From an uncultured cyanobacterium (GTDB taxonomy: Bacteria > Cyanobacteriota > Cyanobacteriia > Cyanobacteriales > Microcystaceae): a stretch of DNA of 41,783 bases. The DNA is taken from the NCBI GenBank assembly GCA_903869185.1, contig CAIPYC010000010.1, forward strand, positions 1 through 41,783, read 5' to 3'. Made by a program: the position numbers and the translations under genes. The notes below the pieces were generated by a model. It made no database searches. It had not been told where the DNA came from and worked only from the letters and a program-made list of their open reading frames with translations. Shown one piece after another: positions 1 through 41,783 of this stretch. Numbering within the stretch: position 1 is the first letter of the stretch; every line of letters starts with the position of its first letter.

Positions 1-1796
1 AAGCTATTGATCAAGCTTTGACGCATTCCTCTAAAAGTGGGATTATCCAAAAAACCATGATTACTAATAAAAGCTAAAATACCCTGACTTGATTGATCAA
101 TTCTCCATTGAGCAAAACGAATAAATTTTACATAATCATCTTGTAACCCCTTAGGGTTTCTCTCACCTAAATCTTTTCCATCAACGAAATAATAATCCTT
201 GACTAATTTACTAATCCATTGGCCATTGTTACTTGAGTCATAAGAATAAGGAGGATTACCAATTACTAGCATTATGGGTAAATCTCGCTTTATTTCTGTT
301 GCTGCGTCTGACTCCTGGGCAATGAATTCCTTAAAAAGAACATCTTGTTTTCTGGCGATATCCTCAAGAGTATTGGTTAAATAAACCCCTAACCTTTTGC
401 CACTATCAAACTTGTAACCCGTTTCCTCTAAAAACAAGCCCAATTTTAGATGACAAATCGCATAGGGAGCCATCAACAATTCAAAACCAAAGACGCGGGG
501 TAATAGTCTCTCTTTGACATAAATAGACCAAGACTCGTCCTCTAGTCCCTCTGTTAAAAGAGCTGGATTTTCCTGGAAGCGTTTATAAATTAGCTGAAAT
601 ATCCACAACAAAAAAGTACCAGTTCCACAAGCGGGATCTAGAATCATCACTTCTGGATCTGCCAAGCCCAAAGGTTTATTAAACTTTTCCGAGACAAGAA
701 GATCAACCGAGCGAACCATATAGGAAACTACCGGTTCTGGGGTATAGTAAACTCCCCTGCGCTCACGCATTTTGGGTTTATATGAAGCTAAAAAATCTTC
801 ATAGAACCTAATTACAATATCCTCCCGGTTCATCTTGTGGCGAAAATCACTCAAAATGGCATCCATCTTAGCCGCCCGGAGGATTTCCATTGCTTCGGCT
901 ATAGCATCAGCGAGCTCATCGCCCAAATCTTCAGCAGAACTTGCGCTGATATCTTGAAATAACTGTTTTAAAAAAGGATTAGTTTCCGGGAACTGCTCGG
1001 CTGCATTTGCCCTATTGAAATCCAGCTTAGGGTTTTTAATATAGCCAAATACCCTGGCGGTAAATAAACCATAGGCAATAGTCTGAGCATAAATATCGGC
1101 AAAACTATAGTCCTTATCGCTATCACTGGATAACTTGAGATTAGGTAAAAGCTCCTCTTGAAAGCTGACCAGTAATCTATGTAGATAGCCATCTTGAGGT
1201 TCATTCTGGTATGTTGGGTTAATTGCAAGCTCAATCTTACGAGCAACGCAGGCCAGCAATTGTGCCAATTCTTGAGCGCTCTGGGCTGCTTTATAAAATA
1301 CCCAATCTACCTGAGGGATTCGCCCTACAATACTATCTAAAATCTTGTCGTTGATGGCACTCGATTGCAGCCGTGCTAGATGGCTGGCGAAATTTTCACT
1401 ATTACTGCTAAAAACCTGAATGCTTCTTTGTCTCAATCTGCTCTCTGTAGGCAAGATCATAGCAACAGTGCCTTGAGAGGCTTGCGGTAAAAGTAGGTAC
1501 ATTACCGGTTTATTCTCTGCCACCCGATGTAGATAATGCCCTCGAATTTCCTCATCTTGTGACGCTAACCATTGCTTTGCTTGTTCTGCTGAGAATAGAT
1601 CCAATTCCCGATAAAAACCAACCGCTATTGGGCAGCACTCCTGGGCTTGTTCTAAAGAACCACCTGCTCTTAAATACCAAAACCGAGAACCTTGATGATC
1701 TCTTTGTCCTATTGGATAACCAAGCAGGATACGCAAAGATTCTATGCGATCTTTTGGATCTTCTAAAATCAGGATTTTTTGGAATGATTGAATCAT
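1..1796 (-). CDS. N6-adenine DNA methyltransferase (type IIG/ISP-like restriction-modification), C-terminus outside window
   Basis: The frame is open from an ATG at 1796 to the window edge, giving 598 codons without the C-terminus. Seen: GVYYTPEPVV near residue 348, SAM-binding motif I DPACGTGTFLL starting at residue 387, and the catalytic NPPY at residues 514-517 followed by SYDSSNNGQWI. This set is typical of gamma-class N6-adenine methyltransferases in single-chain restriction-modification enzymes. About 340 residues precede motif I; I do not recognise that part, and no helicase or PD-(D/E)XK motif is obvious in it. A stop lies six codons upstream of the ATG, so the start is well bounded, although no clear ribosome binding site precedes it. 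Any target-recognition domain should lie in the missing part. It could be a restriction enzyme-methylase or an orphan methylase. Confidence 0.85.
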   Translation of the reverse strand, partial: MIQSFQKILILEDPKDRIESLRILLGYPIGQRDHQGSRFWYLRAGGSLEQAQECCPIAVGFYRELDLFSAEQAKQWLASQDEEIRGHYLHRVAENKPVMYLLLPQASQGTVAMILPTESRLRQRSIQVFSSNSENFASHLARLQSSAINDKILDSIVGRIPQVDWVFYKAAQSAQELAQLLACVARKIELAINPTYQNEPQDGYLHRLLVSFQEELLPNLKLSSDSDKDYSFADIYAQTIAYGLFTARVFGYIKNPKLDFNRANAAEQFPETNPFLKQLFQDISASSAEDLGDELADAIAEAMEILRAAKMDAILSDFRHKMNREDIVIRFYEDFLASYKPKMRERRGVYYTPEPVVSYMVRSVDLLVSEKFNKPLGLADPEVMILDPACGTGTFLLWIFQLIYKRFQENPALLTEGLEDESWSIYVKERLLPRVFGFELLMAPYAICHLKLGLFLEETGYKFDSGKRLGVYLTNTLEDIARKQDVLFKEFIAQESDAATEIKRDLPIMLVIGNPPYSYDSSNNGQWISKLVKDYYFVDGKDLGERNPKGLQDDYVKFIRFAQWRIDQSSQGILAFISNHGFLDNPTFRGMRQSLINS

Positions 1797-1892
1797 AATA
1801 CTTGAATTGTATTACATTTTACAAAGCTGCCAAGCTATTTCCTCAGGGTTAGAATAGAAATCTAAGGCTTAATTTGAAAGCTCCTAATATCG

Positions 1893-2492
1893 ATGAAAAT
1901 TAATTATATTCTGATTGCTCTAGCTATTTTAGGAGGACTTGTCTTTGTGACTTATAAAATCCATGATGCTAATAGTGCTCCCCTGCCCGAAGGTTTTCCA
2001 GCCCCTACTGCCTCTGGCTCGATTGAGATTAAATCTTATCCTGCCTATAAAGAGGCCACCTATCTGGTTCGAGGAGATTTAGCTAGAGCCAATCAAGAGG
2101 CTTTCTATCCACTTTATCAGCATATTAGTTCTAATGACATTGCCATGACCGCTCCGGTTGAAGCTCGCTATCCTAGTAGCACTCTAGAAAGTAACGCCAA
2201 TAAACAGGGTGAAACTAGGGTTTCTTTTCTCTATCGCAGTACTAATGTCTATCCCAAAGAAGTTGTAGAGAATATCACGATTGAAAATATTCCGGCTATG
2301 ACTGTTGTAAGTTTAGGCAGAACGGGTGACTATTCCTATCAAAGTTATCAAGAAGGTATTGATAAGCTAAAAGATTGGCTTAAAAAACATCCTCAGTATC
2401 ACATAGCAGGATTACCACGACGCTTCTTTTATGATGGTCCCTATACTCCTGATGCTTTTAAGCATAGTGAGATTCAGATTCCGATTTCTTGA
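1893..2492 (+). CDS. SOUL family heme-binding-type protein, membrane-anchored
   Basis: A 199-residue protein with an N-terminal hydrophobic segment (about residues 4-22), then a SOUL domain. Seen: IEIKSYPAYKEATYLVRGD at the start of the domain, the family signature IAMTAPV near residue 83, a central FLYR strand, and RRFFYDGP near the C-terminus. SOUL proteins bind heme or other tetrapyrroles in some cases, but many bacterial members have no assigned function. The segment before the domain (SAPLPEGFPAPTASG) looks like a linker after a membrane anchor or uncleaved signal, so the domain is probably outside the cytoplasmic membrane. It begins the rightward gene series and lies divergent to the methyltransferase, with 96 bp between the two starts. 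Confidence 0.85.
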   Translation: MKINYILIALAILGGLVFVTYKIHDANSAPLPEGFPAPTASGSIEIKSYPAYKEATYLVRGDLARANQEAFYPLYQHISSNDIAMTAPVEARYPSSTLESNANKQGETRVSFLYRSTNVYPKEVVENITIENIPAMTVVSLGRTGDYSYQSYQEGIDKLKDWLKKHPQYHIAGLPRRFFYDGPYTPDAFKHSEIQIPIS

Positions 2493-2529
2493 TTCTTTTA
2501 GAGCTATTATCACTAGTACTATAACGCCT

Positions 2530-3504
2530 ATGAAAGGACTTTGGCTAGAAAATAACAAACTGCAATTACTTACCGATCTTCCTATTCCCCAACCAGCAGA
2601 GGGAGAAGCCTTGGTGCGGGTTTTATCAGCAGGTATATGCAATACTGACCTGGAACTTATCAGAGGTTACTATTGCTACGGTGGTATTTTGGGGCATGAA
2701 TTTGTCGGTGTGGTTGAAAAAGGGCCAGAACAGTTAATTAACCAGCGTGTTGTTGGTGAGATCAATGCTGTCTGCGGTCAATGTCGTTACTGTATTGGTC
2801 AACAGAAGACCCATTGTGAAAATCGTACAGTTCTTGGTATTGTTAACCGCAATGGCGCATTTGCCGAATATCTATGCTTACCTATAGAAAATCTACATAT
2901 TGTACCTCCTCAAATCCCTACTAAAGTGGCTACATTTACTGAGCCCCTGGCCGCTGCTTTGGAAATTCAACAGCAAATTACTTTGAGCAGCAATGATCGC
3001 GTTCTTGTTGTTGGAGATGGCAAGCTAGGGCAATTGATAGCACAAACATTGGCCTTGACTGGCTGTGATCTCCTGGTGGTGGGACGACATCGCCAGAAAT
3101 TGGATAATTTAGAAAAACGCGGAATCAAAACCAGTTTAAATAATACAATTGCCAATAAGAGCTTTGATGTTTCAGTAGATTGTACCGGTAATCCTGAAGG
3201 TTTTGGCCTCGCCCTTCGAGCATTAAGACCACGAGGAACTCTTGTATTAAAAAGCACCTATACTGGCAACTTGAGCTTGGATGCCTCATCGATAGTTGTA
3301 GACGAAATCACCATCATTGGTTCTCGTTGTGGTTCATTTCCTGCCGCGCTTCAACTTTTAGAACAGCGACGAGTGGATGTAAACTATCTTATAGAAGCTT
3401 GCTACCCATTGACTGAAGCAATAGCGGCTTTTGCACAGGCCCAGGCTAAAGGTACTTTAAAGATCTTGCTTGAAATTAATCCTGAGCCAGTAATTTCCGG
3501 TTAA
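2530..3504 (+). CDS. Zinc-dependent medium-chain dehydrogenase (alcohol dehydrogenase-like)
   Basis: A 324-residue protein of the MDR superfamily. The start at 2530 gives MKGLWLENN, the normal beginning of the family; the frame is open further upstream but overlaps the SOUL gene. Seen: catalytic zinc region AGICNTDLELIRG, then GHEFVGVVEKG; a structural-zinc Cys cluster CGQCRYCIGQQKTHC; and the Rossmann glycine motif VVGDGKLGQL. These support an NAD(P)-dependent oxidoreductase with both zinc sites. It resembles sorbitol or threonine dehydrogenase-like members, but the substrate cannot be read from the sequence. It sits 37 bp after the SOUL gene and 7 bp before the phosphoesterase gene, so co-transcription is likely. 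Confidence 0.85.
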   Translation: MKGLWLENNKLQLLTDLPIPQPAEGEALVRVLSAGICNTDLELIRGYYCYGGILGHEFVGVVEKGPEQLINQRVVGEINAVCGQCRYCIGQQKTHCENRTVLGIVNRNGAFAEYLCLPIENLHIVPPQIPTKVATFTEPLAAALEIQQQITLSSNDRVLVVGDGKLGQLIAQTLALTGCDLLVVGRHRQKLDNLEKRGIKTSLNNTIANKSFDVSVDCTGNPEGFGLALRALRPRGTLVLKSTYTGNLSLDASSIVVDEITIIGSRCGSFPAALQLLEQRRVDVNYLIEACYPLTEAIAAFAQAQAKGTLKILLEINPEPVISG

Positions 3505-3511
3505 GTATCTT

Positions 3512-4846
3512 ATGGCGAGAATAAAAAAAGAACTTGGGTTTTCCTGGCTAATCGTACTGATTGTCGCGTTGCTGATTTCCCTATCGCTATATGATTTGAG
3601 TCCAGGTTTTTCTGCTAATACTAAAACACTCTTAGAAAAAGGACAAACAAAAGATATTCCTCCTACTTCAATGTGGCTGGAATTGGGAGTTGACGGGGTA
3701 CCAATTGCTCGTCTTATTACTAGAGCATCCTCTTGTCCAGTGATTGTAACTGATGGACAATCCCATCCAATGGAAATCCGTTTACGGCCAACAGATGAAT
3801 TTCCAGTTTTAGTCTGTGAATATAAAATCCCTATCGCAATAAAATCAATACAAATAAATGGTAAATCCTTACCTTTACTAAAGCCAAATCCCCAAAAAAT
3901 CGCCGTAATCGGTGATACAGGTTGCCGTTTAAAAGGAAAGTCTATACAGAACTGTAATGATCCCAAGCAATGGCCATTCAAAGAAATAGCAGAAACAGTC
4001 GCCAACTGGAAACCTGATTTGATCATTCATGTGGGGGATTATCTTTATCGAGAAACTCCTTGTCCTAAGAATGATTCTGGATGTGCAGCAAGCGCATATG
4101 GAGATTTTTGGCAGGCTTGGCAAGATGATTTTTTTAGTCCATCTGATAAGTTGTTACCCGTTGCTCCCTGGATTGTCGCTAGGGGGAATCACGAACTGTG
4201 CAATAGAGGAGGTAGGGGCTGGTTTTACTTATTAGATCCACGTTCTTTATCTGCGCAATGTCAAAATTATACAGAACCTTATTCGGTCTCTCTGGGAGAT
4301 TTTGATATTGTTGTTATGGATTCTGCCTTAGCCAACGATCTCAAGGCTATACCAGAGCAAGTCGAAGTATACGCAAAACAATTTAAACAAATTGAAAGCA
4401 TGACCACTGGTCCATCTTGGCTGTTGGTGCATCGTCCCATTTGGGGAATGGGTCAAACAATACAACAAGGACAACCAAAGGTATATACAGCCAATTACAC
4501 CTTGCAGGCTGCTTCAGAGAATCACTTACCTCCACTTATATCTTTTGTTCTCTCAGGACATATACATATGTTTGAAATCCTTGGTTTTGAGGATAAGCGG
4601 CCAATCCAATCCATTACGGGAAATAGTGGTACCGCTTTGGATGCTTCTTTATCTGTTCCCATAAAAGGAATCGAGATTGCCCAAACAAAATCTGTAGGAG
4701 GAACTTCAATTGGAAAGTTTGGCTTTATGACTTTAGAACGCAAAGGTCACAACTCCAAACATTGGATTGCAAAAGCAAGAGGAGTTGATGGTTTACCTCA
4801 AGCTACTTGTGAGATTGAAAACCTACAGGTAATCTGCAAAACCTAA
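3512..4846 (+). CDS. Exported metallophosphoesterase (purple acid phosphatase-like)
   Basis: A 444-residue protein with an N-terminal hydrophobic segment (about residues 10-28) acting as signal peptide or anchor. The calcineurin-like fold motifs occur in order: GDTG near 133, GDYLYRETPCP near 172, GNHELC near 224, HRPIW near 307 and GHIH near 349. These residues bind the dinuclear metal centre. A preceding domain of about 100 residues with a pair of cysteines resembles the N-terminal domain of purple acid phosphatase-like proteins. It probably hydrolyses phosphate esters in the periplasm or outside the cell; the substrate is unknown. It lies immediately upstream of cysT, where cyanobacteria often carry the sulfate-binding protein gene. 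Confidence 0.85.
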   Translation: MARIKKELGFSWLIVLIVALLISLSLYDLSPGFSANTKTLLEKGQTKDIPPTSMWLELGVDGVPIARLITRASSCPVIVTDGQSHPMEIRLRPTDEFPVLVCEYKIPIAIKSIQINGKSLPLLKPNPQKIAVIGDTGCRLKGKSIQNCNDPKQWPFKEIAETVANWKPDLIIHVGDYLYRETPCPKNDSGCAASAYGDFWQAWQDDFFSPSDKLLPVAPWIVARGNHELCNRGGRGWFYLLDPRSLSAQCQNYTEPYSVSLGDFDIVVMDSALANDLKAIPEQVEVYAKQFKQIESMTTGPSWLLVHRPIWGMGQTIQQGQPKVYTANYTLQAASENHLPPLISFVLSGHIHMFEILGFEDKRPIQSITGNSGTALDASLSVPIKGIEIAQTKSVGGTSIGKFGFMTLERKGHNSKHWIAKARGVDGLPQATCEIENLQVICKT

Positions 4847-4883
4847 AAGAAAATCGCTAAAACTAGATGATATATTGGTTCTC

Positions 4884-4892
4884 AGGAGAAGG
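4884..4892 (+). promoter_or_regulatory. Ribosome binding site deciding the cysT start
   Basis: AGGAGAAGG lies 9 bases before the GTG at 4902. It falls inside the longer reading frame that begins with TTG at 4875, which has no comparable site. This favours initiation at GTG 4902. Confidence 0.6.
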
Positions 4893-4901
4893 ATTGAATC
4901 T

Positions 4902-5738
4902 GTGATCACACAAAAACAAAGCTCATTAACTTCATTGTTATCCCGGATATCTATTCCGTGGTTTGTGACCACTGTTTACTTGTCCATATTACTGCTATTG
5001 CCCATAGTCTCTCTCTTTATAAAGTCTTTGCATTTGGGCTTAGGAGAGTTTTGGAAAGTGGCAACTACTCCCATTGCGCTTTCTGCCTACAATGTCACGT
5101 TTTTGACTGCATTGATAGCCGCCCTAATCAATGGGGTCATGGGAACTATTATTGCCTGGATTCTGGTACGCTACGAATTTCCCGGTAGAAAGCTGATTGA
5201 TTCTCTCATAGATATTCCCTTTGCCTTGCCTACTTCTGTGGCAGGATTGGTTCTAGCCACGGTCTACAGTCCTGATGGCTGGATGGGACATCTCTTTTCC
5301 CCCTTTGGAATAAAGATAGCCTATACTCGATTTGGTGTATTTGTGGCGATGCTCTTTATCTCTCTGCCCTTTGTAATTAGAACATTGCAACCGGTTCTAG
5401 AAGAATTAGAGCCCGAAGTAGAAGAGGCGGCCGCATCCTTGGGCGCCAATTCCAGAGAGATTTTCTCCCGGGTGATTTTCCCACCTCTTTTGCCACCAAT
5501 ACTCACCGGTGTAGCTTTGGGTTTCTCGCGCGCAGTAGGAGAGTTTGGTTCGATTGTAATTATTTCATCCAATATGCCCTTTAGGGATTTGATAGCGCCT
5601 GTACTGGTATTTCAAAAGCTAGAACAGTATGATTATATAGGTGCTACGATTATCGGAGCAATTCTTCTATTGACATCTTTATTATTTTTGTTGATTATCA
5701 ATCTTCTGCAACAGTGGGGGCGTCGCTATGCCAACTAA
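4902..5738 (+). CDS. cysT: Sulfate/thiosulfate ABC transporter permease CysT
   Basis: A 278-residue inner-membrane permease with six predicted hydrophobic segments. The ABC-coupling EAA loop reads EEAAASLGANSREIFSRVIF, and the following GVALGFSRAVGEFGSIVII is typical of CysT. With CysW it forms the channel of the sulfate importer powered by CysA. The chosen start is GTG because of the ribosome binding site just upstream; an in-frame TTG at 4875 would add nine residues. The 3' end overlaps cysW by 11 bp, which suggests translational coupling. The usual sbpA or cysP binding-protein gene is not next to it. Confidence 0.93.
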   Translation: MITQKQSSLTSLLSRISIPWFVTTVYLSILLLLPIVSLFIKSLHLGLGEFWKVATTPIALSAYNVTFLTALIAALINGVMGTIIAWILVRYEFPGRKLIDSLIDIPFALPTSVAGLVLATVYSPDGWMGHLFSPFGIKIAYTRFGVFVAMLFISLPFVIRTLQPVLEELEPEVEEAAASLGANSREIFSRVIFPPLLPPILTGVALGFSRAVGEFGSIVIISSNMPFRDLIAPVLVFQKLEQYDYIGATIIGAILLLTSLLFLLIINLLQQWGRRYAN

Positions 5739-6567
5739 AAGATCTCCTCGCACGGCCAAGTGGCTATTGATATTTGTAGGTGTAGCCTATTTGTTCGTAA
5801 TTCTTTTGTTGCCAGCTGTCAATGTTTTTTATGAGGCTTTTGGTGGCGGTCTGGGCAAGTTTTTGGAATCTTTCAAAGATCCTGATCTCTTTCAGGCAAT
5901 GATCCTAACTGTAACAGTTGCACTAATTGCAGTTCCTTTGAATACTATTTTTGGACTTTGTGCTGCCTGGGTTCTAGCACGCAACCGCTTTCCCGGTAGA
6001 GCTTTGTTTTTGAGTATTTTGGATTTGCCCTTTTCTGTTTCTCCAATTGTGGCAGGTTTGATGATCGTGCTTCTCTATGGTAGAAACGGCTGGTTCGGTC
6101 CAATTTTAGAGCAGACAAATATCAAGATTATTTTTGCCCTGCCAGGTATGGTTATGGCTACAGTCTTTGTTACCTTGCCCTTTGTAGCTAGAGAGGTGAT
6201 ACCTGTTTTGGAAGAGATGGGCTCTCAGCAGGAGGAATCAGCTAGAATTTTAGGCGCCAATGATTGGCAGATTTTCTCTCGTGTAATCTTTCCTAATATC
6301 AGACTTGCCTTGATATATGGTGTTCTTTTGACCAATGCTAGAGCTATGGGAGAATTTGGAGCTGTGGCGGTGGTTTCAGGTTCAATTCTGGGACAAACTG
6401 CAACTTTGCCAATTTATGTTGAGCAAGCCTATAAAAATTATCAGACACAATCAGCCTTCGCCGCAGCTGTGATTCTTGCACTCTTGGGAATCTTTACCCT
6501 GATAATTAAAGAGTTTCTTGAGCGCAAAGGACGAGTACACACCCATTCCAATAGAATTAATTATTAA
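5728..6567 (+). CDS. cysW: Sulfate/thiosulfate ABC transporter permease CysW
   Basis: A 279-residue inner-membrane permease, the partner of CysT. Seen: several long hydrophobic segments, the EAA-type coupling loop [20 protein letters not shown], and the family-typical [17 protein letters not shown] stretch. It starts with ATG inside the last codons of cysT and is followed 11 bp later by cysA. Order, strand and overlaps show one operon for sulfate import. The length is normal for the family. Confidence 0.94.
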
Positions 6568-6578
6568 ACTTTACTGTT

Positions 6579-7592
6579 ATGGCGATCATTGTCGAAAATG
6601 TATCTAAACAATTTGGTTCTTTTGTCGCTTTAGAACAAGTGAGCCTAGAAATCAAAAAAGGGGGATTGATGGCTTTGCTGGGACCTTCCGGTTCGGGCAA
6701 GTCTACTCTTTTAAGGACTATCGCCGGACTGGAGGTTCCCGATAGTGGAAGAATTTGGTTAGCCAATGAGGATGCTACCAACAAAACCGTAGAAGAGCGC
6801 AATATAGGTTTTGTTTTTCAGCACTATGCGCTGTTTAAGCATATGACGATTCGTCAAAACATTGGTTTTGGACTGGAGATACGCAAAATTCCTAAAAAAG
6901 CTATCCAGTCCAGGGTAGATGACTTGATAGAACTGATCCAGCTTCAGGGACTAGGAGAGCGCTATCCCTATCAATTATCCGGTGGTCAACGCCAGAGAGT
7001 TGCCTTGGCCAGGGCATTGGCAGTAGAGCCAGAGGTATTACTCCTAGATGAGCCTTTTGGTGCCTTGGATGCCAAGGTACGTAAAGATCTGCGTGACTGG
7101 TTGCGCAAATTGCATGATGAAGTACATGTGACAACTGTCTTTGTCACCCATGATCAGGAAGAGGCGATGGAAGTTGCCGATGAAATTGTGGTGATGAATA
7201 AAGGGAAAATTGAGCAGATTGGTTCACCTTCGGAAATTTATGATCATCCAGCTACTCCTTTTGTCATGAGCTTCATTGGTCCAGTAAATATCCTCAACGG
7301 CAGTTCTTGTCTTCTCCAGGATCACAACTCTGGTGATTCTAGGGTTTTTGTACGTCCTCATGATGTGTTGGTTGAGAGAGAGAAAACCACTCCAAATAGC
7401 TCACTAGCTCATGTCAAACGATTGATTCACTTGGGCTGGGAAGTTCAGGTTGAATTGGGTTTGGAAAATGGAGAGATGATCAAAGCAATCTTTACCAAAA
7501 ATCGGTTTCATCAGCTTGAGTTAGAGGTTGGACAAGAAGTATACATACGCCCTAATCAAGTAAAATCATTTACTACTGATTATGAGATCTAA
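6579..7592 (+). CDS. cysA: Sulfate/thiosulfate ABC transporter ATPase CysA
   Basis: A 337-residue cytoplasmic ATPase that drives the CysT/CysW permease. Seen in order: Walker [10 protein letters not shown] near residue 34, Q-loop [13 protein letters not shown], signature [14 protein letters not shown], Walker [13 protein letters not shown] and the H-loop [10 protein letters not shown]. The C-terminal 100 residues form the TOBE-type regulatory domain (RPHDVLV region). All catalytic residues are present and the length is usual for CysA. It ends the cysTWA group; the next gene, argB, is 137 bp away with its own probable promoter region. Confidence 0.95.
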
Positions 7593-7729
7593 GCCACGTT
7601 TATTCGACGCACAATCGTGTGGTTTATAGTTAGTCCTTGGTTTGCATTGAACAGTTTGAAGTATAGCAAAGCCTTTACACTAACTAAGCCAAGAAAAATT
7701 GAAGTAAATTTAAGAGAATCAATTTAACT

Positions 7730-8632
7730 ATGAACTATACTAGCGAATACATTCAGGCAGAATCGGCCCACCGTGTACGTGTCCTCAGTGAAGCTTTGCC
7801 ATACATTCAGTTTCTGTCCGGGCGAACCGTTGTAATTAAATATGGTGGTGCGGCTATGAAAGATGGTTCTCTCAAGGAAACCGTTATCCGGGATATAGTT
7901 TTTCTTTCCTGCGTGGGAATCAGGCCGGTCATTGTGCATGGTGGGGGTCCAGAAATCAACAGTTGGTTAGCCAAATTGAATATTGAACCCCAGTTTAAAG
8001 ATGGTCTGCGCGTAACCGATGCTCCGACAATGGATGTTGTGGAAATGGTATTAGTTGGCCGGGTCAACAAGGAATTGGTATCGTTGATCAACAAAGAAGG
8101 GGCTTTGGCAGTTGGACTTTGTGGCAAGGATGGTAACTTGATCACCGCTCGTCATCTATCTGAAGCCGATGTTGGTTTTGTTGGCGAAGTTGCCGTCATC
8201 AATCCTGATTTGATTGAATCTCTGGTAGAAAAAGGTTATGTGCCTGTAATAAGCTCTGTAGCAGCCGATGAAACTGGACAAGCCTACAATATTAATGCGG
8301 ATACCGTTGCCGGTGAGTTGGCCGCTGCCTTAGGAGCGGAAAAAATGATTCTTTTAACCGATACTCCAGGAATATTGCGAGATTATAAAGATCCTTCCAC
8401 CCTGATTACCAAACTCGATATCCCGCAGACCAGAAAGCTGATGCAAGATGGGATTGTTAGTGGTGGCATGATCCCCAAAGTCAACTGTTGTGTCAGAGCC
8501 CTAGCTCAAGGCGTACGCACAGCACATATCATTGATGGACGCATACCTCATGCCTTACTCTTGGAAATATTTACCAATGAAGGAATTGGTTCAATGATAG
8601 TTGGCTCCGAGCATCATGCAGGTAGACTTTAA
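7730..8632 (+). CDS. argB: Acetylglutamate kinase
   Basis: A 300-residue amino acid kinase that phosphorylates N-acetyl-L-glutamate, the second step of arginine synthesis. Seen: VIKYGGAAM near residue 36, VHGGGPEIN near 69, [29 protein letters not shown] near 186 and [15 protein letters not shown] near 244. The N-terminal helix (residues 1-25) is present, as in the arginine-inhibited hexameric type that cyanobacteria control with PII. I infer this regulation from family knowledge and did not find a specific site in the DNA. It appears monocistronic. Confidence 0.96.
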
Positions 8633-8765
8633 TATCCATATTTTATTCATTTGCTCTTGCCTAATTCCTATTAGTTTGTTATTAATAGAGTTGTAGAACA
8701 AACTGAATTATCCTCGAAATACAAATTCAGGGCACGCGATTGGGTTTTTAACAAATATACAATAT

Positions 8766-8984
8766 ATGACAATAGAAAAGGTCATTCACCCTATGGTGAA
8801 GATTCAGAGCAAGGTTACAGCATTAGTTGATTCCAATATCCTCAAAAGCGACGATAGCCTATGGAAAATAGCTTTCTTGTTTGGTGATGAGTGGTCCTAC
8901 TGGAAACAGGAGCTGCTGGATTTTGGTTTTTCACTCCAAGATCCTGTCAGTGAATTGATCTTGGTAGAATCCTGGGAGGAATAA
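8766..8984 (+). CDS. DUF4327 family protein
   Basis: A 72-residue small soluble protein. The pattern of a helical N-terminus with VKIQSKVTALVDSNIL, a central DEWSYWKQELLDFGF and a C-terminal SWEE resembles the cyanobacterial DUF4327 family, whose function is unknown. The assignment is from pattern memory, not a search. No signal peptide or membrane segment is seen. Its last 88 bp overlap, tail to tail, the end of the protease gene on the other strand. Confidence 0.65.
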   Translation: MTIEKVIHPMVKIQSKVTALVDSNILKSDDSLWKIAFLFGDEWSYWKQELLDFGFSLQDPVSELILVESWEE

Positions 8985-9646
8985 GAAACAGTCCAACCTA
9001 ACTTGGTTGATTGCTGGTATATCTTCTTGAGAGTATTGATATCCCGCTTTGAAATAAACTGCGCTGCCGGGCTCTGGGAAGCATACATTCTGTCACTAGG
9101 CATATCGCTATGTCCCCAGATCCCCAACGCATGACCAAGCTCATGTTCGACGGTTGATTGCAAACTATATTGGGCAAGATCCGGTGAGATCTTGATGGTC
9201 ATTTTTTGCATCAGAGTATTGTCTTTAAAATTGTAAAAACAATAGGTTGTTTGCCCAGCTCTTGCTCTCGTTGGACTTGCTGGAGGATGTTTTCTTAAAA
9301 TTTCAATATCAGAGCTTTCCGGTTCGGCAACAACGCTTAATGGCAAATAGAGAGACCAATTTTCTAAAGACGCTCTAGTTAACCTATTCCAACTCTGCCA
9401 GCGCTTATCAAGAGCTGAACCGTTTGTTATATGTGTTGGCTCCTGCTCTATGTAAACCTTAATCGGAAACCTAGACCAAATCAAATAGCCAGCCGATGTC
9501 GGGAAAACCTCTGAAAAATAGTCCCCCCCATTATTGTCTTGCCAATTTGCCAAGCCAAGAGGCAAAGGGTGTATGCCAGTAGTCAATGCACTCTGGCACA
9601 AGAGCACAGAAAGCGAGAACAATGATACCCGAAAACTAAGCACCAA
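8897..9646 (-). CDS. Secreted matrixin-like zinc metalloprotease
   Basis: A 249-residue protein with a signal peptide (about residues 1-22). The zinc site HELGHALGIWGH followed by SDMPSDRMY is the metzincin HExxHxxGxxH motif with a Met further on, as in matrixins (M10). Three zinc-binding histidines and the catalytic Glu are all present. It probably acts in the periplasm or outside the cell. After the typical ending near TKLGW there is a Ser/Lys-rich tail of about 30 residues, encoded opposite the DUF4327 gene. The start overlaps the end of secG by 11 bp, so it is likely co-translated with secG and gpmI. Confidence 0.82.
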   Translation of the reverse strand: MVLSFRVSLFSLSVLLCQSALTTGIHPLPLGLANWQDNNGGDYFSEVFPTSAGYLIWSRFPIKVYIEQEPTHITNGSALDKRWQSWNRLTRASLENWSLYLPLSVVAEPESSDIEILRKHPPASPTRARAGQTTYCFYNFKDNTLMQKMTIKISPDLAQYSLQSTVEHELGHALGIWGHSDMPSDRMYASQSPAAQFISKRDINTLKKIYQQSTKLGWTVSYSSQDSTKINSLTGSWSEKPKSSSSCFQ

Positions 9647-9875
9647 AGAGTTTCTTGGAAAGATCCAAAACTACAGTCAGTGCCATAAACACAATACTCA
9701 GAGACCAAGTAATTTGGTTGAGGGTTTTTTCAGCGCTCTTACTACTGGTAAAAAGCTGTGCCTGTCCGCCAATACCTCCTATTCCATCACCTTTTGGACT
9801 GTGCAAAAGAACAAGTACTATTAATAAGACAGCCGAGATAGACCAAACAATTCTTAAAACGTTAACAATCGTCAT
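9636..9875 (-). CDS. secG: Preprotein translocase subunit SecG
   Basis: A 79-residue membrane protein with two hydrophobic segments (about residues 5-24 and 55-72). They are separated by a cytoplasmic loop with GDGIGGIGGQAQLFTS, the SecG signature region. SecG assists the SecYE channel in protein export. It lies 30 bp after gpmI on the same strand, a pairing I recall as common in cyanobacteria, and overlaps the start of the protease gene. Confidence 0.9.
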   Translation of the reverse strand: MTIVNVLRIVWSISAVLLIVLVLLHSPKGDGIGGIGGQAQLFTSSKSAEKTLNQITWSLSIVFMALTVVLDLSKKLFGA

Positions 9876-9905
9876 CTTTTTTATTTCAATACCTATTAGC
9901 TAACA

Positions 9906-11507
9906 CTAGATAGAGATGCTGCTTACTGGCATAAGATCTTTTATTTGTTCCAAAGGGTTACCTTCGATCAAAGACACACCAGTCATCTCCTCTGGTTTTT
10001 TCAATTGTAGAACATCCAGGATGGTTGGAGCAATATCAGCTAGTTTTCCGCCTTTTCTCAATATTGGAGCTCCGCCATGTCCGACCACCTTGCGTCCTTC
10101 GCCTTCAACTAGGATAAAGGGTACAGGATTGGTAGTATGGGCTGTCCAAGGATTACCTTGATCATCACTCATATATTCGGCATTACCATGATCTGCCGTG
10201 ATAATAACCGTACCGCCTTTTTTCTGGGCGCAAGTTAACAATCTTCCCAGACAGTTATCTACAGTTTCAATCGCAGTGATTGCCGCATCCAAGTTGCCTG
10301 TATGTCCGACCATATCAGCATTGGCGTAATTAACTACAATTAGAGTATATTTTTCCTGAGAAATAGCGCGGCAAACAGCATCAGTAACCGCTTCTGCTGA
10401 CATTGCTGGCGCCTTGTCGTAGGTCAGCACCATTGGGCTCTGGATCAATTCACGATCTTCTAAAGGAAAGGGCTCTTCACGTCCACCATTGAAGAAATAA
10501 GTCACATGAGGGTATTTTTCAGTCTCAGACACTCTAAATTGGCGCAGACCATGCTCTGCAATCACTTGGGGTAATATATTGTTGAAATTCTGTGGTTCAA
10601 AGGCTACATCGACCGGCAATTGTTCATCATATTGAGTGAAAGTAATCATGTAAAGCGGATCGATCTTTTCCCTAGCAAATCCATCAAATTTGGGCATCAT
10701 TAAAGCATGACTCAGTTCTCTAACGCGATCTGGACGAAAATTGAAAAAGATTATGCCATCTCCTGCCTCGATAGCTCCTGGCGCTATACGAACCGGTAAA
10801 ATAAACTCATCAGTAATGTCTTCCAAGTAAGAACTTTCTAGGACATCATTGGCACTTTTGTTGACTATGTTCGAATCTTCGGTAATAACCTGATAGGCTT
10901 TCTGAACCCTGTCCCAGCGACGATCCCTGTCCATCGCATAGAATCTGCCGCTAATTGTTACTATTTTACCGAGCCCAATTTGAGCAATATGTGATTCAAT
11001 CATTTTTATCACATTGATTGCTTCTTTGGTACTAGTGTCTCTTCCGTCAGTAATCACATGAATACAGACATTATCTACTGCCTGCAGTTTTGCCATATCC
11101 AGAAGCCCCAATAGATGGGAAATGTGCGAGTGTACTCCCCCTTGTGAACAAAGTCCTATCAAGTGAAGTTTGGTGCCGGCTTTTTTGATCTTCTGGCAAA
11201 TCTTGATCAGGGCAGGATTACTGTTAATAGATCCAGTTTCTACTGCATCGGAAATTCTAACCAACTCCTGCGGTACGACACGGCCTGCTCCCATATTGAC
11301 ATGACCCACCTCGGAGTTACCCATTTGCCCTTCAGGTAAGCCAACATCTCGGCCGGAAGTATTGATCAAAGTGGAAGGATAGACAGCCCAAAGACTATCG
11401 ACGATTGGAGTCTTGGCCAAAGCAATAGCATTAGCTTTTGTAGCTTCGCGATAACCCCAACCATCTAAAATAACCAAGACCAATGGAGATATGTACTCCG
11501 ATTTCAT
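9906..11507 (-). CDS. gpmI: 2,3-bisphosphoglycerate-independent phosphoglycerate mutase
   Basis: A 533-residue cytoplasmic enzyme that interconverts 3- and 2-phosphoglycerate. Seen: N-terminal metal site VILDGWGYRE, catalytic serine region GQMGNSEVGHVNMGAGRVV (Ser-65 type), HVITDGRDTS, FNFRPDRVRE, and the C-terminal metal sites YANADMVGHTG and ITADHGNAE. Length and motif order match the manganese-dependent iPGM family. It heads the leftward gpmI-secG-protease series and is divergent from glgB, with 189 bp between the starts. Confidence 0.96.
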   Translation of the reverse strand: MKSEYISPLVLVILDGWGYREATKANAIALAKTPIVDSLWAVYPSTLINTSGRDVGLPEGQMGNSEVGHVNMGAGRVVPQELVRISDAVETGSINSNPALIKICQKIKKAGTKLHLIGLCSQGGVHSHISHLLGLLDMAKLQAVDNVCIHVITDGRDTSTKEAINVIKMIESHIAQIGLGKIVTISGRFYAMDRDRRWDRVQKAYQVITEDSNIVNKSANDVLESSYLEDITDEFILPVRIAPGAIEAGDGIIFFNFRPDRVRELSHALMMPKFDGFAREKIDPLYMITFTQYDEQLPVDVAFEPQNFNNILPQVIAEHGLRQFRVSETEKYPHVTYFFNGGREEPFPLEDRELIQSPMVLTYDKAPAMSAEAVTDAVCRAISQEKYTLIVVNYANADMVGHTGNLDAAITAIETVDNCLGRLLTCAQKKGGTVIITADHGNAEYMSDDQGNPWTAHTTNPVPFILVEGEGRKVVGHGGAPILRKGGKLADIAPTILDVLQLKKPEEMTGVSLIEGNPLEQIKDLMPVSSISI

Positions 11508-11696
11508 ATATCATTACCTAGGTTAGTCTAACTAAATTACGGTCGTAAACCAAAATAGCACATTCATTACTTATAGATTAACTTAAACTTAGTTATTAGC
11601 AAGAAGGTGACTTTTAATTACATAATTGTTTACAAGGTCTTCATAGGCATTCAGTAAGTCAACTTTATTTTATTCATAATCTAACCAAATAGCTCA

Positions 11697-14021
11697 ATGT
11701 CCGAAACTATATCTTTAGATCAAGTCAATCAAATCGTCTATAACCTGCATCATGATCCATTCCAGATTCTTGGCTGTCATCTAGTCGAAGAGAACCAAGA
11801 TAGTAAAAAATGGGTAGTCAGAGCTTATCTTCCTAAAGCGCAGGAAGTTTCGGTTTTACGCCCTAGTGCTGGAATGGAGTATCCAATGATGTCAATACAC
11901 CATCCCAATTTTTTTGAAGTGGTGATAGATTCTCCAGAGCTTACGAACTATCAGTTGAAGATCAAAGAGGGTTCAACAGAAAAGGTGATTTATGATCCCT
12001 ATAGCTTCAAGTCAGTCAATCTTACAGATTTTGATTTGCATCTGTTTGCCGAGGGAAACCATCATCGGATCTACGAAAAAATGGGAGCACATCTGACCAC
12101 CGTAGATGGTATACAAGGCGTCTATTTCGCTGTTTGGGCACCAAATGCGCGCAATGCTTCAGTTTTAGGTGATTTTAACAACTGGGACGGAAGAGAACAC
12201 CAAATGCGTAAGCGAAATAATGTTGTTTGGGAGATCTTCATACCTGGGGTGAAGGTAGGTAACGCGTATAAGTATGAAATAAAGAATATAAGTGGGCATA
12301 TTTATGAAAAAACTGATCCCTACGGATTTCAGCAAGAAATTAGGCCCAAGACCGCCTCGATAGTTGCCGATTTAAGTACTTATCAATGGAAAGATCAAAA
12401 GTGGATGGAAAAAAGACGTCACAGCGATCTTCTCAAAGAGCCTATATCAGTCTATGAGGTTCATATTGGTTCTTGGTTGCATGCCAGTTCTGCCGAAAAA
12501 ACAGTTTTGCTAAAGGGCGAGGTTGATCCAGTTCAGGTGTCTGAATGGAATGTTGGAGCAAGGTTTTTAAGCTACTACGAATTGGCCCATCAGCTCATTC
12601 CATATGTAAAAGAGCTTGGATATACCCATATTGAGCTAATGCCCATTGCTGAACATCCTTTTGATGGTTCTTGGGGTTATCAGGTGACGGGTTATTTTGC
12701 ACCCACATCTCGCTATGGCAATCCCGAGGATTTAATGTATTTTATTGAGCAATGCCATCTCAATGATATCGGTGTAATAGTAGACTGGGTGCCGGGTCAC
12801 TTTCCCAAGGATGGACATGGCTTAGCTTTTTTTGATGGTACACATCTCTACGAACATGAAGATCCCCGAAAAGGTGAACATAAGCAATGGGGAACTCTAG
12901 TTTTCAATTATGGACGTAATGAGGTTCGCAATTTTCTGGCATCTAACGCTCTTTTTTGGTTCGATAAGTACCATATTGATGGAATCAGGGTAGATGCTGT
13001 AGCCTCAATGCTCTATCTTGATTACTGTCGAGAAAATGGTGAATGGGTTACCAATGAATATGGTGGCAGAGAAAATCTAGAAGCGGCAGAATTCCTTAAA
13101 CAGGTCAACAGTCTTATATTTAGCTATTATCCCGGCGCTCTTTCTATTGCTGAGGAATCAACTTCCTGGCCAATGGTTTCCTGGCCGGTTTATGTGGGGG
13201 GTCTAGGCTTCAATCTGAAATGGAATATGGGCTGGATGCACGACATGCTGGATTACTTCAGTATGGATCCCTGGTTCCGACAATTTCACCAAAACAACGT
13301 GACTTTCAGTATATGGTACAACCATAGTGAAAATTTCATGTTGGCTATCTCCCACGATGAAATTGTTCATGGCAAGAGCAACATTGTCGGTAAAATGCCG
13401 GGAGATGAATGGCAAAAGTTTGCCAATATTCGTTGTCTTTTTTCCTATATGTTTGCTCATCCTGGTAAAAAGACCATGTTCATGAGTATGGAATTTGGTC
13501 AGTGGCGTGAATGGAATGTATGGGGAGATCTTGAATGGCATCTGTTACAGTATGAACAACATGCCAAGTTAAAAGAATTCTTCAAAGAACTCAATCATCT
13601 CTATCGTCGTGAACCATCTCTCTACACTATGGATTTTGAGCCAGATGGTTTTGAATGGATAGATTGCAGCGACAATCGTCATAGTGTTATTTCTTTCATT
13701 CGTTGGAGTAAAGAAAGAAGTGAGTTCATTATAGTGGTTTGTAATTTTACGCCCCAACCCCACAGTCATTACAGGATTGGAGTTCCACAAGCTGGCTTTT
13801 ATAGTGAAATATTTAATAGCGACGCCGGTAAATATGGTGGTTGCAACATGGGTAATCTCGGTGGTAAGCGTACAGAGGATTGGTCTTTCCATGACCAGCC
13901 CTATTCACTTGATCTCTGTTTGCCGCCACTGGGAGTTTTGCTGTTCAAAATCAAGCCAGAAATAGCTCAATTAGATACAACCGAGACTGAGAAAAAACTC
14001 TCTCAAGGTTCTGTACATTGA
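11697..14021 (+). CDS. glgB: 1,4-alpha-glucan branching enzyme (GH13)
   Basis: A 774-residue enzyme that makes alpha-1,6 branches in glycogen. An N-terminal GlgB-specific domain and a CBM48 module (GVYFAVWAPNARNASVLGDF near residue 140) precede the catalytic barrel. The GH13 residues are present: nucleophile Asp-433 in GIRVDAVASM, acid Glu-486 in SIAEEST and Asp-554 in ISHDEIVHGK. Length is normal for the cyanobacterial enzyme, with a short charged C-terminal tail. It is followed on the same strand by a thioredoxin-like gene 66 bp later, with a T-rich gap between. Confidence 0.97.
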   Translation: MSETISLDQVNQIVYNLHHDPFQILGCHLVEENQDSKKWVVRAYLPKAQEVSVLRPSAGMEYPMMSIHHPNFFEVVIDSPELTNYQLKIKEGSTEKVIYDPYSFKSVNLTDFDLHLFAEGNHHRIYEKMGAHLTTVDGIQGVYFAVWAPNARNASVLGDFNNWDGREHQMRKRNNVVWEIFIPGVKVGNAYKYEIKNISGHIYEKTDPYGFQQEIRPKTASIVADLSTYQWKDQKWMEKRRHSDLLKEPISVYEVHIGSWLHASSAEKTVLLKGEVDPVQVSEWNVGARFLSYYELAHQLIPYVKELGYTHIELMPIAEHPFDGSWGYQVTGYFAPTSRYGNPEDLMYFIEQCHLNDIGVIVDWVPGHFPKDGHGLAFFDGTHLYEHEDPRKGEHKQWGTLVFNYGRNEVRNFLASNALFWFDKYHIDGIRVDAVASMLYLDYCRENGEWVTNEYGGRENLEAAEFLKQVNSLIFSYYPGALSIAEESTSWPMVSWPVYVGGLGFNLKWNMGWMHDMLDYFSMDPWFRQFHQNNVTFSIWYNHSENFMLAISHDEIVHGKSNIVGKMPGDEWQKFANIRCLFSYMFAHPGKKTMFMSMEFGQWREWNVWGDLEWHLLQYEQHAKLKEFFKELNHLYRREPSLYTMDFEPDGFEWIDCSDNRHSVISFIRWSKERSEFIIVVCNFTPQPHSHYRIGVPQAGFYSEIFNSDAGKYGGCNMGNLGGKRTEDWSFHDQPYSLDLCLPPLGVLLFKIKPEIAQLDTTETEKKLSQGSVH

Positions 14022-14087
14022 TTTCAAACTTGTGTAACATGGATAAAGAAGATTCTTAATTTTTTTTTTAATATATTTTTTTTGATC

Positions 14088-14420
14088 ATGTTACTTCAAG
14101 TCAATGAAAAAAACTTTTCAGAGATAGTTTCTGTCTCTGATCAGCCAGTTCTTGTCTATTTTTGGGCACCCTGGTGTGGTATATGTCGACTTGTGCAACC
14201 TTCGCTGATGCAATTACAGCGAGAAATGGGTCAGCAAATGAAAATTGTCGCCTTTAATGCTGATGATAGCCTGTCTCTAGCTAACACCTATCGTCTTAAA
14301 ACCTTACCAACTCTAATAATTTTTGCCAATGGCAAAGAGGTTCAGCGTCTTGAGAGTCTAACAGACAGGGAAGAGATCAAAAGTATTTCTAAACTTATGA
14401 ACTTTTCCCTAGTCGCTTAA
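14088..14420 (+). CDS. Thioredoxin-like protein with CGIC active site
   Basis: A 110-residue single-domain thioredoxin fold. Seen: VLVYFWAPWCGICRLVQPSL with the redox centre near residue 32, a central FNADD strand, and the cis-proline loop LKTLPTLIIFANGKE. The usual CGPC is CGIC, which should change the redox potential or partner choice. ATG at 14088 is preferred; an in-frame TTG at 14082 would add two residues. Cyanobacteria have several thioredoxin types, and which one this is cannot be settled here. It lies between glgB and the GH57 gene. Its stop codon shares bases with the stop of the GH57 gene on the other strand. Confidence 0.85.
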   Translation: MLLQVNEKNFSEIVSVSDQPVLVYFWAPWCGICRLVQPSLMQLQREMGQQMKIVAFNADDSLSLANTYRLKTLPTLIIFANGKEVQRLESLTDREEIKSISKLMNFSLVA

Positions 14421-17023
14421 CTGCCCACCAAAAATCCATCGACGTTTTTTTCAATTCTGTTCTGTTGATACCAGGATGTAACGTTTACTTGAAGATAATC
14501 CCCCAATTGCAGAAATCCTTGAAGATGTTCTGTATTGAAGTTGGGTCTATCTTGAGAATCTACGCAGTTGATGTAGTTTCCTCGAAGCAAGTTGTTGTAA
14601 TAGAGCTCTTGGGCTTTTTCTAGGAAAAGATCTAGGCACAGGGCTTTACCTACAGCAATCATCTCTATGACCATTTGAACCTCATCATTAAAATCCAGTA
14701 TTGATTTGGCTTGAAAGAGCTGGTGCATAGATTTCAGTATTAAGGTTTCCAATGTTTGTTTGACCTCAGGTATTTTGAGGTTGCATTGAAGATAATGGGC
14801 TTCTTGGGCAATCTCATCCAATTGTTTCAAATAGTTTTGTTTGCTGATGGACTGCTGACTTCCGGTGAGCAAAGTGACTATTCTCAGGCAACGATGAGAT
14901 AGGGCAATTTCTGCTGCCACCTGTAATTCAATCGGAACGGGCAATCCATCTCGATGAAAGGCTACCATGATGCTGTAGTTATCGCGATAGACCTGAGTAT
15001 AGAGCTGATCTAGTCGTCTTTTGGTTTCTTCAGTTAATTTGTACATAATTCTCTCGCGCTCTTCGGCAAAGAGATGGCGCAGATTGAAAAACTGCTCGCC
15101 CTGAAAAGATTTGGTCATAGCCAGGATTGTTTCGGCTACGCCACCGGATGCGAACGAGGTGAAAATTTCTTCTTTTAGATTCGCATAGCCCGGACGGCCC
15201 TCAAACGCGCCAATACAACAATGAAAATCCCAGCCACCTAAATGAAGTACAGCAAAAGTAAAATGATGCTCTTCCCAAGTGATTTCCGAAAGTAGATTAA
15301 GCTGCCCAATCGCTAGAGTTGATACCCCAATTTGGCGCTTTTCATAATCTAAAATATGGGCTTGATAACAGTAGATTTTGTGCTCTTTGGGATATTGCTC
15401 AAAAAGAGAGCTTATTGCGTAATGGGCGGCCACTTGCTTAAAACTAACTTGGGCAGTGGTAACCATGGTGTTATAGACTTGGCCTCCATCACGATACTCT
15501 GCCAGATTGCTGGGAGCCAAAGCCAGACGCCTGGTAAATTCTTCCTCCAATTTGATACCTGCTACTTCCAAGGCCAATTCTAAAGCTCGAGAAGCATAAC
15601 GCAGGATCTGGACTCCTTCAGGACGGGATAGTTCTTCAAAAAACCATCCACAGCTGGTATACATCAAAAGAGTATGACGTTGCATTTCCAGAAGTCTTAA
15701 AGTATCTACCTTTTCATCTTTATTGAGCAAGTACTTCTGATGTCTGGTTAAAAATTTCTCGACGTTACCACTGGAGCGATCCAGAATCACCTCAATATAC
15801 TCATCCCTAGCCAACCAGGGATCTTTTAGATATTTACTGGACAATTTTTCGTAAACCTGAATCAATTCATCGCGAAGCCAATCGAGAGCATTTCTTAAAG
15901 GTTGTCTCCATTTTTGATGCCAATATCCATCATTGGCACAGCCACAATCTTCTTGCCATCTTCCTACTCCATGGGCGCAACTCCAGGCTGTAACAGGCTT
16001 AAGTACAACTTCCCATGTTGGGGGGAATAGGCTTAAATAATGCGCAAAATTGGTCAGCTGCCAACCACGACGGGCGAATTCTACCGTAAAGGCGTAGGCT
16101 AGGGATTTTTCGGTTTCTCTCTTGTGATGCCCAAAGGTCTCTCCATCAGTTGCTACTGCAATTAATTGAGGTTCTTGTTGATCTTTTTTGATAGACTGCG
16201 CGAGACGATCTGCTAGTTTTTCTGAACTATGGAGCAGATCCGCAAAGCCCATGTCCCTTGATACTGGACCATCATAGAAGAATATATCGATATAACGTCC
16301 ATCCTTGGCAAAGCAACGATATGGTCTGGTAGTATCTATATTGTTGCCGGTAACATCTATCCACTGAGGATCATTATCGTTGGAAGATATAGTCCGACAG
16401 CGTTGAGCCTGAGAGGGCGCTAGTATTATAAACTCTATACCTTCATCAATGAGTGCTTCTATTGTTGGATAGTCTACTGCTGTCTCTGCCAGCCACATCC
16501 CTTTGGTTTCCCTACCAAAACGGTGTCGAAAATCAGACTTCCCCCATCTGATTTGGGTATATTTATCCCTTCTATTGGCCAGTGGCATAATAATGTGGTT
16601 ATAAACCTGTCCAATGGCATTGCCGTTTCCACCTAATCTTTTACTGCTGTTACAGTCAGCTTCTAATATTCTTTTGTAGGTTTCGAGATCATGATTTTCC
16701 AACCATGACATTAGAGTTGCACCTATATTAAAGCTCAAATATTCATAGTTATTAATGATCCCCAATACCTTACCGTCATTGTTGAAAATCCTGGCAAAGG
16801 CATTTGGTCTATAACATTCTGAATATATTCGCTCATTCCAGTTACTAAATGGCCCCGCACTCGGTTGTCTTTCTATTATTCCAAGATAAGGATTTTCGCG
16901 AGGCGGTTGGTAAAAATGTCCATGAACACATACAAATACTTTTTCTGTTAGTTCAACAACGAAAGGAGCGGCAATATCTTCTACAGTCTTTACAGGAGAC
17001 ATTAACTCTGAAGGAATGGACAT
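14417..17023 (-). CDS. GH57-type glucanase-like protein with DUF3536 domain
   Basis: An 868-residue protein. The N-terminal glycoside hydrolase 57 domain shows VHGHFYQPPRENPY near residue 33, the nucleophile region GMWLAETAVDYPTIEALIDEGI, and the acid region ATDGETFGHH. The long C-terminal half matches the DUF3536 type that accompanies some GH57 proteins. GH57 members act on alpha-glucans as amylases, 4-alpha-glucanotransferases or branching enzymes; the precise activity here is unknown. No signal peptide is seen, so it is cytoplasmic. It is convergent to the thioredoxin-like gene, the two stop codons overlapping by 4 bp, and lies close to glgB, which fits storage-glucan metabolism. Confidence 0.88.
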   Translation of the reverse strand: MSIPSELMSPVKTVEDIAAPFVVELTEKVFVCVHGHFYQPPRENPYLGIIERQPSAGPFSNWNERIYSECYRPNAFARIFNNDGKVLGIINNYEYLSFNIGATLMSWLENHDLETYKRILEADCNSSKRLGGNGNAIGQVYNHIIMPLANRRDKYTQIRWGKSDFRHRFGRETKGMWLAETAVDYPTIEALIDEGIEFIILAPSQAQRCRTISSNDNDPQWIDVTGNNIDTTRPYRCFAKDGRYIDIFFYDGPVSRDMGFADLLHSSEKLADRLAQSIKKDQQEPQLIAVATDGETFGHHKRETEKSLAYAFTVEFARRGWQLTNFAHYLSLFPPTWEVVLKPVTAWSCAHGVGRWQEDCGCANDGYWHQKWRQPLRNALDWLRDELIQVYEKLSSKYLKDPWLARDEYIEVILDRSSGNVEKFLTRHQKYLLNKDEKVDTLRLLEMQRHTLLMYTSCGWFFEELSRPEGVQILRYASRALELALEVAGIKLEEEFTRRLALAPSNLAEYRDGGQVYNTMVTTAQVSFKQVAAHYAISSLFEQYPKEHKIYCYQAHILDYEKRQIGVSTLAIGQLNLLSEITWEEHHFTFAVLHLGGWDFHCCIGAFEGRPGYANLKEEIFTSFASGGVAETILAMTKSFQGEQFFNLRHLFAEERERIMYKLTEETKRRLDQLYTQVYRDNYSIMVAFHRDGLPVPIELQVAAEIALSHRCLRIVTLLTGSQQSISKQNYLKQLDEIAQEAHYLQCNLKIPEVKQTLETLILKSMHQLFQAKSILDFNDEVQMVIEMIAVGKALCLDLFLEKAQELYYNNLLRGNYINCVDSQDRPNFNTEHLQGFLQLGDYLQVNVTSWYQQNRIEKNVDGFLVGS

Positions 17024-17128
17024 AATAGTTTGCTCAACTGCAAGGCTAGGAATTTATCAATCTCAAACTTGAGTCAATATTCTCTAAAGTAACATTTAGT
17101 TTGAAAAATCACAAAGAATTGCCGGATC

Positions 17129-17548
17129 TCATTGGTATTTTTTAGGCAAAGTGATCAAATAACTTGACCATTGATTTTCCTGTGCATTTTTTTTCAGCAA
17201 CCGCCAAGATTTACCCTCTGCTTGTCTTTGCAAGTAAAGATCAAAAGGATTATTCTTTTGTCTGAGCCTTCTGTGTGGCAGTTTGAGCTTGAGGTCATAG
17301 CTGCCTGTCAGATGGTATAGGGCCAAATTGTCAAGATAGCTAGCAAGGATTTCTTTGACCTTGATGTGATCGATGTTAAACTCAGGCTGGGACGTGTTCA
17401 ATTGCTCGGCAATTTGGCTTTGGGTTTGGTAGATGGTAAGCTGCAAGGCTTCTGTGATAGTTTCCTTGTCAGGTGCAAATTGGGTAGGTGGTCCACCACA
17501 GCCAACGAGCATTAATAACAATACTATTGAAACAATCAATCTTTTCAT
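17129..17548 (-). CDS. Small lipoprotein of unknown function
   Basis: A 139-residue protein starting at the ATG at 17548. This start puts a lipoprotein signal peptide first: basic MKR, a hydrophobic core, and the lipobox LVGC with Cys at about residue 17. An upstream in-frame start would bury that signal. The mature part is helical at first (DKETITEALQLTIYQTQSQ) and ends in a basic, Gln-rich region with SWRLLKKNA. I recognise no family. It is divergent to the next gene, with 64 bp between the starts, and lies downstream of no obvious partner. Confidence 0.7.
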   Translation of the reverse strand: MKRLIVSIVLLLMLVGCGGPPTQFAPDKETITEALQLTIYQTQSQIAEQLNTSQPEFNIDHIKVKEILASYLDNLALYHLTGSYDLKLKLPHRRLRQKNNPFDLYLQRQAEGKSWRLLKKNAQENQWSSYLITLPKKYQ

Positions 17549-17612
17549 GGATGTTTTAGAGAATCGATCCTGCAATATATATAATGAACTATAGACGCTC
17601 AAGAGTCAGCAT

Positions 17613-18377
17613 ATGCCAAATCCAGCCGATAAAGAAGCAATTTCATCACAATTGCAAGAGACAATAGAGAAATTAGAGGATATCTTGGTTCAAATCAAGG
17701 CTAATCCTAAGCGAAACTATCCCTCCTCAAATCTGGTTAAACGCCTGAGAGATGCTACTGACTCACTACAACAGAATTCTTTGGCGAAGCCATCTTTGCT
17801 GAGGCAATTAACCCCGTTTTTAGCTACCGTCTTGCTGGTGGCGCTCTTGGGTGGTGGAATATATTTCTATAACCAGAACCGGGCTGATTTGACTCAGGTA
17901 GCTCAAGCTCCGGCAAAAACAAGTCAAGAAGAACCTTCAGTAGATCTTCTTCCAATACAGGAACCAGATGAGCCAACTACAACAATCGCACCAGAACAAC
18001 AAGAACCCACCACAACAGGTGAGATAGAGCAACAAGAACTTGGTCCCCAAGAGGTCGCCTTGACTCCAGAACAAACTTTCTTGGCTGGTATTAAAAAGTC
18101 AATCAGTTCTTACAATACTCAACTCCACGATGAGCTAATAGCTGCTGTTAAGGTAGATTTTGAACGTAGTTTTTTACAGATAAAGCTTGAACCTATATGG
18201 AATGAGCTCAATGAACCTCAACAAGATCGCCTGGCTGATGACTTATGGCGACATGCCAGAGATATGGCTTTTGATAAGATCGAACTAACTGATACTAACG
18301 ATGTGGTTCTAGCTAGAAGTCCTGTAGTTGGCAAAGCTATGGTAATTCTACAAAGGTCTACCGAGGTTTCTATGTGA
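17613..18377 (+). CDS. Single-pass membrane protein, unknown function
   Basis: A 254-residue protein. Seen: a cytoplasmic N-terminal helical region (residues 1-60, with QETIEKLEDILVQIKANP), one membrane segment near residues 67-88, then a linker of about 60 residues rich in Glu, Gln, Pro and Thr. A compact C-terminal domain follows (about 145-254) with EPQQDRLADDLWRHARDMAF and an ending in VGKAMVILQRS. The layout suggests a membrane-anchored protein with an outward-facing domain. I do not recognise the family. It is convergent to the glycosyltransferase gene, with 11 bp between the ends. Confidence 0.75.
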   Translation: MPNPADKEAISSQLQETIEKLEDILVQIKANPKRNYPSSNLVKRLRDATDSLQQNSLAKPSLLRQLTPFLATVLLVALLGGGIYFYNQNRADLTQVAQAPAKTSQEEPSVDLLPIQEPDEPTTTIAPEQQEPTTTGEIEQQELGPQEVALTPEQTFLAGIKKSISSYNTQLHDELIAAVKVDFERSFLQIKLEPIWNELNEPQQDRLADDLWRHARDMAFDKIELTDTNDVVLARSPVVGKAMVILQRSTEVSM

Positions 18378-18388
18378 TCATAAATTCT

Positions 18389-19978
18389 CTAGTTCGTTAT
18401 CACCCGAAAGAAGTGTTTTGAGTTGATTCCTCCGCCAGGATAAGCATCTTTAAGACCAACATGCTCTAGTTTGTAATTCTTTTGGACTCTTTTGATCATA
18501 TCCTCTGAAGGGATGTAGAGAAAAAGAAATACATCAGATTCGCCTGATGGTATATGAATCTGGGCATCTTGACTAAATAACAAAAACCTTACATTAGGAT
18601 CGACCAAGGTGCTCAATGATACCGCTGCTGGAAAATACGGATCATCGGTTATCAGCAAAGGATTTTTCGCTTTGGCAATCACCTGGTTGACATATTGTCT
18701 ATAAAAATTTCCTTCTAGCTTATTCCACCAGTGATCAGAATTGGTCATTAGTACACCAGAAGTTAAGCCAACCAAGAGCAACGATAATAGTAATCCCAGC
18801 CCAATGATTTTAGGTTGCCCAGCCAATCTAATTTTATTACTGAGCCAATAGGCAACAATCATCTCAATTGCCAACCAACCAGGCACAAAATATCTGATCA
18901 CCTGGGTGACTCCACCTCCTAGAAATAGATCCTTTAGAAAAAGTGGTAAGAAGGACATAATCAGGACACTGATTAAAAATGAGCGGGGCAAGTTGTCGCC
19001 CTTGAGATAGAGAAAACGCAATGCAAGAATCACTATAATGAATATACCTAGTATTAACAATGCATAAGATATCTGAACTATCTTGGGCGATATAACTCCA
19101 ACATTAAAATCAGCAAATACGATACCCAAATTATGGAAATAATGTAAAAGATAATAGAAAGGAATGTTATAAAATTTATCAAAGCTCCAACTAGGGGATT
19201 TATCGGTATTCCAGATAAAATTGAACATCCAGGGCGAAAAACAAAGCAAGGCAGCTATTCCTGAAATAATCAGACTAATTATTTTTTTGGTAATATTAAA
19301 TTTCTCATAAATCAGAAGAAATAGAACGTGACCAGCATAAACAAGAAGAGAGAAAATATGAGTGTAAAGACTGAGAATGATTGAAAAACAATAGATTATC
19401 CAGTTTATTGGACTAGGCTTATTAACTGCTCTTAAAAGGGCAATATTTGATAGTACTATTATTAAGCTCCAAAGCATATAGGGCCTGGCTTCTTGGGAAT
19501 AGACTAACCCAAAAGGAGATGTAGCCACTATAGCCATTGCGATCAATGCTGTCGTTCTGGATTGAAATAGTTGCATAGAGAGCCAATAGATTGACAGCAC
19601 AACCAACACCCCTAATAGAGCCGAAAAGCTTCTGATTATAGCTATACTATTGCCAAATGTTTTAATCCAGAAGCCTTGTAAGACAAAGTATAGAGGAGAC
19701 AATTGAGGCTCTTTTTTTGATATTAAGCCCAATGTTTTAGCTGCGTTACTGTTGGTATCAGGGTATAAAAAATTATTTAATGCTTTAGCTGTGATAACTC
19801 TATTGAAAAATTTGTTTTGAAATTCGGGTGAATCATAATCAGATCCGTGTATCTCAACCGATGTAGCAGATTCATCGCTCCAATAGGGACGTAATTCCAA
19901 ATTATGGAAACGTAGAAGTACCCCCAGTACAATAATGACGATAATAATATATTTGATCCATTTTGGAATATCTTTCAT
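18389..19978 (-). CDS. GT-C fold glycosyltransferase (ArnT/PMT-like), multi-pass membrane protein
   Basis: A 529-residue integral membrane protein with roughly ten to twelve hydrophobic segments. The first outside loop carries RPYWSDESATS, where the acidic pair matches the catalytic loop of GT-C enzymes such as ArnT and protein mannosyltransferases. A second conserved region, SPFGLVYSQEARPYMLW, is typical of the GT39/GT83-like PMT_2 group. Such enzymes move a sugar from a polyprenyl-phosphate donor to lipid or protein acceptors on the outer face of the membrane. Acceptor and sugar are unknown. It is the last clear leftward gene before the remnant patch. Confidence 0.75.
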   Translation of the reverse strand: MKDIPKWIKYIIIVIIVLGVLLRFHNLELRPYWSDESATSVEIHGSDYDSPEFQNKFFNRVITAKALNNFLYPDTNSNAAKTLGLISKKEPQLSPLYFVLQGFWIKTFGNSIAIIRSFSALLGVLVVLSIYWLSMQLFQSRTTALIAMAIVATSPFGLVYSQEARPYMLWSLIIVLSNIALLRAVNKPSPINWIIYCFSIILSLYTHIFSLLVYAGHVLFLLIYEKFNITKKIISLIISGIAALLCFSPWMFNFIWNTDKSPSWSFDKFYNIPFYYLLHYFHNLGIVFADFNVGVISPKIVQISYALLILGIFIIVILALRFLYLKGDNLPRSFLISVLIMSFLPLFLKDLFLGGGVTQVIRYFVPGWLAIEMIVAYWLSNKIRLAGQPKIIGLGLLLSLLLVGLTSGVLMTNSDHWWNKLEGNFYRQYVNQVIAKAKNPLLITDDPYFPAAVSLSTLVDPNVRFLLFSQDAQIHIPSGESDVFLFLYIPSEDMIKRVQKNYKLEHVGLKDAYPGGGINSKHFFRVITN

Positions 19979-20184
19979 ATTTTTAGGGAATCTCGATTAA
20001 TTTAAAAATATACTGGAGGGAAACCTGCTTTAGTACAAAAAAACCCCTAATTAAATATCAAATTCATATTCTGTTGCTGGCTTAAGGGTTTGTTCCGGCT
20101 CCCTTTTTTATGTATTTTACTTGCAAAACCAATCAGCTCCAAAAAATACCGCATTAATTTTTCAAAGTATTATCCTTTCTTGAA

Positions 20185-20421
20185 TTGAGAATTGTTATTC
20201 CCTTAAGGCTTAAACAAAGAAGAAGAAAAGAATTGTGGAGCTTTACTGATAATCGGATCTCGGTGAAATTTGAATACGAATATCATACTGCTTCAGGTCA
20301 ATGGTACAGAGCCCATGGAAATGAACAGTGGGAATTTGCCGAAAATGGACTGATGAAGACAAGAGAAGCTAGTATAAATGGTTTGCCAATTCAAGAGGCA
20401 GAGCGAAAGTATCGTTTTTAG
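20185..20421 (+). pseudogene. Remnant of a DUF1348 (NTF2/SnoaL-like) protein
   Basis: Only about 65 residues of a normally about 150-residue protein remain. Seen: KELWSFTDNRISVKFEYEY, then GQWYRAHGNEQWEFAENGLM and REASINGLPIQEAERKYRF. These match the second half of DUF1348 proteins from memory. The N-terminal half is absent upstream, and a TAG ends the frame just after ERKYRF, where family members normally go on with a Trp and a C-terminal tail. No ATG precedes the homologous part, and the only start is a TTG in an Arg-rich stretch. I read it as a gene truncated at both ends. Confidence 0.65.
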
Positions 20422-20544
20422 TCAATTTGCTCACAACCCTAGAATTCCCTCACCCCTTGTGGAATCCCTGATTTAGGCAGAGGAGGTGTCAATACTCTAC
20501 CACTGTTTTGAGGTTGTGGTCCTAGGAACGTCCCAGGGAAAAAT

Positions 20545-20570
20545 TGGGACCCCAGTCCCATAGCTTTTTC
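20545..20570. terminator. Hairpin resembling a two-way terminator
   Basis: TGGGAC (20545-20550) and GTCCCA (20555-20560) form a 6-bp GC-rich stem with a CCCA loop. On the + strand a run of five T follows after four bases; on the - strand ATTTTT follows at once. It lies in the 203-bp gap between two gene remnants, where I see no other feature. It may be a leftover terminator of the DUF1348 remnant. Confidence 0.35.
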
Positions 20571-20624
20571 TTTGTACTTCGTGTATAAATAAACAAAACA
20601 GAAATAATCTAAAGGGCTTTTTCT

Positions 20625-21185
20625 ATGACTTCTTCCAAATAGACTAGAACAGCAACCTCGGCCTCTCTGGCAATCCTCGGGGTTACACAATTAGGGGAAA
20701 AAGCAGACGCTAATATAGTTGTGGGGGGAACTTCTCAGGTTACGTGTAGTGTCAATTGTGGGGGTGGACTTGGTTTGACCGCAACTTGGGAATTGTACCA
20801 AAACGTAAAGCCTGGTGGGCTTCTGTTCGAGCAGCGGCGTTCTAGCTCTGCCGTCTTCGGACCCTATGGTACCGTTATTTCTCCCGATTATAAACTGGCA
20901 CAAGCTGCGGTTAGTGCTTCATCAGCCTTTAATATTGGGGCTTTTAACGCTCACATTCAATTCAATGCCACTAACTACAATGCTAACGTTTCCACTGTGG
21001 CGTTTAAACCTAGAGATTCCGGTGTTAATCTGTTTTCGAATACTCAATCTCCATCAATTCCCAACACACAAGGTTACATAGCCTTTAAGGATACTTCTGG
21101 TCCCCTCCCTGTGTATGGGGGGGTTCCATCTGACTACCTGCTGGGGTCGTTTCGTGGAAGAACTGGTAGAGCCTGCGGTTATTAG
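20625..21185 (+). pseudogene. Exported protein with an in-frame amber codon and lost C-terminus
   Basis: From the ATG at 20625 the frame reads MTSSK, then TAG at 20640-20642, then continues open as TRTATSASLAILGVTQLGEK ending in ADA, a good signal peptide with its cleavage site. The body (about 140 residues) is rich in Gly, Ser, Asn and beta-type sequence, and includes YIAFKDTSG. A short residual gene could restart at GTG 20721, but that would have no signal peptide. From the G7 run at 21117-21123 the sequence no longer looks like the same protein and soon ends. I read it as a secreted or surface protein inactivated by a nonsense change and fused to the next remnant. The family is not identified. 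Confidence 0.6.
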
Positions 21186-21543
21186 AATGTTTCAAGCCAA
21201 GGGAATTGATGTTAAAGAAGTATATCCAAGAGCTAGGGTTAAAAGACAAAGCCTTGCTATGAAAATTGATATTTTAGTAGTCGATGATACCGAACTAGTT
21301 CTGGTTGAATGTAAATCCAGATTATCTAAAGATGATGCAGATGAATTTATAGAAAAGCTAACCAAGTTCAAAATAGCCTTTCCCCATTACAAAAACTTTA
21401 AAGCTTACGGGGCAGTTGCAGGAATTGAAATCAATGAAGGGATAGATCGCTACGCATATAAAAAAGGATTATTTGTAATCAAACCAAGCGGGGATACTGT
21501 AGAAATTATCAATGATGAGCAGTTTCAACCAGAGTCTTGGTAG
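21115..21543 (+). pseudogene. PD-(D/E)XK nuclease-like protein (DUF3782-type), N-terminus lost
   Basis: A 142-residue frame whose homology begins at about LTTCWGRFVEELVEPAVIR. From memory, full-length cyanobacterial members of this family carry a coiled-coil N-terminus of 60 or more residues before that point; here it is replaced by sequence from the preceding exported-protein gene. The nuclease core looks intact: Asp in IDILVVDD and the E-x-K pair in VLVECKSRLS. The ending GLFVIKPSGDTVEIINDEQF is also typical. The frame opens with an ATG inside the G7 junction, without a clear ribosome binding site. It could still make a short protein, but truncation by a deletion is more likely. Confidence 0.6.
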
Positions 21544-21694
21544 ATATTTAAATTGGGTATCATAGATTTAGTAACTAGTTCCCAACAAGATATCCCACAA
21601 AAAGTAAAGTTACTCATTCTATAAAGATGCAAAACTTGAAGGTAAACTAAAATATTTGTAAACCAGGTCGCTAAATCTTTCGGACTCTGACCAA

Positions 21695-22846
21695 ATGCAA
21701 ATCTATTTAGATCATAGTGCAACAACACCACCCCGAAAAGAGGTAGTATCTCTTTTGGCTCAGGTTTTATCAAATCAATATGGTAATCCCTCTAGTCTTC
21801 ATAGTTGGGGAGAGGAAACAGCAACCCTAGTTGAAACGGCTCGATATCAAGTAGCTGGTTTAATCAATGCCCCCGCTCCAGAATCAATTGTTTTTACCTC
21901 TGGTGGTACTGAAAGTAACAATTTAGCCATCTTTGGCATAGCAGATCAATACAAAGAGCCACAACATATAATCATTTCCAGCGTAGAGCATTCAGCCATA
22001 AGAGAACCAGTTGAACATTTAATAAACAAGAAGGGATGGAGTGCAACTTTCTTAGGTGTTGATCATCAAGGTAGAGTCAACCCTGCGGATTTACTGGCAG
22101 CAATTAGAAAAGATACTGCATTGATATCTACAATCTATGGTCAATCCGAGATAGGTACTATAGAGCCGATTGCCGAACTATTGCAAATCGCCAAGCAACA
22201 CAATATCCTATTTCACAGTGATGCAGTCCAGGCAGCAGGAAGGATTCCTCTGGATGTGCAAAAAATACCGGTAGATCTTCTTTCTCTTTCTGGTCATAAA
22301 CTCTACGGACCGCAGGGTATCGGTTCTCTCTATATTAGGCAAGGGGTTACTTTAAATCCGCAACTCTTTGGTGGTTCCCAGGAAGCAAATAGGCGGGCTG
22401 GAACCGAACCGGTAGGTTTAATTACTGCCTTTGGACTAGCCGCGCAATTGGCACAAAAGGATCTAAGCCAGGAAATAGCTCGCTTGGAGCAATTAAGAAA
22501 TCATCTCTTCGGGCTTTTGTCAGACTGCCCTTATTTAGAACCCACCGGCGATTCCAATTGTCGGTTACCCCACCATTTGAGCTTTGTGATTAACTCCCCT
22601 AAGGTTTCTTTTAATTCCAGAACAGTGGTTAGACAAATGAATTACGCCGGCATCGGCATCAGCGCAGGATCTGCTTGTAATAGTGGCAAAAGCAGACCTA
22701 GCTCTGTTTTGTTGGCTATGGGCTATGGCCGGGAGCAGGCACTTTGCGGATTGCGCCTAACTCTGGGGCGACAAAACACTTTAGAAGATATTGAATGGAC
22801 AGCTCTGGTTCTCTGGCAAATATTAGAGCGGATTTTTAGCAGTTAG
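21695..22846 (+). CDS. Cysteine desulfurase (NifS/IscS family)
   Basis: A 383-residue PLP enzyme that takes sulfur from cysteine to build Fe-S clusters and other sulfur compounds. Seen: YLDHSATTPPRKEV at the start, TSGGTESNNLA, the conserved VEHSA, HSDAVQAAG, the PLP lysine in SLSGHKLYGPQG near residue 201, and the active-site cysteine in SAGSACNSGKSRPS near residue 326. The C-terminal SLxxxG-type residues are normal. The loop after the active Cys is of the long, IscS-like (group I) kind. It may supply sulfur for the many clusters of the nearby hydrogenase, but that link is only inference. Its stop is 3 bp from the smc stop on the other strand. Confidence 0.92.
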   Translation: MQIYLDHSATTPPRKEVVSLLAQVLSNQYGNPSSLHSWGEETATLVETARYQVAGLINAPAPESIVFTSGGTESNNLAIFGIADQYKEPQHIIISSVEHSAIREPVEHLINKKGWSATFLGVDHQGRVNPADLLAAIRKDTALISTIYGQSEIGTIEPIAELLQIAKQHNILFHSDAVQAAGRIPLDVQKIPVDLLSLSGHKLYGPQGIGSLYIRQGVTLNPQLFGGSQEANRRAGTEPVGLITAFGLAAQLAQKDLSQEIARLEQLRNHLFGLLSDCPYLEPTGDSNCRLPHHLSFVINSPKVSFNSRTVVRQMNYAGIGISAGSACNSGKSRPSSVLLAMGYGREQALCGLRLTLGRQNTLEDIEWTALVLWQILERIFSS

Positions 22847-22849
22847 TTT

Positions 22850-25800
22850 TTAGAGCTTGATTCCCAGAACCTGAGTAAATGCTCCTCTGGCCTGGGTAAC
22901 GCCGATTGTCTGCTGTGAAGCTTCAATCATCGGTCTGCGAAGAGAAACAACAATGAATTGAGCTTGACAAGCCTGCTTTTTGATCATCTTAGACAGCTTT
23001 TCAACGTTGGCTCCATCTAAAAACATATCCACCTCATCAAAGGCATAGAAAGGGGATGGGCGATATCTCTGTAGGGCAAAAATAAAGCTCAAAGCAGTCA
23101 GGGATTTTTCACCACCTGACATTGAGCTTAGACGTTGAACAGCCTTTCCTTTGGGATGGGCTACCAGATTGAGACCTCCATTGAAAGGGCTTTCCTGGTC
23201 TTCTAATTGAAGATAGCCATCTCCTTCAGATAATTCGGCAAAAATCTCCTGAAAATTCTCATTGACTGAATTGTATGCCTCGTAGAATGCCCTATATCTG
23301 AGCGTCTGGAAGTTTTCTATCCTTAAAAGAAGCTCAGTTCTCTCTTCAACAATTGTATTTAATCTATCAGTTAAATCCTTTAGCCTTTGCTGAGTCTGTT
23401 CATATTCTTGCAAAGCCAACATATTGACCGGTTCCATAGCCTCAATCTGTCGTTGAAGCTGGTTGATATTTTGCTGAAGCTTTGGCAAGTTTAAACTAGA
23501 TAAATCAATTTCAGGTAAAGGATGTGGCAGTTCTAGTTGTCGATTTTGGCGATCTTGTTCAAGTTGATCTACTTTATTTTGCTCTTGAGTGATATTATTT
23601 ACTATTTTCTCAAGTGACCAGATCTTTTGTTGGTGATCATTTTCAAGAGTTTTTAACTTATTTTCTTGTTGATTGCGTTCTTGTTTTTTTTCTCTTAATT
23701 TTTCATTTAGTTTGCCTGCTTGAACTTGATCTGTCTTGATCTTTTCTTCCAAGCGATTTTGTTCAATATCTAGAGTAATTCTCTGTTCTTCTAATTCCAA
23801 AATAGTGTCATTGGCCTGCTCTGTTTGTTTCTGGCACTCTAGGCTTTTTTCGATGAGTCTTTGTTGCTGATTTTCATACTCTTTGGCCAGGTTTTGGGCA
23901 GTTTGATATTCTTGCGCTTTCTGTTCTAGTGTATTTTCCTGAATTCGAATAAGTTTCTGTAATTCCTGCCATTGGCTATGAGTTTGGGAATCTTCTAAGG
24001 TAGAGAGTGTTTTCTGATTTTTCAGAAGCTGTTTTTCAAGAAAGGGAATTTCCTGGGCAAGTTTTTCTAAGATCTCCAAAACTGATTGAAGTTCCTGTTG
24101 TCTTTGGTTGATTTGGTTTTGTAGACGCTCTTGTTGTAATTTGAGCTGCTCTGTTTCACTTTGCTTTTGTTGCCAATGCAGTTTGTTTTCACGTTCTTGC
24201 TGTCTGAGTTCGTTTAGTTTTTGTCCATTTTCATTGACTGATTGTTCTTTTTTTAGTAATTTTTGCTGAGAATGAATCAACATCCCCTCAATATCAGAAA
24301 GTCTTTTTTTGACATTGGTGATCTCTTCTAGGTCTCGGTTAATGACCGCGCCAAGGCGCAGATTGGATCTATTACTTGACTGGCTACCCCCGGTTATTGC
24401 TCCGCTAGTTTCCAACAGTTCTCCATCTAGAGTGACCAATCGGTATCTACCTAAATATGCCCTGGCTGTCTCTATATTTTCAAAAACCAAAGTATTAGCA
24501 AAGACATAGAGGAAGACATTATGAAATCTGGGCTCATAGGTAACCAATTCAACAGCAGTATTAACAAATCCAGGAGCATTTCTTAATACTGAAAAATCCG
24601 ACAGACGGGGAGCATTGATTTTATTGAGTGGTAAGAAAGTTGCTCTACCTGCTTTTTTTTGTTTGAGCAATTGAATACCAGCTGCTGCAATGGTATCATC
24701 TTCTACTACTATCTGTCCTAGTCTAGCACCGGCGGCAATTTCTAAAGCCAGTTGGTATTCGATAGGAACCTGAGCTAATTGAGCAACCAATCCACATATA
24801 CCAGGCAGATCAGATTGTAAGATCAACTGAGTGGCATAGGTTCCCTGTACTTCCTGCTGTGCCTGCTGGGTAGCCTCTAATCGATCTAGTTGCCTCAGCT
24901 TTTCTCTTTGTTCTACAAGTAGACGACCTTGTGTTTCCTGTTGGAGAGTCTGCTGTTGTTGAGATTGACTTAGCTCTTGGGCAACTGTAACAATCTGCTC
25001 TCTGGTTTTTGCCATTTGGGTATCTAGAGTGTCCAGATTATGTTGTTTTTGGATATAATCTGCCTGGACTTGAGCGAGATCGTTACTATCGCGTTCTATG
25101 GTTTTACCCAGTTGCTTCAATCTCTCATCAAGCTGCGCCCTTTGAGTGAGTCTTGGCTCAATTTCTTTTTGCAATTCCGTGATCTTTCGATTAACGCCCG
25201 ATTGCTCTTGGAGCCAGACCTGCGAAATATTAGCCAGTTTATGAGCGCGCTCTCTAGTGATCCCCAGAGAATCTCTAGCTTGTAAAGAAAACTGCTCAAG
25301 TGCGGGAAGATCTTCTTGCAATTTCTGCTGCTTGGGCTCAAGATCTCCTTGATATTTTTTAGCTTGAGCTAGAGCGGCATTGAAAGTTTGTCGGTTTTGC
25401 TGATGGGTTTTAAGCGCCAGTGAAAGTTGATTTTGTTGATTGTGTAATTGCTGAAGCTGAGCATTTTGGGTGGCCAGGCTTGCTGCTATTGCCAGTTGTT
25501 CTTCTTCACCGAGAGACTTAATTTGCTGGTTAAGTTGTTCTAAATTAACAATTTGCAGATCAATTTGTTCTTTGCTTTGACCAATCCAGGCTTCAATCTG
25601 GGTTGATTCTTCCTGCTGATTGTGGATTGATTTGCGTAAATCCCAAATTCTGGTTTCTAGTAACTTGAAAGAGAGAATCTTTTCTAGTTTTTGTTGCTCC
25701 TGGAGATTGATCTTGAGTTGTTGATATTTCTGGGCCTTTAGCCTATCGGTTGCCAAACGTTCACTTTGAGAAATCAACTCCTTTTCAATGATACGACAGC

Positions 25801-26359
25801 GATCTTCTCTTTCTCTGACTTCATCTAGGGTCTCTTTGGTTTTCTCAATTCTGCGATCAAATTCAGCTACCCCGGCCAATTCATCAATTACCTCTCTTCT
25901 TTCTTTGGCATTCATTGTGATGATACGGGTCACATCACCTTGCAAGACGACATTATAGCCTTCAGGATAAATGCGCAGACGGTTGAGCTGCTCATGAAGG
26001 TCTGTAACAGTACATTGCTGTCCTTCAATTAGATAACTTGAACTGTAGCTCCCGCCTGAAGATACTCTCAAGCGGCGTGTGACCGTCCATTCAGATTTCT
26101 CCTCATCCTCGAGTTCAAAAGTGACCGATACTATCGTTTCTTTACTTTTGCGCGTATTGTTAACAAGATCAGGCAGTCTATCTGCTCTCATTCCCTTGGA
26201 AGTTGCTAAACCCAAGCAGAAAAGCAGTCCATCGAGGATATTGGATTTTCCCGAACCGTTTGGCCCAGAAATAACCGTAAATCCTCTCTTCAAGGGGATT
26301 TCTATTGTTCCACCAAAGGACTTAAAACTTGTAAGTTCTACGCGCTTAATATGAACCAT
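22850..26359 (-). CDS. smc: Chromosome segregation ATPase SMC
   Basis: A 1169-residue condensin subunit. Seen: N-terminal Walker A GPNGSGKSN near residue 32, Q-loop VVLQGDVTRI, a long coiled coil rich in Gln and Glu, a hinge domain at about residues 510-650 (LPGICGLVAQL to SGAITGGSQSSNRS), a second coiled coil, and the C-terminal signature SSMSGGEKSLTALSFIFALQ with Walker B FYAFDEVDMFLD. All ATPase motifs are present and the length is normal. It acts in chromosome compaction together with ScpA and ScpB, which are not in this window. It follows trmB and the deaminase gene on the same strand, 27 bp after trmB. Confidence 0.96.
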   Translation of the reverse strand: MVHIKRVELTSFKSFGGTIEIPLKRGFTVISGPNGSGKSNILDGLLFCLGLATSKGMRADRLPDLVNNTRKSKETIVSVTFELEDEEKSEWTVTRRLRVSSGGSYSSSYLIEGQQCTVTDLHEQLNRLRIYPEGYNVVLQGDVTRIITMNAKERREVIDELAGVAEFDRRIEKTKETLDEVREREDRCRIIEKELISQSERLATDRLKAQKYQQLKINLQEQQKLEKILSFKLLETRIWDLRKSIHNQQEESTQIEAWIGQSKEQIDLQIVNLEQLNQQIKSLGEEEQLAIAASLATQNAQLQQLHNQQNQLSLALKTHQQNRQTFNAALAQAKKYQGDLEPKQQKLQEDLPALEQFSLQARDSLGITRERAHKLANISQVWLQEQSGVNRKITELQKEIEPRLTQRAQLDERLKQLGKTIERDSNDLAQVQADYIQKQHNLDTLDTQMAKTREQIVTVAQELSQSQQQQTLQQETQGRLLVEQREKLRQLDRLEATQQAQQEVQGTYATQLILQSDLPGICGLVAQLAQVPIEYQLALEIAAGARLGQIVVEDDTIAAAGIQLLKQKKAGRATFLPLNKINAPRLSDFSVLRNAPGFVNTAVELVTYEPRFHNVFLYVFANTLVFENIETARAYLGRYRLVTLDGELLETSGAITGGSQSSNRSNLRLGAVINRDLEEITNVKKRLSDIEGMLIHSQQKLLKKEQSVNENGQKLNELRQQERENKLHWQQKQSETEQLKLQQERLQNQINQRQQELQSVLEILEKLAQEIPFLEKQLLKNQKTLSTLEDSQTHSQWQELQKLIRIQENTLEQKAQEYQTAQNLAKEYENQQQRLIEKSLECQKQTEQANDTILELEEQRITLDIEQNRLEEKIKTDQVQAGKLNEKLREKKQERNQQENKLKTLENDHQQKIWSLEKIVNNITQEQNKVDQLEQDRQNRQLELPHPLPEIDLSSLNLPKLQQNINQLQRQIEAMEPVNMLALQEYEQTQQRLKDLTDRLNTIVEERTELLLRIENFQTLRYRAFYEAYNSVNENFQEIFAELSEGDGYLQLEDQESPFNGGLNLVAHPKGKAVQRLSSMSGGEKSLTALSFIFALQRYRPSPFYAFDEVDMFLDGANVEKLSKMIKKQACQAQFIVVSLRRPMIEASQQTIGVTQARGAFTQVLGIKL

Positions 26360-26386
26360 ATTGACCGCCAGTAGTATCTTTTCATT

Positions 26387-27013
26387 TTAGAATTGTTTTC
26401 CAAAAGTTGCCCTATAAACCGGCTCTCCTTTTCTGAGTACTCCTAATTCTCTTTCTGTAGCAACAGGAAAAGGATTGACATCCTGGTTCAAAAGCTGTAG
26501 ATCACAATTGTCTTGCAAATAGCGACTCATTTCTTTAGCAACTTCGAATACATCAGACTGAATGAAAAACATTCCATCATCAGATAAATATTTGACCAAA
26601 GCTTTAATCAATTCCGGCTGTAGCATTCTTCTTTTAATATGCTTATTTTTAAACCAAGGATCTGGAAATTGAACGCTAATCCAGTGTAAAACCTCAAGAG
26701 GTAGACTAAATAGCAATTCAGCTACAGAGTAATTAATATTGCCAGATAAATAATGCAAATTTGTTAGTTGAAGATCATCTCTGGCTTGAAGTGCCTCCTT
26801 AACCAAAACTTCCCTGATCTCTACTCCTAAAAAGTTAATTGTTGGATTAGACTTGGCCATCTGTAAAATAAATTTACCTCTTGCACAACCTAGATCCAAA
26901 TGCAAGGGTTGTTTGGGATTTTGATAAACAGTTGACCAATCTGGCAAAGTAATTGAGACTAGATGCTGCTTACTTAGTGGGTTGACATGTTGCCGGACGC
27001 GTATTCTTTTCAA
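26387..27013 (-). CDS. trmB: tRNA (guanine-N7-)-methyltransferase
   Basis: A 208-residue SAM-dependent enzyme that makes m7G46 in the variable loop of tRNAs. Seen: the SAM motif HLDLGCARGKFI near residue 39, FLGVEIRE, the catalytic region SVQFPDPWFKNKHIKRRML and SDVFEVAKEM. Length and motifs are normal. It lies between the deaminase gene (31 bp upstream) and smc, all on the same strand. Confidence 0.95.
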   Translation of the reverse strand: MKRIRVRQHVNPLSKQHLVSITLPDWSTVYQNPKQPLHLDLGCARGKFILQMAKSNPTINFLGVEIREVLVKEALQARDDLQLTNLHYLSGNINYSVAELLFSLPLEVLHWISVQFPDPWFKNKHIKRRMLQPELIKALVKYLSDDGMFFIQSDVFEVAKEMSRYLQDNCDLQLLNQDVNPFPVATERELGVLRKGEPVYRATFGKQF

Positions 27014-27044
27014 GATAGAAACCGGACTGGAGATTTAATTCAAA

Positions 27045-27575
27045 TTAATCTAATTTTGCACTATTTAAAAGAAACAGCGCAGATCTTTTGGCAGTATTTT
27101 CAGAAAGACAGATCTGTTCTAGTTTAACCAATCCTTCTTGAATGAACATATCCCTAACTGTTGCCTTTTCTCCGGTATTGAAAGGTGTTTCATAATACAC
27201 ATCTTTGATGCCAGCAGAAATTATGAGTTTAAGGCATGATAGGCAAGGCTCTAGAGTCACGTAGATAGTAGAAGATAGGGTTGATATACCATGTTTGGCG
27301 GCTTGAGCTATGGCATTGGATTCAGCATGGACAGCGCGTGAGGGTAAAGAAACTGATGAATCACATGTCGGTAAATCCCGATAGCAAAAACCTTGCGCAG
27401 TACAGTGAGCTGAACCAGAAGGTGAGCCGTTGTAGCCAGTAGCCAGAACCTGTCGATCCTTGACGATGACCGCGCCGACCGGAAAGGCAAGACAGGTGGA
27501 GCGGGTAGAGGCCAACTTGGCCATCAATAGGAAATATTCATTCCAGGTAGGTCTTTCATCCTTGTGATAGTTCAT
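27045..27575 (-). CDS. Deoxycytidylate deaminase-type zinc enzyme (ComEB-like)
   Basis: A 176-residue member of the cytidine/dCMP deaminase family. Seen: ERPTWNEYFLLMAKLASTRSTC at the N-terminus, VGAVIVKDRQVLATGYNG, the zinc and catalytic HAESNAIAQAA near residue 104, and the second zinc site LEPCLSCLKLI. The pattern fits dCMP deaminases that feed dUMP to thymidylate synthesis; a role like ComEB is possible. All zinc ligands are present. It heads the leftward deaminase-trmB-smc series; its start lies about 110 bp from the end of dnaK, with the dnaK terminator between. Confidence 0.9.
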   Translation of the reverse strand: MNYHKDERPTWNEYFLLMAKLASTRSTCLAFPVGAVIVKDRQVLATGYNGSPSGSAHCTAQGFCYRDLPTCDSSVSLPSRAVHAESNAIAQAAKHGISTLSSTIYVTLEPCLSCLKLIISAGIKDVYYETPFNTGEKATVRDMFIQEGLVKLEQICLSENTAKRSALFLLNSAKLD

Positions 27576-27630
27576 TGCAATATATAAAAGGCGAGTGTCA
27601 CCAGTTTTCTAAGTGTAGTATCAATCCAGC

Positions 27631-27660
27631 AAAAAAAACCACCTAAAAACACTTAGGTGG
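27631..27660 (-). terminator. Rho-independent terminator of dnaK
   Basis: CCACCTAA (27639-27646) and TTAGGTGG (27653-27660) form a perfect 8-bp stem with a 6-base loop. Read leftward, as dnaK is transcribed, the stem is followed directly by eight T (27631-27638 on the other strand). It begins about 26 bp after the dnaK stop. Confidence 0.9.
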
Positions 27661-27686
27661 CTTGTAATTCTAGCTTGGATTAGGAG

Positions 27687-29573
27687 CTACTTGGTCTCAG
27701 AAAATTCAGCATCAATAACATCATCACCACCACCTGAAGTTGGTTCTTCAGTAGGAGCTTTTCCAGCTTCAGCTTGCTGGTACATACTGGCTCCAATTGT
27801 GTAAAGTGCTTGTTGTAATTCAGGTGTAAGAGTTTTGAGCTTCTCGTCGTCTTCTTTGGCAACTGCATCTTTGAGGGAATCTATTAGGGACTTCACCTTC
27901 TCTTTTTCACTGGCAGCAACCTTATCTCCGAATTCACCAAGTTGTTTTTCGGCTTGATAAATAAGTGAATCAGCCTGATTTTTGCGATCGATCTTGTCAC
28001 GACGGTCACGGTCGGCCGAAGCATTGGACTCAGCTTCTTTGACCATACGATCTACTTCGTCAGAAGGAAGGGTGGATGCGCCAGTAATACTGATAGATTG
28101 TTCCTTGCCTGTCCCCTTGTCCTTAGCAGTTACATTGAGTATTCCGTTGGCATCGATATCGAAAGTGACCTCGATTTGAGGTACACCACGTGGCGCTGAA
28201 GGAATACCATCGAGGCGGAAAGTACCTAGACTTTTGTTATCACGAGCAAATTCACGTTCTCCCTGTAGAACATGAATTTCTACATTGGTCTGTCCATCTG
28301 CTGCAGTGGAGAAGACTTCGGACTTCTTACTAGGAATGGTTGTATTGCGCGGGATGATTTTGGTCATTACACCGCCGAGAGTTTCTACGCCCAAAGAAAG
28401 AGGGCTGACATCAAGCAAGAGAATATCTTTCACCTCACCACTGAGTACACCGCCTTGAATAGCAGCACCAATAGCTACTACCTCATCTGGGTTTACACTC
28501 TGGTTTGGATCTTTACCCAGCAGACGACGCACAAGTTCTTGGATAGCAGGAATACGAGTAGAGCCTCCAACTAGAACAATCTCATCCAGAGCGCTCTTGT
28601 CGATCTTGGCATCGCGTATTGCATTTTCTACAGGCAGGCGGCAGCGTTCGATCAGATCTGAGCACAGCTCTTCAAATTTGGCTCTAGTTAGAGTTGTATC
28701 AAGGTGTTTGGGTCCTTCAGGAGTAGCAGTGATAAAAGGTAAGTTAATCTCTGTCTGGGTTACACTGGAAAGCTCGATTTTGGCCTTTTCGGCTGCTTCT
28801 GTTAAACGCTGAAGAGCCTGTTTATCTTGACGAAGGTCAATACCTTCAGACTTTTTAAATTCACTTGCCAGATAATCCACAATTTTTTTGTCAAAGTCAT
28901 CTCCACCAAGGTGTGTATCCCCAGATGTGGCAAGAACTTCAAATACTCCATCGCCTACTTCTAGAATAGATACGTCAAAGGTTCCACCGCCCAAGTCAAA
29001 GACAATGATAGTTTCATTGGATTTTTTATCGAGACCATAAGCCAAAGAAGCTGCCGTCGGTTCGTTGATAATTCGCAAAACCTCTATTCCGGCTATTTTG
29101 CCAGCATCCTTGGTAGCTTGACGCTGTGAATCGTTAAAATAGGCAGGTACAGTAATGACAGCCTGGGTTACAGTTTCTCCAAGATACTTACTGGCATCAT
29201 CGACCAGTTTTCTAAGAACTTGGGCAGAAATCTCTTCTGGCGCAAACTGTTTACCTTGGGCAATACAATCTACCTTGACATTGGCATTTCCATCCCGCAA
29301 AACTTTATAGGGAACTTCTGTTAATTCTGTACTCACTTCATCATATTTGCGTCCAATGAAACGTTTGACAGAGTAAAAAGTATTTTGCGGATTCATGACG
29401 CCTTGACGTTTGGCAATCTGTCCGACCAGTCGGTCTCCGTTCTTGGCATAAGCCACCACGGAGGGGGTTGTTCTAAAACCCTCAGCATTGGCTATAACAG
29501 TTGGCTTTCCGCCTTCCATAACAGCTACACAAGAGTTGGTTGTTCCTAAGTCTATTCCTACAACTTTTGCCAT
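27687..29573 (-). CDS. dnaK: Molecular chaperone DnaK (Hsp70)
   Basis: A 628-residue Hsp70. Seen: [19 protein letters not shown] at the N-terminus, [55 protein letters not shown], the substrate domain with [20 protein letters not shown], and a helical lid. The Gly/Asp-rich C-terminus ends near [12 protein letters not shown]. It looks like the DnaK2-type general chaperone of cyanobacteria. It is a single gene with a clear terminator. Upstream I see a GGGAG ribosome binding site about 10 bases before the ATG, and no CIRCE element. Confidence 0.97.
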
Positions 29574-29723
29574 ATTACTAATTAACTCCCAATTACTATA
29601 AGGATTTTTTTGCTGTTGTTTTTCAGCTATATCTATAGTGCTGGGAATGCCTCATTCTCTGCTAGTGTAGTTTTCCGTACCTCAAGGTGTAATTACCATA
29701 TTATCAGTACTTTTGGGGCTAGG

Positions 29724-30815
29724 TTAACCAATTCTCTCTAGATAATGATAATAGGCAGCGCAGGCTCCTTCTGAAGAGACCATGGGCGCGCCCAGAGGGT
29801 GTTCCGGCTTACAACCAATTCCAAAATGGGGACATTGATCTGGCTTGCGCAGTCCCTGTAAAATTTCACCGCAGATATTTTCTGAGTCGATATTTTCTGT
29901 TATCGGTAAATCATTAAACCGCTCTAGAGCATCAAAGCGGCGATATTGCCAACTCAATTCCCAGCCACTGTTACCAATCTGGCCGATACCTCTCCAGTGG
30001 CGATCTACCACTGTAAAAACCTCCTCGATTAACTTTAAGGCTTGTAAGTTGCCATAAGGTTTAACCGAGCGCGAATAACAATTTTCCACCTCAAATCTTC
30101 CTTCTTCCAACTGCTCAATGCAATGATAGATTCCCTGAAGAATATCGGCAGGCTCAAATCCTGTTACAACAATTGGTACTTGGTATTGCTGGGCAATTGC
30201 CTGATAGGCTTGATAACCGGTGATAGTACAGACATGGCCGGCAGCTAAAAAACCTTGAATCTTGGATTGGGGAGAATTTAGCAGGCTAGCCATTGCCGGG
30301 GGAACCAGCACATGAGCGCAAAGAAGCGAGAAGTTGTCCAATCCCAATTGATCAGCTTTTTTTACAACTAAAGCTGTGGCAGGGGCGGTAGTTTCAAAAC
30401 CCACTGCCAAAAAAACTATTTCACTTTTTGGAAAACTCTGGGCAAGGGTCAGCGCATCCAGCGGAGAATATAGCGTTCGTATATCTGCGCCATTTGCCTT
30501 GGCCAGGGCAAGATCTCCCTTGCTGCCAGGTACGCGCAACATATCCCCAAATGTACAAAAAATCACCCCTTCTTGCTGAGCTATAGCTATAGCCTGGTCG
30601 ATTGTAAAAGATGGGGTAATGCAGACAGGGCAACCTGGACCATGCAACAGAGAGATTGAAGCGGGCAAAAGTCTATCCAATCCATATTTGAGAATAGTGT
30701 GGGTTTGTCCGCCACAAATTTCCATGATCTGCCAATGGTTCTTAGTAATAGAGGCAATTGCGCTGGCACAATTGAGGATCAAACTGGACTGGCGAAACTC
30801 ATCGATATATTTCAT
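29724..30815 (-). CDS. hypD: Hydrogenase maturation factor HypD
   Basis: A 363-residue Fe-S protein that, with HypC, assembles the Fe(CN)2CO unit of [NiFe]-hydrogenases. Seen: [10 protein letters not shown] near residue 33, [11 protein letters not shown] near 58, [21 protein letters not shown], and the C-terminal cluster ligands [19 protein letters not shown]. All conserved Cys of the family appear. The start ATG lies inside the end of hypC, overlapping by 17 bp, so the two are translationally coupled. It is the last gene of the leftward maturation operon. Confidence 0.96.
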
Positions 30816-31041
30816 CTATCTGACCCATGGTCTGGAGATCTTCTAGGGTCTGCTGGGCTTCAAGGGGATCTAGTAGACTGATGGCTACTCCTGCATGAAC
30901 TATGACATAGTCCCCTGGCTGGGCTTGGGGTATATAGGCTAAGGAAATATTCTTGGTGATCCCGGCAAAACGTACTTTAGCCATCCTTTCTAGCTCCTGA
31001 CCATAGATATCGAGAATCTCACCTGGAATTGCCAAACACAT
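30799..31041 (-). CDS. hypC: Hydrogenase maturation chaperone HypC
   Basis: An 80-residue protein starting MCLAIPGEI. The Cys-2 that carries the iron unit is in place, followed by the conserved [17 protein letters not shown] and [14 protein letters not shown]. It shuttles the iron-cyanide-carbonyl unit from HypD to the HoxH precursor. Its ATG follows the hypF stop directly (TAGATG), and its end overlaps hypD. Length is normal. Confidence 0.96.
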
Positions 31042-33282
31042 CTAGATCTCTCTACTCTTTTTTTTAGACATACATGCCAATATCTGACCGGCTGCAATAC
31101 CGCCATCATTGGTTGGAACTTGCTGATTCCAAAAAGGCTTAAAACCATTGCGCTCTAGATAATCAATAGATCTCTCCAGTAAATAGCGATTTTGGAAACA
31201 GCCACCTGTTAGGACTACATTGGTTATATTTTGGCGCTGGGCAACTTCTACAATCATTTCGACCAAGCTATTGTGGAAACAATGAGCGATCTCTTCTACT
31301 GGTCTATTATCTGTAATATCTTCTAGGATATCTTTAACCATTGGCTGCCAATCAATCACCCCTGAGCCTGAAATAACAAAAGGATAAAACTGCGAATAAT
31401 CTTTTAAGATGCAACAAGACTCAAGAGCCAGAGCAGCCTGCCCCGAAAAGCTCACCACTTCGACGAGTCCCAGCAGATAGGACAGGGCATCAAACAACCT
31501 ACCCATACTGGAGGTGCGCACTATGTTGATTCCTTTGGTGAGCATTGCCTGGAGAATTTCATGTCCAGTATCTTCTCTCCAGCCTCCTTCCCAAAGTAGC
31601 CCCAAAGCCGAGCGCAAAGGTTCTCTACTAGAGCCTCCAGGTAGAGCAAAGGTACGAAGATGGGCTACTCTTTGCCAACTAAATTGCTCTCCAATTTGCA
31701 GAAACTCACCGCCCCAAACCGTCCCATCTAGGCCATAACCTGTGCCATCCCAAGCCACGCCCAGAACCGGCGGCTCTATCTGATGCTCCCCCATGCAGGA
31801 GAGAACATGGGCATAGTGATGCTGTACCTTAATTAGGGGTAATTGCAACTTTCTAGCCATCTCTGTGGCCAAAAAAGTGGAATTGTAATCAGGATGTATA
31901 TCAGAAGCGATCATTGTTGGCTTGAAACTATAGAGACTGCTCATATGATCGATCACTTTCTGGCAATGTTGCCAATTCCTTGAGTTATCCAAATCACCTA
32001 TATGAGCGCTTAGACTGAGGATATTTTCTGAGCCAAAAGCTACTGTATTTCTCTCTTGAGCTCCATAAGATAATATTTTTGAGGTATCATGTGTATCATA
32101 TTTTGGAGTGGTTACCGCAAGAGGAGCATAGCCCCTACCTAAGCGCAAAATTACAGGGCGATCGGCTATAACTTGCGCTAGAGAATCATCCAATGGTATT
32201 TTGATGGGTCGATTATGCAATAGGAAAAGATCGGCAATCTTGCCCAATCTAGCAAGTGCTTCGTCATTGTCGCTGCAGAGAGGATCACCAGAAATATTGC
32301 CACTGGTGTTTACCACTGCAAAGGGCAGCTCACTCATCAACAGATAATGGAGGGGAGTATAGGGTAACATTGCCCCCAGGCTTGGACAGCCATCATTAAC
32401 ACCTTTGTACCTTATTAGGGGTCGCAATAAAACTATCGGCGCTGCCCAGGATTGCAACAGTTCTTTCTCTGCTTTTGAGACCTGGGCATCAAGCTTCAAT
32501 CTTGACAAATTGGGATAAAGCAAGGCAAATGGCTTGGCAGGACGATTTTTAAGTTTTCGCAACTTGGAGATCGTCGATTCGTTGCGCGCATCTGCTAATA
32601 TTTGGAACCCGCCTAAACCCTTGATGGCAACTATTGAACCAGCGCTAATTGCTTGGGCAGCCAGTTTAATTGCTTCATCTTTGCTGGCTTTTAGTCGTCC
32701 TTGATTATCCAGAAGGCTTAGTTGGGGACCACAATTGTCACAGGCAATCGGCTGGGCATGAAAACGCCGACTTCGGGGATCACCATATTCTTCTTGGCAA
32801 TCTGGGCACATTGGAAAAATACGCATCGAGGTGTTAGCTCGGTCATAGGGCATTGATTCGATAATGGAAAAACGCGGACCACAATCTGTGCAATTGATAA
32901 AAGGATAGCGGTAGCGACGATTACAGGGATCCCACATTTCTTTTAGACAGTCACTACAAACAGCTAAATCAGCTAAGACATGAGAAGATGTATCGGTATG
33001 TATAGTGGAATCTTTAAAATTAAAATCACTATAGCCAACCGGTTCAAGCCAATCTTTCTTGATCTTGTCTATGTTGCTATGTAGGGGGCACTCATTGAGT
33101 ATGCGCTCTGCAAAGCTGAGTAAGTCACTTTGGGATCCTTCTATTTCAATTTTTACATTATGCCCGTTGTTTTGCACCCAGCCATTGAGGTCTAAATGCC
33201 TGGCCAAGCGATAGACAAAAGGTCTAAAACCAACACCCTGCACTATTCCCTCGATTTCCAGAACTAGGCGTTTTCTGTTCAT
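31042..33282 (-). CDS. hypF: Carbamoyltransferase HypF
   Basis: A 746-residue enzyme that makes the carbamoyl group used by HypE for the cyanide ligands. Domains in order: acylphosphatase (GIVQGVGFRPFVYRLA near residue 12); two zinc fingers (CSDCLKEMWDP with NCTDCGPRFS, and CPDCQEEYGDP with CDNCGPQ); YrdC-like (IKGLGGFQILADA, NRPAKPFALL); and Kae1-like (QHHYAHVLSCMGEH, VLGVAWDGTGYGLDGTVWGG, LTGGCFQNRYLLE). All are intact and the length is usual. Its ATG overlaps the hypA stop as ATGA. hypE, whose product is its direct partner, is not in the window. Confidence 0.96.
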   Translation of the reverse strand: MNRKRLVLEIEGIVQGVGFRPFVYRLARHLDLNGWVQNNGHNVKIEIEGSQSDLLSFAERILNECPLHSNIDKIKKDWLEPVGYSDFNFKDSTIHTDTSSHVLADLAVCSDCLKEMWDPCNRRYRYPFINCTDCGPRFSIIESMPYDRANTSMRIFPMCPDCQEEYGDPRSRRFHAQPIACDNCGPQLSLLDNQGRLKASKDEAIKLAAQAISAGSIVAIKGLGGFQILADARNESTISKLRKLKNRPAKPFALLYPNLSRLKLDAQVSKAEKELLQSWAAPIVLLRPLIRYKGVNDGCPSLGAMLPYTPLHYLLMSELPFAVVNTSGNISGDPLCSDNDEALARLGKIADLFLLHNRPIKIPLDDSLAQVIADRPVILRLGRGYAPLAVTTPKYDTHDTSKILSYGAQERNTVAFGSENILSLSAHIGDLDNSRNWQHCQKVIDHMSSLYSFKPTMIASDIHPDYNSTFLATEMARKLQLPLIKVQHHYAHVLSCMGEHQIEPPVLGVAWDGTGYGLDGTVWGGEFLQIGEQFSWQRVAHLRTFALPGGSSREPLRSALGLLWEGGWREDTGHEILQAMLTKGINIVRTSSMGRLFDALSYLLGLVEVVSFSGQAALALESCCILKDYSQFYPFVISGSGVIDWQPMVKDILEDITDNRPVEEIAHCFHNSLVEMIVEVAQRQNITNVVLTGGCFQNRYLLERSIDYLERNGFKPFWNQQVPTNDGGIAAGQILACMSKKKSREI

Positions 33283-33554
33283 AGCCTAGTAGATTCGACT
33301 GGCTCTGCTCCTGATCCTTCTATCGAAACTAGGGTCAATTCCTTTTCATCATCGAACCATTGGATTTCCAAGCTAGCTCCAGCTGCAATAGTTTCTTTGC
33401 TGGAGATGGCAAAGCCAAGCTCTAATGCTTCAGGCAATATACCTGAGCGCTTCCCCAATTGCAGGGTAATTTTATCAATCCTATCTAGACCATTACTAAG
33501 AGCTTTTTGACAGGCGATATTGAGAATTTGTTCGATCAAGCCCAGTTCATGCAT
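33279..33554 (-). CDS. hypA: HypA-like nickel protein lacking the zinc-binding domain
   Basis: A 91-residue protein that begins like HypA: MHELGLIEQILNIACQKA with the nickel-binding Met-His-Glu start, then GKRSGILPEALELGFAISSK and GASLEIQW. HypA proteins are normally about 113-118 residues and have two CxxC pairs after this point that hold a structural zinc. Here the sequence goes from LEIQWFDDEK straight to ELTLVSIEG, which resembles the family's last strand, and adds AEPVESTRL. Only one Cys remains, in the first helix. The gap is in frame; no frameshift hides the missing part. The stop overlaps the hypF start (ATGA), so the locus is organised as usual. It may be an altered functional HypA or a decaying one. 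Confidence 0.85.
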   Translation of the reverse strand: MHELGLIEQILNIACQKALSNGLDRIDKITLQLGKRSGILPEALELGFAISSKETIAAGASLEIQWFDDEKELTLVSIEGSGAEPVESTRL

Positions 33555-33560
33555 AATTCT

Positions 33561-33992
33561 CTAAAATTCAAAAAAATATTTAACAATGGCAATAGCTTCT
33601 GTTTTGCCTACCCTGGCAATTGGACTTAAACAATCGCCGAGAGAAAAATCCAGAGCCGCAACGCCTAGCAACCAGATCTGGGGAGATCTGCCATAGAGCC
33701 ACTGCGTCAGGGAAATCAAGCTATTGATGTTGCAGTGATGAGTGAATGTTTCCATATAATCACTGCCATGGAGCAGCTCAATGGCCGCACCTATTGACAG
33801 ACTTGGGCAAGCATCTATAAATATTGCCCGTTCAAACCGGGACAATTGCTCAGCGAGATCGAATGTGAGTCCAGTTACGGTCAACACCTCAACCTGTTCA
33901 ATTTGCCAAGCGGCAATCTCTTGCGCTACAACAATTCCCACGCCGTCATCTCTTCTCAATGTATTGCCATAGCCAATGACTAATGTCCTTAT
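33561..33992 (-). CDS. hoxW: Hydrogenase maturation endopeptidase (HoxW-like), probable AUA start
   Basis: This protease trims the C-terminus of the HoxH precursor after nickel insertion. The family must begin with a strand leading into GYGNxLRxDDG; here LVIGYGNTLRRDDGVG is in frame at 33983-33936. Between that and an upstream TAG (34005-34007) there is no ATG, GTG or TTG. An ATA at 33990-33992 would give M-R-T-LVIGYGN and lies 9 bases after AGGGG. The first standard start is a TTG at 33957-33959, which would drop the first strand and the conserved Gly-Asn. Nickel-binding residues look present: Asp-16 (from the ATA start), Asp in FIDACPS and His in FTHHCN. hypA starts 6 bp upstream of the end of this frame in the same operon order. 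The name follows context; the cognate large subunit is inferred. Confidence 0.8.
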   Translation of the reverse strand: MRTLVIGYGNTLRRDDGVGIVVAQEIAAWQIEQVEVLTVTGLTFDLAEQLSRFERAIFIDACPSLSIGAAIELLHGSDYMETFTHHCNINSLISLTQWLYGRSPQIWLLGVAALDFSLGDCLSPIARVGKTEAIAIVKYFFEF

Positions 33993-34001
33993 TCGTCTTT
34001 T

Positions 34002-34006
34002 CCCCT
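34002..34006 (-). promoter_or_regulatory. Ribosome binding site supporting an AUA start for the protease
   Basis: AGGGG on the minus strand ends 9 bases before the ATA at 33992-33990. The spacing is normal for a start codon there, and about 40 bases too far for the TTG at 33959. Confidence 0.5.
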
Positions 34007-34129
34007 AAGATTGTTTGCCCAATCCTAACATATTAAAAAAAGCTAATATTTTTGTTAATTAATATTAAGATATAGTCATTTTCATACAACCATTTATTTA
34101 ATGGGAATATGAGGTAAAATTCTTGCCTG

Positions 34130-34158
34130 TTGTCAATATTTAATGTCTTAAATATTAG
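34130..34158 (+). promoter_or_regulatory. Candidate promoter of the hox operon
   Basis: TTGTCA (34130-34135, five of six matches to the -35 consensus) and TATTAG (34153-34158, four of six to -10) are 17 bp apart. Transcription would start about 20 bases before the hoxE ATG at 34186, leaving room for the GAGGA ribosome site near 34174. It is predicted by eye only. Confidence 0.35.
34135..34156. repeat. Perfect 9-bp inverted repeat over the hox promoter
   Basis: AATATTTAA (34135-34143) and TTAAATATT (34148-34156) are exact reverse complements around a TGTC centre. The repeat covers the spacer and the start of the -10 of the candidate hoxE promoter. A dimeric regulator could bind here. The arms are pure A and T in an AT-rich intergenic region, which raises the chance expectation. 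Confidence 0.6.
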
Positions 34159-34185
34159 TTAAATAGACTGATTTGAGGATAGATT

Positions 34186-34620
34186 ATGTCTGGATTTGGG
34201 CTGGTGGATATGGCAATGAGACGGCATCAATTCAGACCAGATGCCCTGATTGAAGTGCTCCATAAGGCCCAGGAATCAGCTGGCTTTCTAGATGAAGCAG
34301 TATTACTACATATTGCCCGGGGTTTGAAGCTACCTCCTAGCCGGGTCTATGGAGTGGCGACATTCTATCATCTTTTTTCGCTTGAACCTAAAGCGCTGCA
34401 CACCTGCCTGGTTTGCCTGGGTACTGCCTGTCATGTCAAGGGAGCTAATGAGATCATGCTGGTTCTAAGCAATAGACTCTCGGGCAACAAAGATCAGATA
34501 TCCCTGAAGTCGGCACGCTGCTTGGGCGCATGTGGTATTGCGCCGATTGTGGTGATCGATGGAGAAATCAAAGGTAAACAAACTGTTCAATCTGCCCTCT
34601 TTAATATTCAGCAAATCTAA
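34186..34620 (+). CDS. hoxE: Bidirectional [NiFe]-hydrogenase diaphorase subunit HoxE
   Basis: A 144-residue NuoE-like subunit with a [2Fe-2S] cluster. Seen: FRPDALIEVLHKAQESAGFL, LKLPPSRVYGVATFYHLFSL, and the cluster ligands in CLGTACHVKGA and ARCLGACGIAP. HoxE works with HoxF and HoxU in electron exchange with NAD(P)H, ferredoxin or flavodoxin. The N-terminus is about 20 residues shorter than in Synechocystis as I remember it; ATG at 34186 has a GAGGA site in front. It is the first gene of the hox operon, divergent to the maturation genes. Confidence 0.95.
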   Translation: MSGFGLVDMAMRRHQFRPDALIEVLHKAQESAGFLDEAVLLHIARGLKLPPSRVYGVATFYHLFSLEPKALHTCLVCLGTACHVKGANEIMLVLSNRLSGNKDQISLKSARCLGACGIAPIVVIDGEIKGKQTVQSALFNIQQI

Positions 34621-34624
34621 AGAT

Positions 34625-36202
34625 ATGGATGCCAACGAACTACAAGGGATAGCCAAGCGCGAACATGCCAGAATTAAGCCGGTGATCATCCGCTGTTGCA
34701 GCGCAACCGGTTGTCTCTCCTGCGGGGCTATGGAGATCCAAAATCGATTAAGGGTTCTGTGCATTGACCACCCGGAAATACAGATAGAAACTGTAGGCTG
34801 TATGCTTTTATGCGGCAGGGGACCTTTAGTGGAAGTATCAGGAACACTTTATGAACAAGTCAATATAGAGCAAGCCTCTGCAATAATTGCTGGCGACCAG
34901 TCAAAGCAACTGAAAGTCTGCGATCTCAGTCATCCTTTTTTTAGTAAACAGTTTCCTATAGTCTTGGAAAATTCCGGCAAGATCAATCCCGAGCGCATTG
35001 AATCCTATATTGCCGTTGGAGGTTACACTCAGCTATTGCATGTACTTACCGCCATGCATCCCCAGAATGTCATTGAGATGATCAATATCAGTGGACTGCG
35101 TGGGCGCGGCGGCGCTGGTTATCCTACAGGACTCAAGTGGTCCACGGTAGCCAAAATGTCTTCCAAACAAAAGTATGTAATTTGTAATGCCGATGAAGGC
35201 GATCCCGGTGCTTTTATGGATCGCGCGGTGCTAGAGAGTGATCCCCACCGCGTGCTTGAGGGAATGACCATCGCCGGTTATGCCGTAGGAGCCAACCATG
35301 GATATATTTATGTCAGAGCTGAATATCCCCTGGCTATTGAAAGAATCCAAAAAGCAATCGAACAAAGCAGACAATATGAACTCAGCGGCAATGGTATCTT
35401 TGGTTCCGGTTTTGATTTTAAAATTGAGATCAGAATTGGTGCGGGCGCCTTTGTCTGTGGGGAAGAAACAGCGTTGATCCAGTCGATCCAAGGCAGTAGG
35501 GGTACACCATCGCCACGGCCTCCTTATCCTGCCGAATCAGGACTTTGGGGTTGTCCAACCCTGATCAACAACGTGGAGACATTCGCCAATATAGTACCAA
35601 TATTGCGCCAGGGTGGAGATTGGTATGCCAATATTGGTACCGCTAAAAGCAAAGGCACTAAAGTATTTGCCCTAAGCGGCAATGTCGCCAATGCAGGTTT
35701 AGTGGAAGTACCTATGGGGACAACACTGCGCCATGTTGTTGAAGAAATGGGCGAAGGGATAGAGGTTAAGGCTATACAGACAGGAGGTCCATCGGGCGGT
35801 TGTGTGCCAGCCGAGTTGCTTGATACTCCGATAGATTATGAATCCCTCCAACGTATTGGAACTATTATCGGCTCAGGAGGAATGATTGTAATTGGAAAGC
35901 AAGCCTCTATGGTTGAGATGGCTTATTTTTATATGCAGTTCTCTCGAGAGGAAAGTTGCGGTAAATGTATTCCCTGCAGGGCGGGAACTGTGCAGTTGGA
36001 ATTAGTGCTAAGCCGAATTCTTGAGGGGCGGGCCACTATGGCTCAACTTGAACAAATCAAGCAACTTTCCTATATGGTCAAGGAGATGAGTCTTTGCGGA
36101 CTGGGACAAACCGCTCCTAATCCCCTTTTAAGTAGCCTGAAGTACTTTGAAAATGAGTACTTGGAATTACTGCAAAAAGAGGAAAACATATCATGTCAGT
36201 AA
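34625..36202 (+). CDS. hoxF: Bidirectional hydrogenase diaphorase subunit HoxF
   Basis: A 525-residue flavin subunit. The N-terminal thioredoxin-like [2Fe-2S] domain carries CCSATGCLSC and VGCMLLCGRGP. The NuoF-like part follows with FMN/NADH sites GLRGRGGAGYPTGLKW and NADEGDPGAFMDR, then the [4Fe-4S] ligands ESCGKCIPCRAGT and the last Cys in SLCGLGQTAPNP. It oxidises or reduces NAD(P)(H). The ATG at 34625 is chosen, 4 bp after hoxE; a start farther upstream would lie inside hoxE. The 3' end overlaps hoxU by 10 bp. Confidence 0.95.
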   Translation: MDANELQGIAKREHARIKPVIIRCCSATGCLSCGAMEIQNRLRVLCIDHPEIQIETVGCMLLCGRGPLVEVSGTLYEQVNIEQASAIIAGDQSKQLKVCDLSHPFFSKQFPIVLENSGKINPERIESYIAVGGYTQLLHVLTAMHPQNVIEMINISGLRGRGGAGYPTGLKWSTVAKMSSKQKYVICNADEGDPGAFMDRAVLESDPHRVLEGMTIAGYAVGANHGYIYVRAEYPLAIERIQKAIEQSRQYELSGNGIFGSGFDFKIEIRIGAGAFVCGEETALIQSIQGSRGTPSPRPPYPAESGLWGCPTLINNVETFANIVPILRQGGDWYANIGTAKSKGTKVFALSGNVANAGLVEVPMGTTLRHVVEEMGEGIEVKAIQTGGPSGGCVPAELLDTPIDYESLQRIGTIIGSGGMIVIGKQASMVEMAYFYMQFSREESCGKCIPCRAGTVQLELVLSRILEGRATMAQLEQIKQLSYMVKEMSLCGLGQTAPNPLLSSLKYFENEYLELLQKEENISCQ

Positions 36203-36909
36203 TCACCTTGGAAATCAACGGCATTGCTTTGGCTGTAAAGCAGGACACCACCATCTATCAGGCAGCAGTAGAGGCCAAAATATATGTGCCCACTCTTTGC
36301 AATTTGGAAGGATTGTCTCCGGTGGGAGCTTGCCGGCTTTGCCTGGTTGAGCAAGTTGGCTCTAGTAAGCTCCTGGCTTCCTGTTGCACCAAGGTAGCAG
36401 AAGGAATGGAGATCTTTACCGAGACTCCAAAGTTACAACAATATCGCCTCATGAATGTTGAAATGTTGTTTTCCGAGGGAAATCACATCTGCGCAGTTTG
36501 CGTGGCCAATGGCGCTTGTGAATTGCAAGATGTTGCGGTAGCAGTTGGTATGGATCACAGTCGTTTTCCCTATCGTTTTCCAGATCGCCATGTAGATCAT
36601 TCCCATCCGATGTTTGGCATTGATCATAATCGCTGCATCCTCTGTAGCCGCTGCGTGAGGGTTTGTGATGAGATTGAAGGGGCTCATGTCTGGGATATAG
36701 CCAAAAGAGGCGCTGACTGCTATGTAGTCTCAGGATTGAATCAGCCTTGGGGGGAGGTAACTTCGTGTACTAGTTGCGGCAAATGTGTTGATGCCTGTCC
36801 CACTGGTGCCATTTTTGTCAAGGGAACTACAATTGGCCAAAAAAATGATGGTCACGAGAAATTGGATTTTTTAATTAGAGCGAGGGAAAAACAAGAATGG
36901 ACAAGATAA
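36193..36909 (+). CDS. hoxU: Bidirectional hydrogenase diaphorase subunit HoxU
   Basis: A 238-residue Fe-S subunit resembling the N-terminal part of NuoG. Cluster ligands appear in order: CNLEGLSPVGACRLCLVE with SCC for [2Fe-2S]; ICAVCVANGACELQ; and two ferredoxin-type sets CILCSRCVRVC and CTSCGKCVDACPTGAIF. It carries electrons between the diaphorase and HoxYH. It overlaps hoxF by 10 bp and hoxY by 13 bp, with no extra genes between, unlike some cyanobacterial hox operons. Confidence 0.95.
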   Translation: MSVITLEINGIALAVKQDTTIYQAAVEAKIYVPTLCNLEGLSPVGACRLCLVEQVGSSKLLASCCTKVAEGMEIFTETPKLQQYRLMNVEMLFSEGNHICAVCVANGACELQDVAVAVGMDHSRFPYRFPDRHVDHSHPMFGIDHNRCILCSRCVRVCDEIEGAHVWDIAKRGADCYVVSGLNQPWGEVTSCTSCGKCVDACPTGAIFVKGTTIGQKNDGHEKLDFLIRAREKQEWTR

Positions 36910-37445
36910 GATTTGCTACAGTCTGGCTCACGGGTTGTTCAGGCTGTCATATGTCTTTTCTGGATTTGGATGAATGGCTCTTTGAATTAGCCAAAGCAGC
37001 CGAAATAGTCTATAGTCCCATCAGCTCTGATATTAAGGAGTATCCTGCCGGTGTGGATTTGGTTTTGGTTGAAGGTGGAGTTGGTAATCAAGATAATCTC
37101 AATTTAATAAAAAAAGTACGGCAAAATTCTAAAGTCCTGGTCTCTTTTGGAGATTGTGCCATTTCGGCCAATGTTCCAGGTATGCGCAATATGCTTGGTG
37201 GTTGTAAATCGGTTCTGGAGCGCTCTTATTTGGAGCTGACTGATAATAATGCCCAAATACCCTCCCAAAGCGACATTTTACCAGTATTACTAGATCAGGT
37301 TTTGCCTATCCACCAAGTGGTAGAGGTTGATTTTTTCCTGCCAGGCTGCCCGCCGTCCAGTGAACATATTAAAAACACATTGATGGCTCTATTGGAAGGC
37401 AAAACTCCATCTATAGTAGATCCAGAAATACTCAGGTTTGGCTGA
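36897..37445 (+). CDS. hoxY: Bidirectional hydrogenase small subunit HoxY
   Basis: A 182-residue small subunit that holds the [4Fe-4S] cluster next to the active site. The ligands are in WLTGCSGCHMSFLDLDE near residue 14, VSFGDCAISANVPGMRN near 84 and FLPGCPPSSEHI near 150. There is no twin-arginine signal, as expected for the cytoplasmic or thylakoid-associated group 3d type. It starts within hoxU and ends 5 bp before hoxH. Confidence 0.95.
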   Translation: MDKIRFATVWLTGCSGCHMSFLDLDEWLFELAKAAEIVYSPISSDIKEYPAGVDLVLVEGGVGNQDNLNLIKKVRQNSKVLVSFGDCAISANVPGMRNMLGGCKSVLERSYLELTDNNAQIPSQSDILPVLLDQVLPIHQVVEVDFFLPGCPPSSEHIKNTLMALLEGKTPSIVDPEILRFG

Positions 37446-37450
37446 TTATT

Positions 37451-38869
37451 ATGAATAGAATCATTGTTATTGACCCACTTACCCGCATTGAAGGGCATGC
37501 CAAGATATCAATCTACCTAGACGATTCGGGTATGGTCAGCGATGCTAGATTTCATGTCACTGAATTTCGTGGTTTTGAGAGGTTCTGCCAAGGAAGACCC
37601 CTAGCAGAAATGCCTGGGATCACTGCCAGAATTTGTGGTATTTGCCCGGTTAGCCATCTGCTAGCTTCTTCCAAGTCGGCAGACAAGATTCTCTCGGTTG
37701 CTATTCCAGTTTCTGCTCAAAAGCTGAGACGTTTGCTCAATTTAGCTCAGATTATTCAATCGCATGCTCTTTCTTTTTTTCATTTGAGTAGTCCTGATTT
37801 TCTCCTAGGTTGGGAAAGTGATATAGCTAAGCGAAATATCTTTGGTTTAATGGAAGCCAATCCAGAGGTGGCCCGCGCCGGAATCAGATTGCGCCAATTT
37901 GGCCAAGGCATCATCGAATTGCTCGCTGGTAGAAAAATTCATGCCAACTGGTCTGTTCCAGGTGGAGTGCTCACTTGTCTTTCTGCTGAAGGTAAGGACT
38001 GGATTGGAGAGCGTATAGCTGAATCATTGCATACTATCGAGATGGCTTTAGATCTATTCAAAAAATTACTGGATAAGCAATTTAGTCAAGAAGTAGAGGT
38101 TTTTGGCAATTTTCCTTCCCTTTTTATGTCTTTAGTTGGCCAACAAGGACAATGGGAACATTATGACGGCAAGATTCGCTTTGTCGATAGCAACAGCAAT
38201 ATAGTCAGTGACAATTTGAGTGAAGATGATTACCCACAATTTATCGGCGAATCGGTGGAGAGTTGGTCTTATCTCAAATTTCCCTACTACAGGCCATGGG
38301 GTTATCCTAATGGTATCTACAGAGTAGGCCCTTTGGCCAGACTTAAGGTATGTCAATATATTGGCAGTGAATTGGCCGATCGTGAATTTAGAGAATTTCG
38401 CTCTCGCTCGGGTAATTCATCTTTTTACTATCACTATGCCCGTTTGATAGAGATTTTGGCTTGTCTGGAAAAAATACAGGATTTGATTGAGGATCAAGAT
38501 CTCTATAGTGATCGACTGCGATCCCAGGCCGGCATCAATCAACTTGAAGCAGTAGGTGTCAGTGAAGCTCCCCGAGGTACTCTTTTTCATCATTATCAAG
38601 TAGATAAAAATGGTTTGATTGCCAAGGTCAATCTGATCATCGCAACTGGTCAAAATAATCTGGCTATGAACAAAACCATCGCTGAGATCGCCAAGCACTA
38701 TATCAAGGGATGTGAGCAAATCCCTGAAAGTTTGCTAAATCGGGTAGAAGCCGGTATCCGCTGTTATGATCCTTGCCTATCTTGCTCAACCCATGCCATA
38801 GGTCAAATGCCATTGCAAATAGAATTGATAGATGCCAATGGTGCCATTGTTGGAGAGATTTCTAGATAA
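37451..38869 (+). CDS. hoxH: Bidirectional [NiFe]-hydrogenase large subunit HoxH
   Basis: A 472-residue catalytic subunit. The nickel ligands are in RICGICPVSH near residue 60 and DPCLSCSTH near residue 440; the N-terminus IDPLTRIEGHAKI is also conserved. About 24 residues follow the last ligand, ending in VGEISR. This is the extension a maturation protease removes, so a working HoxW-type enzyme is needed. It is the last gene of hoxEFUYH; the next gene begins 64 bp later. Confidence 0.96.
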   Translation: MNRIIVIDPLTRIEGHAKISIYLDDSGMVSDARFHVTEFRGFERFCQGRPLAEMPGITARICGICPVSHLLASSKSADKILSVAIPVSAQKLRRLLNLAQIIQSHALSFFHLSSPDFLLGWESDIAKRNIFGLMEANPEVARAGIRLRQFGQGIIELLAGRKIHANWSVPGGVLTCLSAEGKDWIGERIAESLHTIEMALDLFKKLLDKQFSQEVEVFGNFPSLFMSLVGQQGQWEHYDGKIRFVDSNSNIVSDNLSEDDYPQFIGESVESWSYLKFPYYRPWGYPNGIYRVGPLARLKVCQYIGSELADREFREFRSRSGNSSFYYHYARLIEILACLEKIQDLIEDQDLYSDRLRSQAGINQLEAVGVSEAPRGTLFHHYQVDKNGLIAKVNLIIATGQNNLAMNKTIAEIAKHYIKGCEQIPESLLNRVEAGIRCYDPCLSCSTHAIGQMPLQIELIDANGAIVGEISR

Positions 38870-38900
38870 TTTTAAATCCTAAAATTGCATAGAATATGTG

Positions 38901-38912
38901 AAGATGCATCTT
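38901..38912. repeat. 12-bp perfect palindrome between hoxH and the cyclase-like gene
   Basis: AAGATGCATCTT is self-complementary over 12 bp and is followed by AATTTTTA. As an RNA hairpin it would have only a 4-bp stem, so it makes a weak terminator at best. It lies about 20 bases before the next ATG and could be a protein-binding site. Confidence 0.4.
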
Positions 38913-38933
38913 AATTTTTAGCGATAATCTGCA

Positions 38934-41078
38934 ATGGGATTTTTAAATCGGCTCAGCTTAGGCTCAAAAATATTATTAACCCTGTTGTTGATTACCTTTG
39001 TGTCTATGTTTTTGACAGGTTGGGTGAGCTTTAGCAATGGAAAACATTCACTTGAGCAGTTGACTTTTGATCAGTTGCAGGGTTTACGCACTCTCCAAGC
39101 TAAGAGCCTTACCAGTAACTTCGAGAAAAACTTAGATCTGGCATTGACCATGAGTGAAGCCAGCGATACGTTACTGGCATTAAATGAATTTAAGATTGCG
39201 GCCACCAAACTCGAGAAGGTGCCAATTGACCAGCAGCAACTTAGATATCTCAAAGATTACTACAATAAGGACTTTTTGCCGAAACTGTCTAAAGGTACCG
39301 ATAGTCAGCCCAAGGCTCAACATTTCATTCCATATAATAGCGTTCAAGAATACTTACAATACTTTTATATAGCTAAAAATCCTTATAAAGATGACGATAA
39401 AGCAAAATTAACTTTTGCTAATGATGGCAGTGAATATAGTAAGGTACACCAAAAATATCATGACGACTTTTACAAAATCGTTAAAAGATTCAAATTTGAT
39501 GATATGTATTTGGTTGATGCTAAGACTGCTCAAGTTGTTTACTCAGAAGGGAAAAAAGTCGATTTCCTGACAGATCTAAGATCCGGACCCTATTCTAATT
39601 CTAATCTAGCTAGAGCTTTTGAAAAGTCCATCCACTCTAAGGGAGATCTTACATTTGTATCCTGGGTGGATTTTGATAACTATACTCCAAGTTATGGAGT
39701 TCCCAAGGCCTTTATCACTACTCCTATCTATGAGGGTAGCCAGATTGCCGGAGTGTTGATATTTGAAGTAAGTATTGAAAAACTAGATCGTTTGATGACC
39801 TTCAATCATCGTTGGCAAGAAGCGGGGCTGGGCAAAACTGGACAAACCTATTTAGTCGGACCAGATTATCTACTGCGCTCAGATGTTCGTCCATTCATTG
39901 AAAACAAAGCGCTCGCTCTAAAGTTTTTAAAAGAAAAACGAATTGATCCGGAGATAATAAGAAAAATTGAGCTTCATAATACCCCAATTCTTGCTCTTAA
40001 GCTGGACATCGAACCAGTTAGACGCGCTCTAGATGGTCAATTTGGGGTTGTGCAATACAAAGGCTATGAAGATCGCTCTGTCTTGGCTGCTTATCAACCG
40101 GTTGAACTTGCCCATGGCGGATCTCGCTGGGCATTGATTGCCATAAAGTACGCGGATGAGGCTTTTGCTCCGATACGCCAACTCACTAGAGAGCTAATAA
40201 TCACTGCAGCCATATTGGTTCCGATTGTTACGTTAGTTTCAATGTATATTGCACGGTTCCTGACAAACCCAATTAAAAATCTTATAAATGGTACAAAAAA
40301 AATAATGTCCGGTGAAAGTGGAATTAGGATCAACGTTGAATCGCGCGATGAAACCGCTGAATTCGCCAAGACGTTTAATACCATGTCCGCCAATCTTGAT
40401 AGCAAAAACCAGTTGCTCCAAGCTCAAATAGAGGAAAATCAGCGTCTTTTGCTTAATATAATGCCAGAGCATCTGGCTGAGCGTATGAAAAATGGAGATG
40501 AAGATTTAGTTGACAACTATCCGGATGTGACCCTTGTCTATATCGAAATTGATGGATTTAATGAGATTGTCGCTACAAGTACAGTTGGTGAATCTAGAAG
40601 CTTGTTTAATGAGTTAATTGTGGCTTTTGATCAAGCTGCCGAAAACTATGGGGTTGAGAAATTTAAAACTATTGGATACTCTTACATCGCGGTCTGTGGT
40701 CTCAGTATCTCCCGAGTAGATCACATTCTGCGCTCTGTTCAATTCGCCCAAGCTATTGTTAAATTGGTCTATCTATTCAATCAAAAACAAGAATCTCAAC
40801 TGAGTTTAAGAATTGGTATACATTCGGGTCCTTTAGTTGGAGGAATCATTGGACAAGAACGGTTAGTTTTTGAACTATGGGGTGAGACCATGGATATTGT
40901 TAAAGCGATCAATCTGACGTCTGCGCCCAATAATATTCATGTGAGTGAATCTGTAAAGACGGACTTGAGCGATACATATGACATGAAGCTTGTTGGTAAT
41001 TATGTTGAAACCAATAAAAGCAAAATTGAAATCTGGGCATTACACTCTGTAGATTCTCTAAAGACTGCAGGAGAATAA
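38934..41078 (+). CDS. Membrane receptor with HAMP and degenerate class III cyclase domain
   Basis: A 714-residue protein. Layout: membrane segment near residues 11-33, a large outside sensor region of about 380 residues (Cache-like, with TYLVGPDYLLRSDVRP), a second membrane segment near 422-442, HAMP (FLTNPIKNLINGTKKIMSGE), a short helix LLLNIMPEHLAERMKNG, then a class III cyclase homology domain (about 530-705). In that domain the two metal Asp are replaced: Glu-538 in VYIEIDGF and Tyr-582 in KTIGYSYIAV. The transition-state Asn and Arg are Asp-654 and Ala-658 in WGETMDIVKAI. Lys-578, a purine-contact position, remains. It is probably not an active cyclase, but may bind a nucleotide or signal by dimer change. 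The next gene, an MscS-type channel, starts 4 bp later. Confidence 0.88.
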   Translation: MGFLNRLSLGSKILLTLLLITFVSMFLTGWVSFSNGKHSLEQLTFDQLQGLRTLQAKSLTSNFEKNLDLALTMSEASDTLLALNEFKIAATKLEKVPIDQQQLRYLKDYYNKDFLPKLSKGTDSQPKAQHFIPYNSVQEYLQYFYIAKNPYKDDDKAKLTFANDGSEYSKVHQKYHDDFYKIVKRFKFDDMYLVDAKTAQVVYSEGKKVDFLTDLRSGPYSNSNLARAFEKSIHSKGDLTFVSWVDFDNYTPSYGVPKAFITTPIYEGSQIAGVLIFEVSIEKLDRLMTFNHRWQEAGLGKTGQTYLVGPDYLLRSDVRPFIENKALALKFLKEKRIDPEIIRKIELHNTPILALKLDIEPVRRALDGQFGVVQYKGYEDRSVLAAYQPVELAHGGSRWALIAIKYADEAFAPIRQLTRELIITAAILVPIVTLVSMYIARFLTNPIKNLINGTKKIMSGESGIRINVESRDETAEFAKTFNTMSANLDSKNQLLQAQIEENQRLLLNIMPEHLAERMKNGDEDLVDNYPDVTLVYIEIDGFNEIVATSTVGESRSLFNELIVAFDQAAENYGVEKFKTIGYSYIAVCGLSISRVDHILRSVQFAQAIVKLVYLFNQKQESQLSLRIGIHSGPLVGGIIGQERLVFELWGETMDIVKAINLTSAPNNIHVSESVKTDLSDTYDMKLVGNYVETNKSKIEIWALHSVDSLKTAGE

Positions 41079-41082
41079 AGAT

Positions 41083-41783
41083 ATGCCTGAGAATTTTTGG
41101 TCTTGGTTTTTGTTCATAGTCATAGTCTATCCTGCATCCATTTTTGGTTTAGGTGAGATTTTAATCAATTTAAAGAGCCATGGAAAAAAGCTTGTCGCTC
41201 CCATTGAAGCTTTGCGCAATTTAGCCTTGCCTTCGGTGATTCCATATTTAGTTCTCTCCAAAATCATTGCTTGGCCAGAAAATTCCCTAGCCGTGCGGAT
41301 ATCGCAAACTGTTATGTGGATGTGTATTATCTACACCTCTTTAACTTTTTTAAACTCGATCATTTTCCAAGATGCTCCGCAAAATTCTTGGCAGTCCAGG
41401 GTTCCCAAAATCATTCTCGATGCTGGTCGTCTTTTGTTGGTTTTCCTGGGAGCTTTCATAATACTATCTGGGGTCTGGGGAAAAAATCCAGCTGGATTAA
41501 TTACGGCTCTAGGGGTTGGCTCATTGGTGATTGGTTTTGCCCTGCAAGATAGTCTGAGTAATATTTTTTCTGGAATAGTCTTACTTTTTGAACATCCCTT
41601 TCAATTAGGCGATTGGATCAATATGGGTGAATTTTATGGGAAGGTCTCCGAAATAACCTGGCGCTCAGTTCGTCTGGTCACCACAAGCCAACATATGATA
41701 GTCATTCCCAATGCAGATCTTGCCAAAAACAGGATCAGGAATTTTAACAGGCCCCAACTTCCTTATTTAATGGATGTATTTGT
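41083..41783 (+). CDS. MscS-family mechanosensitive channel, C-terminus outside window
   Basis: The frame from ATG 41083, 4 bp after the cyclase-like gene and behind AGGAG, is open to the window end (233 codons). Seen: several hydrophobic N-terminal segments, then the pore and beta-domain pattern of MscS: ITALGVGSLVIGFALQDSL, NIFSGIVLLFEHPFQLGDWI, GKVSEITWRSVRLVTTSQHM and VIPNADLAKNRIRNFNRP. Some cyanobacterial MscS-type proteins carry a C-terminal cyclic-nucleotide-binding domain (bCNG type); whether this one does lies beyond the window. The tight spacing suggests co-translation with the receptor. Confidence 0.9.
   Translation, partial: MPENFWSWFLFIVIVYPASIFGLGEILINLKSHGKKLVAPIEALRNLALPSVIPYLVLSKIIAWPENSLAVRISQTVMWMCIIYTSLTFLNSIIFQDAPQNSWQSRVPKIILDAGRLLLVFLGAFIILSGVWGKNPAGLITALGVGSLVIGFALQDSLSNIFSGIVLLFEHPFQLGDWINMGEFYGKVSEITWRSVRLVTTSQHMIVIPNADLAKNRIRNFNRPQLPYLMDVF

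Follow-up and report, generated by a model that had tools for sequence, protein, structure and literature searches.

A HypA lacking its zinc-binding domain in the Hox hydrogenase locus of a cyanobacterial genus in which no HypB was found

The window, i.e. the whole stretch of 41,783 nucleotides analysed here, encodes a HypA that consists of the nickel-binding domain and a C-terminal tail, together with other hyp genes and a [NiFe] hydrogenase. The zinc-binding domain is missing. Another species of the genus has conserved this short form, and neither of the two genomes yielded a HypB over cut-off. Both a distant family and proteobacterial plasmids show the same pattern. We consider it probable that this protein is a functional minimal HypA, a nickel-binding domain alone that would serve a HypB-independent nickel insertion. 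More tentatively, and with somewhat less than even chances, we propose that [NiFe] hydrogenases can receive nickel by a HypB-free route, with a HypA that consists of the nickel-binding domain only. Such a route would have arisen at least twice, with a Hox enzyme in one cyanobacterial genus and with a group-3b-like enzyme in the distant family and on the plasmids, and in the second case conjugative plasmids could carry it as a self-contained cassette.

The window is contig 10 of a draft genome (G000; 205 contigs, 2.76 Mb, 96.56% complete), and its hydrogenase locus is laid out as follows.

29724..30815, minus strand: hypD (TIGR00075, 486.5 bits)
30799..31041, minus strand: hypC (TIGR00074, 78.9 bits)
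31042..33282, minus strand: hypF, start within the ATGA overlap with hypA (TIGR00143, 794 bits)
33279..33554, minus strand: hypA, zinc-less short form, nickel-binding domain and C-terminal tail (open reading frame, profiles, model)
33342..33359, minus strand: junction in hypA, residues 66-71 (WFDDEK), site of the missing 32-residue zinc domain; predicted turn between strands 61-67 and 73-81
33561..34001, minus strand: hoxW-type hydrogenase maturation protease, start codon uncertain (identity to genes in the same place)
34186..34620, plus strand: presumed hoxE (homologues in place in loci L083, there cut by the locus end, L084 and L090)
34559..36202, plus strand: hoxF, which probably starts near 34625, judging from the second species
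36193..36909, plus strand: hoxU
36897..37445, plus strand: hoxY, small subunit
37451..38869, plus strand: hoxH, large subunit receiving nickel; motifs RICGICPVSH and DPCLSCSTH present

The gene at 34186..34620 we take to be hoxE from its sequence and the gene order. The hoxW-type gene is 64% identical to the gene in the same place of the second species and 35-42% identical to the hoxW-place genes of L083 and L084; in Pfam the stretch 33561-33977 gave no match at E≤1. A hypE gene is located elsewhere in the genome, thus HypC, D, E and F as well as HoxEFUYH are all present.

The hypA reading frame codes for 91 amino acids. Its match to the HypA/HybF family PF01155 (52.7 bits against a cut-off of 28.9) is confined to profile positions 1-66 of 112, and its match to the NCBIfam HypA equivalog TIGR00100 stays below the cut-off (48.1 against 88.1 bits; positions 1-65 only). 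The protein contains a single cysteine and no CxxC motif. In each comparison with the full-length Hox-type HypAs of five loci (L018, L028, L033, L083, L084), the protein lacks 32 residues that separate the LEI strand from the final one. The N-terminal MHE nickel motif and the last strand, ELTLVSIEG, are retained, and the hypA stop overlaps the hypF start as ATGA at 33279-33282. The first-pass annotation had described a HypA without zinc-binding domain that keeps the MHE start, the core and the coupling to hypF, and all of this holds. It had also called the protein about 25 residues short. This figure is closer to the 22 residues by which the total lengths differ (91 compared to 113 amino acids) and too low for the internal loss, which amounts to 32 residues, because a C-terminal tail of approximately 11 residues is added. 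The protein thus resembles the HypA/HybF metallochaperones in its MHE start, its predicted nickel-domain fold, its place in a hyp operon and its hypF coupling; it differs from them by the missing zinc domain with its two CxxC pairs, by the TIGR00100 score and by a genome in which no HypB was found.

A second, full-length HypA, which would have spoken against a minimal HypA, was not found in the genome at E≤10. As the PF01155 search at this threshold returned the window HypA as its single match, a zinc domain supplied from elsewhere in the genome was rejected as well. Across the genus, the same profile at E≤1 gave weak partial matches only in G001 and G002.

The AlphaFold2 model, computed from a four-row alignment, reached a pLDDT of 85.1 and a pTM of 0.73, and consists of two helices and three strands (H2-20, E25-34, H41-51, E61-67, E73-81), with values below 50 in the tail 85-91 only. 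In the model a short turn joins the two last strands where the zinc domain would insert. While a PDB sequence search gave no match at E≤1, the relatives were found by fold: the best structural neighbours are all HypA, namely 3a43_B (Z 14.7 by VIA, rmsd 1.3 Å over 86 residues), 5aup_H from a HypAB complex (Z 14.7) and 5yxy_E from a HyhL-HypA complex (Z 14.6). The eight best matches of the second-look alignment are likewise all HypA (Z 11.1-14.7, the next row being 7.2). The predicted structure is that of the HypA nickel-binding domain. Over 82-86 residues the model superposes on T. kodakarensis HypA (3a43, 5aun/5aup, 5yxy) at 1.1-1.3 Å, although the solved proteins carry the zinc domain.

The genus comprises three genomes (G000, G001, G002). 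The second species, G001 (120 contigs, 99% complete), encodes a HypA of 94 amino acids with a junction identical to that of the window, in the arrangement hoxW-hypA-hypF-hypC-hypD / hoxEFUYH that is also seen in the window; in G001 hoxH is divided between two contigs. Assembly or sequencing error, for which one could point to the 205 contigs of the draft, deserves practically no credence, as the same feature stands in this second genome with many synonymous differences. Over 91 codons the two HypAs are 58% identical, and their genes differ 30, 20 and 44 times at the first, second and third codon position; the dN/dS ratio is 0.16 (NG86), with a dS of 1.88 that is near saturation, and the codon-position counts are to be read beside it. 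The neighbouring genes give 0.20 (hypF), 0.13 (hypC), 0.13 (hypD) and 0.11 (hoxW), and hoxE/F/U/Y give 0.07-0.13. The window hypA is under purifying selection in the range of the neighbouring hyp genes.

These observations weigh on the question of whether the gene has begun to decay, as the first-pass annotation had considered; nickel insertion might no longer need HypA, or the hydrogenase might be falling out of use. One must keep in mind that single cysteine changes in the zinc site of H. pylori HypA cut hydrogenase activity to 9-60% (PMC5557546), and that in G002, the remaining species of the genus, neither a HoxH-like protein at E≤1e-10 nor a HypA over cut-off turned up. Against this stand a reading frame that is open, with the identical junction, in both species, the selection on hypA and the hox genes, the confident and complete predicted fold and the open hydrogenase genes. 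Decay of the window gene is therefore unlikely in our estimation, and the short form is conserved, with the Hox-linked form occurring in two species only. The impaired H. pylori mutants also mean that removal of the zinc domain should do harm unless the partner context has changed.

The partner is HypB, which was sought as the GTPase type (TIGR00073, cut-off 121.2 bits). In the window's genome no HypB over cut-off was found; the best match scored 79 bits compared to 121.2 and is UreG (TIGR00101, 348 bits), encoded distant from the hyp locus. The second species likewise gave no HypB over cut-off and UreG only. By eye, no MinD/Mrp-like HypB of the archaeal ATPase type was seen beside hypA in the window. 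The earlier suggestion of a minimal HypA in a lineage without a nearby hypB is supported by both genomes. Four loci of relatives (L083, L084, L090, L092) show the order hoxW-hypA-hypB-hypF. Judged by this gene order, the window genus has probably lost a hypB that stood between hypA and hypF.

We counted the occurrence of both proteins on several taxonomic levels. Among the 50 genomes searched in the window's family, HypB over cut-off occurs in 47, and the three misses are exactly the window genus; HypA over cut-off occurs in 48, and the complete list holds no short HypA beside a full-length one. In an even sample of the phylum, HypA (E≤1e-6) was found in 132 out of 386 genomes and HypB over cut-off in 127 out of 386, seven candidates per genome being scored in the HypB search. 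A comparison of the tables by eye gave 126 genomes with both and one, G045, with HypB alone. HypA without HypB over cut-off was found in six genomes. Four of them (G000, G053, G059, G066) carry short HypAs that match PF01155 at positions 1-66, 1-67, 1-59 and 1-66, respectively. The fifth, G198, has a HypA piece only, without N-terminus (profile 34-111). In the sixth, G163, HypA is full-length, and of hypB only a C-terminal piece was found next to the gene; HypB loss thus need not at once bring zinc-domain loss. In the 126 genomes with both proteins the best HypA E-values are 2.6e-20 or lower, compared to about 1e-13 for the N-terminal domain alone, and in G325 and G180, two of the weakest, HypA spans profile positions 1-111.

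In a sample of the order, HypA was found in 328 out of 389 genomes, with the level of the short form in G000 and G001 only; the weak matches were G545 (6.1e-16) and G198 (8.1e-18), the rest being 2.1e-25 or better. Both the phylum and the order comparisons refer to the matches listed, where a short copy could escape notice in a genome that also has a full-length HypA (and HypB). The class of G066 comprises 18 genomes, six of them with HypA. Three of the HypAs are full-length (G056, G062, G077), each in a genome with HypB over cut-off (that of G062 with one internal stop), and three are short (G053, G059, G066), in genomes without HypB over cut-off; the complete list of this class contains no short HypA beside a full-length one. 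The first relatives examined as short forms, from loci L011-L013, were rejected, for they are full-length HypAs with two CxxC pairs.

A GTPase cycle could have been kept if UreG, or another G3E GTPase, replaced HypB as the partner of the short HypA. The UreG of the window's genome has an orthologue in the second species that is 89% identical, and G053 shows a weak TIGR00073 match (3.1e-21). Sub-cut-off UreG-like matches are, however, common in relatives that keep HypB, and ureG does not lie near the hyp locus. With seven candidates per genome scored, G059, which has a short HypA, gave no TIGR00073 match at E≤1e-15 and G066 none among the matches listed. We regard a UreG partnership as unlikely and favor nickel insertion by the short HypA independent of HypB.

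As to a mechanism, the zinc domain would have been removed and its two flanking strands joined by a tight turn. Nickel may bind to the N-terminal MHE site of the short HypA, which could dock on the N-terminal part of an immature HoxH already bearing the Fe(CN)2CO made by HypCDEF. The docked HypA would hand nickel to HoxH, and HoxW would then cleave HoxH to yield what we infer to be an active hydrogenase. This is compatible with the contact of the N-terminal tail of immature HyhL to the nickel site of HypA that is described in a review (PMC7055735). In the canonical system, HypB reshapes HypA: a histidine from outside the nickel domain is brought to the MHE site, and nanomolar affinity results. 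The same review names His98 of T. kodakarensis HypA as the residue completing the site in the HypAB complex. As read from the ranges of the structural alignment, position 98 falls within the part of solved HypA that is missing here. Because His98 completes the nickel site only with HypB, the zinc domain could be dispensable: after a loss of HypB it would remain without partner and might be dropped. According to another review, high nickel can bypass HypAB (PMC12134894); furthermore, HypA-HypB contact is required in E. coli (PMC3287977), and a 2016 survey of cyanobacteria reports some strains without some hyp genes and conserved key residues of the Hyp proteins (PMC5186783).

If the proposed HypB-free route is true, the HypA zinc domain would exist mainly for the partnership with HypB. 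In the papers cited here, the zinc site was probed with point mutants of a HypB-containing organism; natural zinc-less HypAs from lineages that yielded no HypB allow the purpose of the domain to be tested directly. Among open-licence PMC papers we recognised no description of a zinc-less HypA or of HypB-free maturation. Annotation pipelines that call maturation "incomplete" for want of HypB, or a short HypA "partial", may be wrong in such cases. Perhaps a short nickel-insertion route could also simplify heterologous hydrogenase production.

The recurrence outside the genus extends the claim of a minimal HypA beyond the lineage in which it was first noticed. In the distant family (f32), the short HypAs of G053 and G066 have 86-89 amino acids and no CxxC, and the gene comes after that of a hydrogenase maturation protease; the locus also encodes a ShyA/HydA-like [NiFe] hydrogenase and contains transhydrogenase genes. 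From the ShyA/HydA match we read this hydrogenase as group-3b-like. In the G066 locus hypF, hypC, hypD and hypE lie downstream of hypA, and hypB is absent. The G059 version of this protein is interrupted near residue 59 by a change of reading frame. Comparison of the G053 and G066 genes gives a dN/dS of 0.13.

When the G053 protein was compared to plasmids by tblastn, six records were obtained; in four of them a single ungapped alignment spans 83-86 of the 86 residues. The hosts of these four all belong to the Burkholderiales (Burkholderia savannae, Pandoraea faecigallinarum, Pandoraea vervacti and Paraburkholderia phytofirmans OLGA172), and three of the four plasmids were typed as conjugative. 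The plasmid HypAs have 94-104 amino acids, and CxxC is absent from all four. MHE is found in the f32 copies and in three of the four plasmid copies; pOLGA1 has MRE instead. On three of the four plasmids hypA is followed by hypF, hypC and hypD, with an annotated hypE (on one of them hypC and hypD are present and unannotated), while pOLGA1 (L103) gave no match to hypF, hypC or hypD in the stretch read. The large-subunit gene is whole in pOLGA1 and in the B. savannae plasmid; in pPF72-1 (L104) only the last 111 residues are left next to an IS, and in pPV15 (L105) the gene is frame-shifted. Several plasmid copies therefore stand beside broken or missing genes, which fits the notion of decay. The full gene set is present on one plasmid out of four, that of B. 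savannae (L106), so the plasmid copies alone do not show a working HypB-free system, which lowers the probability of the HypB-free route and its cassette.

HypB queries gave no convincing match (best E-value 0.042) in the four plasmid stretches and 100,000 of the 100,282 bases of pPV15, and for the f32 loci L064-L066 there was no match at E≤10; in the control loci L083 and L090, HypB was found at E≤1e-54. With the window HypA as query, 69 plasmid records were obtained, none covering 80% of it, thus no Hox-type short form was found there. Outside the window's phylum the sampling consisted of plasmids and three loci.

It remains to ask whether the zinc domain was lost once or repeatedly. The group-3b-like form resembles that of the window in that the zinc domain is missing at the same place and no hypB was found. 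The short HypA might thus have arisen once, together with a HypB-free hydrogenase cassette, and spread sideways. In agreement with this, a single clade of all short HypAs is not rejected by the HypA core data (AU p 0.31 and 0.153; 75-80 columns), and the group-3b-type form occurs on plasmids that are mostly typed as conjugative. In the HypA core trees, by contrast, the two short groups separate, each well supported. The HypF data reject a clade that unites the window genus with f32 (AU p 0.018, 9 rows), and the window HoxH is nearest to cyanobacterial and Chloroflexota Hox enzymes and far from the f32 enzyme. Since the joint HypF clade is rejected and the large subunits are far apart, two origins appear likelier than one, which falls short of proof, the HypA tree by itself being unable to decide. 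A single origin with sideways spread is rather unlikely in our judgement.

Two separate losses are also suggested by the nearest full-length HypAs by tree path, which are of the Hox type and from the same phylum as the window. The cyanobacterial HypAs of L018, L028, L083 and L084 are among them; unlike the window protein, they possess two CxxC pairs, and HypB over cut-off occurs in their genomes. If the window genus is grouped with five Hox-type HypAs, the resulting clade is absent from the free tree and not rejected (p 0.112). The junction itself differs between the two short forms, the turn being approximately five residues longer in the 3b form than in the window form.

The zinc-less HypA of the Paraburkholderia plasmid pOLGA1 begins with MRE in place of MHE, and searches for hypF, hypC and hypD in the stretch of this locus that was read gave no match to any of them. 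Decay of this HypA may be under way. In two Pandoraea plasmids the large-subunit gene next to the zinc-less hypA is broken. The loci on the three plasmids are:

L103:14001-14315, zinc-less HypA with MRE, pOLGA1
L104:2431-3555, broken large-subunit gene, pPF72-1
L105:12202-13490, broken large-subunit gene, frame-shifted, pPV15

On pPF72-1 the final 111 residues of the large subunit are left, adjoined by an IS6-family transposase.

In the second group, the copy of genome G059 changes frame near residue 59, with the remainder of the protein lying in a different frame:

L061:1474-1713, minus strand, zinc-less hypA with frame change

At loci L064 and L066 of this group NAD(P) transhydrogenase genes, one of which was identified by model, adjoin the group-3b-like hydrogenase genes, and the short hypA follows downstream.

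Exceptions to the pairing of HypA and HypB were found in further genomes:

L058:1498-1755, minus strand, genome G198, HypA remnant with the zinc part kept and the N-terminus missing
L068, near 9199-9414, genome G163, full-length HypA adjoining a hypB fragment

The top HypB-model match of G198 lies under the cut-off (5.8e-23), and of the hypB in G163 the C-terminal third alone was found. G045, from the window's family, has HypB over the cut-off and no HypA over it, which is the studied pattern turned round.

Partial hypA copies also occur in this family. Additional copies in G021 (contig C107) and G022 (C174) match the profile at positions 27-112 only. The second copy of G021 is probably broken, because a stretch matching positions 1-56 sits alongside it and contains stops. 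Two genomes hold frames of 71-72 aa that match the zinc part alone (63-104) and are perhaps free-standing zinc ribbons:

G007:C32:138129-138254
G008:C24:39741-39857

In the hox region of the window, at 34559-34625, comparison with the second species of the genus (G001) places the start of hoxF probably near 34625, and not at the frame's first ATG. A further frame directly follows hoxH:

window 38934-41078, frame of 714 aa

Judged by eye, its product resembles a membrane receptor, one end of which is nucleotide-cyclase-like.
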